In this document: piece by piece, positions 1 through 64,000 of the stretch | How positions within the stretch are numbered: position 1 is the stretch's first letter | Layout of the letters: every line of letters begins with the position of its first letter | Assembly: GCA_012799255.1 (NCBI GenBank) | Contig: JAAZLQ010000107.1 | Coordinates: forward strand, 1 to 64,000 | Direction of reading: 5' to 3' | Length of the DNA: 64,000 nucleotides | DNA from: Bacillota bacterium | GTDB lineage: Bacteria; Bacillota_G; Limnochordia; DTU010 | Made by a program: the position numbers and the translations under genes | Notes under the pieces: generated by a model | Databases searched by the model: none | What the model was told of the DNA's origin: nothing | The model's input: the letters and a program-made list of their open reading frames with translations, nothing else

Positions 1-40
1 AATCCGGGTGTCCCGCGTTCGAGTCGCGGATGGCTCACCA
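1..40 (+). tRNA. 3' part of a tRNA, probably tRNA-Lys
   Basis: Only the 3' half is present. It holds the 3' strand of the anticodon stem (TCCGG), a T-arm of CCGCG, loop TTCGAGT and CGCGG, the acceptor strand ATGGCTC, discriminator A and an encoded CCA. The implied 5' acceptor strand GAGCCAT is typical of Firmicute tRNA-Lys. The anticodon lies outside the window, so the amino acid is inferred. Confidence 0.75.
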
Positions 41-57
41 TCTTTCTATAATGATGT

Positions 58-143
58 GCAGGCGTGGCGGAATTGGCAGACGCGCTAGACTTAGGATCTA
101 GTGGGCAACCCCCGTGAGAGTTCGACTCTCTCCGCCTGCACCA
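58..143 (+). tRNA. tRNA-Leu (anticodon UAG)
   Basis: Acceptor strands GCAGGCG (58-64) and CGCCTGC (133-139) pair fully, followed by discriminator A and an encoded CCA. The anticodon stem CTAGA/TCTAG closes loop CTTAGGA with anticodon TAG at 92-94. The long variable arm (about 102-115) is that of a class II tRNA, as expected for Leu. The T-arm is GAGAG, TTCGACT, CTCTC. It follows the preceding tRNA by 17 bases, so they are probably co-transcribed. Confidence 0.97.
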
Positions 144-163
144 TTTTTATATACATAGCAAGT

Positions 164-187
164 TACACTCTAAGGTGTACTTTTTTT
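164..187 (+). terminator. Probable terminator of the tRNA cluster
   Basis: A short TACAC/GTGTA stem with loop TCTAAG is followed by C and seven T residues. The stem is only 5 bp, so termination strength is uncertain. The position between tRNA-Leu and tig fits. Confidence 0.45.
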
Positions 188-225
188 ACGTTACGGCAAC
201 GGAAGACCGAAAGGAGACTAAAAAT

Positions 226-1587
226 ATGACTGCAAAACTCGAAAAGTTGGATAATAGTCGAGTCAAACTTACTGTTGATATAGACGCAGATGCTTTAGAG
301 CACGCCATGGAAGAAGCTTATCGCAAAAATGTGAAGAAGATCAACATTCCTGGTTTTAGAAAAGGGAAAGCCCCGCGTAGAATTATTGAACTAAACTATG
401 GTCCTGACGTTTTCTTAGAGGATGCTGTAGAAATTCTCTTACCTCGTGCCTATAAAAAAGCGGTGGACGAGACTCAAATTGAACCTGTGGATCAACCTGA
501 AGCTGATATTGAGCAGATTGCTCGGGGCGAAGGTGCTACATTTACTTTTACTGTAGATGTGTATCCCGAACTCAAACTTGGTAATTACAAAAATTTGCAG
601 GTGGAGCGGGAAATAGTTAAAATCGACGACGAGGATGTCGAAAGAGTACTTAAGCAACAACAAGAACGCAACTCCCAGCTGGTGGTAGCAGAACGCACCG
701 TAGTCCAGAATGGGGATTTTTGCGTCTTTGATTTTATTGGCTACGTAGATGGTAAGCCCTTTAGTGGAGGGGCCGCTGAAAACCATACCCTAGAAATCGG
801 TTCAGGTCAGTTTATCCCCGGTTTTGAGGAGCAAATGGTCGGCCTCGAAGTTGGAGAAACTAAAGAAATTGAGGTAACCTTCCCAGAGGAATACCATGCT
901 GAAGAACTAGCAGGCAAAGATGCTACCTTTAAGGTAACCATTAAAGAACTAAAAGAGAGAGTTCTGCCTGAACTGGATGATGAGTTCGCCAAGGACATCA
1001 GCGAACATGAAACGTTGGAAGAGTTGCGGGCCGAAATTCGCAAAAATTTAGAGGACGAGGCTACCCGCAGAACCAACGACCAAATGGAGAATAGACTATT
1101 AGAGCTTATTGCCGAGGATAGCCAGGTAGAAATTCCTGAGTCTATGATTAAACACCAGGCAGAGCATCAACTCCAATACTTTTTCCAGAGATTCATGGGG
1201 CAAGGTATCAATGAAGAAATGTATCTACAGATGACTGGACAGAGCAGAGAAGAGCTCTTAGAACAATTTGAGCCTGCAGCAAAGACCCAGATTATTCACG
1301 ACTTAATCTTGGAAGCGATTAAGGAAGAAGAAGGTATTGTAGTAAGTGAAGAAGAAGTGAATGATCAAATTCAGGAGTATTTAGACGCCTCTGGTGAGCT
1401 CACTCCTGAATTAGAAGAAAATATGCGGGAATACTGGAATAGTCAAAGACGCGGAATTGAATTATCGCTGGCTCGCAAGAAGGCAATGCAGTTTATCGTC
1501 GATCATGCCCAAATCACAGACGTGGAGCCAACTGAAACAGGAGCTAAAGAAGATAAGGTAGACGAAGAAACCGCGGATGAAGAATAA
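226..1587 (+). CDS. tig: Trigger factor, ribosome-associated chaperone and prolyl isomerase
   Basis: This 453-residue protein has the family's usual length. The N-terminal ribosome-binding domain carries the signature GFRKGKAP at about residues 43-50. An FKBP-type prolyl isomerase domain follows (about 150-240), then a helical, acidic C-terminal chaperone region. It binds ribosomes near the exit tunnel and shields nascent chains. The ATG at 226 is chosen because AAGGAG lies at 211-216 and the homologous N-terminus starts here; an in-frame upstream start at 175 has no ribosome site. It heads a proteostasis cluster, with clpP starting 35 bases after its stop. Confidence 0.97.
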
Positions 1588-1622
1588 GCTCTAAAACATT
1601 AGAGAGAAAGGCGGGGAGAGTA

Positions 1623-2228
1623 TTGAGTGCTTTGATCCCAATGGTTGTTGAGCAGACAAATCGAGGAGAGCGGGCTTTTGACATTTACTCCCGGCTCTTA
1701 AAGGATCGGATCATTTTCGTTGGGGGGCCCATTGATGATCATGTGGCTAACCTAATCATTGCCCAGCTTTTGTTCTTAGAATCTGAGGATCCGGATAAGG
1801 ACATCCACCTGTATATCAATAGCCCAGGTGGGGTAATCTATTCAGGATTGGCCATTTACGATACCATTCAGTATATCAAGGCCGACGTTTCTACCATTTG
1901 TGTGGGTATGGCAGCCAGCATGGGTGCCCTCCTACTTAGTGCAGGAACTAAGGGTAAACGTTTTGCCCTTCCCAATTCTCGTATCATGATTCACCAACCC
2001 CTCGGAGGGGCTCAAGGTCAAGCTAGCCAGATCGAGATCCAGGCTAAAGAGATCCTCTTGCTGAAGACCAAGCTCAATGAGATTCTTCAGCATCATACTG
2101 GTCAGCCGTTAGAGAGAATTGAGCAAGATACGGATAGAGATTACTACATGTCAGCTAAGAGTGCGGTTGAGTATGGCCTGATTGATGGCGTTCTAACTCA
2201 AAAGCAACTGCCAAAAGGCGACCAATAG
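1623..2228 (+). CDS. clpP: ATP-dependent Clp protease proteolytic subunit ClpP
   Basis: 201 residues, serine peptidase family S14. The catalytic triad is visible as Ser99 in GMAASMG, His124 in MIHQPLGG and Asp173 in the DRD motif. ClpP forms a double-heptamer barrel that degrades substrates unfolded by ClpX or ClpC. The start is TTG at 1623: the N-terminus then aligns with the family pattern [15 protein letters not shown], and GGGGAG lies at 1613-1618. It sits 23 bases upstream of clpX, so the two partners are probably co-expressed. Confidence 0.97.
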
Positions 2229-2251
2229 TAGTAAGTTAGTGAGGTGATTGG

Positions 2252-3514
2252 ATGTTCAAATTTGGCGATGAAAAAGGACAATTGAAGTGTTCTTTTTGCG
2301 GGAAAATGCAAGAACAGGTTAAAAAGCTCATCGCCGGGCCAGGGGTCTATATTTGTGATGAATGTATAGAGCTCTGTAACGAGATCATCGAAGAAGAGTT
2401 CACCGATGACCAAGGTATGGAGTTAGATAGCGTTCCGAAACCAAAAGAGATTCGAGCAGCATTAGATGAGTATGTTATTGGTCAAGAGGACGCGAAAAAA
2501 GCACTTTCTGTGGCAGTCTACAATCATTACAAGCGAATAAACAGTAATGTCAAAAGTGACGATGTTGAGCTACAAAAAAGCAATATCTTGATGCTTGGAC
2601 CTACCGGAAGTGGTAAAACCTTTTTAGCCCAAACATTGGCTAGGATTTTGAATGTACCTTTTGCCATTGCAGATGCGACCAGCCTAACTGAAGCTGGTTA
2701 TGTTGGAGAAGACGTGGAGAATATTCTCCTGAAACTTATCCAAGCTGCAGATTATGATGTGGAACGTGCTGAAAAGGGTATCATTTACGTAGATGAAATT
2801 GACAAAATTGCCCGCAAGTCCGAGAATCCGTCCATCACCCGTGATGTATCTGGAGAAGGTGTGCAACAAGCGCTATTAAAGATTCTTGAGGGGACAGTGG
2901 CCAGTGTTCCGCCCCAAGGTGGACGCAAGCATCCTCATCAAGAGTTCATTCAGATTGATACAACGAACATTTTGTTCATCTGTGGTGGAGCCTTTGATGG
3001 ACTAGAGAAGATTATTGAACGCAGAATTGGTCAGAAAACTATTGGTTTTGGCGCTGAAGTATTGACTCGCGAGGAAAAGAAAATCGGTGATATTTTGCGC
3101 CAAACGATGCCTGAAGACTTGTTGCGTTATGGGTTGATTCCCGAGTTCATCGGTCGGGTCCCGGTAGTTTGTACCTTAGATGCCTTGGATGAAGAGGCTC
3201 TGGTTCAAATCCTAACCGAACCGAAAAATGCCTTAGTAAAGCAGTTCCAAAAACTTCTGCAAATGGATGGCGTGACATTAGAATTCGAGCCTGAAGCGTT
3301 ACGGTTGATTGCCGCAAAAGCATTGGAGCAGAAAACTGGGGCAAGGGGTCTGCGTACTGTGGTTGAGAGCTTGATGCTAGATATCATGTACAGTGTTCCC
3401 TCTGAAGAAGATGTTTCCAGATGTGTCATTACCCAAGCTGCTGTAGAAAAACAGGACCAACCACTGATTGTGCGAGGTAAGTCTAAGGGCAAGGGTAAAG
3501 AAGAAAGTGCATAG
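2252..3514 (+). CDS. clpX: ClpX, ATP-dependent unfoldase of ClpXP
   Basis: 420 residues. The N-terminal zinc-binding domain has Cys13, Cys16, Cys35 and Cys38. The AAA+ core has Walker A GPTGSGKT (116-123), pore loop GYVG (149-152), Walker B ending in DEID (181-184) and the IGF tripeptide (264-266) that docks into ClpP. It recognises, unfolds and threads substrates into ClpP. The ATG at 2252 follows a GAGGTGA ribosome site. A strong terminator lies right after the gene, so tig-clpP-clpX form one unit. Confidence 0.98.
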
Positions 3515-3534
3515 CACCTTTGATGAAATTCAAG

Positions 3535-3569
3535 GGATAAGCCAGAATCATTCTGGCTTATCCTTTTTT
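3535..3569 (+). terminator. Rho-independent terminator after clpX
   Basis: A perfect 13-bp stem (3535-3547 with 3551-3563), loop TCA, followed by six T residues. It separates clpX from lonB. Confidence 0.9.
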
Positions 3570-3620
3570 GATCTCCGGGGCATACTAGCAAATGTAAGCC
3601 TCGGAGAGGAGTGGTGTTTA

Positions 3621-5315
3621 GTGGAAATTCTCGGGTTAATCAACCTGTTCTTTGCCATTGTCATCGGCCTCTATTTCTGGAACCTCCTACGTCAACAGCA
3701 GGGAACGAAGACTGCTGTTGACAGGGAATCGAGAAAAGAGATGGATAAGTTGCGTCGGCTCAAAGAAATTGCCCTTACGGAACCATTGTCAGAGGTGACA
3801 CGTCCCCGCGACTTTAAGGAAATCGTTGGACAGGATGATGGACTCAGGGCTTTAAGGGCTGCCTTATGCGGGGCTAATCCTCAACACGTGATCATTTACG
3901 GCCCGCCAGGAGTAGGAAAAACCGCGGCAGCTAGAGTGGTATTAGAGGAAGCGAAAGCAAATCCCCTCTCTCCCTTCAGGCGAGACGCTGCCTTTGTGGA
4001 GGTGGATGCTACAACTGCCCGTTTTGATGAACGAGGAATCGCAGATCCGCTTTTGGGATCAGTCCATGATCCGATCTATCAGGGAGCAGGTCCTTTGGGT
4101 GTTGCCGGTATTCCCCAACCCAAGCCGGGGGCTGTTACCAAAGCCCATGGAGGAGTTTTGTTTATTGATGAAATCGGTGAGTTGCATCCTATTCAACTGA
4201 ATAAGCTATTGAAGGTTTTGGAGGATCGAAAGGTGTTCCTAGATAGTGCCTACTATTCCTCGGAAGATCACAACATTCCCGCCCACATCCATGAGATTTT
4301 TCAAAACGGACTGCCAGCAGATTTTCGACTAGTGGGAGCAACAACGCGCTTAGCTTCTGAACTTCCACCGGCTTTACGCTCGCGCTGTTTAGAGATTTAC
4401 TTTAGGAACCTAAATCCTGAGGAGATCGGTACGATTGCGGCTAATGCTGCTAGAAAAATCGATTTTCCTATGGAAGCCGATGCTTTGGAAGAGATCAAGA
4501 GGTTCGCTTCTAACGGCCGTGATGCGGTAAATATTGTACAGATCGCAGCTGGGGTAGTCCTTAGCGAGGGGCGTAAAAGCATTTCTAAGGCGGATATTGA
4601 ATGGGTCCTCAACTGCGGACAGTATACTCCTCGACCCCAGAGTCAAATCCGTAAAGAACCAACGGTAGGGGTAGTGAATGGTCTGGCCATGTATGGAGCA
4701 AACATGGGTACCGTTATTGAGGTAGAAGCAACGGCCATGTTGGTGGATCCAAATCAGGGACAACTGAAGGTTACTGGCGTGATGGAAGAAGAAGAGTTTG
4801 GTCGTCAGGGACGCACCATGAGACGTCGCTCGCAAGCGCGTAGTTCAGTAGACAATGTGTTAACTGTTTTAAAGACATCGCTTGGCCTGAGACCTCAAGA
4901 TTACGATATCCACATCAACTTTCCCGGAGGCATCCCTGTGGATGGACCTTCAGCTGGCATAAGTATGGTTACCGCTGTAGCTTCAGCTTTAACCAATCGT
5001 CCTGTAGCGAACCATGTGGCTATGACCGGAGAGGTGACCATTCATGGTTTGGTAAAGGGGGTAGGGGGGATCGTTCCCAAAGTTAGGGCTGCTGCCGAAG
5101 CTGGTATAACTAAGGTACTGGTCCCGGAAGAAAACTGGCAAGAGATTTTTCAAACCCTTGAGGGTATCGAAGTTATACCGGTTAGGACGATCTCTGATGT
5201 GATGGAAAATGCGCTGCTACAGGTGACGGAACAAGTTCCTGTGCCTATTACTGCTCGCCATCACAGTACGTTATTAGGAGCCTCTCCTAAAATCTCTTCT
5301 GGAATAATTCCCTGA
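3621..5315 (+). CDS. lonB: LonB, membrane-anchored Lon-type protease
   Basis: 564 residues from the GTG at 3621, which has GGAGAGGAG at 3603-3611. An upstream in-frame start would run through the clpX terminator and is rejected. The N-terminal membrane segment is at about residues 3-23. The AAA+ module has Walker A GPPGVGKT (94-101) and Walker B with LFIDEIGEL. The C-terminal Lon protease domain has the Ser444/Lys487 dyad (DGPSAGIS and VPKV), 43 residues apart as in the family. It lacks the long Lon N-terminal domain, as in Bacillus LonB, which acts during sporulation. It lies directly before lon, the same order as in Bacillus. Confidence 0.93.
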   Translation: MEILGLINLFFAIVIGLYFWNLLRQQQGTKTAVDRESRKEMDKLRRLKEIALTEPLSEVTRPRDFKEIVGQDDGLRALRAALCGANPQHVIIYGPPGVGKTAAARVVLEEAKANPLSPFRRDAAFVEVDATTARFDERGIADPLLGSVHDPIYQGAGPLGVAGIPQPKPGAVTKAHGGVLFIDEIGELHPIQLNKLLKVLEDRKVFLDSAYYSSEDHNIPAHIHEIFQNGLPADFRLVGATTRLASELPPALRSRCLEIYFRNLNPEEIGTIAANAARKIDFPMEADALEEIKRFASNGRDAVNIVQIAAGVVLSEGRKSISKADIEWVLNCGQYTPRPQSQIRKEPTVGVVNGLAMYGANMGTVIEVEATAMLVDPNQGQLKVTGVMEEEEFGRQGRTMRRRSQARSSVDNVLTVLKTSLGLRPQDYDIHINFPGGIPVDGPSAGISMVTAVASALTNRPVANHVAMTGEVTIHGLVKGVGGIVPKVRAAAEAGITKVLVPEENWQEIFQTLEGIEVIPVRTISDVMENALLQVTEQVPVPITARHHSTLLGASPKISSGIIP

Positions 5316-5365
5316 TTTTCCAAACTATGATACAATGAATGTAGAAACCAAGTGGGGGTGTAGAA

Positions 5366-7786
5366 ATGGTACGGAAAGTTTCCTCTGAAGTATATCCGTT
5401 GCTACCTCTCCGTGGGACGCTAGTATTTCCCTACATGGTGACTCCTTTGGAAGTGGGTAGACCCCGCTCCATCGAGGCCATTGAGCAAACCATGCTCAGG
5501 GACGGGCGTATTGTTTTGGCGACACAGCATCAAGTGGCTACGGAAGAGCCCCAGCCTGAAGATATTTATAGTGTTGGTACCTTGTGCGAGATTAAGCAAT
5601 TGCTTAAAGTACCAGAAGGTCAGGTGCGTATTCTAGTGGAGGGCCTGTCAAGGGTCACCTTAGATCACATTGATGATGCTAACGGTTACTATGAGGCATT
5701 TGTAACCACAGTCCCCGAAACTACAGGAGAGATGGATACTTTTGAACTCGAAGCGCTACTGCGAATAGTCGCAGAGGAGTTTGAAAAATATGTAAGGCTT
5801 GGCAAGAAAATTCCCGCAGAAGTCTTAATGTCGGTTGGCAATATTGATGACCCGCATCGTTTTGCAGATACAATTGCCAGTCAATTGAATGTTTCCTTTA
5901 AGGAAAAACAGACGCTCTTGGAGATATTCCCAGTCGACAAACGTTTAGAGTCTATCTTAGGGCTTCTTTACCGTGAAGGTGAGATTCTAGGCTTGGAAAA
6001 AGCTATCCAACAGCGGGTGCGCAAGCAAATGGAAAAAGCCCAGAGAGAGTACTATCTGAGAGAGCAAATTAAAGCAATTCAGATGGAACTGGGCGAACGG
6101 GATGAAAAAGGAAACACTGAAGTCGAGGAACTCAAGGACAAGCTCAATAGGGCTAAGTTACCCAAGGAGGCCAAAGCTAAGGTATTGCACGAGATCCATA
6201 GGCTAGAACGGATGGCTCCCATGGCAGCTGAAGCCACGGTCGTCCGTAATTACATCGATTGGATGTTAGCCTTACCTTGGTCCAAACGAACCAAGGATCG
6301 CTTAGATTTGAACGTGGCCGAAGAGCTTCTAAACCGGGATCACTACGGTTTGGATCAGGTGAAAGAGCGGATTTTGGAGTTCTTGGCAGTTCGGCAACTG
6401 ACGAAAAACTCTAAGGGTCCTATTTTATGCTTAGTAGGTCCTCCAGGAGTTGGTAAGACCTCTTTGGCACAATCTGTGGGTAATGCGTTGAATCGCAATT
6501 TTGCTCGTCTTTCTCTAGGTGGTGTACGTGACGAAGCAGAAATTCGGGGGCATCGCCGCACCTATATCGGATCTATGCCAGGCAAAATCATCCAAACCCT
6601 AAAGACGGTTGGGAGCCTAAACCCAGTAATTGTCTTAGATGAGATAGATAAACTTGCTTCGGATTTTCGTGGTGATCCTGCTTCGGCACTTCTGGAGGTG
6701 CTAGATCCTGAGCAGAACAGTAAGTTCGGCGATCATTATTTAGAAGTTCCCTTCGATTTATCGGAAGTATTCTTTATTACTACTGCCAATGTCTTGCACT
6801 CCATTCCTCCCGCATTGCGTGATAGGATGGAAGTGATTAGTATTCCTGGATATACCGAGTTCGAGAAGTTTGAAATTGCTAAGCGACATCTCTGGCCTAA
6901 ACAGCTCGAAGCGAATGGTCTGCAGCCAGATCAAATTCAAATCTCGGACAATACTATCTACAAAGTGATTAATGAGTACACAAAAGAGGCCGGAGTACGA
7001 ACTCTTGAACGCCGATTAGGCACAATTTGTCGGAAGGTTGCAACTGAGATTGTTAAGGGACAAACAACCAGTGCCCGAATCACAGTGAGCAACTTGCACA
7101 AATACTTGGGTATTAGAAGGTACAGCCACACCCTGGCTAATCAGGAAGATAGGATCGGTGTCGCAACCGGTTTGGCTTTTACCCAGGTAGGTGGAGAGAT
7201 CCTTCACATTGAAGTGACTGTTGTTGAAGGTAAAGGAAGACTCACTCTCACCGGAAAACTCGGTGAAGTTATGCGCGAGTCAGCCCAGGCAGCCCTTAGC
7301 TATCTCAGATCTAGAGCTGCTGAGCTCGGCATTGATCCCAAGTTCCACGAAACCTGTGATCTTCACATCCATGTTCCCGAAGGAGCAATTCCAAAAGATG
7401 GTCCTTCTGCGGGTATCACTATCGCCACAGCTCTAGCTAGTGCCCTAACCAACCGTCCCGTTCGCCACGAAATATCCATGACTGGCGAAGTTACGTTACG
7501 GGGTAGAGTGCTGGCTATTGGGGGCGTTAAAGAAAAACTGTTGGCAGCTCATCGGGCAGGCATAACTCATGTGCTTCTGCCTGCTGAAAATGAGAAAGAC
7601 TTGGAAGAAATCCCGGCCAGTGTTTTGAGCAAGCTTGAGATTTCCCTAGTTGAGCACATGGATGAGGTATTGGCCCATGCCCTTTATCCAGAGCCAGTAC
7701 CTCCAGAGAATCCTCCGGCTTTCATGGTGCCAGAAACGGTATCACAGTTGAATGATGGATCTTGGATGGGGGAACAAGAGGTATGA
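5366..7786 (+). CDS. lon: Lon (LonA), ATP-dependent serine protease
   Basis: 806 residues with complete Lon architecture. The N-terminal substrate-binding domain begins with [13 protein letters not shown] coiled-coil-rich linker covers about 200-300, Walker A GPPGVGKT is at 358-365, and the protease domain has the Ser681/Lys724 dyad in DGPSAGIT and GGVKEK. It degrades misfolded and regulatory proteins in the cytoplasm. The C-terminus carries a tail of about 30 residues rich in Pro, Glu and acidic residues beyond the usual end. The ATG at 5366 follows GGGGGTG. Its stop overlaps the engB start as ATGA, so the two are translationally coupled. Confidence 0.97.
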
Positions 7787-8358
7787 GCCTGAATGTGCAC
7801 GATGCTGAGTTCCTAACCAGTGCAGCGAACATACGAGGTTATCCTAGTCATGATCTGAAAGAGATTGCCTTGGTGGGCAGATCGAATGTGGGCAAGTCAT
7901 CTTTGATCAATGCCCTGGTTAATCGTAAGAAATTTGCTCGTACTTCGAATCAGCCTGGTCGTACCCAGCTGATCAATTTCTACCGGGTAGATCATCTTTG
8001 CCTGGTAGATTTGCCAGGTTATGGGTACGCCAAGGTCCCCGATGCGGTTCGGATGCAATGGAGACCGATGATCGAGAACTATCTTACTGGCCGTCCCAAC
8101 TTAGCGGGTGTGTTGCATCTAGTGGACATTAGGCATAAACCGACCCGGGACGACCAGTTGATGACGGAGTGGCTAAGGGAGATGGACATGCCCTATGTGC
8201 TCGTGGCAACGAAGGCGGATAAAATCAGTCGGGGTCAGTATCAAAAGCATGTAAAGGTAATCCGTGATACGCTGCACGTAGAACCTCTGTTGTTCTCTTC
8301 GGAAACGAAGGAAGGGCGCGAGCAAATCCTCAGCGTCATCCGTGAACTGGCCGGTTAA
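7783..8358 (+). CDS. engB: EngB/YsxC, ribosome-biogenesis GTPase
   Basis: 191 residues, TrmE-Era-EngA-EngB GTPase family. G1 is GRSNVGKS (32-39), G2 lies in TSNQPGRT, G3 is DLPG (76-79), G4 is TKAD (143-146) and G5 lies near SSETKEG. It acts late in 50S subunit assembly. The ATG at 7783 overlaps the lon stop by four bases and has AAGAGG just upstream. The lonB-lon-engB order is also found in Bacillus. Confidence 0.95.
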
Positions 8359-8378
8359 CTAAGTAAGAAACCAATTAC

Positions 8379-8427
8379 AAAGGTCCTTAAGTGCACTATT
8401 CCAAGCACTTTTGGACCTTTATCTTTA
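8379..8427 (+). terminator. Terminator after engB
   Basis: AAAGGTCC (8379-8386) pairs with GGACCTTT (8413-8420), with an inner AAGTGC/GCACTT stem, followed by a mixed T-rich tract. It closes the proteostasis cluster. Confidence 0.7.
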
Positions 8428-8489
8428 TCTTGAGAATAGTCTGTAAGGATGGGTAGTTTTTTCACGATACAAACCATAAAAGCAGGATA

Positions 8490-8518
8490 TTAACATTTCA
8501 TCAAGAAATAACTATTAC
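8490..8518 (+). promoter_or_regulatory. Candidate sigma-A promoter for the diguanylate cyclase
   Basis: TTAACA (8490-8495), a 17-base spacer and TATTAC (8513-8518), about 30 bases before the start. Five and four of six bases match consensus. Confidence 0.4.
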
Positions 8519-8550
8519 TAGTTTGGTTTGGGTACTTGGGGGGTGCTAGT

Positions 8551-9771
8551 ATGGAGTCGCGCAGAACGGAGCAACTATACTACTTGACCATTTACATCGT
8601 TACCATTTTGGCTGCGGGTTTAGGTATTATTTTCTATAGTGGGCTGGCGTTAGAGAATTGGGCGATCTTAGTCACCCTTGCTCTATTACTGGTTTATCTG
8701 CAAACAATTGTTGTGCGTATTAGTGAACGTATGGATTACTCGTTGGCTACCGCTGCTGTATTCCCCGTTATCTATCTTTGCGGTACAACACCAGCCATGA
8801 TTATTAATGGCTTGGCCGGCTTGGCCGATGGAGTGTTCAACAAAAAAGAATGGCGCCGTACATTGTTTAACGTATCTCAGTTAGCCATATGCGCATTCGT
8901 GGGGTCCCAGGTCCATGGCTATTTAAACGGGACAATAGGTGGGAATGGGCTGGGAATGGTAGTAGCCATGCTGGCAGGTACCCTTGGTTACATTTTCACT
9001 AATGTTGCGCTTGTGTCTCTCGTGGTCGCTCTTTGGAGGGGCGTTAGCTGGTGGCCTCAGTTGCGTTTGTTAGCTGGACGCAGCCTTTATAGTAGTTTTA
9101 GCAGTGGTTTTATCGGAGTAATTTTTACGCTCTTTGTTATGAGCTATGGATTATGGGGTATTGTAGGTTTTGGCGCTCTTTTAGTAATGCTGACTGAACT
9201 ATTAAAGGCAGCAGTGGAGGTTAGTAGCGAAAGGGCCCGCAGGAAAGAGTTGGAGGAAGAGCTGGTTATCGATGAAATGACTGATGCCCTCAACTTCCGA
9301 TTCTTGAATAAATGGCTTAGTGAAACTTTAGACGAAGAGCCTGTTTCAGTCTTGTTCTGTGACATCGACGATTTTGCAGTCTTTAACAATAACTATGGAC
9401 ACGCCGCAGGCGATAAAGTTCTGAAACTGTTCGTGGAAACAATCAATCAGAATGTTAGGGCCGAAGACAAAGTTATTCGTTATGGGGGCGATGAGTTCGT
9501 AGTGCTTCTTCAGGGGATGAGTAGTGCAGGTGCCTCCAGAGTTGCCGAACGAATTATGGGTCATTTGCGATCTTTACGGGATGCCGCATTAGACGAACCA
9601 ATCACGGTTTCCATAGGAGTAGCTTCTCTGCCAGAAGATACCAAAGACAAACATCAATTACTTCTTTTTGCGGATCAGGCTATGTATGCAGCAAAGGATG
9701 CAGGAAAGGATACAATTTGCCTCTGGAGCTGTGCGGTTTCCGCTGTTGCAGCTACCACAGACCCTTGTTAG
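8551..9771 (+). CDS. Membrane-bound GGDEF diguanylate cyclase
   Basis: 406 residues. The N-terminal half (about 10-215) has about six hydrophobic segments forming a membrane sensory domain I cannot assign to a named family. The C-terminal GGDEF domain (about 235-395) has an intact active-site signature GGDEF at 312-316. The product-inhibition I-site RxxD is present as RAED (303-306), correctly five residues upstream. It should therefore convert two GTP to c-di-GMP and be feedback-inhibited. The ATG at 8551 is preferred for its GGGGGGTG site; a TTG 15 bases upstream overlaps that site. No EAL or HD-GYP partner is in the window. Confidence 0.9.
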   Translation: MESRRTEQLYYLTIYIVTILAAGLGIIFYSGLALENWAILVTLALLLVYLQTIVVRISERMDYSLATAAVFPVIYLCGTTPAMIINGLAGLADGVFNKKEWRRTLFNVSQLAICAFVGSQVHGYLNGTIGGNGLGMVVAMLAGTLGYIFTNVALVSLVVALWRGVSWWPQLRLLAGRSLYSSFSSGFIGVIFTLFVMSYGLWGIVGFGALLVMLTELLKAAVEVSSERARRKELEEELVIDEMTDALNFRFLNKWLSETLDEEPVSVLFCDIDDFAVFNNNYGHAAGDKVLKLFVETINQNVRAEDKVIRYGGDEFVVLLQGMSSAGASRVAERIMGHLRSLRDAALDEPITVSIGVASLPEDTKDKHQLLLFADQAMYAAKDAGKDTICLWSCAVSAVAATTDPC

Positions 9772-9782
9772 GGTCTTTCTTA
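9759..9782 (+). terminator. Terminator overlapping the end of the GGDEF gene
   Basis: AGACCCT/AGGGTCT form a 7-bp stem with loop TGTT, followed by TTCTT. The stop codon lies inside the hairpin. Confidence 0.5.
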
Positions 9783-9825
9783 CTACTTCTAGCTGGAGTA
9801 TTGCACTAAGGGAGGAAAAAAGGCC

Positions 9826-10749
9826 GTGAATGTAGGATTTGACTTTACTACACTCCTGGAAGAAACTCTCCAGGAGAATAAGAAACATACAGAACGGGGG
9901 CAGTTGCCCAGTTATATTCCAGAACTAAAGAAGGGAAACCCCAAGCATGCAGGGATTGCTCTCCAAACAACTACAGGTCTATACGAAGCCGGGGATACTC
10001 AAGTGCGTTTTACGCTTCAGAGTATTTCAAAGGTGATCAGCCTCTTGGTCGCCTTGGAGCAACGTGGCGCTGAGGCAGTGTTTGCTAAGGTTGGATCAGA
10101 GCCGACTGGAGACTCCTTTAACAGTATAGTCAAACTGGAGACATCGGAGCAAAAACCTCTGAATCCCATGATTAATGCAGGGGCAATCGCTGTTTGCTCA
10201 CTCATTCCAGGCGACTCTGTGGAAGAGAGATTTGCTTTAATTACCGATCTGCTGGAAAAGATCCTCGACCGTCCCATAGACATCGATGAGTCAGTATATC
10301 AATCCGAAAAAGAAACCGGGCATCGTAACCGTGCCCTAGCTTATTTCCTGAAAGACATTAATTGCCTAGAAGGGAATGTTGAGGAAGTTCTAGATCTCTA
10401 TTTCCGTCAATGTTCTATTTTAGTGAATTGTGCGGACCTAGCCCGCATAGGAATGTTTTTGGCTACGAAAGGTATTAATGCGGCAGGTAATCCCTTGGTT
10501 TCCGCCCAGGCAGTACGTTTGGTTTCGACCTTTATGGTAACTTGCGGGATGTACAATGGCTCAGGTGAGTTTGCCATTCAGGTGGGGATTCCGGCCAAGA
10601 GTGGAGTTGCTGGCGGGATTTTAGGTGTGGTACCTGGCAGGTACGGTGTTGCTACCTTTGGCCCAGCGCTAGATCGAAAAGGAAATAGTGTGGTTGGCAT
10701 TAGCATGTTAAAGCGTTTATCCGAGGTTTTGGAGTTTAGCATCTTTTAG
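9826..10749 (+). CDS. glsA: Glutaminase A
   Basis: 307 residues, the usual length of the serine-dependent glutaminase family, which shares the beta-lactamase fold. The catalytic SxxK motif is Ser66-Ile-Ser-Lys69 in LQSISKV, and PMINAGAIA and SGVAGGI are conserved family blocks. It hydrolyses glutamine to glutamate and ammonia in the cytoplasm. The start is GTG at 9826, 10 bases after AAGGGAGG. It lies 11 bases upstream of the JAMM/LysM gene and is probably co-transcribed with it; no functional link is evident. Confidence 0.95.
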   Translation: MNVGFDFTTLLEETLQENKKHTERGQLPSYIPELKKGNPKHAGIALQTTTGLYEAGDTQVRFTLQSISKVISLLVALEQRGAEAVFAKVGSEPTGDSFNSIVKLETSEQKPLNPMINAGAIAVCSLIPGDSVEERFALITDLLEKILDRPIDIDESVYQSEKETGHRNRALAYFLKDINCLEGNVEEVLDLYFRQCSILVNCADLARIGMFLATKGINAAGNPLVSAQAVRLVSTFMVTCGMYNGSGEFAIQVGIPAKSGVAGGILGVVPGRYGVATFGPALDRKGNSVVGISMLKRLSEVLEFSIF

Positions 10750-10760
10750 GGGAGAGTGCC

Positions 10761-11741
10761 ATGGTGAAAGAACGCATAACTTTTTCCACCAGGAGATTTT
10801 TAGTTGGTAAGGCAGGTCCTTTCCCGCGCCTGGTTTTTCGTGAGGAAGTAATGTTGGCACTAGACCAGTTCTCTCACCGGCATACTACTGGTGAACAGGG
10901 TGGATTTTTAATTGGTCGCAAAAAAGATCTGAAAACTGCGGAACAGTATGAGATCATTGTGGAGCGTTTTGTCCCTATACCTCAGAAAGGTGATGCGTCT
11001 CGCCTGGTGATTAACCAAGATCACTATAACAGTGTCAAACGGGCTTTAGGTGCCGGAGGTCAGGGTGAAGAGATTGTGGGATGGGCCCATACACACCCCG
11101 GTTTTGGGGTATTTTTATCACCTTTTGATAAAGAGCAGCATGAGCGCTTTTTCCCTGAGCCCTGGCAAGTAGCCTATATTATGGATAATCAGGGTCACGA
11201 ACGAGCAGTCTATCACTTGGTTGGTGATGAATGGAACACCATTGATGGATATTATGTTTTACGGGATATGGCGGAAAACGAGGTTGGTATTGTTTCTGCC
11301 GATCGCTCCACACCGTGGCTCAAGGTGGTACTTGCGGTTTTGGTGATCTTTGTGCTCATTGCGGGCGGTACTTTTGGTTACTCCATTGTTCGCCAAATGT
11401 TCTTAGAACCCACCGCGGTGGAGGAAGTTGTGACAGAACCTGAAGAATCTTCTGTAGCTGAGCCTGAACATGTATCCCAACCAATGGTTGTAATCCAACG
11501 GGTGGAGACACAGCAGCCCGAACCTGCTGTTCCAGCGCAGACAACCATTGCTCCCCCACCTACAGTACCACGGTACTTAGACTATACAGTGAAGAAGGGG
11601 GACACTTTGTGGTCCATCGCCCAAGACCTATGGGGTGATCCGAGTTTGTTTCGCATAATCGTTGAAGAAAACAATATTAAGAACCCCAGTAACATCGCAG
11701 TGGGCACTGTTTTGCGGGTACCTGCTGACCCCAAGCGCTGA
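10761..11741 (+). CDS. JAMM metalloprotease domain fused to a membrane segment and LysM
   Basis: 326 residues. Residues about 22-165 form a JAB/MPN domain with a complete JAMM zinc-protease signature: Glu45, His110-Thr-His112, then seven residues, Ser120 and Asp123. One membrane segment lies at about 187-210, followed by a Pro/Glu-rich linker (215-270) and one LysM domain (about 273-322) with the GDTLWSIA core. The protease half probably faces the cytoplasm and the LysM half binds peptidoglycan outside. Bacterial JAMM proteins often act on sulfur-carrier or ubiquitin-like C-termini, but no such partner is nearby, so the substrate is unknown. Confidence 0.85.
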   Translation: MVKERITFSTRRFLVGKAGPFPRLVFREEVMLALDQFSHRHTTGEQGGFLIGRKKDLKTAEQYEIIVERFVPIPQKGDASRLVINQDHYNSVKRALGAGGQGEEIVGWAHTHPGFGVFLSPFDKEQHERFFPEPWQVAYIMDNQGHERAVYHLVGDEWNTIDGYYVLRDMAENEVGIVSADRSTPWLKVVLAVLVIFVLIAGGTFGYSIVRQMFLEPTAVEEVVTEPEESSVAEPEHVSQPMVVIQRVETQQPEPAVPAQTTIAPPPTVPRYLDYTVKKGDTLWSIAQDLWGDPSLFRIIVEENNIKNPSNIAVGTVLRVPADPKR

Positions 11742-11867
11742 TTTCGTTGTAGATACTGAAAAGTCAGCCATATGTGTTTTAATTTTATGTAACTCCAAAA
11801 ATTGCAGGACTTCTCGAACTTTCCTCGAATAGAATTAACAACCGGGGGGGTTGAGGAGGTTAGGCAT

Positions 11868-12263
11868 ATCAAAAGATTGGATCCTTTATTCGTACAGTCA
11901 TCGTTAGATTTTTTGGGAAAGGCTTGTGAAGAACAGCTTCACCTGAGGATAAAAATCGCTGTTGATTGTGTGGAAAAAGGCTATGCCACCCATGATCAAG
12001 TGGCGCATTTTTTGGATTTGAGTCTCGAATTGTGGAAACAGTTCTACGAGAACTTCCAAGAAGGCGACGTTAAGAGGGTTCCTGAATCTCTAAGGCGTCT
12101 AATTCCAATCGGAGACCTCAAGTTTTTCACGGGTTTTACTGACGAGCAATTGAGTATGTTGGAGCGGGCAGTGGATCGGCTCATGCCGCACAACCTTGAA
12201 AATATGCTGTGCAGTGCGTTTGTTGTACTGGAAGGGCAGCAACAATACTCAGTAACTCGCTAA
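11868..12263 (+). CDS. Hypothetical protein, start codon uncertain
   Basis: I do not recognise this family. The frame is open from 11802 to 12263 and encodes a mostly helical, soluble, acidic protein without signal or membrane segment. The only good ribosome site is GAGGAGGT at 11853-11860. With normal spacing it points to an ATC codon at 11868 (Met-Lys-Arg-Leu-Asp-Pro). The nearest standard starts are TTG at 11877 (16 bases from the site) and TTG at 11802 (no ribosome site). It is followed by a strong bidirectional terminator, which supports a real gene. The stop position is secure; the start is not. Confidence 0.6.
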   Translation: MKRLDPLFVQSSLDFLGKACEEQLHLRIKIAVDCVEKGYATHDQVAHFLDLSLELWKQFYENFQEGDVKRVPESLRRLIPIGDLKFFTGFTDEQLSMLERAVDRLMPHNLENMLCSAFVVLEGQQQYSVTR

Positions 12264-12273
12264 CTAACCTTCG

Positions 12274-12315
12274 AAAAAAGTCGATAGACCTAATGGCCTA
12301 TCGACTTAATTTTTA
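12274..12315. terminator. Bidirectional terminator between the hypothetical gene and thrS
   Basis: AAGTCGATAG pairs with CTATCGACTT (12298-12307). An A-run lies on the left and a T-run on the right, so it can serve both convergent genes. It overlaps the thrS stop region. Confidence 0.85.
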
Positions 12316-14046
12316 GTTGTTTGTCTTTTCTGCGATTTCAGCTGTAATCTTGTTCAAAAAGTCTTGCACATCCAAAGAGCCTAGATCGCCCTGCCGCCGA
12401 TGTCGTACTGAAACTTGGTTTGCTTCCTTTTCCTTTTGCCCCACAATGAGCATATACGGAATCTGTTGTAATTGCGCTTCGCGAATCTTCTTGCCAAGCT
12501 TCTCATCTCGGCGATCTACCTCAACTCTCACGCCCTCTGCAAACAAGGTCTCTGCGACCTCATTGGCATACTCTAGATAATCATCACCAACCGGAATAAC
12601 CTGAGCCTGTACGGGAGCTAGCCAAGTTGGGAAAGCTCCTGCAGTGTGTTCTGTTAGGATGGCCATAAAGCGCTCCAGAGCACCATAGAGTACCCGATGG
12701 ATGATAACTGGACGTTTTCTTTCGTTGTTCTCGTCAATATAGGTTAGGTCAAAACGTTCAGGCATAGCGAAGTCTAGCTGGATTGTTGCACACTGCCAAG
12801 TCCGTCCGAGACTGTCTTCTAAATGGAAGTCAATCTTTGGTCCATAAAAAGCTCCGTCGCCCTCATTAACCACGTAGTCCAGTTCTTTTGCTTCTAGCGA
12901 TGCCCGAAGTGCATCAATTGCTTGATCCCACATCGCATCATCGCCGATGGCATTATCTGGCTTGGTGGATAGCTCCACATGATACTTGAAGCCGAATACC
13001 TTATAGACATCATCTACAAAATCAATTACCGCTTCGATTTCCTCCTGGATTTGGGAGGGTAGCATGAAGATATGGGCATCATCTTGAGTAAACGCCCTAA
13101 CCCGCATGAGACCATGGAGAGTACCAGAGAGTTCATGCCGATGCACTAGACCCATTTCTGCCATGCGAATTGGCAGATCGCGGTACGAGTGGAGTTTGCG
13201 TTTGTAAAGCAACATAGCCCCAGGGCAGTTCATAGGCTTTATGGCAAAAGTCTGCTCATCAATGCTGGAGAAGTACATATTGTCTTTGTAATTATCCCAG
13301 TGACCAGATCTATGCCAGAGATCCTCATGTAGCATAATGGGGGTTTTGATTTCCACATAGCCCCGCTTGCGATGCTCTTCACGCCAATATTGCTCCAACT
13401 CATTGCGTAGGACCATACCTTTTGGATGGAAGAAGGGGAAACCAGGTCCCTCATCTTGGATACTGAACAAGTCAAGGTCGCGTCCTAGACGTCTATGATC
13501 ACGCTTGGCAGCTTCTTCCAACATTGCCAAATGGGTCTTCAGGTCTTTTTTATTTAAGAAGGCGGTTCCATAGATCCTTTGTAGCATAGGCCGATTGGAA
13601 TCTCCGCGCCAATAAGCACCTGCAATACTCTGGAGCTTAAAATGCTTTACTTTCGAGGTGCGTTCCAGATGAGGACCCCGACATAAGTCTACAAAGTCCC
13701 CTTGACGATAGATGCTCACGCCTTCGTCAAGACCCTCCAAAAGCTCCAGTTTATAATCTTGGTTTTGGGCCTTAAATAGTTCTACTGCGTCTTGATTCGT
13801 TATTTCTTCCCGCACAATGGGGAGATCCTCCGCAATAATCTTTTCCATTTCGGCCTCGATTTTCTCCAAATCCTCCGGAGTGAACCGATGCTCTAAATCA
13901 AAGTCATAATAGAATCCGTTCTTGATCACTGGTCCAATGGCTATTTTGGTTCCAGGCCATAATCTAAGAACTGCCTGCGCCATTATGTGGGCAGTAGTAT
14001 GGCGTAAAACCTCCTCTTGATTGATCATACCGATGTTTTCGTCCAT
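12313..14046 (-). CDS. thrS: Threonyl-tRNA synthetase lacking the N-terminal TGS domain
   Basis: 577 residues, against about 640 for typical bacterial enzymes. It starts directly with the editing domain, whose HxxxH motif is His16/His20 in HTTAH. The class II catalytic core carries the zinc-site MNCPGAML and the late motif RVLYGALERF, and an anticodon-binding domain ends the protein. The TGS domain (about 60 residues) is absent; there is no upstream frame for it, since the T-box leader lies there. It charges tRNA-Thr and edits Ser-tRNA-Thr. The ATG at 14046 follows AAAGGAG. Confidence 0.96.
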   Translation of the reverse strand: MDENIGMINQEEVLRHTTAHIMAQAVLRLWPGTKIAIGPVIKNGFYYDFDLEHRFTPEDLEKIEAEMEKIIAEDLPIVREEITNQDAVELFKAQNQDYKLELLEGLDEGVSIYRQGDFVDLCRGPHLERTSKVKHFKLQSIAGAYWRGDSNRPMLQRIYGTAFLNKKDLKTHLAMLEEAAKRDHRRLGRDLDLFSIQDEGPGFPFFHPKGMVLRNELEQYWREEHRKRGYVEIKTPIMLHEDLWHRSGHWDNYKDNMYFSSIDEQTFAIKPMNCPGAMLLYKRKLHSYRDLPIRMAEMGLVHRHELSGTLHGLMRVRAFTQDDAHIFMLPSQIQEEIEAVIDFVDDVYKVFGFKYHVELSTKPDNAIGDDAMWDQAIDALRASLEAKELDYVVNEGDGAFYGPKIDFHLEDSLGRTWQCATIQLDFAMPERFDLTYIDENNERKRPVIIHRVLYGALERFMAILTEHTAGAFPTWLAPVQAQVIPVGDDYLEYANEVAETLFAEGVRVEVDRRDEKLGKKIREAQLQQIPYMLIVGQKEKEANQVSVRHRRQGDLGSLDVQDFLNKITAEIAEKTNN

Positions 14047-14074
14047 TTACAGTTCGCTCCTTTCTTTGTTTTTG

Positions 14075-14336
14075 GGTAATAAAAAAACCTCCATCCACAA
14101 TGGGACGAGGTTGTCGCGGTTCCACCCAAATTGATCGCCTAGCGATCCACTTATTGCGCAGATAACGGTGCCCCGGCCTCGCTTACTACAAGTTCAGCGG
14201 GCGACTCCTAGGTGGTTTTCACCAAAACGCCCCTGGGGGAGTTTTCAGCACCAGTAGCTAGATTAGCTTTCTGGACTCCCTTCTCTGTCAGGTTAATAGA
14301 GGTTACTTTTCCTAATCATTGTCGTTTACTCTATTG
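14075..14336 (-). promoter_or_regulatory. T-box riboswitch leader of thrS
   Basis: Read on the minus strand, the T-box core GGGTGGAACCGCG ends near 14113 (plus-strand 14113-14127). It is followed by a terminator hairpin and seven T residues (about 14081-14108). The conserved CACCGTTATC element lies near 14160-14175. Stem I is closed by AATAGAG/CTCTATT, and an ACC triplet next to its 3' strand (plus 14301-14303) could be the threonine specifier codon. Uncharged tRNA-Thr should stabilise the antiterminator and turn on thrS. The specifier assignment is tentative; the T-box itself is clear. Confidence 0.93.
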
Positions 14337-14341
14337 CCCTT

Positions 14342-14370
14342 AGGATAATTCTCTTTCCCGCGTTTGTCAA
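14342..14370 (-). promoter_or_regulatory. Sigma-A promoter of the thrS T-box transcript
   Basis: On the minus strand TTGACA (plus 14365-14370), a 17-base spacer and TATCCT (14342-14347) lie just before the T-box leader. Confidence 0.75.
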
Positions 14371-14378
14371 GGGCCATT

Positions 14379-15701
14379 TTAGGAAGATTTGAAGCCCAAC
14401 TTTTCGGTTTGCTTTTGCCAATAACGCCTAAATCTCAGGCTTCCCTTAAATTGGCCTGCGTTAATTCTGTTCCGGGCAACAGTCGTATGAACTAGCTTTT
14501 GTTCTTCCGCCCAGAACTGAGTCATGATCTTATTGAGCTGGTTTGAATCTACGTCAGATAACTCCAAAGCCGAGACCTGGGTTAATGCCTGTTGTTCTAA
14601 CTCGTTCGCTTTTTGTAGGTAAGCACCGAGCTTAAAAACCTTGTTTTGCAAAACGAGGCGGTGAAGTTCTTCACGGAGTAACCAGAAATCCAAGGCTTCT
14701 TGTTCCTGCTCTACGGTGAAGATGGTATCATTATTGGTCATCCAGTAGGGCTTGAAAATGGAGATACAAGGGGTAGAACTGCCCGTTAGCCAATAGGTAT
14801 CTAATTCATCACTCAAAGAGGCCACGTAACTACCTGTGGTATGATCACCAACCAGGCCACCCCCATGCATGCATACGCTACCTAGTGCAGGACGATCAAA
14901 GGGTCTATGTTGGCCATACTTGGCTTCATGGGAACGGAGAATTTCCATCATGGTTTCCACAGTGATTTGGCCTTTTTCTTGTTGCAGACGACTTGAGCAG
15001 GCGCGTCCACGGCTCTCGGAGCCGCTGAATCTTGTGATCAGGGGGTTGGAGTAACACTTGGCAAAGTGGAAATCATTCTCTGATTTGCACCACCTTTTTG
15101 AAACGGCATAGTCGATTAGTTTGGGGTGGGCTTTATCAAAATCCTTACCGATACTCAAACGGTTAGAGATTGCTCGCACATCTCTTACTCTTTCGGCAGC
15201 CCAATATGGGCCGGCAGTTTCTAACACCCAGGCAGAATTACGGTCAGCGATCAAAAAAGAGTTGTGATAGACAAACGTCTTCTCATATCCACAGTTGCCT
15301 CCTTGACCGTATTTTTCCAAAAGTTCAATAATCAGATCCAACGCTTCTGCACTGGTCTGACAGCGTTCTAGGGCTAGGCGCACCATGTCCATGCCCAAGA
15401 GGCTAGGGGGGCCCTGCTTTACCTTGGTAAACACCGCTTCGTTCCCAATATTGAGGCCAAATTCGTTGGCGCCCATCTCAGCTCCCCACATCCAAGATGG
15501 TTTTAGTAGGAGCACATCAAAGGTTTCGCGAACTTGATCAATGGTGATATAGGTACACTTAACCTTAGCTCCTTCTGGATACTTTTGGCGTGGTATGCGA
15601 ATCATGAGATGGGGTTCATTGGGCTGACGATCGCTGTTTTTGGCAAAGATCACCTTTCCATCCTTGGTGGAATTACCAAGGGCTACCATGGTGTCGCACA
15701 T
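14379..15701 (-). CDS. C69-family peptidase / secernin-like Ntn-hydrolase
   Basis: 440 residues. The N-terminus MCDT puts Cys2 as the likely nucleophile exposed after Met removal, as in C69 dipeptidases and secernins. Conserved stretches FAKNSDRQPNE and GANEFGLNIGNEAVF fit the family. Members cleave dipeptides or related amides; the substrate here is unknown. There is no signal peptide, so it is probably cytoplasmic. The ATG at 15701 follows GGAGG. It is transcribed toward thrS but that gene has its own promoter. Confidence 0.85.
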   Translation of the reverse strand: MCDTMVALGNSTKDGKVIFAKNSDRQPNEPHLMIRIPRQKYPEGAKVKCTYITIDQVRETFDVLLLKPSWMWGAEMGANEFGLNIGNEAVFTKVKQGPPSLLGMDMVRLALERCQTSAEALDLIIELLEKYGQGGNCGYEKTFVYHNSFLIADRNSAWVLETAGPYWAAERVRDVRAISNRLSIGKDFDKAHPKLIDYAVSKRWCKSENDFHFAKCYSNPLITRFSGSESRGRACSSRLQQEKGQITVETMMEILRSHEAKYGQHRPFDRPALGSVCMHGGGLVGDHTTGSYVASLSDELDTYWLTGSSTPCISIFKPYWMTNNDTIFTVEQEQEALDFWLLREELHRLVLQNKVFKLGAYLQKANELEQQALTQVSALELSDVDSNQLNKIMTQFWAEEQKLVHTTVARNRINAGQFKGSLRFRRYWQKQTEKLGFKSS

Positions 15702-16007
15702 ATAGATTCCTCCTTGATAAGGATCTTTTGCTGTTAACTTCTGTTTAGGTAGGGTGTTTCCCTTGTGGCAAAGTAGGTGCTACCCGATGTTTCTAGAAGG
15801 CGATAAACGACGAGCGGTACCGATAACTGTCGGTAAAGGGAGGAAAACGAACCAAAATGACTGGAACTCGTAAGAAGGACTTTTTGCTTGTTGTTTCACA
15901 AAAGGATATAGTGATAGACGTAACAATATCAGGATATAACCCTATATTTATGCCTGTCTGGCTGCAATCATGATTGAACGATTTCGTTCGGTGGAGGATG
16001 GATCTTA
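15702..16007. other. Divergent intergenic region with a promoter for the antiporter gene
   Basis: Between two divergent genes. On the plus strand TTGCTT (15884-15889), a 17-base spacer and TATAGT (15907-15912) make a plausible sigma-A promoter. A small imperfect repeat CCGATA/TGTCGG lies near 15820-15835. No open frame or known RNA motif was recognised. Confidence 0.45.
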
Positions 16008-17726
16008 ATGTACTACAGCTTAGTTCTTATTGTCATTCCCCTATTAGGTGCGCTTTGGCTAAACAAAGGCACTGACCACAGGCAGCAATCTACAGTTGCC
16101 ATAACGGTTAGTTCTATCGGTCTTCTGGCCAGCATCTGTAATCTCTTGCTTATTCGTGATGGTAGCGTGCTGACTTGGGGCATAGGTTCACTCGGCATTT
16201 TCGATGCAACGCTACGGTTAGACCCGTTAGCAGCATTGTTTAGCTTGTTCTGTTCCTTTGTTTGGTTGGCTGCAGGAATTTATATGCACACCTATATGCA
16301 AAGCGAGGAGAAAACGCAAGTCTTTTATGTATATTATTTGATTACTCTAGCAGCCACTCAAGGTATATTTCTTGCAGGTAATTTCATCGTATTGTTAGTC
16401 TTCTTTGAAATTATGGCTCTGGCCTCCGGTGTCTGGGTTACGTTTTATGGAACTGAAGAGGCGAAGGAAGCTGGCTCTTTGTACCACAACCTAGGTGTTG
16501 CAGCTGGTGTCGCCCTCGTTGTAGCTATTGTTTTACTTTACTTTGCAGGTGTGGATTTAAGGGTTGGTGTGGCAGCATTAGCTCCGACTAGTCCGTTACT
16601 TGTAGGTCTGGCAGTTTTCTGCTTAATAATCGGTTTTGGGATCAAGGCTGGAATGTTTCCTTTGCATATCTGGCTGCCGAAGGCACATCCTGTGGCTCCA
16701 ACTCCCAGTAGTGCCCTTTTGTCGGGAATTCTCTTGAAAACTGGCGCTTATGGTCTGATCCGAACCGGACAGCTCATAAACTGGGGACAGACTGGTCTGG
16801 CCAGCTGGGGTGGAACGCTCCTAGTGATTCTTGGCATTATTACCATGCTGGTGGGTGTGTGTTTAGCCCTTTTGCAGGGGAATGCAAAGAGACTATTGGC
16901 CTACCATAGTGTTAGTCAAATGGGTTATATTATCTTGGGTATAGGTGCTGGTCTCTTCTTGAAAGACGCCGGTATTTTCGGGGTTGCCGGAGCGGTGTTC
17001 CACTCTTTGAACCACGCATTATTTAAGTCCTCCCTCTTTTTCGGGGTTGGGATTATCATGTTGAGTACGGGAGAGTCTGATCTTTACAAGCTCGGCGGCC
17101 TATGGAGAAAGTTTCCTCTAACCGCAGTGATGATGTTTATTGCTGCCCTTGGAATTACTGGAACACCAGGTCTAAACGGCTATATCAGTAAGACTCTGCT
17201 CCATCACGGGATCTTAGATGCGGCAGCGACAGGCAGCAGTGTCATGATTTGGGCGGAACGTTTATTTGTACTAGTGGGTGTCGGGACAACCGCCTCTTTC
17301 GTAAAGCTGATTGGTTTGACTTTTGTTGGCAAGCAGAAAACAGAAGTTCGTGAAAACGCAGGTGAGGGCGGATTCCTTTCTTTAGCCATGCTAATGCTTT
17401 CCATTGTCATGCTGATTATTGGTACTAGGCCTCAGTGGATCCTTAGTTTGCTCATCGGACCCGCGGTCCAAGGTGCCGGTATGTTAGACTTAGGAATCTT
17501 GAGTCATGTGGACTTTTGGGAATGGACCGCACTTAGGGACATGGGTGTAACGTTAATTGCTGGATTTATCTTCTTCGTAGTAGGAATGAAAACTCACCTC
17601 TTTCATCTAGAACTACCTGCCTGGCTCAGTATTGAAGCGACTGCAAGGCGGGTCTACGACGGCGCGATGACATTAGTTCGTCGTGAGACAGAGGGAGGGG
17701 GAAAACCCCATCATAATCGTCACTAA
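16008..17726 (+). CDS. Orphan proton-conducting antiporter subunit (MrpD/NuoM/NuoN type)
   Basis: 572 residues with about 14 hydrophobic segments. It carries the core of the complex I/Mrp antiporter family: Glu in FFEIMAL and the Lys-containing block GFGIKAGMFPLHIWLPKAHP. Such subunits translocate protons or exchange Na+ for H+ as part of NADH dehydrogenase, Mrp or membrane hydrogenase complexes. Here no partner subunit is adjacent: a C69 peptidase lies upstream and a terminator plus an ABC operon downstream. It may assemble with subunits encoded elsewhere or act alone. The ATG at 16008 follows GGTGGAGG. Confidence 0.88.
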   Translation: MYYSLVLIVIPLLGALWLNKGTDHRQQSTVAITVSSIGLLASICNLLLIRDGSVLTWGIGSLGIFDATLRLDPLAALFSLFCSFVWLAAGIYMHTYMQSEEKTQVFYVYYLITLAATQGIFLAGNFIVLLVFFEIMALASGVWVTFYGTEEAKEAGSLYHNLGVAAGVALVVAIVLLYFAGVDLRVGVAALAPTSPLLVGLAVFCLIIGFGIKAGMFPLHIWLPKAHPVAPTPSSALLSGILLKTGAYGLIRTGQLINWGQTGLASWGGTLLVILGIITMLVGVCLALLQGNAKRLLAYHSVSQMGYIILGIGAGLFLKDAGIFGVAGAVFHSLNHALFKSSLFFGVGIIMLSTGESDLYKLGGLWRKFPLTAVMMFIAALGITGTPGLNGYISKTLLHHGILDAAATGSSVMIWAERLFVLVGVGTTASFVKLIGLTFVGKQKTEVRENAGEGGFLSLAMLMLSIVMLIIGTRPQWILSLLIGPAVQGAGMLDLGILSHVDFWEWTALRDMGVTLIAGFIFFVVGMKTHLFHLELPAWLSIEATARRVYDGAMTLVRRETEGGGKPHHNRH

Positions 17727-17745
17727 ATAAGTGTTAAACCTCGAG

Positions 17746-17769
17746 ACCGGGCTATATGCCCGGTTTTTG
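17746..17769 (+). terminator. Terminator after the antiporter gene
   Basis: ACCGGGC/GCCCGGT stem (17746-17752 with 17758-17764) followed by five T residues. Confidence 0.85.
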
Positions 17770-17843
17770 TTTCCCCTCACGGACACGACTTGCATCAACA
17801 TAGCCGAATCCGTGTAAATGAGTGATTCCATGGGGCAGGATCG

Positions 17844-17872
17844 TTGAATCCATTTACAGTGTGGGGTATACT
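17844..17872 (+). promoter_or_regulatory. Sigma-A promoter of the envelope ABC operon
   Basis: TTGAAT (17844-17849), a 17-base spacer and TATACT (17867-17872), 33 bases before the first gene and just after the preceding terminator. Confidence 0.7.
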
Positions 17873-17904
17873 TATACTATTAGCTAGGAAAAGGAGAGGA
17901 TCAC

Positions 17905-18618
17905 ATGGCCATCGTTGAGCTGGAAAATGTGAGAAAGGTTTACACCCTGGGTAAAGCAGAAGTTCACGCCTTGAGGGGTGTAACGTTTTCTATAGAAAAA
18001 GGAGACTTCGCTTCCATTATTGGACCATCAGGTTCTGGAAAGTCTACGATCCTCAATCTAATTGGTTGTATTGATCAACCTACGGCAGGGAGAGTGAGCA
18101 TTAACGGAACCTGCACTGAAGGACTAAAAGATAAGCAACTCACCACGCTAAGACATGAAACGGTGGGCTTTATATTCCAATCCTTTAATCTTATTCCTGT
18201 ACTAAATGTCTACGAGAACATCGAGTTTCCCCTCCTGGTAGGCAAGAACAGGGGAAATAAGAAAGAAACCAAGGAATGGATTGAATTTTTGATCGAAGCA
18301 GTGGGTTTAGCCAATCATATGCATCATAAGTCGAATGAACTGTCTGGAGGTCAACGGCAAAGGGTAGCAATTGCTCGCGCCCTAGTCACCAAACCTGAGA
18401 TAATCTTGGCTGATGAACCAACAGCTAACTTGGACTCTAAGACAGGTCAAAGCATTATTGAGTTAATGAAGAAAATGAACGCAGATCTCAATACGACTTT
18501 TATTTTTTCCACGCATGACGCGACCATTATGGACATTGCGGATCATGTGATTCGCCTCCTCGATGGCTTGGTTGTGGAAAACTCGAAAGCTACCGCTAAA
18601 GTGGGGAGTTTATCATGA
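17905..18618 (+). CDS. ABC transporter ATPase, LolD/MacB type
   Basis: 237 residues with Walker A GPSGSGKST, signature LSGGQRQR and Walker B LADEPTANLD. The sequence pattern is that of the MacB/LolD group, which powers mechanotransmission permeases with FtsX domains. Its stop overlaps the next start as ATGA, so it is coupled to the permease. Context (two FtsX permeases, a LolA-like protein and an outer-membrane barrel) suggests a role in moving lipoproteins or lipids to the outer membrane. That role is inferred. Confidence 0.92.
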   Translation: MAIVELENVRKVYTLGKAEVHALRGVTFSIEKGDFASIIGPSGSGKSTILNLIGCIDQPTAGRVSINGTCTEGLKDKQLTTLRHETVGFIFQSFNLIPVLNVYENIEFPLLVGKNRGNKKETKEWIEFLIEAVGLANHMHHKSNELSGGQRQRVAIARALVTKPEIILADEPTANLDSKTGQSIIELMKKMNADLNTTFIFSTHDATIMDIADHVIRLLDGLVVENSKATAKVGSLS

Positions 18619-20096
18619 AGATTCTCTGGACTATAGCTTGGCGGAATGTAAGGCAACATAAAGTAAAAACCACTATTATTGGACTAATCATGATCATCGG
18701 GATCATGGTTTTGGTGGTGGGTAACTCCTTTATGGATACTGCCGCTTCAGGAATTGAACGCTACTATATCAAAAATTATACCGGACATCTCATGATTACC
18801 GGACAGAGCCGTGGACATCTTACCTTATTCGGCTTTCAGGATATGACAGCTATGGAACAGGCCGTGCCCAGAATTCCTGACTATAATGAGATTGTTGAGT
18901 TTGCGAACTCGCTTTCCTATGTGGAGGCCATCAACCCTCAGATCTCTGCAGGGGCGATGATTTCCAGGGGGGGAGATACAATCGGCGTATCCCAATTGTT
19001 TGGCATTATTCCCGAGCAATATCAAGCCATGTTTCCTGATAATGTGGAACTGCTAGAAGGGGAGTTTTGGAAGCCAGGTGAGCAAGGGGTTCTCCTAAAC
19101 AGGGCAGTTGCTGATCTTTTAGAAGAGCAAGTTGGTTTTAAGTTTAGACCAGGCGATAAGCTTCTATTTACTTCTGCAAGTACCAATACTGGTATGAGAA
19201 TCCGTGAAGTGGAAATTACCGGGATTTTCCGCTTTAAGCAATCCAATGTGCAGTTAGATTTGGTTTCGTTGATGGATATCTCCAATGTCAGGGCTTTGGC
19301 AGGTATGGTCGTTGGTCATACTGATTATACTGAGCTAACAGATGGAGAACAGTCTTTCTTGGGAGTTATTGATGAGACCAGTATCTTTGACTCTTTCGAC
19401 TCGCTTTTCGCTGACATTTCTGTCGAAGCAGAAACGGCAAATGATGATTATTGGTTTTCTATCCTAGGTGAAACAGAAACACGGGATAAATCCAATCTGG
19501 AGGACACTGGTGCATGGCAATATATATTGGTTCGCCTACAGGATGAAAAGTACCTGAAACAGGCCCAAGTGGACTTTTCTCGTTTTTTCGCGGATCAGAA
19601 CATTGCGGCCCAGACCAGGGATTGGCGACAAGGGGCAGGGGCTTTAGCTGAGTTGTCCTATGGTATCAAAAGTGTGTTTAATGGTGTAGTCTTAATTATT
19701 GCTGTTGTTGCTGTGATTATCATTATGAACACTTTGGTGATCTCGGTGATAGAACGAATGGGCGAAATCGGAACAATGCGGGCTATTGGTGCCCAAAAGG
19801 GTTTTGTTCGCCGGATGATTGTGGTTGAGACTCTGATGCTCTCAGGCATCTCAGGAACGATTGGAGTTGCACTGGGTGCAACAATCCTTGCTGTACTGAA
19901 TAAGGTGGGTCTTAAGGCTAGCAACGTTTTCTTTGAGATCATCTATGGTGGTCCGGAGCTTCGCCCTGAGTTATCCCTATCTGCGGTTATCCTCTCTTTT
20001 GTCGTTATTGTTGTGGTTGGGGTAGTGGCAAGTGCCTATCCTACCGCCCTGGTAATGAAGACTTCGCCTCTCAAGGCCATGGAAAGTTCGAGGTGA
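18615..20096 (+). CDS. FtsX/MacB-type ABC permease, first of a pair
   Basis: 493 residues. One membrane segment lies near residues 18-40, then a large extracytoplasmic domain (about 45-345), then three C-terminal segments of an FtsX domain starting near 350, with ERMGEIGTMRAIGAQ between them. This is the LolC/LolE/MacB layout. It probably pairs with the next gene product and the upstream ATPase as a LolCDE-like complex. Confidence 0.9.
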   Translation: MKILWTIAWRNVRQHKVKTTIIGLIMIIGIMVLVVGNSFMDTAASGIERYYIKNYTGHLMITGQSRGHLTLFGFQDMTAMEQAVPRIPDYNEIVEFANSLSYVEAINPQISAGAMISRGGDTIGVSQLFGIIPEQYQAMFPDNVELLEGEFWKPGEQGVLLNRAVADLLEEQVGFKFRPGDKLLFTSASTNTGMRIREVEITGIFRFKQSNVQLDLVSLMDISNVRALAGMVVGHTDYTELTDGEQSFLGVIDETSIFDSFDSLFADISVEAETANDDYWFSILGETETRDKSNLEDTGAWQYILVRLQDEKYLKQAQVDFSRFFADQNIAAQTRDWRQGAGALAELSYGIKSVFNGVVLIIAVVAVIIIMNTLVISVIERMGEIGTMRAIGAQKGFVRRMIVVETLMLSGISGTIGVALGATILAVLNKVGLKASNVFFEIIYGGPELRPELSLSAVILSFVVIVVVGVVASAYPTALVMKTSPLKAMESSR

Positions 20097-20100
20097 TTGG

Positions 20101-21444
20101 ATGTTCCTTACACTGAAGGTTGCGTTTCGCAACATATCTCGGCAGAAAAAGCGTAGCTTCCTATTGGCGGGGGCTATAGCCTTTGGAATGCTGGTCATTA
20201 CTATCATTAACGCCTTAACTGGAGGTTTGGTAGCGAACCTCCGAGAAAACTTTTCCCATGCCCTCGGTGGTCATGTGTTTATTTCCGGGCGTGAATTTAC
20301 TGAACGGGGACAGATGATTTCCAAGATTAGACCTGACGAACGTTTAGATCTCCTCCTGGAAGAAAATGCTTCCCAGATCGAAGCGTTTACCAAGCGCAGC
20401 CAAGCCTTTCCGTCTTTAATATTTGGCTCTAAGCAGACCATGCAATTGATGTATGGCGTAGACTTCGGGGAAGAAGATAGACTGCTAAATAGTCTAGTTG
20501 TTACCCAGGGATCGCTGAAGGATATCACTACACAAGAAGACGTAATTATCTTACCGCAACCACTGGCAGAGCGTTTAGGCGTGGAAGTAGGCGAAACAAT
20601 CCTTGTTAAATTGGAGACCCTCACAGGGCAGCAAAATGTCGGCGAGGTTAAGGTGGTAGCATTCATTGAAGACCAGGAACAATTCGGTCTTTCCGCAGCC
20701 TATACTACTCGAGCTTACTTAAACACCCTTCTCGGGATGGACCCCCATGAGTACCAACTGTTGAACATGTTTATCACTGATTTGACTTTTGTGGATGAGT
20801 TTGCACGAACCTTCCGGACCGGGCTTAGAAGTCCAGAAGAGGAGCAAGAAGAAGCAGAGAAGAAGGCTGATGATCCTGAGCTGACCGTGTCAGTTGCTGG
20901 GGTACCAATCACTCAAATGCCTACACGTGAAGAGATCACACCGTGGGAAGGTACCCGTTATCAAGTGATGAACATTAACCAGATCATGGAGCCAGTGGAA
21001 CTAATGGTCGGCGTGCTAAACCGGGTAGGTCTGGTCATATTCTTGATTCTGCTCCTAGTAACCATGGTGGGAATCACCAATACATTTAGAATGATCATGA
21101 TCGAGCGGACCAGAGAAATTGGAACGATGCGTGCTTTTGGCATGCAGAAAAAGCAAGTAAAACGAATTTTTCTCTGGGAAGCAGTACTATTAGGCTTGCT
21201 GGGATGTATTGCAGGTTTAGTTGTTTCAGGTCTGCTCATTGCGGTAGTTGGCAACTGGACCTTGAATACAGATCCATCGCTCCAGTTCTTTTTGAATAAC
21301 AGTCGCATCACCTTCCGCCTTTCTGTAGGCAACATGGTTCTCAACACCGTTTTGGTTGTCTTGACCAGTCTCCTTGCGGCGTACTGGCCTGCTAAAACCG
21401 CTTCGAACCTGTCACCCATAAAGGCGCTAAGTTCGCACACATAG
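20101..21444 (+). CDS. FtsX/MacB-type ABC permease, second of a pair
   Basis: 447 residues with the same layout: an N-terminal membrane segment (about 15-38), an extracytoplasmic domain and three C-terminal membrane segments with ERTREIGTMRAFGMQ. It starts four bases after the stop of the first permease. The two differ clearly in the outer domain, as LolC and LolE do, so a heterodimer is likely. Confidence 0.9.
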   Translation: MFLTLKVAFRNISRQKKRSFLLAGAIAFGMLVITIINALTGGLVANLRENFSHALGGHVFISGREFTERGQMISKIRPDERLDLLLEENASQIEAFTKRSQAFPSLIFGSKQTMQLMYGVDFGEEDRLLNSLVVTQGSLKDITTQEDVIILPQPLAERLGVEVGETILVKLETLTGQQNVGEVKVVAFIEDQEQFGLSAAYTTRAYLNTLLGMDPHEYQLLNMFITDLTFVDEFARTFRTGLRSPEEEQEEAEKKADDPELTVSVAGVPITQMPTREEITPWEGTRYQVMNINQIMEPVELMVGVLNRVGLVIFLILLLVTMVGITNTFRMIMIERTREIGTMRAFGMQKKQVKRIFLWEAVLLGLLGCIAGLVVSGLLIAVVGNWTLNTDPSLQFFLNNSRITFRLSVGNMVLNTVLVVLTSLLAAYWPAKTASNLSPIKALSSHT

Positions 21445-21455
21445 GGGGTTTATGA

Positions 21456-22217
21456 ATGAAAAAAACGAGATTGATTATGGCAACTGCTTTAGTTCTGCTA
21501 GTTTTCGCAATTGCGGCCCAGGCGGAGGATTTCAGCCACATTGAAGCAATTCTAAACAAACTAGATGAACAGTCAAGGTTTGATGACACCGACTTCTCTG
21601 CTGTTCTAACCATGATTGTGGAAGATCCAGATAAGGGTATTGAGAAGATAGTGGTTCGTCAGTTTAGACGTGATGATGGAGAACGTTTTCTACTCCTTAT
21701 TCAAGAACCTGTAACCGAACGTGGACAGGGTTATCTTTTGGAAGGAGACAACCTATGGTTTTATGACCCTTCGAGTCGCCAATTTGCCCATACTTCGCTC
21801 AAGGAGAGCTTTCAGGATTCTGATGCCCGTAATGCAGATTTCGGGCAAAACACTTACTCCTCGTCCTATGAGGTAGAAGGCTATGTGGAAGGGATGTTAG
21901 GCAACTTTGATGTGTACATCATTGACCTTAAAGCAGTAGATGATACTGTACCTTTCCCCTTTGCTAGAATTTGGGTAACTAAGGACTCTCACTTGGTTCT
22001 AAAAACTGAAGAATACAGTCTAACCCGGAGGCTGATGCGCTCTGGTTTGTTCCCGAAATATTCAAAGGTTGGGGATGTGCTAATTCCAGTGCAGATGATT
22101 TTCATTGATGAGCTGGTAGAGGGCAAGAAGACCCAGATTTCACTCAGCGAAATCTCGGTAACCAAGATTCCCGACCATGTCTTCACTAAAGCGTATATTG
22201 AACGTGTCAATCGCTAG
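21456..22217 (+). CDS. LolA-like outer membrane lipoprotein-sorting protein
   Basis: 253 residues with a signal peptide ending near AAQAED (about residue 23) and no lipobox cysteine, so it is probably soluble in the periplasm. The body matches the LolA-like group (COG2834/TP0789 type): repeated beta strands with LEGDNLWFYDPSSRQ and a C-terminal KTEEYSLTRRLMRSG region. Such proteins carry lipids or lipoproteins between membranes. Directly after two LolCE-type permeases, it makes a self-contained Lol-like set. Cargo is inferred. Confidence 0.82.
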   Translation: MKKTRLIMATALVLLVFAIAAQAEDFSHIEAILNKLDEQSRFDDTDFSAVLTMIVEDPDKGIEKIVVRQFRRDDGERFLLLIQEPVTERGQGYLLEGDNLWFYDPSSRQFAHTSLKESFQDSDARNADFGQNTYSSSYEVEGYVEGMLGNFDVYIIDLKAVDDTVPFPFARIWVTKDSHLVLKTEEYSLTRRLMRSGLFPKYSKVGDVLIPVQMIFIDELVEGKKTQISLSEISVTKIPDHVFTKAYIERVNR

Positions 22218-22227
22218 GAGGGGAAAA

Positions 22228-23547
22228 ATGCGGAAAACTAGTATTCTTATAGCTATATTACTAGTTGTGTGCACAAGCGGTACAGTTTTAGCCATGGATT
22301 TTGATTTTGACGACCTGTTTGGCGGAGATTTGCTTGTTGAAATTGAGGAGGATACCAGTGCGGCCAGACCCGAAGAGGCTCTCTTAGTGCAAGATGGTTG
22401 GGATGTAGGGGGGCGGTACAACTTTTCAGTTGAGGCAGGAAGAACCATGCGGGACGGAATAGATCCGGTTGATACGTTTGCGACCACCCTTGGTGGCCAG
22501 ATCTATCTAGACGCTAGACCGGATCCCAACTTTAGGGTTTTGGGCAAGGTGGGTTTGGACTATACAGTTAGTAAGGTAAAAGGTTCGACGGAAGGTACAC
22601 AGGAACCTCTGAAGCTAAGCCTTCAGGAGCTCTTTACCGATTTCAACTACGATAATAAGGTGTTTTTCCGAGCGGGCAAACAGAATGTGAAGTGGGGAGT
22701 TGGCTACTTCTTTAGCCCAGCCGATGTGATTAATATTGGAAGAATTGATCCCCAAGATCCCGAGGCGGAGCGGGAAGGGCCTGTTGCCCTGAAGGTGCAT
22801 TATCCCAGGGGAAGCACTAACTATTACCTATACACGCTCTTTGATGGGGTGGAAGAGCCTAGCCAAGTGGCATTAGCTCCGAAGCTGGAGTTTGTGGTGG
22901 GAGGAACAGAAATCGGTTTAGGTGGCTTTTATCAGAAGGATAAGGCACCACGGGCTATGCTAACCCTTTCTTCTTCTCTAGGCAGTTTTGCAGTCTTTGG
23001 GGAAGCGGTGTTGAGTAAAGGCTCTGATAAAGGCTTCGTGGCTGAATGGCCAGGAGATTATCCCATTTATAAACAGGATGAGCTTTTTCTCCATGCTACA
23101 GCTGGAGGAAGATACAGTTACAATGATCCTGATGACTTGTTTGACCTGATGGTAGCTGCTCAGTACTACTACAATGGCGAAGGATATGCAAATCAGGACC
23201 ATATTCAGAACTTACGTAGGCACTACGCCTTGCTGCTTTTTCTCGAAGATCCCCAGGCTGACGACTTTGTCCTGACGGATCTAACGTCTAGTGGCAAACA
23301 CTATTTTGCCACCATGGTCAACTGGAATGGCATATTAGGCTCCAAGTTCTCAGCATCCGCTTTGTTAAATGCCAATCTCTCAGATAAATCGGGCATCTTT
23401 ACAGCAAGCCTAAAACTGCCCTCGATCAGTAAGATTTCACCTAGTGTTGGTACCCGAGTGTTCTTTGGTGACGATTTGACTGAGTATGGTGCCCTACGAA
23501 GCACGACCGTCTTCGCAGCCATTACTCTCGGTAGCGGATCTTTCTAG
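22228..23547 (+). CDS. Outer-membrane beta-barrel protein of the Lol-like operon
   Basis: 439 residues from the ATG at 22228, which follows AGGAGGGG; an in-frame start 51 bases upstream lies inside the preceding gene. The signal peptide ends near VLAMD. The rest alternates polar and aromatic or hydrophobic residues, and the protein ends in GSGSF, a C-terminal Phe typical of proteins assembled by BamA. An acidic segment follows the signal peptide. It may receive the cargo moved by the ABC/LolA-like genes. I do not recognise a named family. Confidence 0.75.
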   Translation: MRKTSILIAILLVVCTSGTVLAMDFDFDDLFGGDLLVEIEEDTSAARPEEALLVQDGWDVGGRYNFSVEAGRTMRDGIDPVDTFATTLGGQIYLDARPDPNFRVLGKVGLDYTVSKVKGSTEGTQEPLKLSLQELFTDFNYDNKVFFRAGKQNVKWGVGYFFSPADVINIGRIDPQDPEAEREGPVALKVHYPRGSTNYYLYTLFDGVEEPSQVALAPKLEFVVGGTEIGLGGFYQKDKAPRAMLTLSSSLGSFAVFGEAVLSKGSDKGFVAEWPGDYPIYKQDELFLHATAGGRYSYNDPDDLFDLMVAAQYYYNGEGYANQDHIQNLRRHYALLLFLEDPQADDFVLTDLTSSGKHYFATMVNWNGILGSKFSASALLNANLSDKSGIFTASLKLPSISKISPSVGTRVFFGDDLTEYGALRSTTVFAAITLGSGSF

Positions 23548-23563
23548 ACTTGTTAGACAAAGC

Positions 23564-23602
23564 AAAAAATCGCCCTTCTCGCTATGATTTGGGCGATTTT
23601 TT
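23564..23602. terminator. Bidirectional terminator between the barrel gene and cheX
   Basis: AAAAAATCGCCC (23564-23575) pairs fully with GGGCGATTTTTT (23591-23602), 12 bp, with A and T runs giving function in both directions. Confidence 0.88.
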
Positions 23603-23603
23603 A

Positions 23604-24065
23604 TTACTTTCCATGGAGCGAGATACTAATCTCTAAGGTTCCAATATCAGTTACAAGGGGCAATACGATCGCCATCTCAGTAGACATGCTGAGCGAACTA
23701 TCATTTCCCACAAAGACTTGCGGGGGTGAAATATCGCAACTTAGATTGTTCTTGGCGAGATAAGTTACCGCATTACCGCTGATAATATTGGCCACTTCAC
23801 CCAAGGCTGAGGAGACAAAAGCATCAAGTTTGGTCATTTGCATACCTGCCATTATGTTCACCATGTCCAAAGCCATGGTCTTCGGAAAACTATATAATAA
23901 CGAACCCCTCAAATCCCCTGTGACGCCAATTATAACATTGGCTTCGGCTACGGGCACCAATTCTTCCACAGCCCTGAGCTCTCCCCGCTTTGGTTCAAGG
24001 TTCAACATGACGCGGAAAACATCAATCGTAGCCTGGTAGAATGGGTTTATGTACTCGACTTTCAT
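23604..24065 (-). CDS. cheX: CheX-type chemotaxis phosphatase
   Basis: 153 residues from the ATG at 24065, which has AAGGAGGT at plus 24071-24078. The CheC/CheX active-site motif is present as Glu90 and Asn93 in LGEVANIISGN. CheX proteins dephosphorylate CheY-P or other receiver domains. No chemotaxis or flagellar gene is nearby. It overlaps the hemerythrin stop as ATGA, so the two are translationally coupled. Confidence 0.85.
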   Translation of the reverse strand: MKVEYINPFYQATIDVFRVMLNLEPKRGELRAVEELVPVAEANVIIGVTGDLRGSLLYSFPKTMALDMVNIMAGMQMTKLDAFVSSALGEVANIISGNAVTYLAKNNLSCDISPPQVFVGNDSSLSMSTEMAIVLPLVTDIGTLEISISLHGK

Positions 24066-24484
24066 TTCTGACCTCCTTGTGACCGGATAAACTCCCCGAT
24101 TTTTTGATCTTCTCTTCCAACATGCATAATCAGCCAAGTCATTACCTTGGCCCCGAACTCTTGCACCGTTTCTTCGTCAAAGCCCTCTTGAGCCACCTTA
24201 TCCGCAAAACGTTGGATCTCCTCTTTGAAAGCCTGATGGATGGCGGCATGTTTCTCTAACCCTGGATAACCAATTTCTCTTTGCAGGTTCTCTTCGTCGG
24301 CAAAGTGGATGATTACGTAGTGCTGCATAAACTCCAACGTAGATTGAACTTCCTGCACTCGTTCCTCCCAAGAGCCTTCACCTTGAACCACCCGGATGAA
24401 GTTTGAGACTCTGCTAAACAACTCCTGATGCTGGTAGTCAATCAATTCTGAACCAACTCGGTAATGTTCTTTCCACATATGCAT
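24062..24484 (-). CDS. Bacteriohemerythrin
   Basis: 140 residues with all expected di-iron ligands: His19, His60 with Glu64 (HxxxE), His79 and His83 (HxxxH), His121 and Asp126 (HxxxxD). It binds O2 reversibly at a di-iron centre and in anaerobes may buffer, sense or deliver oxygen. The ATG at 24484 follows AAAGGAG. Its coupling to CheX suggests an oxygen-linked signalling unit, which is inference. Confidence 0.93.
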   Translation of the reverse strand: MHMWKEHYRVGSELIDYQHQELFSRVSNFIRVVQGEGSWEERVQEVQSTLEFMQHYVIIHFADEENLQREIGYPGLEKHAAIHQAFKEEIQRFADKVAQEGFDEETVQEFGAKVMTWLIMHVGREDQKIGEFIRSQGGQK

Positions 24485-24544
24485 CGTTCACTCCTTTCGA
24501 AAGGGAAATTCTTCGTAAGGCAATCATTTCCTGCCTGTGAAGTG

Positions 24545-24553
24545 TGGTATAAT
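24545..24553 (+). promoter_or_regulatory. Extended -10 promoter for the cyclophilin gene
   Basis: TGGTATAAT is a perfect -10 with the TGN extension, 33 bases before the start. No good -35 is seen at 17 bases. Confidence 0.55.
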
Positions 24554-24585
24554 AAAACCATTAGATATAATTGGAGGTTGATGCA

Positions 24586-25194
24586 GTGAACTTAACCCAA
24601 ATTGCAGGTATCTTAGTAGGATTAGCGGCACTCAGCTTACTCTTCACAGGAAGTGCCCAGGCCGCGGAAGAAGACCCACCTAATCCACTGGTGACAATGG
24701 ATCTAGGTGATCTGGGTATCATCGAGATAGAGCTCTATCCAGATCTAGCTCCTAATACCGTGCGCAATTTCATCTCCCTGGTACAAAAGGGATTTTATGA
24801 TGGGGTGATCTTCCATCGAGTGATTCCTGGGTTTATGATCCAAGGTGGAGATCCTACAGGCACAGGTACCGGAGGTCCTGGCTACAGCATCAAGGGTGAG
24901 TTTAGCCAAAATGGATTTCCTAACACCCTTAAACATGAGCGTGGGGTTATTTCTATGGCTCGTACCATGGTTCCTGACTCAGCAGGTTCTCAGTTTTTTA
25001 TTATGGTGAACAACGCCCCCCATTTAGATGGCGCTTATGCAGCCTTTGGTCGGGTAGTGAGTGGTATGGAAGTGGCCGACAAGATTGTCTCAGTTAAGCG
25101 CGATAGAATGGATAAACCCCTTGTAGAACAGCGAATCAAGAAAGTCACAGTGGAGACGTTTGGAGTAGAGTATCCTGAGCCAGATAAGATTTAG
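24586..25194 (+). CDS. Exported cyclophilin-type peptidyl-prolyl isomerase
   Basis: 202 residues from the GTG at 24586, seven bases after GGAGGT. The signal peptide (1-27, ending SAQAA) lacks a lipobox, so the protein is probably periplasmic. The cyclophilin core carries FHRVIPGFMIQGGD, GSQFFIM and HLDGAYAAFGRV. It catalyses proline cis-trans isomerisation during folding of exported proteins. The following membrane-protein gene starts 12 bases later. Confidence 0.93.
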   Translation: MNLTQIAGILVGLAALSLLFTGSAQAAEEDPPNPLVTMDLGDLGIIEIELYPDLAPNTVRNFISLVQKGFYDGVIFHRVIPGFMIQGGDPTGTGTGGPGYSIKGEFSQNGFPNTLKHERGVISMARTMVPDSAGSQFFIMVNNAPHLDGAYAAFGRVVSGMEVADKIVSVKRDRMDKPLVEQRIKKVTVETFGVEYPEPDKI

Positions 25195-25206
25195 CAAGGG
25201 GGGCTT

Positions 25207-25626
25207 ATGCTTATCATGGAATTGACCACACCTTCTCTTTTGTTTCCTGCTATTTCACTGCTGATGTTGGCTTACACTAATCGCTTTTTGGTACTGGCGA
25301 ACTTGGCACGGGAACTTTACGCCAAATATCAAGACGAGCCAGATGAGAACATTGCGGCGCAAATAGCCAATCTGCAGATTCGCAATCGCCTCACTAAGAA
25401 CATGCAAATTTTCGGGGCGCTAAGCTTTTTGTTCTGCGTTATTTGCATGTTCCTACTTTTTGCCGGTGTCACTACATTAGCGAACTGGTCTTTTGGTTTA
25501 GCGTTGTTGTTGCTGTTGGCTTCTTTGGCACTCCTGGTGTGGGAATTACATTTATCCATCGATGCCCTAGACGCACATCTCAGTGGTTTTAGCTACACGC
25601 CTAAGGAGGACCATAAAACTACTTAA
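25207..25626 (+). CDS. DUF2721 family membrane protein
   Basis: 139 residues with three hydrophobic segments (about 8-30, 68-90 and 93-112). The N-terminal motif LLFPAISLLMLAYTNRF and the QIxNLQIRNRL stretch match my memory of the DUF2721 family. Function unknown. An internal ATG at 25216 is an alternative start. It lies between a periplasmic isomerase and an alcohol dehydrogenase with short spacers, so co-transcription is likely. Confidence 0.75.
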   Translation: MLIMELTTPSLLFPAISLLMLAYTNRFLVLANLARELYAKYQDEPDENIAAQIANLQIRNRLTKNMQIFGALSFLFCVICMFLLFAGVTTLANWSFGLALLLLLASLALLVWELHLSIDALDAHLSGFSYTPKEDHKTT

Positions 25627-25638
25627 GGAGGAGATCAG

Positions 25639-26808
25639 ATGCTTAATTTCACTTTTTCCAACACTACCAAAATCGTGTTTGGCAAAGGGGTAGAGGAAAG
25701 GGCAGGTAAGGAGGCTGCACTATGGGGCAAGAAAGTCTTGCTTCATTATGGTGGAGGACATATCGTCCGTTCGGGGCTCAAAGAACGTGTCGAGGCTTCA
25801 CTTAAGGCTGCAGGTATCGACTATGTGGAACTTGGCGGAGTACAACCCAATCCACGGTTAAGTTTAGTAAAAGAAGGAATTGACCTGGTGCGTAAGGAGA
25901 AGGTGGATTTGATCCTGGCAGTGGGAGGCGGTAGCGTAATTGACTCCGCAAAAGCAATTGCCATCGGTGTGCCCTATGAGGGCGATGTTTGGGATTTCTA
26001 CGCTGGAAAGGCCCAGGCTGAAGAAAGCCTTCCCCTAGGCGTGGTGTTGACCATTCCTGCAGCGGGAAGCGAATCCAGTCCTAGCTCGGTGATAACTAAC
26101 GAAGACGGGTGGCTAAAGAGGGGCTATGGATCCCTTGTTATGCGCCCTAAATTTGCCCTTTTGAATCCTGAGCTAACCTTTTCACTTCCTGCCTATCAGA
26201 CGGCATGCGGAGTGGCAGACATGATGGCCCATATCATGGAACGCTACTTCACCAACGAACCTGATGTTGGCTTCAGTGATCAACTTTGTGAAGCTGCATT
26301 GCGTAGCATTATGCAAGAAGCTCCCATCGCGATTGCCGAGCCAGAAAACTATGGTGCTAGAGCAAACATAATGTGGGCTGGAACCATTGCCCATAATGAT
26401 CTATTAGGAATGGGCAGAAGCGAGGATTGGGCTTCCCATAATATCGAGCATGAGTTGAGCGCACTTTATGACGTGGCCCATGGAGCAGGTTTAGCAATCG
26501 TTTTTCCTGCGTGGATGAAGTATGTCTATAAAGCTAATCCTCAACGTTTTGTCCAGTTTGCGGTGCGAGTATTTAATGTGGAACAGGACTTCCATAATCC
26601 AGAGAGAACGATTTTGGAAGGAATCCGTCGTTTGCAAGATTTCTTTAATAGGATTGGTCTGCCCACAACGTTAGCAGAGGCCAATATCCCAACGGACCGT
26701 TTAGCTGAAATGGCAGAGAAGGCCACCGAAAAGGACAGCCAAAAGCTCGGCGGTCTTATGTCCCTGGGGCAACAGGATGTATTGGCCATTTACGAACTCT
26801 GTAAATAG
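25639..26808 (+). CDS. Iron-containing alcohol dehydrogenase (butanol dehydrogenase type)
   Basis: 389 residues, group III metal-dependent alcohol dehydrogenase. The nucleotide-binding GGGSVIDSAKAIA is followed by metal-site regions DMMAHIMERY and AHGAGLAIVFPAW. It resembles the YqdH/BdhA butanol dehydrogenases, usually NADPH-dependent, that reduce aldehydes at the end of fermentation. The ATG at 25639 follows AAGGAGGAG. Confidence 0.92.
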   Translation: MLNFTFSNTTKIVFGKGVEERAGKEAALWGKKVLLHYGGGHIVRSGLKERVEASLKAAGIDYVELGGVQPNPRLSLVKEGIDLVRKEKVDLILAVGGGSVIDSAKAIAIGVPYEGDVWDFYAGKAQAEESLPLGVVLTIPAAGSESSPSSVITNEDGWLKRGYGSLVMRPKFALLNPELTFSLPAYQTACGVADMMAHIMERYFTNEPDVGFSDQLCEAALRSIMQEAPIAIAEPENYGARANIMWAGTIAHNDLLGMGRSEDWASHNIEHELSALYDVAHGAGLAIVFPAWMKYVYKANPQRFVQFAVRVFNVEQDFHNPERTILEGIRRLQDFFNRIGLPTTLAEANIPTDRLAEMAEKATEKDSQKLGGLMSLGQQDVLAIYELCK

Positions 26809-27573
26809 CTAGATGCGCCTAAGTACTGTGATGGGGCGAATGATTTCGCCCTGTCCTTCCCCTAGGGGCTGGTTCCAATCCCAATCATTCCACCAACCTA
26901 GGAGTTCGAAACGGTGCAGCTTAGTTGCGGCTAACACAAACTCCTGGGGAAAGATGGCGCGCCTTAAGCCCTGATGAAGAAGCTTTTGCTCCTGTCCTCG
27001 CTCTTTGATAGTAAAGAGGATGTTCTCTGCATAAAGTTGCTCTGCTGCATCGTGTACGCGGGTTGAGTACCTGGTGGTCACTGTAATGCCATCTCGGCGC
27101 ATTACCCAGCTATCCAAGGTATTATCCAGGGGTTCAAAGTCAATGCACCAGTCCAAGAAATAAAGTCCACCTGGCTTTAAGGCTGCTTCCACCGATTTGA
27201 AATGACTCAAAAGCTCCCCTGTGTTGTTGACGTAGAGCGAGCCCAACATTATGTAGAGAAAATCCATTGGTTCTTCCAACATGAAATCTGCCAAGTTGGC
27301 CAAGTAGAAATCCGCATCATAATTGTGTTCTTGCGCTTTATTTTGGGCAAACTCAATCATGGTCGGGTTCAGATCCAAACCACGGTACTGATAGCCACGG
27401 CTAATTAACTCCATCATGTGGGGGCTGTTGCCACATGCTAATTCCAGTACGGTGTTTACAGGAATCTTGGAGAATCTGGCAATTGCTTCTTCCATCACAT
27501 CCACTTCAGCGGATATATCGCGATACGAAAAAGCTATTTCATAATAGTGGGGGAAGCTATAAATGCTGTCCAA
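26809..27573 (-). CDS. Class I SAM-dependent methyltransferase
   Basis: 254 residues from the TTG at 27573. AAAAGGTGAT at plus 27577-27586 supports this start over an upstream TTG at 27621. Motif I for SAM binding is LELACGNSPHM, followed by acidic GLDLNP. No substrate-specific motif was recognised. It is divergent from msrA, with 39 bases between the two starts, so the promoters must overlap the coding starts or each other. Confidence 0.85.
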   Translation of the reverse strand: MDSIYSFPHYYEIAFSYRDISAEVDVMEEAIARFSKIPVNTVLELACGNSPHMMELISRGYQYRGLDLNPTMIEFAQNKAQEHNYDADFYLANLADFMLEEPMDFLYIMLGSLYVNNTGELLSHFKSVEAALKPGGLYFLDWCIDFEPLDNTLDSWVMRRDGITVTTRYSTRVHDAAEQLYAENILFTIKERGQEQKLLHQGLRRAIFPQEFVLAATKLHRFELLGWWNDWDWNQPLGEGQGEIIRPITVLRRI

Positions 27574-27612
27574 ATGATCACCTTTTCTTAGAAATTGATG
27601 GGGGGACAAGTA

Positions 27613-28149
27613 ATGAATCAAAAAACTGCCATCTTCGGCGGAGGTTGTTTTTGGTGTGTAGAAGCTATTTTCAGCGATTTGAACGGCGTTTTAGAAGTTG
27701 TTCCTGGCTACAGTGGAGGTCATGTGGATAACCCAACCTATGAACAGGTTTGTACTAATGAAACTGGACATGCCGAAGTAGTAAAGATTACCTATGATGG
27801 TGATGTAATCAGTTATGAGGATCTATTAAAGATCTTTTTCACGACTCATGATCCCACAACATTAAACCGCCAGGGAGGCGATGTGGGTACCCAGTACCGC
27901 TCGGTTATCTTCTATCAAGATGAGGAAGAAAAGCAAGTAGCCCAAGCTGTGAAAAAGGAGTTAGCGCATCTCTGGGAAGATCCCATTGTTACTGAAATTA
28001 CGCAACTTGAAACATTTTACCCGGCAGAAGACTATCACCGGGACTACTTTAGACTCAATCCTCAGCAGGGCTACTGCAGAATGGTTATAGCTCCTAAGGT
28101 GGCGAAGTTCCGGTCACAGTACCGCGAACGTCTAAAGTCGACTCAATGA
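27613..28149 (+). CDS. msrA: Peptide methionine sulfoxide reductase MsrA
   Basis: 178 residues with the GCFWC active site (Cys12 catalytic, Cys15). Conserved VVPGYSGG, TGHAEVV and YRSVIFY follow, and a resolving cysteine may be that of GYCRM. It reduces methionine-S-sulfoxide in proteins. The ATG at 27613 has a GGGGGG site; an in-frame ATG 18 bases upstream lacks one. Its 3' end overlaps lysA tail-to-tail by 18 bases. Confidence 0.96.
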   Translation: MNQKTAIFGGGCFWCVEAIFSDLNGVLEVVPGYSGGHVDNPTYEQVCTNETGHAEVVKITYDGDVISYEDLLKIFFTTHDPTTLNRQGGDVGTQYRSVIFYQDEEEKQVAQAVKKELAHLWEDPIVTEITQLETFYPAEDYHRDYFRLNPQQGYCRMVIAPKVAKFRSQYRERLKSTQ

Positions 28150-29394
28150 GCCAGTGGGGAGCTTGATTGTGGCAAAATAATCCTCGGGGGTTTCCGCCCT
28201 GCGGATTAGTTCAGTACTTCCATCTTGACGCAATAAGATTTCTGCCGACCGAAGTTTCCCATTGTAATTATAGCCCATGGAAAAGCCATGTGCACCAGTA
28301 TCGTGAATAATTATTAGGTCACCAACTTCGATTTTGGGTAAGTTACGGTTAATGGCAAATTTGTCGTTGTTCTCGCAGAGGCCACCAACCACATCATAGG
28401 TATGATTGTGGGGGTGGTCCTCTTTTCCGGCTACCGTAATATGGTGGTAGGCACCATACATGGCAGGCCGCATTAAGTTTACTGCACAGGCATCCAAACC
28501 GATGTAGTTTTTGTGGATTTCTTTACGGCGGAGCGCTGTGGCAATCAAGTGCCCGTAAGGGGCAAGCATAAATCTACCGAGTTCTGTTACAATCGCGAGA
28601 TCACCTAAGCCTGCAGGAACTAAAACGTCGTTGAAGGCTTGCTCGACACCTTGTCCAATGATCGAAATATCTGCAGGATTGTCATGGGGATGGTAAGGAA
28701 CTCCGATACCGCCAGAAAGATTGACAAAAGTAAACTTGGCACCAGTTTCTTCATGGATCTCTTTTACCACCTCGAAGAGCAAGCGAGCTAAGGCAGGATA
28801 ATAGTCATTAGTGGTAGTATTGCTTGCTAAAAAAGCGTGGATACCGAACTCTTCCACACCCAGGTTGAGTAGTCTCTTTACCGCTTCCGTTAGCTGGGGC
28901 CGAGTCATCCCGAACTTTGCTTCGCCTGGCGTATCCATGATCTCATTGGCGAGCGTGAAATTACCCCCTGGGTTATAGCGGAGACACATCTTTTTAGGAA
29001 TGCTAGGAAGTTGCTGGATAAGTTCTAGATCTGTGATGTCATCTAAGTTAATAATAGCACCTAGCTTATGCGCAAGCTGAAAGTCTTCTAAGGGAGTAAT
29101 GTTGGAGGAGAACATGATTTCATCGCCTTGGAAACCCAAAGCATCTGCGAGAATTAACTCAGTTGCGCTGGCGCAATCCACACCACAACCCTCTTCTTGT
29201 AGAATTTGCAGAATTCTTGGGTTCGGATTGGCTTTGATTGCAAAATACTCCTTAAAACCAGGATTCCAGCTAAAGGCTTGATGAAGCCTTACTGCATTTT
29301 CTCTAATACCTTGTTCATCATAAAGGTGGAAGGGGGTAGGATACTCTGCTGCAATTTGGCGCAGTTTTTCAGCGCTCACAAAAGGTTTTTTCAT
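28132..29394 (-). CDS. lysA: Diaminopimelate decarboxylase
   Basis: 421 residues, fold III PLP enzyme. The PLP lysine is Lys54 in FAIKANPNP; glycine-rich NLSGGIGVPYH and the substrate-site VGGLCENND are present, and HDTGAHGFSMGYNYN is near the end. It makes lysine from meso-diaminopimelate. Related carboxynorspermidine decarboxylases are a less likely alternative. The ATG at 29394 follows GGAGG; an upstream in-frame start overlaps the deoD terminator. Confidence 0.9.
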   Translation of the reverse strand: MKKPFVSAEKLRQIAAEYPTPFHLYDEQGIRENAVRLHQAFSWNPGFKEYFAIKANPNPRILQILQEEGCGVDCASATELILADALGFQGDEIMFSSNITPLEDFQLAHKLGAIINLDDITDLELIQQLPSIPKKMCLRYNPGGNFTLANEIMDTPGEAKFGMTRPQLTEAVKRLLNLGVEEFGIHAFLASNTTTNDYYPALARLLFEVVKEIHEETGAKFTFVNLSGGIGVPYHPHDNPADISIIGQGVEQAFNDVLVPAGLGDLAIVTELGRFMLAPYGHLIATALRRKEIHKNYIGLDACAVNLMRPAMYGAYHHITVAGKEDHPHNHTYDVVGGLCENNDKFAINRNLPKIEVGDLIIIHDTGAHGFSMGYNYNGKLRSAEILLRQDGSTELIRRAETPEDYFATIKLPTGSLSRL

Positions 29395-29424
29395 TGGGAC
29401 CTCCGAAATACATTGGATATAGAA

Positions 29425-29455
29425 ATGAAAAACCCAACCCAAGCGGGTTGGGTTT
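29425..29455 (-). terminator. Terminator between deoD and lysA
   Basis: On the minus strand AAACCCAACCC/GGGTTGGGTTT form an 11-bp stem with a 4-base loop, followed by a T-run. Confidence 0.85.
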
Positions 29456-29468
29456 ATTCGTACATAAT

Positions 29469-30176
29469 TTACAGGCTGATGGCTAGTTCTAAAGCTATTT
29501 CCATCATGTTTGTGAAACTAACTTGGCGCTCATGGGCAGGTAGCTCTCTGCCACTGTGGAGCTCATCAGAAATAGTCAACATGCACAGGGCGTTTTTCTT
29601 GGCCTTCGCAGCATTCATATACAGTGCTGCAGCTTCCATTTCTACCGCTAGCACGCCCATGGCTTCCCAAGCAGTTGGTTTGCCTAGTTCGTTATAGAAA
29701 ATATCCGCGGACAAAATATTACCTACGAAGTACTTCTGGCCCTTGTTCTTCGCGATTTCTACAGCCTTCTCTAATAGTTCCCAAGTAGCGATGGGAGCAT
29801 AGGTACCTGGCATTCCATATTGATAGGCATAATTTGAGTCGGTACAGGCACCCATACCAAAGACCATATCCATGATCTTTACATCCTCGCGAATTGCACC
29901 GGCAGAACCGATCCGGATAATATTGTCCACATCATACATATTATACAATTCATAGGTGTAAATGCCAATGGAAGGCATGCCCATGCCATGACCTTGTACA
30001 GATACGGGTTTGCCCTTATAAAGCCCCGTGAAACCGTACATTCCACGTACTTCATTATAGCACTTTACATCTTCCAAATAGTTTTCCGCCACAAATTTTG
30101 CCCTCAGGGGATCCCCTGGCATCAAAACCGTCTTAGCGATATCACCTGGTTTTGCAGCATTATGCGGTGTAGTCAT
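29469..30176 (-). CDS. deoD: Purine nucleoside phosphorylase, DeoD type
   Basis: 235 residues, hexameric PNP family. Phosphate-site [16 protein letters not shown], the nucleoside-binding VEMEAAALY and catalytic Asp in TISDEL are visible. It cleaves purine (deoxy)ribonucleosides with phosphate. The second ATG (30176) is preferred, as it lies six bases from AAGGAGG; the first ATG abuts that site. It could use nucleosides brought in by the importer at 60419-64000, but that link is speculative. Confidence 0.95.
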
Positions 30177-30310
30177 GTTCATCCTCCTTAAGTGATAGTC
30201 TCTATATACTTTGACAACTTCCTCCTTCTTCCTTCACCAGAACTACGCCTCTCGCACTTTAGTGCATACAATGTGGAGTGGTTGACTAATAAGGAAAGGA
30301 GGGAAGACTT

Positions 30311-30904
30311 ATGGCCTTTATCCATGTGGTTTCCACAGGAGATACGCTCTGGGGAATTGCCCAAAAGTATCAAACAAGTGTGGAAGAGCTCAAGATGGCC
30401 AATGGCTTAACTAATGATCTAATTTATCTCGGACAGGAGCTTATTATACCACTTGATTCCACGGAGGAGCCAATTGAAACTGTACCAACAGCGACTCTGC
30501 CTTCGGTGGAGGGAGGATTTGTTTTGCCTGAAGGAAGTTACACTCCGGCTGATCTGGATGACATTGCACTGCTTGCACGCTTGGTTTTTGCCGAGGCAAG
30601 GGGGGAACCTTTTTTGGGACAAATCGCGGTGGCGGCTGTTTTACTAAACAGGGTCAAACACCCCGAATTCCCTAACACTGTGAGGGCAGCTATCTATCAA
30701 CCGCGCCAGTTTGAGGTGGTGTCTAATGGGACTATCAACCAAACCCCCAACAACCTCGCTTATCTTGCTGTCCTGGAGGCACTTAACGGAGAAGACCCCA
30801 CAGATGGATCCCTCTTCTTTTGGAATCCCCGCAAAGTACCTTCTTCTAGCTGGGTTTGGACCAGGCCGGTGAAGTTACAAATTGGCGAACATGTCTTTGC
30901 TTAA
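30311..30904 (+). CDS. LysM-SleB type cell wall hydrolase without a signal peptide
   Basis: 197 residues. A LysM domain (about 3-47, GDTLWGIAQ) starts almost at the N-terminus. A linker follows, then a hydrolase_2 (SleB/CwlJ) domain (about 80-195) with LARLVFAEARGE and AVAAVLLNRVKHPEFP. The Glu of FAEARGE is the likely catalytic residue. SleB proteins degrade spore cortex peptidoglycan. No export signal is visible, unlike SleB but as in CwlJ. The ATG at 30311 follows AAAGGAGGG. It converges on the curli-like operon. Confidence 0.87.
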   Translation: MAFIHVVSTGDTLWGIAQKYQTSVEELKMANGLTNDLIYLGQELIIPLDSTEEPIETVPTATLPSVEGGFVLPEGSYTPADLDDIALLARLVFAEARGEPFLGQIAVAAVLLNRVKHPEFPNTVRAAIYQPRQFEVVSNGTINQTPNNLAYLAVLEALNGEDPTDGSLFFWNPRKVPSSSWVWTRPVKLQIGEHVFA

Positions 30905-30923
30905 AAAGAGACTTTAAAGTAAA

Positions 30924-30950
30924 GAGGTCAAGACATATTGTCTTGACCTC
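30924..30950. terminator. Terminator between the SleB-like gene and the last curlin gene
   Basis: A perfect 12-bp stem GAGGTCAAGACA/TGTCTTGACCTC with loop TAT. On the minus strand it is followed by TTTACTTT; on the plus strand no T-run follows, so it acts best for the curli-like operon. Confidence 0.75.
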
Positions 30951-30981
30951 CCTCGTGGATAAGGATTGCGTCCACTTGCCG

Positions 30982-31473
30982 TTACTTTCCTTGAATGATC
31001 ACCGCAGAATTGTTGTTGCCAATCTGGGCGATCAGAGCGGTGAAGTTGTCTCCGCTCTGCTGAATCCTGGCTGTATTGGCATTGCCCATTTGGTAGGCTC
31101 CTGCCCAGTTGCTGGTGCCTAGTTGTTGGGTCACTACAGTATTGTAGTTTCCCACTTGATAGGCACCCGCCCAGTTTCCCACTCCACTTTGCCATTGGTT
31201 TGCAATGTTGCCATCACCATTTTGATAGATGTAGGCCCTATTGTCCTGACCTTCCTGGACTTGCTCAGAACTATTGTCGTTTCCGTTTTGATAGACGTAG
31301 GCTGAATTTTCACCAGGTTCTACTTCATCTTCGGAAATCTGGAAAAAGTCGCTGAACCAAACCCCCAAATCGGATGGTAATACTGTTTCAGTTTCGTAGG
31401 CTAGAGCGTTCGCACTTGCAAGCAAACCTAGCACTAGTAACGCCAACACGATCGTAACCATTCTATTCTTCAC
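30982..31473 (-). CDS. Curlin-repeat protein (fourth amyloid subunit)
   Basis: 163 residues from a GTG at 31473, seven bases after AGGAGG. The signal peptide ends near ANALA. An acidic, non-repeat segment (about 27-55) comes first, as the N-terminal targeting segment does in CsgA. Then come nine uninterrupted 11-residue units of the form QxGxxNxAxxx. Two neighbouring 22-residue blocks begin with NWAGAYQ, showing recent duplication. It should form a cross-beta stack exported through CsgG. It is separated from csgG by 249 bases, so it may be expressed at its own level. Confidence 0.9.
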   Translation of the reverse strand: MKNRMVTIVLALLVLGLLASANALAYETETVLPSDLGVWFSDFFQISEDEVEPGENSAYVYQNGNDNSSEQVQEGQDNRAYIYQNGDGNIANQWQSGVGNWAGAYQVGNYNTVVTQQLGTSNWAGAYQMGNANTARIQQSGDNFTALIAQIGNNNSAVIIQGK

Positions 31474-31722
31474 TATTTTGCCTCCTCGGGTAACCCGGCT
31501 ATCTAATTATCTTAGACCCGTGGCTTTGTGTCCCCACCTCACGATGGGTTTACCTTTTTCTGAGGGACAGAGGAACTGAAGTTCGACCATCTCTCATTCC
31601 GCGACCACTTGTGGTAGCGGATCTTACACACTTCATCTTACACACACTTTGTCACGGCTCGTTGGACTAAGCAATCCCTATCTCTACGAGCAAGATAGTT
31701 GTGGCTTTAGCCACGGAGTTGG
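31474..31722. other. Intergenic gap inside the curli-like operon with hairpins and a direct repeat
   Basis: No open frame. It holds a hairpin at 31599-31620 (CCGC-ACCAC/GTGGT-GCGG with one mismatch), an 11-base direct repeat ATCTTACACAC at 31621-31631 and 31635-31645, a GTGGCT/AGCCAC hairpin at 31701-31714 just after the csgG stop, and an 11-base palindrome CGGGTAACCCG at 31487-31497 beside the ribosome site of the last curlin. None has a T-run on the minus strand. Confidence 0.55.
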
Positions 31723-32520
31723 TTAGTTAGTAAGTACTTGGCTTTGAACCAACTTGAAGACGGCTTCTTCCAGTAGAGTTCGAACAACTAGATTAATTAC
31801 CTGCTGTTTACCAGCACCCGTTTCAAACTCGACAATGTTCCTTCCCAAGAAAGAAAACAACTGGATTCCAATCTTCTCGCCTAGGACTTCGCCTTTGAGG
31901 CTTTCCGCCCAGATTACTTCACCTGTAGTCAGGTCAGTCACCCTTAAGTCAAGGGCAACTGATGCTCGAGCATACTCCTGGGATCCGCCTATACCGCCAA
32001 TAACAAGACCCAGTCCGCCAGTTTCCTTACTTACTTGGTATTCGGTGATGGAGCCAGAGATCATGTACTGAGGTCCCACGAGTTCACCCAGACGCGGCCC
32101 TTGACCAGGTAGTACCCTATTACTGGATACAAGGTTCTGTTCATTCATCAAGTCTCCAAATTTGACACGATCTAAGACAGAGAATTGGCGTGATCTGTGT
32201 AAAGCGGTGATCAACATTTCAGTAGAACCCTGAGTAACAACTGTTGATGCGGCACCACCATCCGCCTTGAGTTGTCCTGTACTATCTGTAATGCCATAAA
32301 TGGCAATCGGGATTTTTTCAACCGGTTCCGGTAGTGCAGCTAGAAGCTGACTAGCGGTCGTTACATTATCGACGGATAGTAATATGCTTTCGGGAACCTC
32401 CAATACTGCTGCCATCTCCTGAACTATTTCTGTTTCGGTGGCTGGTGGTGGGGTGCTAGAACCAGACAATCCCCCAAATAACATAGCCAATGTGAGAATT
32501 CCAATCATTACAAATTCCAT
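31723..32520 (-). CDS. csgG: CsgG-type curli secretion channel
   Basis: 265 residues. From about residue 68 it aligns by eye with E. coli CsgG: KIPIAIYGITDSTGQLK for KIFVSVYNIQDETGQFK, TEMLITALHRSR for TAMLVTALKDSR, then QYMISGSITEY, GGLGLVIGGIG and LDLRVTDLTTGEV. CsgG is a nonameric outer-membrane channel for amyloid subunits. Two differences stand out: the N-terminus has GGLSGSST with no lipobox Cys, and the loop holding the E. coli constriction residues Tyr51, Asn55 and Phe56 is replaced by small residues. The ATG at 32520 follows GGAGGG. Confidence 0.93.
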   Translation of the reverse strand: MEFVMIGILTLAMLFGGLSGSSTPPPATETEIVQEMAAVLEVPESILLSVDNVTTASQLLAALPEPVEKIPIAIYGITDSTGQLKADGGAASTVVTQGSTEMLITALHRSRQFSVLDRVKFGDLMNEQNLVSSNRVLPGQGPRLGELVGPQYMISGSITEYQVSKETGGLGLVIGGIGGSQEYARASVALDLRVTDLTTGEVIWAESLKGEVLGEKIGIQLFSFLGRNIVEFETGAGKQQVINLVVRTLLEEAVFKLVQSQVLTN

Positions 32521-32554
32521 TCTAACCCTCCTTTACATCTTGTCCATCACCTGA

Positions 32555-32977
32555 TTAAAAGTTTGGAGGCACTGGTTGGTTTCCTGAATCAATTGTAATC
32601 TCTGTCCAGCTACCATTAGAGTAGTGGTAGATCTTCATAGATTCACTAACCTCATCCCATTCATAGTAAATCCAGCCATCGTCCACTGGGACAAAACCGT
32701 AATCTGGGGCATCGGAGTTTGGATCGTAATAGACAATATCTCGAATAGCTTTGCTCATAGCCATACGGTCTAGGCTTTCTTTAAAACGGTCAAGTGCGCT
32801 TGGTTCTTCCGTAGTTCTGCTCAACTCCTGCTGTGCGTTAGCAATATTCAAGGCTACTTGTCGAGCGTTAGGGTTGTTGATAAGTTGAAAGCTATAGCTC
32901 ATGGTATAACTGGCAACTGCTGTGCCGGTGAGACTAAAAACAATTAGGATGGTACTAAACAGGACGACTTTTCTCAC
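32555..32977 (-). CDS. csgF: CsgF-type curli assembly factor
   Basis: 140 residues, GTG start after GGAGGGAG. The signal peptide ends near AVASY. The mature N-terminus YTMSYSFQLINNPN parallels E. coli CsgF GTMTFQFRNPNFGGNP, the part that sits in the CsgG barrel. EEPSALDRFKESLDR parallels ETPSALDNFTQAIQS, and the C-terminal strand ITIDSG parallels IQVSG. CsgF caps the secretion channel and places the nucleator at the surface. It lies 34 bases upstream of csgG. Confidence 0.88.
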   Translation of the reverse strand: MRKVVLFSTILIVFSLTGTAVASYTMSYSFQLINNPNARQVALNIANAQQELSRTTEEPSALDRFKESLDRMAMSKAIRDIVYYDPNSDAPDYGFVPVDDGWIYYEWDEVSESMKIYHYSNGSWTEITIDSGNQPVPPNF

Positions 32978-32992
32978 TGTAATCTCCCTCCT

Positions 32993-33517
32993 TTAGTAGG
33001 TAAACTGAAAACCAGCTGCTAAATGTAGACCTCTGTCGCCGATTCCGCCAGGCATGGTCACGTACCTTGCCTCAGCAAATAAGTTCTTGTTAAACTCTAC
33101 TCCAACAAAAACTTGGTACCTAAAACCATCGGCATAACCTGCTCCCCCTCCAAAGTAAACGGGGTAAGGGAGGTTACTAAAAGGAGCAAATTTTAGGGAC
33201 AGAAAGCCAGCTAAAGCCTGTTCGTTTTTTAGATAAACTGCTTCGGTTAAGATACTTACAGGTAACTCTTGACCAAGGTCTGTCTCCACTCTTACACCGA
33301 CACCGACTTCGCTTCCGTCACCTAAGGTGGTTAGAACCATACCTGCCTTCATCTTGGGGCGTGCCCGCTCTTGGGTGAGCATCCTGTGGGAAGCGGTGAA
33401 TAGGTCGATTCTCTCCTGACTGACTTCCTCGGTAGTTGATTGGTTGGCCAGAGCCGAGGGAGCAGTAAGGAGAAGTAGCAAGAGTAGTAACGTGATTACA
33501 TAAGTACGTTTTCTCAT
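32993..33517 (-). CDS. Small outer-membrane beta-barrel protein within the curli-like operon
   Basis: 174 residues with a signal peptide (a run of eight Leu, ending near SALA). The mature part has about eight amphipathic strands with Gly turns (YFGGGAGYADGFRYQVFVGVEF) and ends in FQFTY, an aromatic C-terminus expected for a BamA substrate. It does not resemble CsgE. It lies between curlin genes and csgF, 15 bases from csgF, so a role in fibre anchoring or assembly is plausible but unproven. Confidence 0.7.
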   Translation of the reverse strand: MRKRTYVITLLLLLLLLTAPSALANQSTTEEVSQERIDLFTASHRMLTQERARPKMKAGMVLTTLGDGSEVGVGVRVETDLGQELPVSILTEAVYLKNEQALAGFLSLKFAPFSNLPYPVYFGGGAGYADGFRYQVFVGVEFNKNLFAEARYVTMPGGIGDRGLHLAAGFQFTY

Positions 33518-33535
33518 TAGGAATTCTCCTTTCGG

Positions 33536-34249
33536 TTATCCTTGAGTGGCTGTAAAGGTGTTGTGGTTTCCAGTCTGAAATACGGAAACGGTGTTATCTA
33601 GACCCTGTTGGTTGATGAGAGTTGCATTATCATCGCCCAGTTGCAGACTGCCACTAAATAGCTGAGCTCCAGCTTGCTGAACAGATGTCCAGTTACTAAC
33701 ACCGATCTGCACAACTAGGGCTGCATTGGTTCCGACACCGAGTGGAAATTGCTCTTGTACTACAAAGGCTTCATTGTTATTGTCAATCTGATAAATGGAG
33801 CTGGTATTGTCATCTCCTATTTGTAGCAAGTTCAAGATGTTGTAAAGTCCCGATTGGTAGCTAAAGGCATCATTGTCGGATACTGCTCCAACGGGGAAGG
33901 ACCAGGCAGAGGAGTGCATCTGAGTAATGCTTGCCGAGTTTCCGGCACCGAACTGCATCGTTAAAACCAGATCTCCTTGTCCTAATTGGTGGATCTCAGC
34001 CTCGTTATCTTCTCCAACTTGTCCTATTCCCGCGATATGCCCAGAACCAATTTGGTCCACCGAGGAAGAGTTCTCATCGCCAAGCTGCAGGATAATTACC
34101 TCACTTAATACTTCTTGGTACACATAGATGTAGTTGTCGAATCCGATTTGAGTGACATTGCTGACTCCTTGCGCAAAGCCAAGCATAGGCGTTGCCATTA
34201 CGAAGGAGGCTACAAGGAAACCTATTAACAAACTTGGGAGCTTCTTCAT
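33536..34249 (-). CDS. Curlin-repeat protein (third amyloid subunit)
   Basis: 237 residues from the ATG at 34249, which has AAGGAG; an in-frame start at 34306 overlaps the upstream gene. The signal peptide ends near LGFAQ. About 17 repeat units follow, mostly 11 residues beginning with Q and containing GxxN. Two are expanded, including a 22-residue unit with SSAWSFPVGAVSDNDAFSY. It ends in NTFTATQG. As a curlin homologue it should be secreted by CsgG and polymerise. Confidence 0.88.
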   Translation of the reverse strand: MKKLPSLLIGFLVASFVMATPMLGFAQGVSNVTQIGFDNYIYVYQEVLSEVIILQLGDENSSSVDQIGSGHIAGIGQVGEDNEAEIHQLGQGDLVLTMQFGAGNSASITQMHSSAWSFPVGAVSDNDAFSYQSGLYNILNLLQIGDDNTSSIYQIDNNNEAFVVQEQFPLGVGTNAALVVQIGVSNWTSVQQAGAQLFSGSLQLGDDNATLINQQGLDNTVSVFQTGNHNTFTATQG

Positions 34250-34283
34250 TGCCAATCTCCTTCCAGATCTTCGTTCTATCCCG

Positions 34284-34868
34284 CTAAAAACCAAATCGGA
34301 TTGCATTTATTACGGTGTTATCTCCTATATGAAATAGGCTTAAATTGCTATCAGAGCCTACTTGATTATTACTTACGATGTTGTTGTTTCCGGCGATGGT
34401 GATCTTGGACGTGTGGCCATGACCGACTTGGTTTTGTGCTACCGTGTTACTGCTACCCAATACCCAGGCAACTGCTAAATTTTCACTGCCGATCTGGTTT
34501 TGGATCAAACTATTGCTATTGCCGTATTGCCAAATGAAGAGGGTATTGGCATCTCCAAGCTGGTTTTGGATGGTTAGGTTATTGTTGCCCAGCAGTGTAG
34601 CAGAGGCCTGATTAGCGTTTCCCGTTTGCGTTTGAAGGCTAGAGTTGCCTTCGCCAGCTTGGTAAATATAACTTTCATTATTACTCCCTATTTGGTATTG
34701 CATTGCCCAGCTGTCGAGAGCTCTCTGCTGAATGGTAGCCTGATTGTTGTCACCATCCTGATAAATGTATGCTTCAGTAATGTTCTGGGCAAAAACTATG
34801 GAACCGAAGATATTGAGCCCGAACATAATCACAATTCCAATCTGTACCATGCGTTTTGTATTGACCAT
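34284..34868 (-). CDS. Curlin-repeat protein, possible CsgB-like nucleator
   Basis: 194 residues, ATG after AGGAGG. The signal peptide ends near IVFAQ. Fourteen units of 11 residues follow. In the second half every other unit has lost its leading Gln (LLGNNN, VLGSSN, IAGNNN, HIGDNT), giving a 22-residue period, and the protein ends in a hydrophobic, basic tail AIRFGF. In E. coli CsgB the last repeat also departs from the Gln/Asn pattern and serves anchoring, so a nucleator role is suggested by analogy only. Confidence 0.85.
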   Translation of the reverse strand: MVNTKRMVQIGIVIMFGLNIFGSIVFAQNITEAYIYQDGDNNQATIQQRALDSWAMQYQIGSNNESYIYQAGEGNSSLQTQTGNANQASATLLGNNNLTIQNQLGDANTLFIWQYGNSNSLIQNQIGSENLAVAWVLGSSNTVAQNQVGHGHTSKITIAGNNNIVSNNQVGSDSNLSLFHIGDNTVINAIRFGF

Positions 34869-34925
34869 AGAGATCCTCCTATATAACGCTTTTTAGACCA
34901 GGAGTGACGAGTGCATGAGTTGGGG

Positions 34926-34968
34926 GGGCGAAGAAGTCTAGCTTCTCCGCCCGAGTATTCTAGATACT
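34926..34968 (-). promoter_or_regulatory. Tandem hairpins between the first and second curlin genes
   Basis: GGGCGAAGAAG/CTTCTCCGCCC (34926-34936 with 34942-34952) forms an 11-bp stem, next to a small AGTAT/ATACT hairpin (34954-34968). They lie within 50 bases of the first curlin stop and have no T-run. They may stabilise or attenuate the message so that the first gene is expressed most. Confidence 0.5.
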
Positions 34969-34972
34969 TCCA

Positions 34973-36355
34973 CTATTGGATTACGTTTGCGTTGTTGTAG
35001 TTTCCAGTCTGAGTAACAGTTGCCATAGCCATCTGCCCAGTTTGCTCGATCAGACTAAAGTTACTGTTTCCGGTCTGGGTTGTGCTTGCTAGACTTGGTA
35101 GCACACCGGTCTGATAGACATTTGTCTGAGTTTGCACCGCTGTGTTGCTGTTTCCAGTTTGATAGATGTAGGCTTCTAGAGCTCCACCAGAATTTTGCTC
35201 CTGCGAAGCATAGTTGTCATTGCCGAACTGGTAGATTTCTGCGATTGGACTACCATAGGCTGTATTGTTACTTTGGTATTGGAAGCTCTCATTGCGATTA
35301 CCATCTTGGGTGACTTCTGCCCAAGCTGGTCCCTGAACTTGAGTTATCTGTGCTTCGTTTCCGTTACCGTCTTGGACAACCCAAGCTTCCATTAAACTAC
35401 TGAGAATCGAAGTGGTTCCTTGCACCACTATTGCTTCATTGTCATTGCCGTTTTGGCTAAGATCTGCGAGGCTATCGTGCTGTAATTGATAAACCTCAGC
35501 TAGATTTGTTCTACCCATTTGAACCACTTCGGCTATGTTACCCCGTTGCTCTTGAATCACTATCGCATCATTGCCGATTCCACTCTGGGATACATAAGCC
35601 CATTGATCATCTCCAATTTGGCTTATGTCTGCAGTATTGAAGCCACGACCGAGGAGACCAAGACTGGTTTGGAGGATCTCAGCCCAGTTTGCATCACCAT
35701 CTTGGAATACATTAGCAGTGTTGAAACCACTAAAGAGCAGTCCAGTATCGAATTGCAATACCCTTGCATAGTTTCCTAATCCGTCTTGGATTACCTCAGC
35801 AAAGTTGTTACCCCTGAACAGTAGGCCAAGCCCTGATTGGCTGACCTCTACATAGTTACCCGTGCCTGTTTGGGAGATTTCTACAACATCGTTGCTACCA
35901 TTTTGATCCACATACGCTTGGTTTTCGTCTCCCAGTTGTCCAATAGTTGTGGATTCATTGTCTCCCGATTGATCAACTGTAATAGTGTTTAGGTCCCCTG
36001 CTTGAACCATATTAGCGGCGTGATCCTCACCAGTCTGATCAACTAAGGCATCGTTCGAGTCTCCGAACTGAATAATGTTAGCTACAGCTACACTTGAATC
36101 TTGGGTGACTAAGGCTGCGTTGAAGTCACCCATTTGACCTACCTGGGAGAGGTTATCTCGTCCAGCTTGGAAAATATCAAGGTCATTACTATCTCCGGTC
36201 TGAACAACGATGGCACTTTGCCTATCGCCATCTTGGCTGATAAACGCATCGTTTAAGTTGCCAGTCTGGGTTGCAGTTGCAGTATTGTCAGCTGCATAAG
36301 TAAAACTGCTAAGTCCCAGTACAACGATTAAAGTCAATACCAATAGTTTTTTCAT
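34973..36355 (-). CDS. Large curlin-repeat protein, probable major amyloid subunit
   Basis: 460 residues, about three times E. coli CsgA. After a signal peptide ending near FTYAAD the whole protein is about 35 units starting with Q, mostly 11 residues with the pattern QxGxxNxAxVx. Three units are stretched to 17 residues by a GLLF/G-type insert (near 170, 198 and 226) and alternate with normal units. The last residue is the Gln that would open the next unit. It is the first gene of the operon, with a good AGGAGG site. It should form a long cross-beta solenoid exported by CsgG. Confidence 0.93.
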   Translation of the reverse strand: MKKLLVLTLIVVLGLSSFTYAADNTATATQTGNLNDAFISQDGDRQSAIVVQTGDSNDLDIFQAGRDNLSQVGQMGDFNAALVTQDSSVAVANIIQFGDSNDALVDQTGEDHAANMVQAGDLNTITVDQSGDNESTTIGQLGDENQAYVDQNGSNDVVEISQTGTGNYVEVSQSGLGLLFRGNNFAEVIQDGLGNYARVLQFDTGLLFSGFNTANVFQDGDANWAEILQTSLGLLGRGFNTADISQIGDDQWAYVSQSGIGNDAIVIQEQRGNIAEVVQMGRTNLAEVYQLQHDSLADLSQNGNDNEAIVVQGTTSILSSLMEAWVVQDGNGNEAQITQVQGPAWAEVTQDGNRNESFQYQSNNTAYGSPIAEIYQFGNDNYASQEQNSGGALEAYIYQTGNSNTAVQTQTNVYQTGVLPSLASTTQTGNSNFSLIEQTGQMAMATVTQTGNYNNANVIQ

Positions 36356-36614
36356 TCTAAATCCTCCTCTTTGGTTGTGGATTGTTATCCTTGGCCGGTT
36401 TCACCCTAGCTCGCTACCATTCCATTGGTGACCAGTTAAGAAACGGTAGGTCGTCGCTTCCAAAGAGTTAGGTACATTTTGATGATGCCGTGTTGAATTT
36501 AATGGGGCTGATGACCACCTCCTTATTGGTTGAGTAATAATGGGTTGTCCATAGTCTTAATTATATTCTAAGTAAGTTACTTAAATAATTCTCGAAATCT
36601 ACTCTAATTTCACT
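36356..36614 (-). promoter_or_regulatory. Promoter and leader of the curli-like operon with a 15-base palindrome
   Basis: On the minus strand TATAAT (plus 36560-36565) is preceded at 17 bases by TTATTT (36583-36588). A perfect palindrome TAAGTAA-C-TTACTTA (36569-36583) fills the spacer, a likely operator. The leader is about 200 bases. It contains an unused strong ribosome-site sequence AAGGAGGT (36517-36524) followed by a possible 16-codon frame from GTG, though the spacing is poor. Confidence 0.6.
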
Positions 36615-36650
36615 CAAAAAAAAGACCTTGGGACAAGTTTGTCCCAAGGT
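36615..36650 (-). terminator. Terminator after the SARP-type regulator
   Basis: ACCTTGGGAC/GTCCCAAGGT stem (36625-36650), followed on the minus strand by C and eight T residues. It separates the regulator from the curli-like operon. Confidence 0.92.
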
Positions 36651-36666
36651 GTGAGAGGGAGGACCA

Positions 36667-37878
36667 TTAGTTGGTTAAGGTAGATACCCATCGCTCGCGC
36701 ATTTCCCTCAAATTTTCGCTATTGAGAATGTCGTAAGAGAAAACGGTTTCCTCACCCAGCTTTAAACGGAGGAGGTGCTGCAATCTCTGCAAGGTAACCT
36801 GAGATCCGGTAACATCAGTATCGGGTAAGAAAACAACAATCACGCTAGGTGTATATTGGCAGATCAAGTCAGACTGTCTCAGGGCACCTTGAATTATGGA
36901 GAACGCTTCCTTAAGTTGGTGGTTTCGCTCAGTTCCGATTCTACTTCTGATAATAAGTACCGAAAAGTGGTTTCCTGTGCGTTGGAGGCGACGCCGCTCT
37001 GCTTCAAACACGGTCTGTAACGCTGCTCGGGTACAGGTGAAAGCTCCAGGCAGTGCATTTACTTTACCCTGTTGCCTGAGATTATCGCTAGTGAGACTTC
37101 CCTTCATATGCAAGATCAATTCTTGAATGGCAGGACTAGGCTCTAGTTGAAATTCACCCATCAATAGCTGGGAATACTCGTTATACCAGTTCATTGCTTC
37201 GACAAAACGTTGTGCTAGGATCAGAGCTTCGATTCCAACTTGATAACACTCTTCTCTAAAAGGGTCTTTCTTGATCGCCTCTCGGCAAAGAGTGGCCGCT
37301 TCTAGAAAACTGGCGCGATGTTTAATTAGTAGTTGTGCTGTACGAAGAGTTACTTGGAAGAACAACTCTCGATATTCGGCGCGCCGGGCAATCGTCCAAT
37401 CTTCGTAAGGTTCATCACAGAGAAAATCATCCCGGTAAAGTTGTAAGGCAGCTTCACAGTAAAGGAGGGCCATCTCTGGGTTAGCATGCTCAAGTTGCTT
37501 GGATACTTTTGCATAGGATTCAAATAGTTCTGTGTCAATACAACCGCCTCCCAGTTCTAACCAATAGGCACCATTCGAGTAACGTAGAGGTGATTCTACG
37601 AGGGGATTATCCTCGAATGTCTCTGCTAAAGTACGGCGGACATACCAAACAGCAGTATGTAAGTTTCTCGTACTATCCACATCTTCGTTGTCTGGCCATA
37701 GGAGTTCAATCAGTGAGTCACTGGAAACCCTTTGACCATGCCTTGCGGCTAAGTATTTCAACATGGTAAGGGCTTTTTTTGATTTCCAGACGTTATGCTC
37801 TACCTTCTTTTGATCAATGAGCAGGTAAAAGGGACCTAAAAGACCGATCTGCAAGTGACAAACAGCATTATTGGCCAT
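36667..37878 (-). CDS. SARP/BTAD-type regulator with a degenerate GGDEF-like C-terminus
   Basis: 403 residues from the second ATG (37878), seven bases from GGGAGG; the first ATG (37884) abuts that site. An OmpR-like winged helix (about 10-95, SKKALTMLKYLAARHG and LIELLWPD) is followed by a bacterial transcriptional activation (BTAD) TPR domain (about 115-260). The last 110 residues resemble a GGDEF fold (LRQSDLICQY and VVFLPDTD), but YTPSVI replaces the catalytic GGDEF. It lies just upstream of the curli-like operon in the same direction and is the best candidate regulator; no CsgD homologue is present. Confidence 0.82.
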   Translation of the reverse strand: MANNAVCHLQIGLLGPFYLLIDQKKVEHNVWKSKKALTMLKYLAARHGQRVSSDSLIELLWPDNEDVDSTRNLHTAVWYVRRTLAETFEDNPLVESPLRYSNGAYWLELGGGCIDTELFESYAKVSKQLEHANPEMALLYCEAALQLYRDDFLCDEPYEDWTIARRAEYRELFFQVTLRTAQLLIKHRASFLEAATLCREAIKKDPFREECYQVGIEALILAQRFVEAMNWYNEYSQLLMGEFQLEPSPAIQELILHMKGSLTSDNLRQQGKVNALPGAFTCTRAALQTVFEAERRRLQRTGNHFSVLIIRSRIGTERNHQLKEAFSIIQGALRQSDLICQYTPSVIVVFLPDTDVTGSQVTLQRLQHLLRLKLGEETVFSYDILNSENLREMRERWVSTLTN

Positions 37879-38038
37879 ATCCATCCCTCCCGTGATAAGT
37901 ATCTGATTTATTCCCTAGTTTTCTTGAATATCCTGTAGGTAGCAGACAAATTTATGAACCTTTTTTTCTAACCATTTACCTTTAGTTAACCACATGAAGC
38001 TGTTATAGAACGGTTTTCGGCGTCTCTATGACCACTTC

Positions 38039-38104
38039 TTGACAGATTCGAAAAATTAGTTTACCATTAAACCATTGTATTGAGATACTTTAGCACTAAA
38101 GTAT
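38039..38104 (+). promoter_or_regulatory. marR promoter and autoregulatory operator
   Basis: TTGACA (38039-38044), a 17-base spacer and TACCAT (38062-38067) form one promoter; TTACCA (38061-38066) with GATACT (38084-38089) is an alternative. A perfect 20-base inverted repeat ATACTTTAG-CA-CTAAAGTAT spans 38085-38104, right before the MarR gene. Its size and symmetry suit a MarR dimer. Confidence 0.75.
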
Positions 38105-38117
38105 AGGGGGTGTGTAT

Positions 38118-38573
38118 GTGCTCGAGGCTAATGTCGCCATGCATCTAAGAAAAACCCAGCAGCGTTTAACCCAGATGATGAGGGGAAAGGTAAATGAGTA
38201 TGGCTTAACATTTAGGCTTCTTCATATTGTCATGCTGATTAATAATAACCCTGACGCTAATCAGAAGGAAATTGCTACGATGATGAAGTTTACTCAGGGA
38301 GCGATGAGTACTTCGATCAAGAAATTGACCAAACTCAATATGGTGGAGCAAATTCCGTTAGAAGAAGACCTACGTTATAACAAACTCAGAATTACAGAGC
38401 ATGGTCGCAAGGTCATCGAAGACTATGAAGAACATGTCCGGATGAAGTATAAGGAATTGTTCTTAGGATTCGAAGAAACTGAGCTAATGGAGTTCAACAG
38501 ATTCTTGGCGAAAATCAACGAGAATCTAGATTACCTTGAACAGCTGGAGAAAGAACCAACTGCAAACAACTAA
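38118..38573 (+). CDS. MarR-family transcriptional regulator
   Basis: 151 residues from the GTG at 38118, eight bases after GGGGG; a GTG at 38112 is the alternative. The winged helix-turn-helix (about 38-105) contains NQKEIATMMKFTQGAMSTSIKKL and a wing with DLRYNKLRITEHG. It probably represses itself and the downstream ABC exporter pair through the palindrome just upstream, releasing it when a toxic ligand binds. The next gene starts 13 bases downstream. Confidence 0.92.
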   Translation: MLEANVAMHLRKTQQRLTQMMRGKVNEYGLTFRLLHIVMLINNNPDANQKEIATMMKFTQGAMSTSIKKLTKLNMVEQIPLEEDLRYNKLRITEHGRKVIEDYEEHVRMKYKELFLGFEETELMEFNRFLAKINENLDYLEQLEKEPTANN

Positions 38574-38586
38574 GCGGAACAGGAGA

Positions 38587-40314
38587 ATGTCTTTGAAGAA
38601 GTTATTGCCTTTCATGAAAAAGTACCGTATTTACGCATTTTTAAGCCCGATCTTGATGGTTTTAGAGGTGCTGACAGATATTGCAGTTCCTTTTTTAATG
38701 GCACGCATCGTTGATGTTGGGATTGCCACCCAAGACATCAATTATGTGGTTCGAGTCGGGGTTGTCATGATTATACTTGCTTTGACCGGTATGCTGTTTG
38801 GCATTATAAGTGCCCATTGTGGGGCAAGAGCAGGTTATGGCTTTGCAGCAGAGATACGGCAAGAAACGTTTAAGAAGATCCAAGGATTCTCATTTGCTAA
38901 CCTGGATCAGTTCTCGGTACCATCGCTGATAACCAGGTTAACCAATGATTGCAACACTCTCGGTCAAGTTACAATGATGAGCCTACGTATGGGGGTGAGG
39001 GCTCCGTTTATGATGCTCTTTGCTCTCATCATGTCCTTTTCGATTAATTCATCTCTGGCAATGGTCTTTGGAGTCTCTATCCCACTTACTGTGCTAGCTA
39101 TGGTTGTGGTTTTGAATAAGGCGCGACCATTGTTCTTGGAGATCCAAAGCAGAGTTGATGGTGTTAATGCTGTAATCAAAGAGAACTTAGCTGGTATCGG
39201 TGTGGTCAAATCTTTTAATCGTCAAAAGCATGAAGAAAAGAGATTCCGCGAAAGGAACGATGCGTTACGCAATACAGCATTAAAGGCTGTTTCGATCATT
39301 ATCTTCGCCATGCCTATCCTGAATCTCATCGTTTATGCTACCATTATTGCCGTGCTTTGGTTCGGAGGACAACAGATTGTAGCCGGTTCGATGGGACGCG
39401 GTGAACTAATTTCTTTCATCACTTACATTACCCAGATCATGATGGCCTTGATGATGATTTCCATGTTCTTTATGCAATTGCTTAGGGGTGTGGCCTCAAA
39501 AGACCGTATTCTAGCGGTTTGGAATACTAGTTCTGAAATCACTGAGGCGGAAGAGCCTATCACCAGTCTTCAAGACGGTTCAATACGGTTCAATAATGTA
39601 AGTTTTTCTTATCCAGGAAGCCCTGAGAAAGTACTTAAAAACATTGATCTCCACATTGAATCTGGGGAGACCATAGGAATAATCGGTTCCACCGGTTCTT
39701 CCAAGTCGACGTTTGTGCACCTTATCCCACGACTCTATGATGTGAGTAGCGGTTCAGTTGAAGTTGGAGGCGTAGATGTGAGAAAGTACAGTATCAAAGC
39801 ACTGCGCGATCAAGTGGCTTTTGTGCTGCAAAAGAACACTTTGTTCTCTGGTACTATCCGTGAAAACATGCATTGGGGTAATGAAAATGCAACAGACGAA
39901 GAGATTATTCTTGCGTTGAAACGCGCTCAAGCTTGGGAGTTTGTGTCCAAGTACCCTGATGGTTTAGACCACAGGGTAGAACAAGGGGGAAGTAACTTCT
40001 CAGGAGGCCAAAAGCAGAGACTTTCCATTGCTCGTGCTTTAGTCAAACAGCCCAAAGTCCTCATTCTTGATGACTCCACGTCCGCTGTGGATATGACTAC
40101 CGATGCTAAGATTCAACGTGTCTTTAAACATGAGTTAGAGGACGTTACCACTATTATCATTGGGCAGAGAATTTCGTCCATCCAATATGCCGACAGGATA
40201 CTTGTACTGCATCAAGGTGAAATTGAGTCTATGGGCGATCATGAAACTCTCCTTAAAACATCACCCATCTATCGGGAAATTTATGAATCACAGAAAGGGG
40301 TGGTTGGAGAATGA
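38587..40314 (+). CDS. Heterodimeric ABC exporter, subunit with degenerate ATPase site
   Basis: About 575 residues. Six membrane segments (type I exporter fold, about 10-310) precede an ATPase domain (about 330-570) with signature NFSGGQKQR. Three catalytic positions are altered: Walker A reads GSTGSSKST with Ser for Gly, Walker B ends LILDDSTS with Asp for the catalytic Glu, and the H-loop reads GQRIS with Gln for His. This is typical of one half of asymmetric multidrug exporters. Start: ATG 38587 sits very close to AGGAG, and TTG 38593 has better spacing. The stop overlaps the next gene by four bases. Confidence 0.93.
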   Translation: MSLKKLLPFMKKYRIYAFLSPILMVLEVLTDIAVPFLMARIVDVGIATQDINYVVRVGVVMIILALTGMLFGIISAHCGARAGYGFAAEIRQETFKKIQGFSFANLDQFSVPSLITRLTNDCNTLGQVTMMSLRMGVRAPFMMLFALIMSFSINSSLAMVFGVSIPLTVLAMVVVLNKARPLFLEIQSRVDGVNAVIKENLAGIGVVKSFNRQKHEEKRFRERNDALRNTALKAVSIIIFAMPILNLIVYATIIAVLWFGGQQIVAGSMGRGELISFITYITQIMMALMMISMFFMQLLRGVASKDRILAVWNTSSEITEAEEPITSLQDGSIRFNNVSFSYPGSPEKVLKNIDLHIESGETIGIIGSTGSSKSTFVHLIPRLYDVSSGSVEVGGVDVRKYSIKALRDQVAFVLQKNTLFSGTIRENMHWGNENATDEEIILALKRAQAWEFVSKYPDGLDHRVEQGGSNFSGGQKQRLSIARALVKQPKVLILDDSTSAVDMTTDAKIQRVFKHELEDVTTIIIGQRISSIQYADRILVLHQGEIESMGDHETLLKTSPIYREIYESQKGVVGE

Positions 40315-42143
40315 GAAACCATAACAAGCACCATGGATTCCGCCCCCAAAACATGAAGGCTACTTTAATCAGGCTGTTTAGTTATTTCAAGTATAACAAG
40401 GCTCTGTTTGTAGCTGGGATCTTTTTTGTCATTGTTGGCTCGGTGGGAAGTATTGTGGCCAACGGATTATTGAGTCCCATTATCGATTCCTTGGTTCTGG
40501 AAAACAGTCATGGTTTGTTTCTTAAGTACCTAGTGCTCATGGTTGTGGTAGTTTTAACCATCGTAACTGGCCAATACCTAGGCAACTTGTTTATGGCGAG
40601 GGTTGCTCAACGCACCATTCACCAAATCCGTGAGGAAATGTTTTCTCATATGGAGAAGCTACCAATGTCCTTTTTTGACACACATGCCCATGGCGAATTG
40701 ATGTCCACCTTTACCAATGATGTGGATATGCTTAACCAATCTTTGGAACAGAGCGTTTCGCAAGTTCTAATTTCAGTCGTAACTGTGATTGGTACTTTTA
40801 TCATGATGCTGATCATCAGCCCCGCACTGACGCTGATTGTAGTGGTCATGCTAGCGGTAATGTTACTGTCTACGAGGTACATCGGCAAAAAATCCTCGCA
40901 CAACTTCCGTTCCCAGCAGGCCCAATTGGCTGATATGAATGGCTATATTGAAGAGATGATGACTGGGCAGAAAGTAGTGAAGGTCTTTAACTACGAAGAT
41001 CGAGCCATTGAGGATTTTCAGCAGCGTAATGAGAGACTCAGGCAATCAAGTACGAATGCTGCAACCTATGGTGTGATGTTGATGCCGATTATGGGTAGCC
41101 TTTCGTTTGTTCTTTATGGACTGGTTTCCATGGTCGGTGCCTATTTGGCTATGCTCGGAACAATCACGATTGGTAACATTGCTGCGTTTTTGCAGTTTAC
41201 CAGGACGATCTCCAGGCCCATTACGCAGGTTTCTAATCAAATTAATACTCTATTGGCTGCTATCGCAGGGGCAGAAAGAATCTTTGCGGTACTCGATGAA
41301 GAGGTTGAATTAGATAACGGTGATGTGGAGCTTGTGAAGGATTGCACCGGTGGGAACAGCCTCTGCTGGCAGGTTCCGCAAACTGATGGAAGCGTTGAAC
41401 ACGTTCCACTGCAAGGCTTTATCACTTTTGAAGATGTAGATTTCGGATATTTGCCAGGACAACAGATTCTAAGGAAGATTAACCTGTACGCTAAACCAGG
41501 GCAAAAGATCGCCTTCGTGGGATCTACTGGTGCAGGTAAAACAACCATTACTAATCTAGTGAATAGGTTTTACGAAATCAATGAAGGACGAATTTTACTT
41601 GACGGAATCGATATTCGCAGAATCAAGAAGCATGATCTGAGAAGTATTATGAGCATAGTTTTGCAGGATGTGCACTTGTTTGAAGGAACGATTGCGGAGA
41701 ATATTCGTTATGGTAGGCTCGATGCCACAGACGAAGAGGTGATTGAGGCTGCCAAACTAGCCAATGCCCATTATTTCATTAAGAATCTGCCTCAGGGCTA
41801 TGACACTATGCTTACAGCTGACGGGGAAAATCTGTCCCAAGGGGAAAGACAACTCCTCTCGATTGCTAGAGCGGCAGTTGCCAATCCCACAATTCTGATT
41901 CTTGATGAAGCAACCTCCTCGGTGGACACAAGGACAGAAAAACTAATCGCGGAAGGTATGGACAAAATCATGGCTGGAAGAACCACTTTGGTGATTGCCC
42001 ATAGACTGTCTACAGTCAGAGATTCCGATGCCATCATGGTTCTAGAACAAGGAGAGATCATTGAACGGGGCAATCACGATGAGTTAATGTCACAAAGAGG
42101 GCGTTATTACGCTTTGAACACAGGCCTGATTGAGTTGGAATAG
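40311..42143 (+). CDS. Heterodimeric ABC exporter, subunit with catalytic ATPase residues
   Basis: 610 residues with six membrane segments and an ATPase domain. Walker A GSTGAGKTT, Walker B LILDEATSS with catalytic Glu and H-loop AHRLS are intact, while the signature is LSQGERQ, so the consensus and degenerate sites split between the two subunits as in BmrCD-type exporters. About 25 residues (near 345-370, rich in Cys and charged residues) are inserted before the ATPase domain. Substrates are probably amphipathic drugs, by family and the MarR context. Confidence 0.93.
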   Translation: MRNHNKHHGFRPQNMKATLIRLFSYFKYNKALFVAGIFFVIVGSVGSIVANGLLSPIIDSLVLENSHGLFLKYLVLMVVVVLTIVTGQYLGNLFMARVAQRTIHQIREEMFSHMEKLPMSFFDTHAHGELMSTFTNDVDMLNQSLEQSVSQVLISVVTVIGTFIMMLIISPALTLIVVVMLAVMLLSTRYIGKKSSHNFRSQQAQLADMNGYIEEMMTGQKVVKVFNYEDRAIEDFQQRNERLRQSSTNAATYGVMLMPIMGSLSFVLYGLVSMVGAYLAMLGTITIGNIAAFLQFTRTISRPITQVSNQINTLLAAIAGAERIFAVLDEEVELDNGDVELVKDCTGGNSLCWQVPQTDGSVEHVPLQGFITFEDVDFGYLPGQQILRKINLYAKPGQKIAFVGSTGAGKTTITNLVNRFYEINEGRILLDGIDIRRIKKHDLRSIMSIVLQDVHLFEGTIAENIRYGRLDATDEEVIEAAKLANAHYFIKNLPQGYDTMLTADGENLSQGERQLLSIARAAVANPTILILDEATSSVDTRTEKLIAEGMDKIMAGRTTLVIAHRLSTVRDSDAIMVLEQGEIIERGNHDELMSQRGRYYALNTGLIELE

Positions 42144-42154
42144 GTTGTGAGTCG

Positions 42155-42766
42155 CTAGGCAAGCAACTGTGCCCACCTAATCAAAAGAGGTACCACGATT
42201 GGTACGAGTAGCGATAAGATGGTCCCTGAATAAACAGCAACTAAAGTGGTTTGCACGTCGGTGTTACGCGAGATTAAGGGAAGAGTCACATCCATGGCAG
42301 TTGCTCCTCCGGGAGCAACTGCACTTAGGTTCCCCAAATATTTAGCCACAAAAGGGATGGCGACAATAGCGGTTAGTTCGCGCATGATGTTAGCAAGGAA
42401 AGCTAAAGTGCCTAAAGCTGTATCATACGATTGGGCAATCAACAAACCTGATAACGAGTACCACCCGAATCCGCCGGCAACAGCTGCTCCTTCTAGGGGG
42501 TGTAAGCCGATAATGGGAGCAAGCATCATGGCACTCCCTAAGGAGGCTGCTGCAACAAGGAAAGGGATCAAGAGACTCAGTTTGGGTAGAGTGACCAGTT
42601 GTGCCCCCAAATCCTTATTGAACCCTAGCTTCAATCCAACGGTAAACAGCAAGAAGACGAGGGCTAATTCCAGAACAGTCTCCAGTTTGGGGACGTGTAC
42701 AGGATCCATAAAGGCATTCCCACAGAGGATGCCAGCAACAAGGGCAAAGACGATATATTTGGTCAA
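42155..42766 (-). CDS. LysO-type exporter, C-terminal part encoded separately
   Basis: 203 residues with about six hydrophobic segments. GGFGWYSLSGLLI and NIMRELTAIVAIP are hallmarks of the LysO (YbjE) lysine exporter family. E. coli LysO is a single protein of about 300 residues; here this part matches its C-terminal two thirds. The start is TTG at 42766 after GGGGGTGAAG, overlapping the stop of the preceding small gene. It probably works with that gene product as a two-chain exporter. Confidence 0.85.
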   Translation of the reverse strand: MTKYIVFALVAGILCGNAFMDPVHVPKLETVLELALVFLLFTVGLKLGFNKDLGAQLVTLPKLSLLIPFLVAAASLGSAMMLAPIIGLHPLEGAAVAGGFGWYSLSGLLIAQSYDTALGTLAFLANIMRELTAIVAIPFVAKYLGNLSAVAPGGATAMDVTLPLISRNTDVQTTLVAVYSGTILSLLVPIVVPLLIRWAQLLA

Positions 42767-43062
42767 TCTACTTCACCCCCATTAGGCACAGTGTGTTTAG
42801 TCTTGAAAAGCCGGAGTGTAATCCACACGGCCAATGTACTGCCGACAACTGTGACAGCGGCAATCAATAATGCCTTAAGACCTAGGCGAGGGAGGTTGGA
42901 CATTACCTCTGAATCGGCACCGATGGTTAGTCCCATGGTAAATAGCAGTAGTAGAATGGCAAAGCTACTCAGTTTCCCAATCAACGCTTGCGTTCTTTGG
43001 GGAAATGCTACGAGTTTGCTGAGTAGAAATCCAAGTATCAAAGCAGCGAAAATGGTGATCAA
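42763..43062 (-). CDS. LysO-type exporter, N-terminal part (small membrane protein)
   Basis: 99 residues with three hydrophobic segments, from the TTG at 43062, eight bases after AAGGAGG; the frame is open further upstream but without a ribosome site and across the nifJ terminator region. LLLLFTMGLTIGADSEV resembles the N-terminal repeat of LysO, and the same motif type (FLLFTVGLKLG) recurs in the larger partner. The translational overlap with that partner argues for equal expression. Two-gene forms of this family occur in Clostridia, as far as I recall. Confidence 0.8.
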   Translation of the reverse strand: MITIFAALILGFLLSKLVAFPQRTQALIGKLSSFAILLLLFTMGLTIGADSEVMSNLPRLGLKALLIAAVTVVGSTLAVWITLRLFKTKHTVPNGGEVD

Positions 43063-43154
43063 GCTGGAAGCCTCCTTATGATTTCCGTTGATTATCTCCA
43101 TTGTATTCAACAGGTATGATGGGCTTCCTTTATTGACAGGTGAAATCAGGTGCA

Positions 43155-43191
43155 ACAAAAAACAGCCTAAGATCATAGATCTTAGGCTGTT
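43155..43191 (-). terminator. Terminator after nifJ
   Basis: A perfect 14-bp stem AACAGCCTAAGATC/GATCTTAGGCTGTT with a 3-base loop, followed by a T-run on the minus strand. Confidence 0.93.
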
Positions 43192-43205
43192 CGAGTCTAT
43201 TAGAC

Positions 43206-46804
<3,599 letters not shown>

Positions 46805-46852
46805 ATATTTCTCGTGGAATCACTTCTTCATTGCTTATTGGATTCCTTCACA

Positions 46853-46881
46853 ATTATATACTTAATATGGTTAAGCGTCAA
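46853..46881 (-). promoter_or_regulatory. Strong sigma-A promoter of nifJ
   Basis: On the minus strand TTGACG (plus 46876-46881), a 17-base spacer and TATAAT (46853-46858). The predicted leader is about 115 bases. Confidence 0.85.
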
Positions 46882-46894
46882 ATTATTAACAGGG

Positions 46895-46930
46895 GGAAAA
46901 GTGGGACTATTTCCTGTTAATCACAGTCCC
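46895..46930 (-). terminator. Probable terminator of feoB
   Basis: GGGACT/AGTCCC (46903-46908 with 46925-46930), followed on the minus strand by AC and TTTT. The hairpin spans the feoB stop codon. Confidence 0.5.
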
Positions 46931-48771
46931 AGAAGTCTAGCGAAACTGGTTACCAGCACACACAGGAAAATGCCCAGAATAGTAGGGAGTAGTGCCGACA
47001 CAAAAGTCCACTTTGTACTGCCAGTTTCCTTCCTAATAGTGAGTAAGGTAGTACCACAAGGCCAATGAAAGATGGCGAAAAGCATAAAATTGAGTGCAGT
47101 AAGCCAAGTCCATCCGTTGGCAAGTAAGATACTCTTAATAGCGGCCAGTCCCTGAACTTCCATCAACGCACCTGCAGATAAGTAACCCATGAAAATGATC
47201 GGGATCACGATTTCATTGGCCGGCAGACCTAAAATGAAGCCTAGGAGAATGACCCCATCTAGTCCCATCAAATTACCAAGGGGAGTAAGCCATTGTGCGA
47301 TGCGGGCTAACAAAGACAGTTCACCTATGGTCACATTGGCCAGAATCCAGGTGAGAGCCCCGCACGGTGCTGCCACAATCACTGCCCGCCAGAGAACTCT
47401 CAGGGTCCTGTCTAAAAAGGATCGTACCAAGACGGTACCGATCTGTGGACGACGATAGGGGGGGAGCTCCAAGATAAAGAAGGACGGTTCTCCTTGTAAA
47501 ATCGTGGAAGTGAGTAGTCTGGAGACTAGCAGTGTTGCTACCACACTGATCACCAGGGCTACCAGAACCACTACAGCAGCAAAGAACCCCTCTGACTTGC
47601 TACCAACTGCCGAACCAGCTACAATGGCTCCCATAACAATCAGCATGGGAAAGCGTCCGTTACAGGGGACAAAATTATTAGTTAAGGTGGCTACAAGACG
47701 CTCCCGAGGTGAGTCAATTATGCGGGTAGCAATTACTCCAGCGGCGTTGCAACCGAGCCCCATTGCCATTGTTAAAGCTTGTTTTCCGTGGGCGCCCGCC
47801 TTTTGAAAGAAACGGTCCAAATTAAAGGCGATGCGGGGAAGATAGCCAAAATCCTCTAATAGAGTAAAGAGAGGAAAGAAAATGGCCATGGGCGGTAGCA
47901 TGACCGATACCACCCAAGCAAGTCCCCGATACATACCCAACACCAGTAGCCCATGGATCCAAGATGGTCCACCTAAACGCAAAAAAAGCGTGGTTAAGTA
48001 GTCCTCAACTTTGAAGAAAAGAGTGGCCAAAATCTCCGAGGGATAATTGGCTCCCGAAATAGTGATCCACAGTACTAGGGCAAAGAGCCCCACCATAAGT
48101 GGCATACTGAACACGGGCGAGATGGCTAGGTTATCAAGGCGGGTTGTGAAGCTTGGACTTTGATTATTGCGTTTACTCACCACATTTTTGGCTATCTGCT
48201 CTGCCAGTGCATAAAGGGCGACAGCAGCATTGGCTCCATCGAGATCAAAGCCCTTTGGATCAGCCCTTAGAGTTCCCTTAACTACGCGGGCAATCGCATC
48301 TTTAAGTGCAGGTAAACCTTGGCCAGTGGTAGCTACGGTTGGCACAACTGGTACACCAAGTTCTTGTTCGAGTTTATGGACATCAAGGTGAAGGCCTGCA
48401 CGTATTGCTTCATCAATCAGGTTAAGACAAATGATAACTCTGGGGGCAACTTGGGAAACTTGTAGTACTAGGCTCAAGTTCCGTTCTAGGCACGTGGCAT
48501 CTACCACAATCACAATTACATCTGGTTCCCCTGATCTAATATATTCCCCCGCAACCTCTTCTTCCGGAGAAGATGCAGACAAGGAGTAAGTCCCGGGTAA
48601 ATCAATCACGTCAAAAGTTTGGCCCTGAAAAACATAACTTCCTTTACTTAGCAAGACAGTCTTACCCGGCCAATTACCGGTATGTTGTTTGAGGCCTGTA
48701 AGGGCATTAAAGACGGTACTTTTTCCTGTATTAGGGTTACCGGCTAGGGCGATCAGTGGTGCTGAGGTCAT
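46921..48771 (-). CDS. feoB: FeoB, ferrous iron transporter
   Basis: 616 residues from the ATG at 48771, eight bases after GGGAGG. The N-terminal G domain has G1 GNPNTGKS, G3 DLPGT and G4 NLID. A helical spacer and a membrane domain with two Gate repeats follow (GLGCNAAGV and NFVPCNGRFP are conserved). It imports Fe2+ across the cytoplasmic membrane. It is shorter than E. coli FeoB (773). No FeoC is seen. The feoA gene lies five bases upstream. Confidence 0.96.
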   Translation of the reverse strand: MTSAPLIALAGNPNTGKSTVFNALTGLKQHTGNWPGKTVLLSKGSYVFQGQTFDVIDLPGTYSLSASSPEEEVAGEYIRSGEPDVIVIVVDATCLERNLSLVLQVSQVAPRVIICLNLIDEAIRAGLHLDVHKLEQELGVPVVPTVATTGQGLPALKDAIARVVKGTLRADPKGFDLDGANAAVALYALAEQIAKNVVSKRNNQSPSFTTRLDNLAISPVFSMPLMVGLFALVLWITISGANYPSEILATLFFKVEDYLTTLFLRLGGPSWIHGLLVLGMYRGLAWVVSVMLPPMAIFFPLFTLLEDFGYLPRIAFNLDRFFQKAGAHGKQALTMAMGLGCNAAGVIATRIIDSPRERLVATLTNNFVPCNGRFPMLIVMGAIVAGSAVGSKSEGFFAAVVVLVALVISVVATLLVSRLLTSTILQGEPSFFILELPPYRRPQIGTVLVRSFLDRTLRVLWRAVIVAAPCGALTWILANVTIGELSLLARIAQWLTPLGNLMGLDGVILLGFILGLPANEIVIPIIFMGYLSAGALMEVQGLAAIKSILLANGWTWLTALNFMLFAIFHWPCGTTLLTIRKETGSTKWTFVSALLPTILGIFLCVLVTSFARLLGL

Positions 48772-48776
48772 CTGGT

Positions 48777-49007
48777 TCACCTCCCAAGGGGTGTGATTAG
48801 TACCGTACGGGCAGTAGAGAGACGTAGTGCTAGAACTGTACCGCGGATAAGATATGCCATAGGATCCCCTCCGCTGCTCGCAAAGCGAGCCTCAATCCGA
48901 GTTTGAGGTACTAAACCCAAATCCAATAGCCGTTGTAACAAGACCCCTTCTGCAGTGATTGTTTCAATGATTCCTGACTCGCCAGGTAGTAAATCGGCCA
49001 AAGTCAC
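48777..49007 (-). CDS. feoA: FeoA, ferrous iron transport accessory protein
   Basis: 76 residues with an SH3-like fold pattern. LLQRLLDLGLVPQTRIEAR and a C-terminal ALRLSTARTVLI are conserved in FeoA. It supports FeoB activity. The start is GTG at 49007, eight bases after AAAGGAA. Confidence 0.93.
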   Translation of the reverse strand: MTLADLLPGESGIIETITAEGVLLQRLLDLGLVPQTRIEARFASSGGDPMAYLIRGTVLALRLSTARTVLITPLGR

Positions 49008-49139
49008 GAAACCACTTCCTTTCAGGGATTCACTTTACTAGACTATGAAAGAGGTTTCTATTTGTGCTATGGGGAAGAACAGGGTTTTTTGAATGAGAGA
49101 GAGAATATAGCAAGCCAAGAGATGGAGAGGAAGAGTCGT

Positions 49140-49751
49140 ATGGATTTAAGCGTGCTAAAAGAGCAGGCGTGGCAAAACATGGGAAAACGATATTCACATC
49201 CCGATCGCGAACCAGGTTATGCCTTTTATCATGGTCAGCGAGTGGGGAAAATTGCCCTGCAACTGAGAGAACTCATTTTCCCAGGAGAAGAGGACTTTGA
49301 TGATGTGATCTTAGTTGGTGCGTGGTTTCATGATGTGGGAAAGGGTATCGAACCACACTGGGAGTACGGTGCACTGATTTGTGAACAACTCCTCTGCAAC
49401 TATTGCGCGCCGCTCCAATTAGAGCAGATTACAGAGATTGTTCGAGGACACACTCTCCGTAAACAGAAGGAATACCCCCATTATGTGAAGCTGGTGCAGG
49501 ACGCGGATATTCTGGATCATTTTGGAAGTCAAGAAATTTGGCTCAATTTCTGGCATAGTGCTTACCGGAGGCAAGCGCTAGAACACTCTTTGCAGTTCTA
49601 CTCTGACCACTATGTGGAGCATGTGGAAAAGGTGCGCGGTCTGCTAAACTACGAACAATCGGTAGAGTATTTTGACGAGAAAGACAGCTTTGTTCGGGAG
49701 TTTGTTGAACGTTTTCGGAGGGAAGGTTCTGGGGAGTTGATTGGAAGATAA
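49140..49751 (+). CDS. HD-domain phosphohydrolase
   Basis: 203 residues. HD metal-binding residues are visible in order: YHGQRVGKIA, WFHDVGKG (the HD pair), a downstream His in RGHTLRK, and Asp in LVQDADILDHFG. The family cleaves phosphoester bonds of nucleotides or signalling molecules; the substrate is unknown. The ATG at 49140 is preferred because of GGAGAGGAAG upstream; the frame is open back to 49062 and ATG 49122 is possible. It converges on veg. Confidence 0.83.
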   Translation: MDLSVLKEQAWQNMGKRYSHPDREPGYAFYHGQRVGKIALQLRELIFPGEEDFDDVILVGAWFHDVGKGIEPHWEYGALICEQLLCNYCAPLQLEQITEIVRGHTLRKQKEYPHYVKLVQDADILDHFGSQEIWLNFWHSAYRRQALEHSLQFYSDHYVEHVEKVRGLLNYEQSVEYFDEKDSFVREFVERFRREGSGELIGR

Positions 49752-49786
49752 AAAAAGGCCGAGGAGGTGGGCCCCCTTGGCCTTTT
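49751..49786. terminator. Bidirectional terminator between the HD gene and veg
   Basis: AAAAGGCC (49753-49760) pairs with GGCCTTTT (49779-49786), with extra inner GC pairs. Confidence 0.75.
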
Positions 49787-49809
49787 CCGGGAGGAAAAAA
49801 CTATAGAAG

Positions 49810-50073
49810 CTAGTGTGATCCTACGCGTTCATCGTCGATGGTAATCTGGACTGTCTCTGTGAGAACATCCGCATAAGTATACGAGCGACGACGGACTGCG
49901 TTAGATTGATCCAAATCTACAACAAACAGTTTAGGGTATGTTTCTACTAAAATACCTTCGGATTCTAGATAACGACGACGCCCTTTGCTAGCTCGAATAA
50001 AGACTTTTTTGCCTAGATTTGCTTCTAGATGGTGTTTGATATCTTCGATGGTGGTCTGTTTTTCTACGGCCAT
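49810..50073 (-). CDS. veg: Veg family protein (biofilm formation stimulator)
   Basis: 87 residues. LGKKVFIRASKGRRRYLESEGILVETYPKLFVV-type sequence and RSYTYADVLTETVQI match Bacillus Veg (NLGKRLTLKANGGRRK, GILAETYPSVFVIQLDQ, YSYADILTETVEL). Veg promotes expression of biofilm matrix genes in B. subtilis through an unresolved mechanism. The ATG at 50073 follows AAGGGG. Its leader carries a c-di-AMP riboswitch and terminator, so expression should fall when c-di-AMP is high. Confidence 0.92.
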   Translation of the reverse strand: MAVEKQTTIEDIKHHLEANLGKKVFIRASKGRRRYLESEGILVETYPKLFVVDLDQSNAVRRRSYTYADVLTETVQITIDDERVGSH

Positions 50074-50105
50074 TGACTGTCAACCCCTTCTAGTGTAGTG
50101 GAATT

Positions 50106-50154
50106 AAAAAAAGCGCAGAACGTTTAGGACGTTAATCTAAACGTTAGTGCGCTT
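50106..50154 (-). terminator. Riboswitch-controlled terminator before veg
   Basis: GCGCA-AACGTTTAG pairs with CTAAACGTT-TGCGC (plus 50113-50127 with 50137-50152), followed on the minus strand by seven T residues. It lies between the ydaO-type aptamer and veg. Confidence 0.92.
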
Positions 50155-50290
50155 GGCGTACTCCTACGAGGTTAGCTGACGGATTCGGGCACCCAAGTTG
50201 CCCTTCCTGAGAATTCAGGATTCACCCCACGATATCGGTTCCCCCGCTGTCACAAATCATGATATTCGGAGATCTTGGCGTTTCGTATGA
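50155..50290 (-). promoter_or_regulatory. c-di-AMP riboswitch (ydaO/yuaA type)
   Basis: Read on the minus strand, the conserved blocks occur in the known order: GACAGCGGGGGAACC, GGGGTGAATCC, AGGGCAACTTGGGTGCCCG, AATCCGTCAGCTAACCTCG and TAGG. These match the ydaO-yuaA consensus that binds two c-di-AMP molecules. Ligand binding usually favours the downstream terminator (an off switch), and such a terminator follows directly. The next gene on this strand is veg; the divergent neighbours are trkA-trkH. Confidence 0.93.
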
Positions 50291-50334
50291 GCTTCATTCT
50301 AGTGAATATGTTCATTACAAAACGATGCATCTAT

Positions 50335-50364
50335 ATTATAGCATGCAAATAATGAATAAGTCAA
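50335..50364 (-). promoter_or_regulatory. Sigma-A promoter of the riboswitch-veg transcript
   Basis: On the minus strand TTGACT (plus 50359-50364), an 18-base spacer and TATAAT (50335-50340), placing the transcript start about 45 bases before the aptamer. Confidence 0.75.
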
Positions 50365-50398
50365 GACGAAATTTTGATACCTATAGGGGGTATTTCGT

Positions 50399-51805
50399 TT
50401 GAATATTATTATTATAGGGATGGGCAAACTAGGTTATAAGCTAGCCGAGACACTTGCTGATGAACAGAACAATATTACAGTAGTGGACCAAAACGAAGCG
50501 GCTCTGACCAGGGTAACCAGCCGCCTTGACGTTTTGGCTGTAAAGGGAAATGGTGCTCAGCTAAAACTACTAGAAGACCTGGATATGCAGCAAACAGACC
50601 TTGTGGTGGCAGTCACTAGTAGTGATGAGACTAATGTCTTGATCTGTCTTTTAGCTAAGCAATTGGGCTGTAAGCGCGTAGTGGCCCGGGTGCGAAGTCC
50701 AGAGTATGCTAATCAGCTGGATTTTCTACAGAAGCACCTGGACTTGGATTTCATTACAAATCCTGAGTTTGACACTGCGGTTGATGTGGCCCGCTATATT
50801 CTGAGGGGCTATACAGCGCATGTGGAGTCCTTTGCGGAAGGTAAGGTTGGTCTGTTCGAAGTTTCATTGCAGGCTTTACCTCAACTGGTGGGACAAACCT
50901 TAAAGGAGATTGATCTTTTTGAGCAGATTTTGGTTGCCGCACTCTATCGCGATGGGCAGGTGATCATTCCCTCAGGGTCAACCAGTCTGCAAGAAGAGGA
51001 TGTTCTTCATCTAATAGGCCGGAGGGAAACTGTCACTTCTTTTATCCGGGAACGTTCTCTGGCCGGTGACAGACACGTCACCAAGCGAGTTATGATTTTA
51101 GGCGGAAGCAGGTCTTGTCTATATTTGGCCCAGCGTCTCTTGGCCCATGGTTTGAGTGTTAAGGTTGTTGAGCAAAATGAAGAACGCTGCAATTACTTAG
51201 CTGAAAATCTGCAGGGCGCTCTGGTGATTTGTGGAGACTGTACGGATTTAGAATTGCTGCAGGATGAGGGTCTAGCGGAAATGGATGCCTTGGTTTCCCT
51301 CACAGGCAATGATGAGGAGAACTTAATGTTGTCGTTGCTCGGCAAACAGCAGGGAGTTGCCAAGGTAGTGGCCAAGGTGAGTCGGTCGAACTTCGTACCA
51401 ATTATCGAGCAGTTAGGTATAGACCGGGCAGTTAATCCTGTTTTGATCTCTGCGGGAGAGATTTCCCGTTTTATCCAAGGTGGTCAGATTGCATCCCTGT
51501 CACTTCTATTTGGGGGGCAAGCAGAGGTGTTAGAGATCATCGTACCAGATGATGCTCCCATTATCGGACACTCTTTGGCTCAAGCTCAAATCCCCCAAGG
51601 TGTGATTATTGGATCCGTCGTCAGGGCGGGTAAGGTGATTATACCTAATGGTAGTTCAACCATTGAAGCAAATGACCGAGTGATAGCTTTTTGCTTACAT
51701 AGTGAAATTGCTGAGTTGAACAAGCTTTTTTATCCGAAGCGAAGGGGGATGTGGCATGAGCTTTGGGCTGGTCTCAAGGGTCCTCGGAAACCTCCTACTG
51801 ATTGA
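50399..51805 (+). CDS. trkA: TrkA, regulatory subunit of potassium uptake
   Basis: 468 residues with two tandem RCK units. The first Rossmann domain starts with IIIIGMGKLGYKLAE (NAD-binding GxGxxG), its RCK_C near 140-215, then a second Rossmann domain (VMILGGSRS, lacking the classic second Gly) and a second RCK_C (about 370-455). It gates TrkH according to nucleotide binding; RCK_C domains bind c-di-AMP in related proteins. The start is TTG at 50399, eight bases after GGGGG. It overlaps trkH by 50 bases. Confidence 0.95.
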   Translation: MNIIIIGMGKLGYKLAETLADEQNNITVVDQNEAALTRVTSRLDVLAVKGNGAQLKLLEDLDMQQTDLVVAVTSSDETNVLICLLAKQLGCKRVVARVRSPEYANQLDFLQKHLDLDFITNPEFDTAVDVARYILRGYTAHVESFAEGKVGLFEVSLQALPQLVGQTLKEIDLFEQILVAALYRDGQVIIPSGSTSLQEEDVLHLIGRRETVTSFIRERSLAGDRHVTKRVMILGGSRSCLYLAQRLLAHGLSVKVVEQNEERCNYLAENLQGALVICGDCTDLELLQDEGLAEMDALVSLTGNDEENLMLSLLGKQQGVAKVVAKVSRSNFVPIIEQLGIDRAVNPVLISAGEISRFIQGGQIASLSLLFGGQAEVLEIIVPDDAPIIGHSLAQAQIPQGVIIGSVVRAGKVIIPNGSSTIEANDRVIAFCLHSEIAELNKLFYPKRRGMWHELWAGLKGPRKPPTD

Positions 51806-53207
51806 AGCAACTGTGCTCTCAATCCCCTTAGCTGTCTCTTTGCATTATCGGGAACAGCAATCCATGATGGCTTTTTTGCTATCCATGGGTATAGCAGGGC
51901 TCTTTGGATTATTTCTTTCCAATATACAGGTTAAGTCTTCGCGTCTACGAGTAAGAGAAGCTTTGTTAATCGTAACCTTAGGCTGGGTTGTTGCCTCCAT
52001 ATTTGGATCTCTTCCATTCGTGTTATCGGGTAGTGTTGCATCTTTTGTGGATGGATTCTTTGAAACGGTTTCTGGTTTGACAACAACTGGATTCACGATT
52101 GTTAACCATGTAGAGTCGCTATCGAAGGGGATTATGCTTTGGCGCTCATTGCTACACTGGTTGGGAGGGATGGGAATCTTGGTTCTGTCCCTAGCCATCT
52201 TACCTACCTTAGGGGTGGCAGGATTTCAAGTTTTCAGGGCAGAGAGCCCAGGACCGGCTCCAGAAAAATTCACTCCTCGAGTTGCCGCTACCAGCAAGAT
52301 TTTATACACAATTTATGTGACTTTCACGATTGTACAGATCTTAGTGATGCATGTGGCAGGGTTGTCTTGGTTTGACAGCTTTCTATTATCTTTTAGTACG
52401 GTTGGCACAGGTGGTTTTGCGCCATATAACGATAGCTTAGCTCGATACAGTTCCAATAATCTACTTTTTTACTCCATCGCAGTTGGTATGATCCTTTCCG
52501 GCGTCAACTTTTCACTCTACTACGATCTCGGGAAGCGTCGCTGGAAACAAGTGATAAACAACGCAGAACTCCGGTTGTATCTCGCCATCCTAGCAGTTAG
52601 CGTCTTGGCGATTGCTTTAAACTTGTATAGGACTGTCTACACCAGTGGTGCGGAGACCTTGAAGCAAGCGCTATTTCATGTAAGTTCTGTCATGACCACG
52701 ACGGGTTTTTCTGCTACTGATTTCGATTTATGGCCTTCTTTTAGCAAAGGTATCTTGTTTGCTTTGATGTTTGTGGGGGGAAGTGCAGGTTCTACAAGCG
52801 GCTCGGTGAAAGTAATTCGTCTTTTGGTCGCCAGCAAGGTTGTGAAACGGGAAATAGCCAAAACTTTGCACCCTCAGGTAGCTACTCCTATTGTCATTAA
52901 TGGCCGGGTTGTAAAATCAGAAGTTGTGCAAGGAGTAGTCAGCTTTTATCTTCTTTATTTCGCGGTATTCATTGTCGGTTCATTGTTAATCAGTCTAGAG
53001 GGGTTAGATCTCTTCAGCTCAATGGGAGCAGTTGCGGCCTCCTTAGGTAATATCGGGCTTGGTTTTGGACAAGTTGGACCAACTGGCTCATTTGCCCTTT
53101 TTAGTCCAGTAGGCAAACTGTTTCTCTCGTTTCTCATGCTCTTAGGGCGCCTTGAATTGTTTACACTTTTGGCGGTGTTAAACCCGCGGTTTTGGCGAGA
53201 ATATTGA
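51756..53207 (+). CDS. trkH: TrkH, potassium uptake channel subunit
   Basis: 483 residues with ten or more hydrophobic segments and four pore loops with filter-like sequences: TVSGLTTTGF, STVGTGGFAPYN, SSVMTTTGFSATD and AASLGNIGLGFG. It imports K+ across the inner membrane with TrkA. The ATG at 51756 follows GGGGG and lies within the end of trkA, indicating coupled translation. Confidence 0.95.
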   Translation: MSFGLVSRVLGNLLLIEATVLSIPLAVSLHYREQQSMMAFLLSMGIAGLFGLFLSNIQVKSSRLRVREALLIVTLGWVVASIFGSLPFVLSGSVASFVDGFFETVSGLTTTGFTIVNHVESLSKGIMLWRSLLHWLGGMGILVLSLAILPTLGVAGFQVFRAESPGPAPEKFTPRVAATSKILYTIYVTFTIVQILVMHVAGLSWFDSFLLSFSTVGTGGFAPYNDSLARYSSNNLLFYSIAVGMILSGVNFSLYYDLGKRRWKQVINNAELRLYLAILAVSVLAIALNLYRTVYTSGAETLKQALFHVSSVMTTTGFSATDFDLWPSFSKGILFALMFVGGSAGSTSGSVKVIRLLVASKVVKREIAKTLHPQVATPIVINGRVVKSEVVQGVVSFYLLYFAVFIVGSLLISLEGLDLFSSMGAVAASLGNIGLGFGQVGPTGSFALFSPVGKLFLSFLMLLGRLELFTLLAVLNPRFWREY

Positions 53208-53279
53208 GGTGCCCAAGAATTGTCTAGCCCGATCGAAAAATCTAAGGAGCTCATTACTACATGGTGAGGAGAGAAGACG

Positions 53280-55235
53280 ATGAAAAAAGCGATACTAGCG
53301 GTTGTGATCCTTCTCCTTGGCGTTGGAGGAGTTTTCATCTGGCAATTTGTGCAAAAGGATCCTGCCGATGTGGCGAGGGCATTCTTGGAGCAGGTGGTTA
53401 ACCAAGAATTTGTGGGTGTTTCAGACTACTTTTCTGAAGAACCCCATCCCTCAGATGCAGAGCTAAGCTATGCGTTTCGCCAGTTAAGTCAGGCTTTTGC
53501 CCTTTCCGAAATAAACCTAACCAATTTTGACCTTCTTTCCAAAGGGAACAAGGAGGCCGTCTTTGCTTTTGAGTTGGACTATCTCAGCTCTGATTTCGAA
53601 TCAGTCCAAGTTCAAAGTAGCCTAAACTTAAAACGCGAAGGTTATTTTGACGAGTGGAAGATTGAATGGAGGGATAACCTGCCCCTACCCACGAGCGGCC
53701 TTGCTGCCACTTACACTAGGGTGCGCCTCGAGCCACAGCGTGGTGAGATTGTTGATAGCAAGGGTCAAATCCTGGCCGGTGCAGGCAGTCTGGTGACGGT
53801 GGGGGTGCAACCTGATCGGATTTCAGATCCTGACAGGTTACTTGATGCACTCCAAACTGAGCTGGGTCTTAATCCCGAACATGTGACTAGTCAGTATAGT
53901 GCTCCAGGTGTACAGGGCCATTGGTTTGTGCCCTTGACCACTCTATCTGAAGCGGAGTATACCAGAGTGGATCCCATTTTGCGTCCGATTCCGGGAGTGT
54001 TCTTCCGCAGAATAGATGCACGATCCTATCCACAGGGTTCTATTTTTGGCCATCTTACCGGATACTTGGGTGAAGTGACTAGCGAGATGCTCCAAGCTTA
54101 TCCAGAAAGAGATTATGTGAGCGGTGAAATTGTGGGACGGGCTGGACTTGAGAGCAGTCGGGACGATGTACTCAGGGGTAGACCGGGGTATCGCTTCTCT
54201 GTTATGGAAGGGACAGCTTCCACACTGCTTAGGGAAAAACCGGTAATACCAGGGGCCAATGTGGAACTTACCATCGATAGCTATATGCAAGAACTTGCCT
54301 ATGAGATCTTAGGAGATCGTACCGGTGCTTTGGTTGTACTGAATGCAGAAACTGGCGAAATTTTGGCCCTAGCTTCGACCCCCAGCTATGATCCGAACGA
54401 GTTCATTGGCGGGATCAGCGCGAGACGCTGGCAGGAGCTGAGTTCAGATCCAGATAGGCCCATGTTTAACCGGGCTTTACAGGGACTTTATCCACCAGGT
54501 TCTGTGTTTAAAGTGGTTACTGTGGCAGCTGCTCTAGATCAGGATTTATATGAACCTTCTAGCCCCTTCGTGGATAGCGGACAGCTCACAGTTCAGGGAA
54601 ATATTATCCGCAACTTTCAAGGACAGGTTTTTGGTGAACATGACTTGCATCAGGCTTTGGTTGATTCAGTAAACACAACTATCGCCCAAGTTGGTTTAGA
54701 ATTAGGAGCTTCGCGCCTTGAAGAGTACTTTACTCGATTTAAGCTCAACGAGGCTTATCGTTTGGGATTACCCATGTCCAGTGGACAAGTGGGAAGTCCT
54801 GCTCGCAGCAGGGTTGCACTGGCTTGGTCAGCTATTGGTCAGGATCAAGTGCTCTTAACTCCGCTCCATTTGGCCCAGGTCTTCAGCGTTTTTGCCAATG
54901 ATGGGTATCTTCCTCCAATTCACTTAGTAAAAGGGGAAGAACTCGGTGATGCTCATGCTGTGCTACAGACTGAGACGGTGGACCTGGTCAATGTTATGCT
55001 CCAAGATGTGGTCCAGCATGGTACTGGAACTCAGGCTCAGGTGCCCGGGTTGACGATTTACGGAAAAACGGGAACTGCTGAGACAGTGGGCAGTGGTACT
55101 CATGCTTGGTTTGCCGGTCACACTCAGTTACCTACGGGAGAAAAAATAGCTTTTGCCCTCTTAGTGGAAGAGGGTGGGGTAGGCGGTCAGACGGCTGCTC
55201 CTCTAGTTAGAAATTATTTGTCGAGGTTATTCTAG
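53280..55235 (+). CDS. Class B penicillin-binding protein with NTF2-like N-terminal domain
   Basis: 651 residues. One N-terminal membrane anchor (about 4-22), an NTF2-like domain (about 28-135, MecA_N type), a PBP dimer region (about 150-310) and a transpeptidase domain with SxxK at Ser408-Lys411, SVN at 463-465 and KTG at 596-598. It cross-links peptidoglycan at the outer face of the inner membrane. The architecture is that of B. subtilis PBP3 and PBP2a of staphylococci, a group with low beta-lactam affinity. No resistance regulator is adjacent. Confidence 0.93.
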   Translation: MKKAILAVVILLLGVGGVFIWQFVQKDPADVARAFLEQVVNQEFVGVSDYFSEEPHPSDAELSYAFRQLSQAFALSEINLTNFDLLSKGNKEAVFAFELDYLSSDFESVQVQSSLNLKREGYFDEWKIEWRDNLPLPTSGLAATYTRVRLEPQRGEIVDSKGQILAGAGSLVTVGVQPDRISDPDRLLDALQTELGLNPEHVTSQYSAPGVQGHWFVPLTTLSEAEYTRVDPILRPIPGVFFRRIDARSYPQGSIFGHLTGYLGEVTSEMLQAYPERDYVSGEIVGRAGLESSRDDVLRGRPGYRFSVMEGTASTLLREKPVIPGANVELTIDSYMQELAYEILGDRTGALVVLNAETGEILALASTPSYDPNEFIGGISARRWQELSSDPDRPMFNRALQGLYPPGSVFKVVTVAAALDQDLYEPSSPFVDSGQLTVQGNIIRNFQGQVFGEHDLHQALVDSVNTTIAQVGLELGASRLEEYFTRFKLNEAYRLGLPMSSGQVGSPARSRVALAWSAIGQDQVLLTPLHLAQVFSVFANDGYLPPIHLVKGEELGDAHAVLQTETVDLVNVMLQDVVQHGTGTQAQVPGLTIYGKTGTAETVGSGTHAWFAGHTQLPTGEKIAFALLVEEGGVGGQTAAPLVRNYLSRLF

Positions 55236-55319
55236 TTCTTAGAATTTTCGGACTCTTTGGAAGGAGATCGAAACCCCAGTAGAGAAGAATAGCCCGGTGG
55301 ATGAAGGCGGGTTTATTTA

Positions 55320-56372
55320 ATGCGAAGAAAATGGATTGTGTTTTCCCTTATTGTCTTGCTACTAAGTACAGCATTAGGCTCTGCTTTTGCTTCAGAAGGA
55401 CTGCAGGTACATTACTTAGATGTGGGGCAAGCGGAGTCAACTGTACTGATGGGCCAAGGATTTACTATTCTGATAGATGCTGGTGATCGTGGCGAGACAG
55501 ATGTCCTTTATCATCTACACAGACTGGGCATTGAGACAATTGACTTGCTCATCCTTACCCATCCCCACGCGGACCATATTGGTCAAGCCGCCCAGATTCT
55601 GGACAGTTTTGCGGTCCGTGAGGTGTGGATGTCGGGCTATGAACACTATACAGTCTTGTTTGAAACAGTATTAGATGCAATTTTGGATTCGGATGCGGAC
55701 TATTATGAACCGCGAGCGGGTGAGAAGTTTAGCTTTGGTCAGTTGAACTTGGAGATTGTGAACCCAACAGAAATCGGAAGTGATCTTCATGACACTTGCA
55801 TCATGGTTCGGGCGGTTTATGGGGACATCGCCTTTTTGTTTACAGGGGATGCGGAAAGGAAGACGGAAACAAAGCTAAGCAGGATGGGAGTTCCTTTGAA
55901 GGCACAGATCCTCCAGCTAGGTCATCATGGGTCCCGTACGTCCTCCTCCTTGGACTTTCTTTTGGATGTGGATCCTGAGGTTGTCATCTATTCGGCAGGC
56001 GTGGGTAATGACTATGGACATCCCCATCCAGAAGTGATTAATCGTCTGAAAATATTGAAAGTTCCTGTGTACGGAACAGATCGGTATGGTACCATTGTGG
56101 TGAACACGGATGGCACAAACTACAGTATAGAAGTGTCGAAGTTGGGCGAAATCAAACATTTTTGCGTAGATATTAATACTGCCTCGGTCGAAGAACTCCA
56201 GCGTATTATTCATATTGGCCCTGCCTTGGCCCAAGAAATTGTGCGACAGCGGGAGATTCATCCGTTTAAGAGTATTGAGGAGTTAAAAAGAGTATCAGGT
56301 ATTGGTGAGAAGAGATTAGCGGACATAAAGTCTGAGGGTCTAGCCTGTGTTAAAGGAGTGGTGGAGAATTAA
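55320..56372 (+). CDS. Exported ComEC-like metallo-beta-lactamase domain fused to helix-hairpin-helix
   Basis: 350 residues. A signal peptide ends near SAFAS. The metallo-beta-lactamase fold (about 25-270) has THPHADHIG and GHHGSRTSSS, the layout of the ComEC nuclease domain. A C-terminal pair of helix-hairpin-helix motifs (about 285-345, DINTASVEELQRI and VSGIGEKRLADI) is that of ComEA. It could bind and cut DNA outside the cytoplasm. The membrane channel part of ComEC is absent. The next gene overlaps its 3' end. Confidence 0.88.
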   Translation: MRRKWIVFSLIVLLLSTALGSAFASEGLQVHYLDVGQAESTVLMGQGFTILIDAGDRGETDVLYHLHRLGIETIDLLILTHPHADHIGQAAQILDSFAVREVWMSGYEHYTVLFETVLDAILDSDADYYEPRAGEKFSFGQLNLEIVNPTEIGSDLHDTCIMVRAVYGDIAFLFTGDAERKTETKLSRMGVPLKAQILQLGHHGSRTSSSLDFLLDVDPEVVIYSAGVGNDYGHPHPEVINRLKILKVPVYGTDRYGTIVVNTDGTNYSIEVSKLGEIKHFCVDINTASVEELQRIIHIGPALAQEIVRQREIHPFKSIEELKRVSGIGEKRLADIKSEGLACVKGVVEN

Positions 56373-56643
56373 CACGAAGCAGTGTGCGGTAATCGATCGG
56401 ATTGTGGATGGCATGACGGCGGTGCTTCTTTTGGAGGAAGGGCAAGGGCAAATTACCGTGCCAGTGGAAAAGTTGCCTGTTGGAAGTGGAGAAGGAATCT
56501 GGCTTCTGCTTACGATTCAAGATGGTGTGCTAATTGATGTGGAGCTTGATCTTGAGAAAACTGAGCAGGTAAAAGGGCGGATTGCCAGCAAAAGGGCTTT
56601 GCTCTTAGCACGCATGGCTCGCCGTAAACAGAGTCAGGACTGA
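56347..56643 (+). CDS. DUF3006 domain protein
   Basis: 98 residues if started at the GTG at 56347 (GAGGG eight bases upstream). The DUF3006 core VIDRIVDGMTAVLLLEE begins near residue 16. An alternative start is ATT at 56368, nine bases after AAAGGAG, which would give the length usual for the family. The gene overlaps the preceding nuclease-like gene, an association I have seen for DUF3006. Function unknown. It overlaps the convergent GNAT gene by 10 bases. Confidence 0.75.
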   Translation: MLKEWWRINTKQCAVIDRIVDGMTAVLLLEEGQGQITVPVEKLPVGSGEGIWLLLTIQDGVLIDVELDLEKTEQVKGRIASKRALLLARMARRKQSQD

Positions 56644-57239
56644 GTTGACTCCCTAACCAGCATTAACCAGGTTCCTGAAAGATCTGTGATGGTGCCATAT
56701 TCTGTAAAACCTGAACTCGCATAAAGACGCTTTGCCACAGTGTTGTCGGCACGTACATTAAGACCAATTGATTCGTTTTGGAGCTTATGTAAAACATCAT
56801 TTAATAACACAGTACCCACACCCTTCCCTTGGTAGGTAGGGAGCACAGCGATGGAGAGGATCCGAGCTTGCGGTTTGGGTACTTTTTTTGTACGGCGCAC
56901 TGAGGTAGTCATCAAAAACTGGTTCTGCGCCAGCTTAGCAAGTTCCTTAAAGCTTAGTTTTCTGGCCAAACGTGTTAGGAGGGAGAGGGTTTTGCTCAAT
57001 TGACGCTTTCCGGAAGAAGTGGAGTATAAGCAATAACCTTGCACTTGATTTGCTTGATCGAGATACAGCACGCCTTTGGCGCCCCAGTAGAAGGGCAGAG
57101 TGAAACTCAGCTCTAATAGATCCAAGAGTTCATCTGGATCCTTTTGGGAAAAAAAGAGCTGAACACTGGCGGGAAAAGCTTGTCTATAGACTTCCGCAAT
57201 TCGCCGTGCGTCTCGATGAGAAGCTGACTGTAAGTTCAT
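56634..57239 (-). CDS. GNAT-family N-acetyltransferase
   Basis: 201 residues. The acetyl-CoA site is LSIAVLPTYQGKGVGTVLLN, followed by NVRADNTVAKRLYASSGF, both typical GNAT motifs (about 128-185). The substrate is unknown. The ATG at 57239 follows GGAGGG. It lies nine bases downstream of the deacetylase gene and is probably co-transcribed with it. Confidence 0.9.
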   Translation of the reverse strand: MNLQSASHRDARRIAEVYRQAFPASVQLFFSQKDPDELLDLLELSFTLPFYWGAKGVLYLDQANQVQGYCLYSTSSGKRQLSKTLSLLTRLARKLSFKELAKLAQNQFLMTTSVRRTKKVPKPQARILSIAVLPTYQGKGVGTVLLNDVLHKLQNESIGLNVRADNTVAKRLYASSGFTEYGTITDLSGTWLMLVRESTQS

Positions 57240-57248
57240 GGTTCCCTC

Positions 57249-58127
57249 CTATTCTTGTCGATCCACCTGTGGAAACGCTTCTGCTGGCGCATTATGGAGC
57301 AGTTCAGCCAAGGGCACGATCTCCAATCCTTTAGCCCTGATAATTTCAATCACTTTAGGTAAGGCCAAGACTGTAGCGCGCCGATCTCCCCCTTCGTTCT
57401 TCAACAGTGCTCCACTATCATGGAAGAGGATAATATCACCGCCGCGCACTTTACTGTCAACTAAACGTTCGATATAAGAGGCAGTAACACCAAAACGCCA
57501 GTCCCGAGTAGATATGGACCAGAGCACGATTTCTTGCCCTAGAAGTTTAGACAACCTGCGGAGTCGAGCATCATACATTCCTCGGGGAGGGCGCACAAAA
57601 CTGGGATATTCGCCAGTCACCTCTGTGATAATAGCAGTTGCTTCCAGTATTTCTTTCTGCAACTCCACCGTAGACAGGGTGGGAATATTTCTGTGGTTTT
57701 GGGTATGATTGCCAATGGCATGGCCATCTTCCACAATCTGCCTCGCTATATCTGGGTATTTTTCCACATGGCTTCCCACCATAAAGAAAGTGGCAGGAAC
57801 ATCATACTGCTTCAATATTTCCAAGATGGCAGGTGTAAACTCTCTACTAGGGCCATCATCAAAGGTTATGGCCACCTTGTTAGAAGCACGATCACCGACG
57901 CGATAAATATCTGGTTGATACCCAAATCCATGATAGACATAGATGGTAAATAAACCAAAGAGTGTTACAATTCCCACGATGATGGAGAGAACTAATGCGG
58001 GCAGCTTGGGTACTTTCAGTTTAAACAATCTCAAAATACGCGTACCTAAACGCCAGTAAAAACGGGCAAAAAGTGCGCAAATGAGTAGCAAGCCCAATAC
58101 TCGTAAAGCAAATTCAGGATTGACCAC
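57249..58127 (-). CDS. Membrane-anchored polysaccharide deacetylase (NodB domain)
   Basis: 292 residues. Two hydrophobic segments (about 5-25 and 42-65) precede a NodB domain with TFDDGPS, the metal-binding HTQNHRN, and FVRPPRGMYDARL. It removes acetyl groups from wall or surface polysaccharides, probably peptidoglycan or an exopolysaccharide. The start is GTG at 58127, eight bases after GAGGAGG. It forms an operon with the acetyltransferase. Confidence 0.9.
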   Translation of the reverse strand: MVNPEFALRVLGLLLICALFARFYWRLGTRILRLFKLKVPKLPALVLSIIVGIVTLFGLFTIYVYHGFGYQPDIYRVGDRASNKVAITFDDGPSREFTPAILEILKQYDVPATFFMVGSHVEKYPDIARQIVEDGHAIGNHTQNHRNIPTLSTVELQKEILEATAIITEVTGEYPSFVRPPRGMYDARLRRLSKLLGQEIVLWSISTRDWRFGVTASYIERLVDSKVRGGDIILFHDSGALLKNEGGDRRATVLALPKVIEIIRAKGLEIVPLAELLHNAPAEAFPQVDRQE

Positions 58128-58209
58128 GGGTCATTCCTCCTCAAAGGATTTCTAACTTAGCTTATTTTACTGTATCACCTTTCCCTCCACAAGATCCAAT
58201 AGTTGCGGA

Positions 58210-58228
58210 TTACTATTTATAATAGTAA
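58210..58228. promoter_or_regulatory. Inverted repeat over the -10 of the PHP-rtcB operon
   Basis: TTACTATT-TAT-AATAGTAA is a perfect 8-bp inverted repeat covering TATAAT (58218-58223). No convincing -35 is present, so activator control or a weak promoter is possible. Confidence 0.5.
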
Positions 58229-58302
58229 AGTAATAAGCAGAGAGGGTACGGTGGAGAGTACCTCAACCGTAGCTCTCGGAATGAACTTGTGGAGGTTATT
58301 TT

Positions 58303-59088
58303 TTGAAGAACTATCATACACATACTTTTCGCTGCAACCACGCGGAAGGTGAGGTCGTAGATTATGCCAAAATAGCAGTCGAGCGGGGAGTTGCGGTTTT
58401 AGGAATTGCCGATCATACGCCGTTACCCGACAATCGTTGGCTGTTTATGCGGATGAGCAGTTCCCAATTACCGACCTATATTCGGGCCATTGACGAGGCA
58501 CAAGCTAAGTATAGGGAGTTGACGATTCTCAAGTCCATGGAGTGCGAGTGGGCTCCAGAGTACCGCAATTACTTCAAAGAAGTGCTTTTGGGAGAGTGCA
58601 ACTTAGATTACCTGGTCTTAGGCTGCCACTTTTTTACCTATAACGGTGGTTGGGTGAGTAGCCATTTAGATATTCATGATGCCAAGCATCTAGTGGCTTT
58701 CACAAAATTCTTAATCCAGTCTATGCAGTCTGGTCTTTTTAGTTTAGTTGCCCATCCTGATTTGTTCGGGCTCACCTATCCAATCTGGGATGAAAACACC
58801 ACCTCCGCTTCAAAAGATATTTTAGCCGCGGCGGAAGAACTGAAAATTCCTTTGGAAATCAATGGTTATGGCCTCATGGAGAAATTCGTTAAGACTCCCA
58901 GCGGGACAAGAAATGCCTATCCGTGGCTGCCGTTTTGGGAGTTGGCCAGGGACTATGAGGTCACCGTTGTTGTGAACTCCGATGCTCATCACCCAGAAAA
59001 GGTAGATATGGGTCTTAAAGAAGGGGAGGAGTTCGCTCAGAAGTTAGGACTTACATTGGCTAACTTGGATCACTTAGAGAGGAGATAG
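58303..59088 (+). CDS. PHP-family phosphatase (HisJ-like)
   Basis: 261 residues. PHP metal ligands are visible in YHTHTFRCNHA, GIADHTP, MECEW, LGCHFF, VAHPDLFG and NSDAHHP. The family includes histidinol-phosphatase HisJ; with no his gene nearby, the substrate may instead be another phosphoester. The start is TTG at 58303, seven bases after GGAGG. It lies two bases before rtcB, so a link to RNA-end processing is possible but unproven. Confidence 0.85.
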   Translation: MKNYHTHTFRCNHAEGEVVDYAKIAVERGVAVLGIADHTPLPDNRWLFMRMSSSQLPTYIRAIDEAQAKYRELTILKSMECEWAPEYRNYFKEVLLGECNLDYLVLGCHFFTYNGGWVSSHLDIHDAKHLVAFTKFLIQSMQSGLFSLVAHPDLFGLTYPIWDENTTSASKDILAAAEELKIPLEINGYGLMEKFVKTPSGTRNAYPWLPFWELARDYEVTVVVNSDAHHPEKVDMGLKEGEEFAQKLGLTLANLDHLERR

Positions 59089-59090
59089 CA

Positions 59091-60326
59091 ATGTTTGTCA
59101 TTTTTAATGAAAGGGAGCAGATGATTCCCATCAAGGTTTGGCTACCCAGCCAGGAGCACTTGGATGCAGAGTGTCTCAGGCAAGCCACTAACTTGGCCAA
59201 CTTACCCTTCGCTTTTCGGCATATCGCCTTAATGCCTGATACCCACACTGGCTACGGGATGCCTATTGGGGGAGTGCTGGCTAGTGCAGAGGCGATTGTT
59301 CCCAATGCTGTGGGGGTCGACATTGGTTGTGGGATGGGGTTTGTGCATACAAATGTTCCAGCCAGCGTTCTTCGAGAGGTGACCATCCCGAACGGGAACT
59401 TAGCCCAGTATTTAGTTGGTCAGATCATGAGGGATGTCCCCCAAGGTTTTGATCATCACCGCCATAAGCAAAAATCTCAGTTTTTAGATGAGTACCCCGT
59501 GAGAGGCTTATATCAATATGGGGCAAATAAACTACCGCACCTTGAGGAAGCCTATACTCAATTGGGCACTCTCGGGGGCGGGAACCATTTTATTGAACTT
59601 CAGGAAGATGAAGCGGGTTATCTTGGGATCATGGTACACACCGGTTCTCGGAACTTCGGGTACAAGGTGGCCAACTACTTTAATCAGCTGGCTAAAGAAT
59701 TGAATTACCGGATGAACTCCTCTGTTCCTCCCCAGTATGACCTTGCCTACTTGCCATTAGATACGAAGGAAGCCCAAGGTTATCTTGGCTGGATGAACTT
59801 TGCCCTAGAGTTTGCCCGGGAAAATCGGAAGCGCATTATGGAGCGAGTTCAAACGATTGTGTTCCCTGCCCTAAAACGATTTGCCGGCATTGACCAGGTT
59901 GAAGTTTTGAGAGAAGTAAATGCTCATCACAACTATGCTGCAAAAGAACGGCATTTCGGTCAAGAGGTTTGGGTGCACCGCAAAGGAGCAATTAGGGCTG
60001 CAGCAGGTGAACTAGGGATCATTCCAGGGGCAATGGGTTCTTATTCCTTTATCGTTGAAGGTCTAGGAAATCCCGAATCGTTCAATTCCGCCAGCCATGG
60101 TGCTGGTCGAGTTCTCGGGCGTAAGGAAGCTATCAGGCAGTTTAGCCTAGATGAAGTGCTAGCGGACTTTTCCTCCAAAGATGTGGTTTTGGGTAAGAGG
60201 AACAAGCGTGATACTGCCGAGGAATATTATAAGGCTTATAAGGACATCGAAGAAGTAATGGATTATCAACAAGATTTGGTCAAGCCGGTCCTCAAGCTAA
60301 AAACCGTTGCGGTGGTCAAGGGCTGA
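59091..60326 (+). CDS. rtcB: RtcB-type RNA ligase
   Basis: 411 residues. Metal and active-site blocks are present: MPDTHTGYGMPIGGV, VGVDIGCGMG with the metal Cys, GGGNHFIEL, HTGSRNFG, and SHGAGR with the His that is guanylylated. It joins 3'-phosphate or 2',3'-cyclic phosphate RNA ends to 5'-OH ends using GTP. No archease gene is adjacent. The ATG at 59091 follows GAGGAG; an ATG at 59121 is less likely. Confidence 0.95.
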   Translation: MFVIFNEREQMIPIKVWLPSQEHLDAECLRQATNLANLPFAFRHIALMPDTHTGYGMPIGGVLASAEAIVPNAVGVDIGCGMGFVHTNVPASVLREVTIPNGNLAQYLVGQIMRDVPQGFDHHRHKQKSQFLDEYPVRGLYQYGANKLPHLEEAYTQLGTLGGGNHFIELQEDEAGYLGIMVHTGSRNFGYKVANYFNQLAKELNYRMNSSVPPQYDLAYLPLDTKEAQGYLGWMNFALEFARENRKRIMERVQTIVFPALKRFAGIDQVEVLREVNAHHNYAAKERHFGQEVWVHRKGAIRAAAGELGIIPGAMGSYSFIVEGLGNPESFNSASHGAGRVLGRKEAIRQFSLDEVLADFSSKDVVLGKRNKRDTAEEYYKAYKDIEEVMDYQQDLVKPVLKLKTVAVVKG

Positions 60327-60418
60327 GGAAATTTGACCAGATGATTCCACTATACTTTGGGAGGATTTAGCGTTAGTTCTATGGTCCAAGAGAAATTCTA
60401 CAAGGGGGTTTATTACAA

Positions 60419-61393
60419 TTGCGTAAAACATTTAGTTTATTGATTGCTATGGTTCTTTTAGTTGGTCTTGTTGTATCTCCGGCTTACGCCAAAACTCCTA
60501 GGATTGGGCTTATCTTTGCCGAAGGTGGTCTAGGTGACCAGTCCTTTAACGATGCAGCCTATCGTGGATTGATGCAGGCCAAAGAGGAGTTGGGTGTAGA
60601 GGTAATCTACGTTGAGCCAGCTGACATTGCTGAAATGGAAGAGCATCAGCGGGCCTATGCCGATTTGGATCTTGACTTGGTTATTGTTATCGGGTTTATC
60701 CACAAGAGCGCTCTAGAAGAGGTTTCCATGGACTATCCGCATATCAACTTCGCCATCGTGGATGACCAAGTGGATAATCCGAACGTAACTTCTCTATTGT
60801 TTGAAGAACACGAAGGTTCTTTCCTAGTAGGTGTTCTCGCCGGTATGATGACCGAAACTGACACAGTGGGCTTTGTTGGTGGTATGGAAGTTCCCCTCAT
60901 CCGTAAGTTCCAAGTTGGTTTTGAAGAAGGCGTAAAATACGCTAATCCTAATGCCGAGATTTTGGTGAACTACGCAGGTAGCTTTGGCGACCCAGGTAGA
61001 GGCCGTGAGCTTGCTGTGAGCCAAAATGAACGCGGTGCTGATATCGTCTACCACGCTGCAGGTGGAACCGGTAGTGGTGTCATCGACGCTGCTGTAAGTA
61101 ATGGTTTCTATGCCATCGGTGTAGACTCTGATCAAGACTTTATGGCTCCAGGTACAGTTCTAACCTCTATGGTAAAACGTGTTGACCTAGCTGTTTATGA
61201 AGTAATTAAAGCAGTTGCAGAAGGCAACTTGGAAGGTGGCATTTGGAGCTTCGGTATCGAAGACGGTGGTGTGGGCACATCTGAGTTCACCTACACCAAG
61301 GATCTGATTCCTCAAGAAGTACTTGAGGCCATCGAAGATGCCAAGAGCAAGATTATTTCTGGAGAGATTGTAGTCTCTAATCCTATCCAATAG
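60419..61393 (+). CDS. BMP-family solute-binding protein, non-lipidated
   Basis: 324 residues, TTG start after AAGGGGG. The signal peptide ends in SPAYA-KTPR with no Cys, so it is predicted to be released into a periplasm rather than lipid-anchored. The BMP/Med family body (LIFAEGGLGDQSFND, HAAGGTGSGVIDAA, GVDSDQDFMAPG) is that of PnrA/TmpC-type nucleoside-binding proteins. It feeds the ABC importer encoded next. Confidence 0.93.
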   Translation: MRKTFSLLIAMVLLVGLVVSPAYAKTPRIGLIFAEGGLGDQSFNDAAYRGLMQAKEELGVEVIYVEPADIAEMEEHQRAYADLDLDLVIVIGFIHKSALEEVSMDYPHINFAIVDDQVDNPNVTSLLFEEHEGSFLVGVLAGMMTETDTVGFVGGMEVPLIRKFQVGFEEGVKYANPNAEILVNYAGSFGDPGRGRELAVSQNERGADIVYHAAGGTGSGVIDAAVSNGFYAIGVDSDQDFMAPGTVLTSMVKRVDLAVYEVIKAVAEGNLEGGIWSFGIEDGGVGTSEFTYTKDLIPQEVLEAIEDAKSKIISGEIVVSNPIQ

Positions 61394-61409
61394 CCTATGA
61401 TTAACTAGA

Positions 61410-61454
61410 GGGAGGCAGCTCGCCGCCATACGGTGGGCGGCGCCTCCTTTTTTT
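61410..61454 (+). terminator. Hairpin terminator between binding protein and ABC genes
   Basis: GGAGGC (61411-61416) pairs with GCCTCC (61442-61447), with an inner GCCGCC/GGGCGGC stem, then seven T residues. Partial read-through would give more binding protein than ATPase. Confidence 0.85.
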
Positions 61455-61472
61455 AGCAGGGAGGAAGTCTCC

Positions 61473-63029
61473 ATGGGAAAAGTTTTGGAAATGCGCGCCA
61501 TCACCAAACAGTTTCCGCGGGTTTTGGCCAATGATAAGGTGGACTTTGACTTAGAGTATGGAGAGATTCATGCTTTAGTGGGCGAAAACGGCTCAGGCAA
61601 ATCCACATTGATGAATATTCTCTATGGCCTTTACCAGAGTGATGGTGGAGAGATTTATGTTAGAGGAAATAAAGTAGATATTACAGAACCGCGCGTGGCC
61701 ATTGACCTGAAGATAGGCATGGTCTTTCAGCACTTTATGCTAATTGAACCGCTAACAGTGGCAGAGAATATCGTTCTGGGTTCTGAAATTCGCAAAGGGC
61801 CCTTTTTGGACTACAAAAAGGCTGTGCGAGAAGTGGAAAAACTAAGTCAAGAATATGGACTGAAAATTGATCCCCATGCTAAGGTAGCCGATCTGTCAGT
61901 GGGTTTGCAGCAAAGGGTGGAGATTCTGAAGGCCCTATACCGCGGTGCAGAGATCTTGGTTTTAGACGAACCTACCGCGGTTTTGACTCCTCAAGAGGTT
62001 GACGATCTGATTGAGGTGTTGCGCACCTTGAAGTCCAAGGGAACGAGCATTGTCTTTATCACTCATAAGATTAGGGAAGTTCTGGCGGTTTCAGACCGGG
62101 TTAGTGTGTTAAGGCGGGGTAAGAAAATCGGAACCAAGGCGACGTCTGAAACGAATGAGCAGGACTTAGCAGAAATGATGGTCGGTCGTGTAGTGCTTTT
62201 GCGAGTGAATAAAGGACCCGCCAAACCAGGTCCTGAGGTTCTCAAAATTGAAGGACTTTCTGTTAAGGATCAGTTTGGTCATCTAAAGGTAGATAATGTG
62301 GATCTCACGGTGAGAAGTGGTGAGGTTCTGGGTATCGCTGGGGTGGAGGGCAATGGTCAATCGGAGTTGGTTGAAGCCATTGCAGGATTACAACGTGTAT
62401 CTGGAGGGAAGATTTCCCTCTCTGGTCAGGATATTACAGGTTTGTCGCCGTTAAGAATCAGGGAAGCGGGATTTGGTTTTATCCCTGAAGATCGCCATAG
62501 ACGCGGTCTTGTTTTGGACTATTCGGTTGCTGACAATCTGATCCTTGGTCTTCACGGAAAGCAACCATTTGTGAAAAGCGGCCTGATCCGGAGGGAAAAG
62601 GCTATCCAGGAAAATGCGGAGCACTTAATTAAGGAATATGACGTGCGTCCTCCCGTGGCAAACCAAGCAGTGAAGAGTCTCTCAGGAGGTAACCAGCAAA
62701 AGGTTATTGTAGCCAGAGAATTTACCCAAAACCCAGAGTTGTTGATTTGCTCTCAGCCAACCAGAGGAGTTGACATTGGGGCAATTGAGTTCATCCATAG
62801 TCAGGTAATTGCCCAGAGGGATCGGGGCGCAGCGGTACTTTTAGTATCTGCAGAACTAGACGAGGTGCTTTCCTTAAGCGATCGGGTAGCCGTTATGTAT
62901 AATGGACGAATTGTCAGTGTAATGCCGGTTGAGGAAGTGACCGAGCATAAACTTGGCTTCTTGATGTTAGGTGGTCGTTTAGAGGACTATAATGGGAGCG
63001 AGGTGACTGGGCATGGAGAAGAAAACTAG
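61473..63029 (+). CDS. Sugar/nucleoside-type ABC importer ATPase with two nucleotide-binding domains
   Basis: 518 residues with two tandem ABC domains. The first has Walker A GENGSGKST, signature LSVGLQQR and Walker B LVLDEPTAVL. The second has altered Walker A GVEGNGQSE, signature LSGGNQQK and CSQPTRGVD in place of the catalytic Glu, as is normal for this family. It powers BMP-type importers such as NupNOPQ/YufNOPQ. The permease gene overlaps its end by 17 bases. Confidence 0.95.
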   Translation: MGKVLEMRAITKQFPRVLANDKVDFDLEYGEIHALVGENGSGKSTLMNILYGLYQSDGGEIYVRGNKVDITEPRVAIDLKIGMVFQHFMLIEPLTVAENIVLGSEIRKGPFLDYKKAVREVEKLSQEYGLKIDPHAKVADLSVGLQQRVEILKALYRGAEILVLDEPTAVLTPQEVDDLIEVLRTLKSKGTSIVFITHKIREVLAVSDRVSVLRRGKKIGTKATSETNEQDLAEMMVGRVVLLRVNKGPAKPGPEVLKIEGLSVKDQFGHLKVDNVDLTVRSGEVLGIAGVEGNGQSELVEAIAGLQRVSGGKISLSGQDITGLSPLRIREAGFGFIPEDRHRRGLVLDYSVADNLILGLHGKQPFVKSGLIRREKAIQENAEHLIKEYDVRPPVANQAVKSLSGGNQQKVIVAREFTQNPELLICSQPTRGVDIGAIEFIHSQVIAQRDRGAAVLLVSAELDEVLSLSDRVAVMYNGRIVSVMPVEEVTEHKLGFLMLGGRLEDYNGSEVTGHGEEN

Positions 63030-64000
63030 GAAGATTCCTTGGCAGGAAATCATGGTTCCCCTTGTGGCCGTGATTTTAGCTCTGTTAATCGGATCAGCTT
63101 TCATTCTGTTTGTGGGTGAGAACCCCATTAACGCTTATGGTATTTTGTTCAAAGAATCTTTTGGAAGCATGAGGAACCTGGCAACAACGCTGCAGAGGGC
63201 AACTCCGCTCATGTTCACCGGTCTTGCAGTGGCCTTCGCCTTTCGGGCAGGATTGTTTAACATTGGTGCGGAAGGGCAACTATACATCGGAGCATTTGCG
63301 GCCGCTTGGGTCGGCTTTACCTTCACCAATCTGCCTCGCTTGATTCACCTACCATTAGCCATCGTAGCTGGCATGTTAGGTGGAGCTCTGTGGGCTGCTA
63401 TTCCCGGTTATTTGAAAGCTAAGCTTGGGGTTCATGAAGTAATCAATACCATCATGCTCAACTTTATAGCTCTGTATCTAACAGACTGGCTCGCAACCGG
63501 TCCTTTCCACGGTGGTTCGTGGGTCCCTGAGACGGCCCGCATTAACGCAACTGCAGCCCTCAGTCGCCTCTATCCACCAACACGGTTGAGTTCTGGCATT
63601 TACTTGGCCCTGCTTGCGGCTGCGGTAGCCTACTTAATCTTGTGGAAGACAAAGAGAGGTTATGAACTGCGGGCAGTAGGTTTGAATCCGCACGCAGCTG
63701 AGTACGGGGGCATTAATGTGGCCCGTAATACTATTATTGCAATGGCGATCAGCGGAGCTTTTGCAGGGCTTGCTGGTACAGAGCAAATCTTAGGATTGCA
63801 TAATCGCTTTATCCTGCGGTTTTCTCCAGACCTTGGATTCATGGGGGTTGCGGTGGCACTCCTCGGTAAGAATCATCCGGTGGGTGTGATCTTGGCTGCT
63901 ATCTTGTTCGGAGCACTCCAAGCAGGTTCGGCTGCTATGGACCGCCTAACCTCGGTGCCTCGGGAGTTAATCACTATCATCCAGGCGTTGATCATCTTCT
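63013..64000 (+). CDS. ABC importer permease (nucleoside type), truncated by the window end
   Basis: The frame starts at ATG 63013 (MEKKTRKIPWQE) and stays open to the last base, 329 codons, so the gene is partial. Hydrophobic segments and the block FRAGLFNIGAEGQLYIGA with VHEVINTIMLNFIA are typical of the YufP/NupP branch of the BPD_transp_2 family. It should pair with a second permease beyond the window. Together with the upstream ATPase and binding protein this is probably a purine nucleoside importer. Confidence 0.92.
   Translation, partial: MEKKTRKIPWQEIMVPLVAVILALLIGSAFILFVGENPINAYGILFKESFGSMRNLATTLQRATPLMFTGLAVAFAFRAGLFNIGAEGQLYIGAFAAAWVGFTFTNLPRLIHLPLAIVAGMLGGALWAAIPGYLKAKLGVHEVINTIMLNFIALYLTDWLATGPFHGGSWVPETARINATAALSRLYPPTRLSSGIYLALLAAAVAYLILWKTKRGYELRAVGLNPHAAEYGGINVARNTIIAMAISGAFAGLAGTEQILGLHNRFILRFSPDLGFMGVAVALLGKNHPVGVILAAILFGALQAGSAAMDRLTSVPRELITIIQALIIF

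Follow-up and report, generated by a model that had tools for sequence, protein, structure and literature searches.

A curli-type export operon of diderm Firmicutes with a lipobox-free CsgG, an additional barrel gene and putative c-di-GMP riboswitches

Escherichia coli carries its curli genes as csgBAC and csgDEFG (gene order from the K-12 annotation). A smaller Firmicute set with Curlin, CsgF and CsgG, and without csgC, csgD and csgE, was already reported in 2012 (Dueholm 2012, PMC3521004); the genus in question is Halanaerobium (PMC4551309). CsgE is also absent from some other published curli systems, and CsgC from most of them (PMC3521004). Tandem glycine/c-di-GMP-I riboswitches are described near curlin and CsgG genes, two of the six associated ORFs being curlin-related (PMC9481103). 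Activators of the SARP family, found with antibiotic clusters, combine Trans_reg_C and BTAD domains (PMC10936776, PMC5930380), and their target promoters contain 11-bp direct repeats, the last of which lies 8 bp from the -10 element (PMC10936776).

The window, i.e. the whole 64,000-nucleotide stretch of limnochordial DNA analysed here, carries on its minus strand genes for CsgG, a diverged CsgF, four proteins with curlin repeats and a barrel predicted to have eight strands, designated BRL. Cur1 (34973..36355; Pfam Curlin_rpt 3.8e-57) is a protein of 460 aa with 13 curlin-repeat stretches that scores above the cut-off of the NCBIfam CsgB model (178.6 vs 165). It is followed by Cur2 (34284..34868; 194 aa, 2.2e-14) and Cur3 (33536..34249; 2.3e-19). 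The longest Cur3 frame starts at 34306, but judged by ribosome-binding site and signal peptide 34249 is the most likely start, so that Cur3 begins 34 bases after Cur2 and their overlap disappears. BRL (32993..33517), the CsgF-like protein (32555..32977), CsgG (31723..32520) and Cur4 (30982..31473; 163 aa, 1.5e-16) complete the set. Apart from the 34 bases between Cur2 and Cur3, intergenic gaps from Cur1 to Cur4 are 104, 18, 15, 34 and 249 bases. The first-pass annotation, a reading of the bare sequence, had listed these seven genes in one direction with gaps of 15-104 bases and a single one of 249, and all of this was recovered. Its range, extending to 37878, encloses the curli genes but also a regulator gene (36667-37884) on which its text is silent. 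Genes, homologies and their conservation, aptamers, repeats and lipobox absence are all read here from sequence, and they suggest with good probability a curli-type (type VIII) export operon under c-di-GMP riboswitch control.

All four curlins pass the Curlin_rpt (PF07012) cut-off of 20.7 bits, with 190.3, 53.5, 69.5 and 60.4 bits, respectively. These proteins would presumably form amyloid. It is quite improbable that they are exported but build no curli-like amyloid, serving instead as soluble, glue or surface-layer proteins. Such roles would suit the range of curlin motif counts per protein (3, the floor of the script, to 25) and the number of subunits, four per operon being many. The strength of all four repeat matches speaks for amyloid subunits, as does the occurrence of large or multiple CsgA/B homologues in other curli systems (PMC3521004).

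We compared this set with the known ones. The window and E. coli share curlin repeats, CsgG and a CsgF-like N-terminus. In contrast to E. coli, relatives of the window have neither CsgE nor CsgC, their CsgG has a changed loop and no lipobox, and the barrel is additional. A system without CsgE, CsgD or CsgC had been proposed at first pass, together with a genome-wide search for csgE. Run on relatives, this search detected csgE in 0 of 25 genomes (several of them incomplete MAGs) and csgC likewise in 0/25, the E. coli control being positive for both; the proposal thus stands for CsgE and CsgC as far as relatives are concerned. A csgD-type gene does not occur among the operon's own genes, and riboswitches and a SARP-family gene stand where E. 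coli has csgD. The Halanaerobium set agrees with the window in its composition of Curlin, CsgF and CsgG (PMC3521004), and the Halanaerobium loci in our collection contain the same BRL-CsgF-CsgG module. Since a Firmicute set without csgC, csgD and csgE was in print by 2012 (PMC3521004), the novelty claimed in the first-pass annotation is partly anticipated; its view that gene set and order are distinct is overstated on that account and because the order is common to relatives. The available text of PMC3521004 makes no mention, for Halanaerobium, of a barrel, a SARP gene, riboswitches or a missing CsgG lipobox. The operon variant as a whole was not found among open-licence PMC papers, as far as their available text goes, the nearest prior art for the riboswitches being PMC9481103.

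The operon was suspected at first pass to belong to an outer-membrane-bearing Firmicute, with a chimeric assembly containing a proteobacterial fragment as the risk to that reading. The former view agrees with the presence of Omp85/BamA in 21 of the 22 relative genomes searched, and no proteobacterial fragment was found. In a CsgG tree from which Bacteroidota, Thermodesulfobacteriota and other diderms were left out, the window CsgG falls inside a five-row Limnochordia set (99/89), and a 100/100 branch separates 43 Firmicute rows from 30 proteobacterial ones. Behind the operon, the window has SleB, DeoD and DapDC, an arrangement shared by L002, L003 and L013. A recent transfer from Proteobacteria, or a chimeric contig, would fit with curli being best known from that group and with one related contig (L001) being filed under a Pseudomonadota MAG; the tree places L001 itself among Limnochordia, and its bin is therefore more probably at fault. 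Because of the tree and the flank synteny, to which the occurrence of riboswitches and regulator in other Firmicutes adds, we regard such an origin as extremely improbable. By these comparisons of sequence, the operon is native to diderm Firmicutes (Limnochordia, Halanaerobiales). A family spanning two diderm Firmicute lineages may help to decide if such fibres belonged to an ancient outer-membrane toolkit.

The regulator gene (36667..37884, minus strand) encodes a SARP-family protein with BTAD (1.6e-16; 61.4 bits vs 22.1) and Trans_reg_C (2.7e-8; 34.2 vs 26.2) domains. Its weak GGDEF-like tail is under the Pfam cut-off (0.0069) and exceeds it in two of ten relatives scanned. Of the 18 loci that show this flank, 13 have the regulator upstream of their curlin genes. 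Between it and the curli genes, four 11-bp repeats (36579..36618, minus strand), of which three are TTnGAG boxes and the fourth is weaker, resemble a SARP operator. None of 500 shuffles equalled them, in a comparison where the motif was picked after viewing the alignment and most rows are aligned relatives rather than independent sequences. A -10-like hexamer, TAGAAT (36565..36570, minus strand), begins 8 bp past the fourth repeat, a spacing present in six of seven Limnochordia loci (the window and 5/6 relatives). In L017, L022 and L029 the repeats are weak or absent; L034 lacks a -10 element at the 8-bp distance. Domains, repeats and spacing are thus like those of described SARP activators (PMC10936776, PMC5930380); the known ones serve antibiotic clusters, whereas this one adjoins fibre genes in Firmicutes. 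The SARP activator would bind the 11-bp repeats and recruit RNA polymerase. A terminator-like hairpin (36625..36650, minus strand) also lies between regulator and curli genes as a consensus match only; the promoter and terminator scan gave no excess over shuffles.

Both riboswitches detected at Rfam gathering level occupy the two largest gaps, of 311 and 249 bases. The first, a c-di-GMP-II aptamer (36386..36470, minus strand; RF03169, 43.1 bits, gathering 40, E 4.4e-5), ends 30 nt upstream of Cur1. The second, a c-di-GMP-I aptamer (31485..31563, minus strand; RF03167, 67.6 bits, gathering 59, E 8e-14), ends 11 nt upstream of Cur4. Of 19 loci, 11 have class II ahead of an early curlin; class I precedes a post-CsgG curlin in 14 of 17. 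At gathering level, class I gave no match in L001, L015 and L019, and class II none in L001, L016, L018, L019, L021, L022, L024 and L050. Four Halanaerobium loci (L016, L018, L022, L024) have no riboswitch at this level, unlike Limnochordia. In the described curli-related case (PMC9481103), c-di-GMP-I is likewise upstream of the gene but in tandem with a glycine riboswitch, whereas the window has two c-di-GMP classes at two places of one operon. A further candidate RNA, Hairpin-meta2 at 35475-35606, was rejected as far below its gathering score.

The class-II leader appears to be laid out as an ON switch. The 5' strand of P1, CUCUUUGG (36460..36467), is complementary also to 36374-36367; this alternative partner, CCAAAGAG (36367..36374), reaches into the Cur1 ribosome-binding site. 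The two form eight Watson-Crick pairs, equalled by 5 of 1000 shuffled linkers, and an alternative helix of at least seven such pairs was found in 11 of 12 class-II leaders. The ligand-free leader would hence hide the Cur1 ribosome-binding site, and c-di-GMP would let the aptamer form and free it. For class I, the ribosome-binding site is 0.04 to 0.79 unpaired in free folding of 13 loci, and the consensus fold of 12 leaders leaves it unpaired; because of this spread and this fold, we assign no sign to the class-I switch, which may tune Cur4 separately.

The best Rfam names are those of the variant families c-di-GMP-I-GGC and c-di-GMP-II-GAG, so the ligand could differ, and c-di-GMP riboswitch variants of this kind can switch ligand (PMC7266159). 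Of 12 class-II leaders, 11 have GUGAAACC in the core and L046 has GCGAAACC, as against GUGCAACC in the RF01786 consensus. On the other side, RF01786 outscores the GAG model on the window aptamer (50.9 vs 43.1 bits), though it remains 2.6 bits short of its own gathering score of 53.5. For class I, the base that is G in GCGAA of the GGC consensus is A in the window and in the 11 other aligned leaders, as in ordinary c-di-GMP-I, where this base, A47, is important. Curli also suit c-di-GMP biology. A different signal for both aptamers is therefore rather doubtful, and c-di-GMP is the ligand that we favour; GGDEF proteins were present in all 16 relatives searched. Curli would then be tied to c-di-GMP through RNA, with no csgD in the operon, in diderms far from Proteobacteria.

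Pfam bears out the first-pass assignment of CsgG (PF03783, 8e-43) as it does that of the four curlins; the CsgF sequence taken singly stays under the PF10614 cut-off (E 0.023, 15.3 bits vs 25.8). A profile of 26 CsgF relatives matches the solved E. coli CsgF (E 0.0016) and finds CsgF in 26 of 30 proteobacterial loci, and PF10614 itself is carried by many Halanaerobiales relatives. That the gene encodes an unrelated protein was rejected, the profile tests having passed where the single-sequence search fails.

CsgG, whose start codon is backed by a ribosome-binding site, matches CsgG in the PDB at 2.4e-31 when a profile is used. It contains no Cys. A lipobox is found in none of the 43 Firmicute rows and in all 30 proteobacterial rows (28/30 with a narrower pattern); seven Firmicute rows have a Cys within the first 45 residues, outside any lipobox. 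Pfam found LolA in 2 of 25 genomes, a search too insensitive to serve as evidence against lipoprotein transport, since LolA is reported in each Halanaerobiales genome analysed (PMC5007114); LptD was detected in 4 of 22 relative genomes, once above cut-off. The constriction loop of Firmicute CsgG is altered against the proteobacterial one, being shorter and mostly glycine-tipped. CsgG serves as a sequencing nanopore, and a natural family with such a loop may be of practical interest. E. coli CsgG is the top Foldseek match of the CsgG model, whose quality is too low to read pore geometry from it (pLDDT 63.6). Against Sec export of CsgG, its N-termini are without Lys or Arg, which is unusual for a Sec signal.

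BRL is predicted to consist of a signal peptide, a conserved helix and an eight-stranded barrel (model pLDDT 88.4; Foldseek). Its nearest structures are the OprF barrel (4rlc, 3.9e-4), designed barrels and OmpA. It resembles OmpA, OmpX and the N-terminal domain of OprF in the predicted eight strands, and differs from them by the helix before the barrel, by its tie to csg genes and by giving no sequence match in the PDB; the best Pfam match reaches only 0.1. Of 34 related loci, 29 combine BRL, CsgF and CsgG; L031 counts against the scheme, its CsgG standing beside a curlin gene with neither BRL nor CsgF. No match to BRL turned up in the 30 proteobacterial regions searched, each of roughly 3.4 kb. 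Residues 35-46 have a mean column identity of 0.63, against 0.49 for whole BRL.

BRL is a candidate replacement part for the lipid anchor of CsgG, and we tentatively suggest that it anchors CsgG in the outer membrane. There is nearly an even chance that BRL is instead a surface part of the fibre system (such as a platform for curlin nucleation or attachment) or a small barrel that does something unrelated in the envelope. Adhesion and stability are common roles of small eight-stranded barrels; BRL comes after the last early curlin gene in most loci, and in a sister system (L044, L045) neither a lipobox on CsgG nor a BRL is present. Against a surface role, BRL still adjoins CsgF and CsgG in L029 and L030, where the order of those two is swapped. 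Moreover, the conserved helix precedes strand 1 in the model and should therefore face the periplasm, the side of CsgG and not of the fibre.

In the export steps that we propose, Sec would carry curlins, BRL, CsgF and CsgG through the inner membrane, and BamA would insert BRL. The N-terminal helix of BRL would hold or place CsgG in the outer membrane, replacing the lipid, with CsgG acting as a pore free of a lipid anchor. CsgF would cap it on the outside, where the curlins would polymerise. This would be a case of a curli pore working without lipid anchor, CsgE and bulky constriction residue. A wider reading, which we consider unlikely, is a lipid-free line of curli in diderm Firmicutes: BRL would insert a CsgG devoid of anchor and bulky constriction residue, and two possibly opposite switches (class II ON, the class-I leader perhaps hiding its ribosome-binding site when formed) would change the curlin made as c-di-GMP rises. 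In the sister system (L043-L045), the same pore would also have been adapted to cargo that lacks curlin repeats.

The curli operon lies on the minus strand and is transcribed in the order SARP-type regulator (37884-36667), Cur1 (36355-34973), Cur2 (34868-34284), Cur3 (probable start 34249, end 33536), barrel protein BRL (33517-32993), CsgF-like protein (32977-32555), CsgG (32520-31723) and Cur4 (31473-30982). Pfam detects curlin repeats in all four curlin proteins (Cur1-Cur4) and matches CsgG at 8e-43. With NCBIfam models, Cur1 scores above the CsgB cut-off (178.6 vs 165) and CsgG far under the CsgG equivalog cut-off (83.6 vs 505). BRL belongs to no accepted Pfam family, and the CsgF-like protein, taken as a single sequence, scores under the Pfam cut-off. 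A profile built from 26 CsgF-like sequences retrieved E. coli CsgF from PDB at 0.0016, with the N-terminal segment inside the alignment, and, when run against 30 CsgF loci of Proteobacteria, recovered 26. Its database search returned 178 matches; PF10614 is present on many of the 120 listed, and its named carriers among those listed are mostly Halanaerobium or Halanaerobiales. With curlins and CsgG identified by Pfam and CsgF by profile, the curli gene set claimed in the first-pass annotation is right.

Rfam search of the whole window gave five gathering-level matches, two of them inside the curli operon. Both are c-di-GMP riboswitch aptamers that had gone unnoticed in the first-pass annotation: c-di-GMP-II-GAG (class II; 36386-36470, minus strand) 5' of Cur1 and c-di-GMP-I-GGC (class I; 31485-31563, minus strand) 5' of Cur4. 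The riboswitch search covered the window and 33 related loci; 20 others, either carrying csg genes of Firmicutes or duplicating a locus that does, were left out (L025-L028, L030-L033, L035-L042, L047-L049, L053). Among searched loci, 17 (window included) have a curlin following CsgG, and a class-I aptamer is present there in 14 of them (window, L002-L013, L017) and was not found there in L001, L015 and L019. It is placed 10-12 nt 5' of a start codon in 13 loci; the curlin frame of L007 is displaced, with no start found nearby, and in L012 the aptamer lies before the second post-CsgG curlin. Class-II aptamers precede an early curlin in 11 of the 19 searched loci with upstream region visible (window, L004, L009, L011, L013, L034, L046, L017, L029, L051, L052), the negative ones being L001, L016, L018, L019, L021, L022, L024 and L050. 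The two classes are found together within a single operon in the window, L004, L009, L011 and L013, and also in L017, a Halanaerobiales locus. Class-I aptamers are also found away from curlins (L034, L029), and a class-II aptamer downstream of the L020 curli operon (L020:5682-5767) lies 29 nt before the gene of a 247-residue protein with signal peptide and no curlin repeats.

The 5' strand of P1 in the window class-II aptamer, CUCUUUGG, has two potential partners, the aptamer's own 3' strand or CCAAAGAG, the latter extending into the ribosome-binding site. An alternative helix of at least 7 Watson-Crick pairs is present in 11 of 12 class-II leaders and reaches the ribosome-binding site in 10; that of L052 differs in sequence and ends just short of this site. 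When linkers were subjected to single-base shuffling (1000 shuffles per leader), no more than 37 matched the alternative helix in 10 of the 12 leaders; the helix is not above shuffles in L029 (457/1000) and L020 (855/1000). Judged from sequence, the class-II leader layout is that of an ON switch, in which ligand would form P1 and free the ribosome-binding site. The best Rfam names of both aptamers are those of variant families. The base marking the GGC variant is the ordinary form in the 12 class-I leaders aligned, and in 11 of 12 leaders the class-II core departs from the consensus of RF01786 at a single base.

The gap between regulator and Cur1 also contains three TTnGAG boxes at exact 11-bp spacing, a weaker fourth box and, 8 bp on, a -10-like hexamer. 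Passages of two reports describe such layout, with 11-bp direct repeats and -10 spacing, for SARP targets (PMC10936776, PMC5930380). The three-box score is 15/15 in the window, L001, L004, L011 and L013, 14 in L009, and 13 in L034, L016, L018 and L024. At most one of 500 dinucleotide shuffles was as good in these 10 of 13 loci, with the motif chosen from the alignment, the Limnochordia loci being close relatives and the shuffle tests not independent; the repeats were not shown in L022 (35/500 shuffles as good), L017 (497) and L029 (474). Six of seven Limnochordia loci, all except L034, have a TATAAT match (5 or 6 of 6) at the 8-bp spacing. For L016, L018 and L024, only 1/6 positions agree with TATAAT at the 8-bp spacing, and a 5/6 match was seen by eye at 9 bp.

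Among related loci, 18 have this flank visible, and in 13 of them, L050 included, the regulator is located 5' of curlins. It is downstream in L019, reduced to a 142-residue piece in L021, and absent from the flanks in view at L046, L051 and L052. Each of 29 genomes has between 1 and 7 BTAD matches; in the nine with a single match, it is csg-adjacent in G016, G020 and G099 and on another contig in the other six. Among 10 relatives scanned, a GGDEF-like tail of the regulator is above the Pfam cut-off in two (L004, L011), weak in six and absent in L016 and L024. GGDEF proteins were found in all 16 relatives searched.

Scanning of GTDB species genomes with a CsgG profile yielded 34 loci from Halanaerobium, Halanaerobacter and many MAGs; Limnochordia are among the close named homologues of the window CsgG. 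BRL, CsgF and CsgG are adjacent in 29 of these loci, 27 having the order BRL-CsgF-CsgG and two CsgF-BRL-CsgG (L029, L030). Contigs L010 and L028 start within this module, L031 has CsgG beside a curlin without BRL or CsgF in a MAG that also holds a full module (L014), and L032 (4358-4753) and L033 (1442-1837), from two MAGs, are 131-residue fragments of the C-terminal half of CsgG with no surrounding operon. Of 72 genomes in the G011 class, presumed to be Limnochordia, 14 have BRL, 25 CsgG of any strength, 17 strong CsgG (E below 1e-60) and 13 BRL with CsgG. The respective numbers for 59 genomes of the class of G014, presumably that of Halanaerobium, are 13 (one weak, 6e-4), 20, 13 and 11. Weak CsgG matches were set aside as likely paralogues. 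Genomes in which BRL and CsgG do not coincide involve contig ends (G039, G112, G023), CsgG fragments (G063, G066), another kind of CsgG system (G069, G099, G117) or a weak BRL match (G120).

BRL has no sequence match among solved structures in PDB. Its AlphaFold model, built from 26 sequences (pLDDT 88.4, pTM 0.68), predicts a helix at residues 2-51, comprising signal peptide and following helix, and then eight strands. Foldseek ranks the OprF barrel (3.9e-4), designed barrels and OmpA highest, at query TM-scores of about 0.4 to 0.5. Mean column identity is 0.63 in helix residues 35-46, 0.50 to 0.70 in strands, 0.27 to 0.53 in loops and 0.49 overall. Database search with the BRL profile retrieved 78 proteins, whose organism names, where given, are Firmicutes, Limnochordia or Halanaerobium.

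The CsgG lipobox, present in 30/30 proteobacterial rows (28/30 with a narrower pattern), is absent from 18/18 Limnochordia rows, 22/22 Halanaerobiales rows and 3/3 rows of a sister system, the curlin-less CsgG operon of L043-L045. Cys occurs among the first 45 residues in seven Firmicute rows, never as part of a lipobox. The window CsgG start (32520) has a strong ribosome-binding site and relatives' starts are likewise backed; N-termini were read from the longest open frame, and some starts may be wrong. The first eight residues lack Lys/Arg in 15/18 Limnochordia and 7/22 Halanaerobiales. Such N-termini, in the window (32490-32520) and relatives, start with ME and have no Lys/Arg ahead of the hydrophobic stretch, an unusual feature for a Sec signal. 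Position 56 (Phe56 in E. coli, where it forms the constriction together with Tyr51 and Asn55) holds F, L, I or Y in 30/30 Proteobacteria and Gly in 36/40 curli-type Firmicute rows. The constriction loop has 13 or 14 residues in Proteobacteria, 9-12 in 39/40 curli-type Firmicute rows and 14 in one. CsgG genes of Halanaerobiales-like operons L025, L027, L050 and L052 are duplicated in tandem, perhaps giving mixed-ring pores.

Neither CsgE nor CsgC was detected in 25 relative genomes, which include many MAGs whose completeness is not given, as well as three genomes filed under other phylum names (G001, G021, G024); E. coli controls were positive for both. PMC3521004 describes the sole Firmicute curli set known in 2012 as devoid of csgC, csgD and csgE, and a passage of a review (PMC4551309) assigns it to Halanaerobium. 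Since these sources report such a set, the novelty seen in the first-pass annotation is partly anticipated. What is new is the presence of two riboswitch classes and a SARP-type promoter, a constant barrel protein and a lipobox-less CsgG with changed constriction.

A maximum-likelihood CsgG tree was constructed from 30 proteobacterial and 43 Firmicute rows (73 in total; other phyla, e.g. Bacteroidota, were left out). A 100/100 branch parts the two groups, and the window CsgG falls within a five-row Limnochordia set (99/89). Downstream of the operon, the window shares SleB, DeoD and DapDC with L002, L003 and L013. On these grounds, tree and flank synteny, a chimeric origin of the window was rejected. 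Omp85 is present in 21 of 22 relatives searched (missing from G022), so the host likely has an outer membrane; nine further window proteins scanned include no outer-membrane marker. Firmicute csg operons were also observed inside MAGs named Pseudomonadota, Elusimicrobia and Nitriliruptoria (L001 in G001, L025 in G021, L030 in G024), names that are likely binning or naming errors.

We propose that SARP would switch on transcription of the operon and that c-di-GMP would open translation of the first curlin. Subunits would cross via Sec and then the CsgG pore, presumably capped by CsgF, BRL may substitute for the CsgG lipid anchor, and the second, class-I riboswitch may tune Cur4. In E. coli, c-di-GMP also drives fibre making; the logic would be similar, with different parts carrying it.

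The sister operons span L044:5088-8653 (G099), L045:4667-8287 (G117) and L043:2-1208 (G069). In L044 and L045, CsgG ends in a hydrophobic tail and is accompanied by a short protein (117-118 residues) whose N-terminus looks CsgF-like by eye, a larger one (278-282 residues) that has a signal peptide, no curlin repeats and no Pfam match, and a SARP regulator. L043, cut by the contig end, retains CsgG together with one such short protein, here of 110 residues. BRL was not found in the three stretches. Such gene content suggests that CsgG serves to export a different cargo in these operons.

Outside the operon, the window contains a c-di-AMP riboswitch aptamer of ydaO type (50145-50281, minus strand, 91.1 bits) near a TrkA/TrkH potassium uptake gene pair on the opposite strand (50399-53207, plus). 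A T-box leader (14098-14328, minus strand, 111.1 bits) lies just 5' of a threonyl-tRNA-synthetase-like gene (14046-12313).
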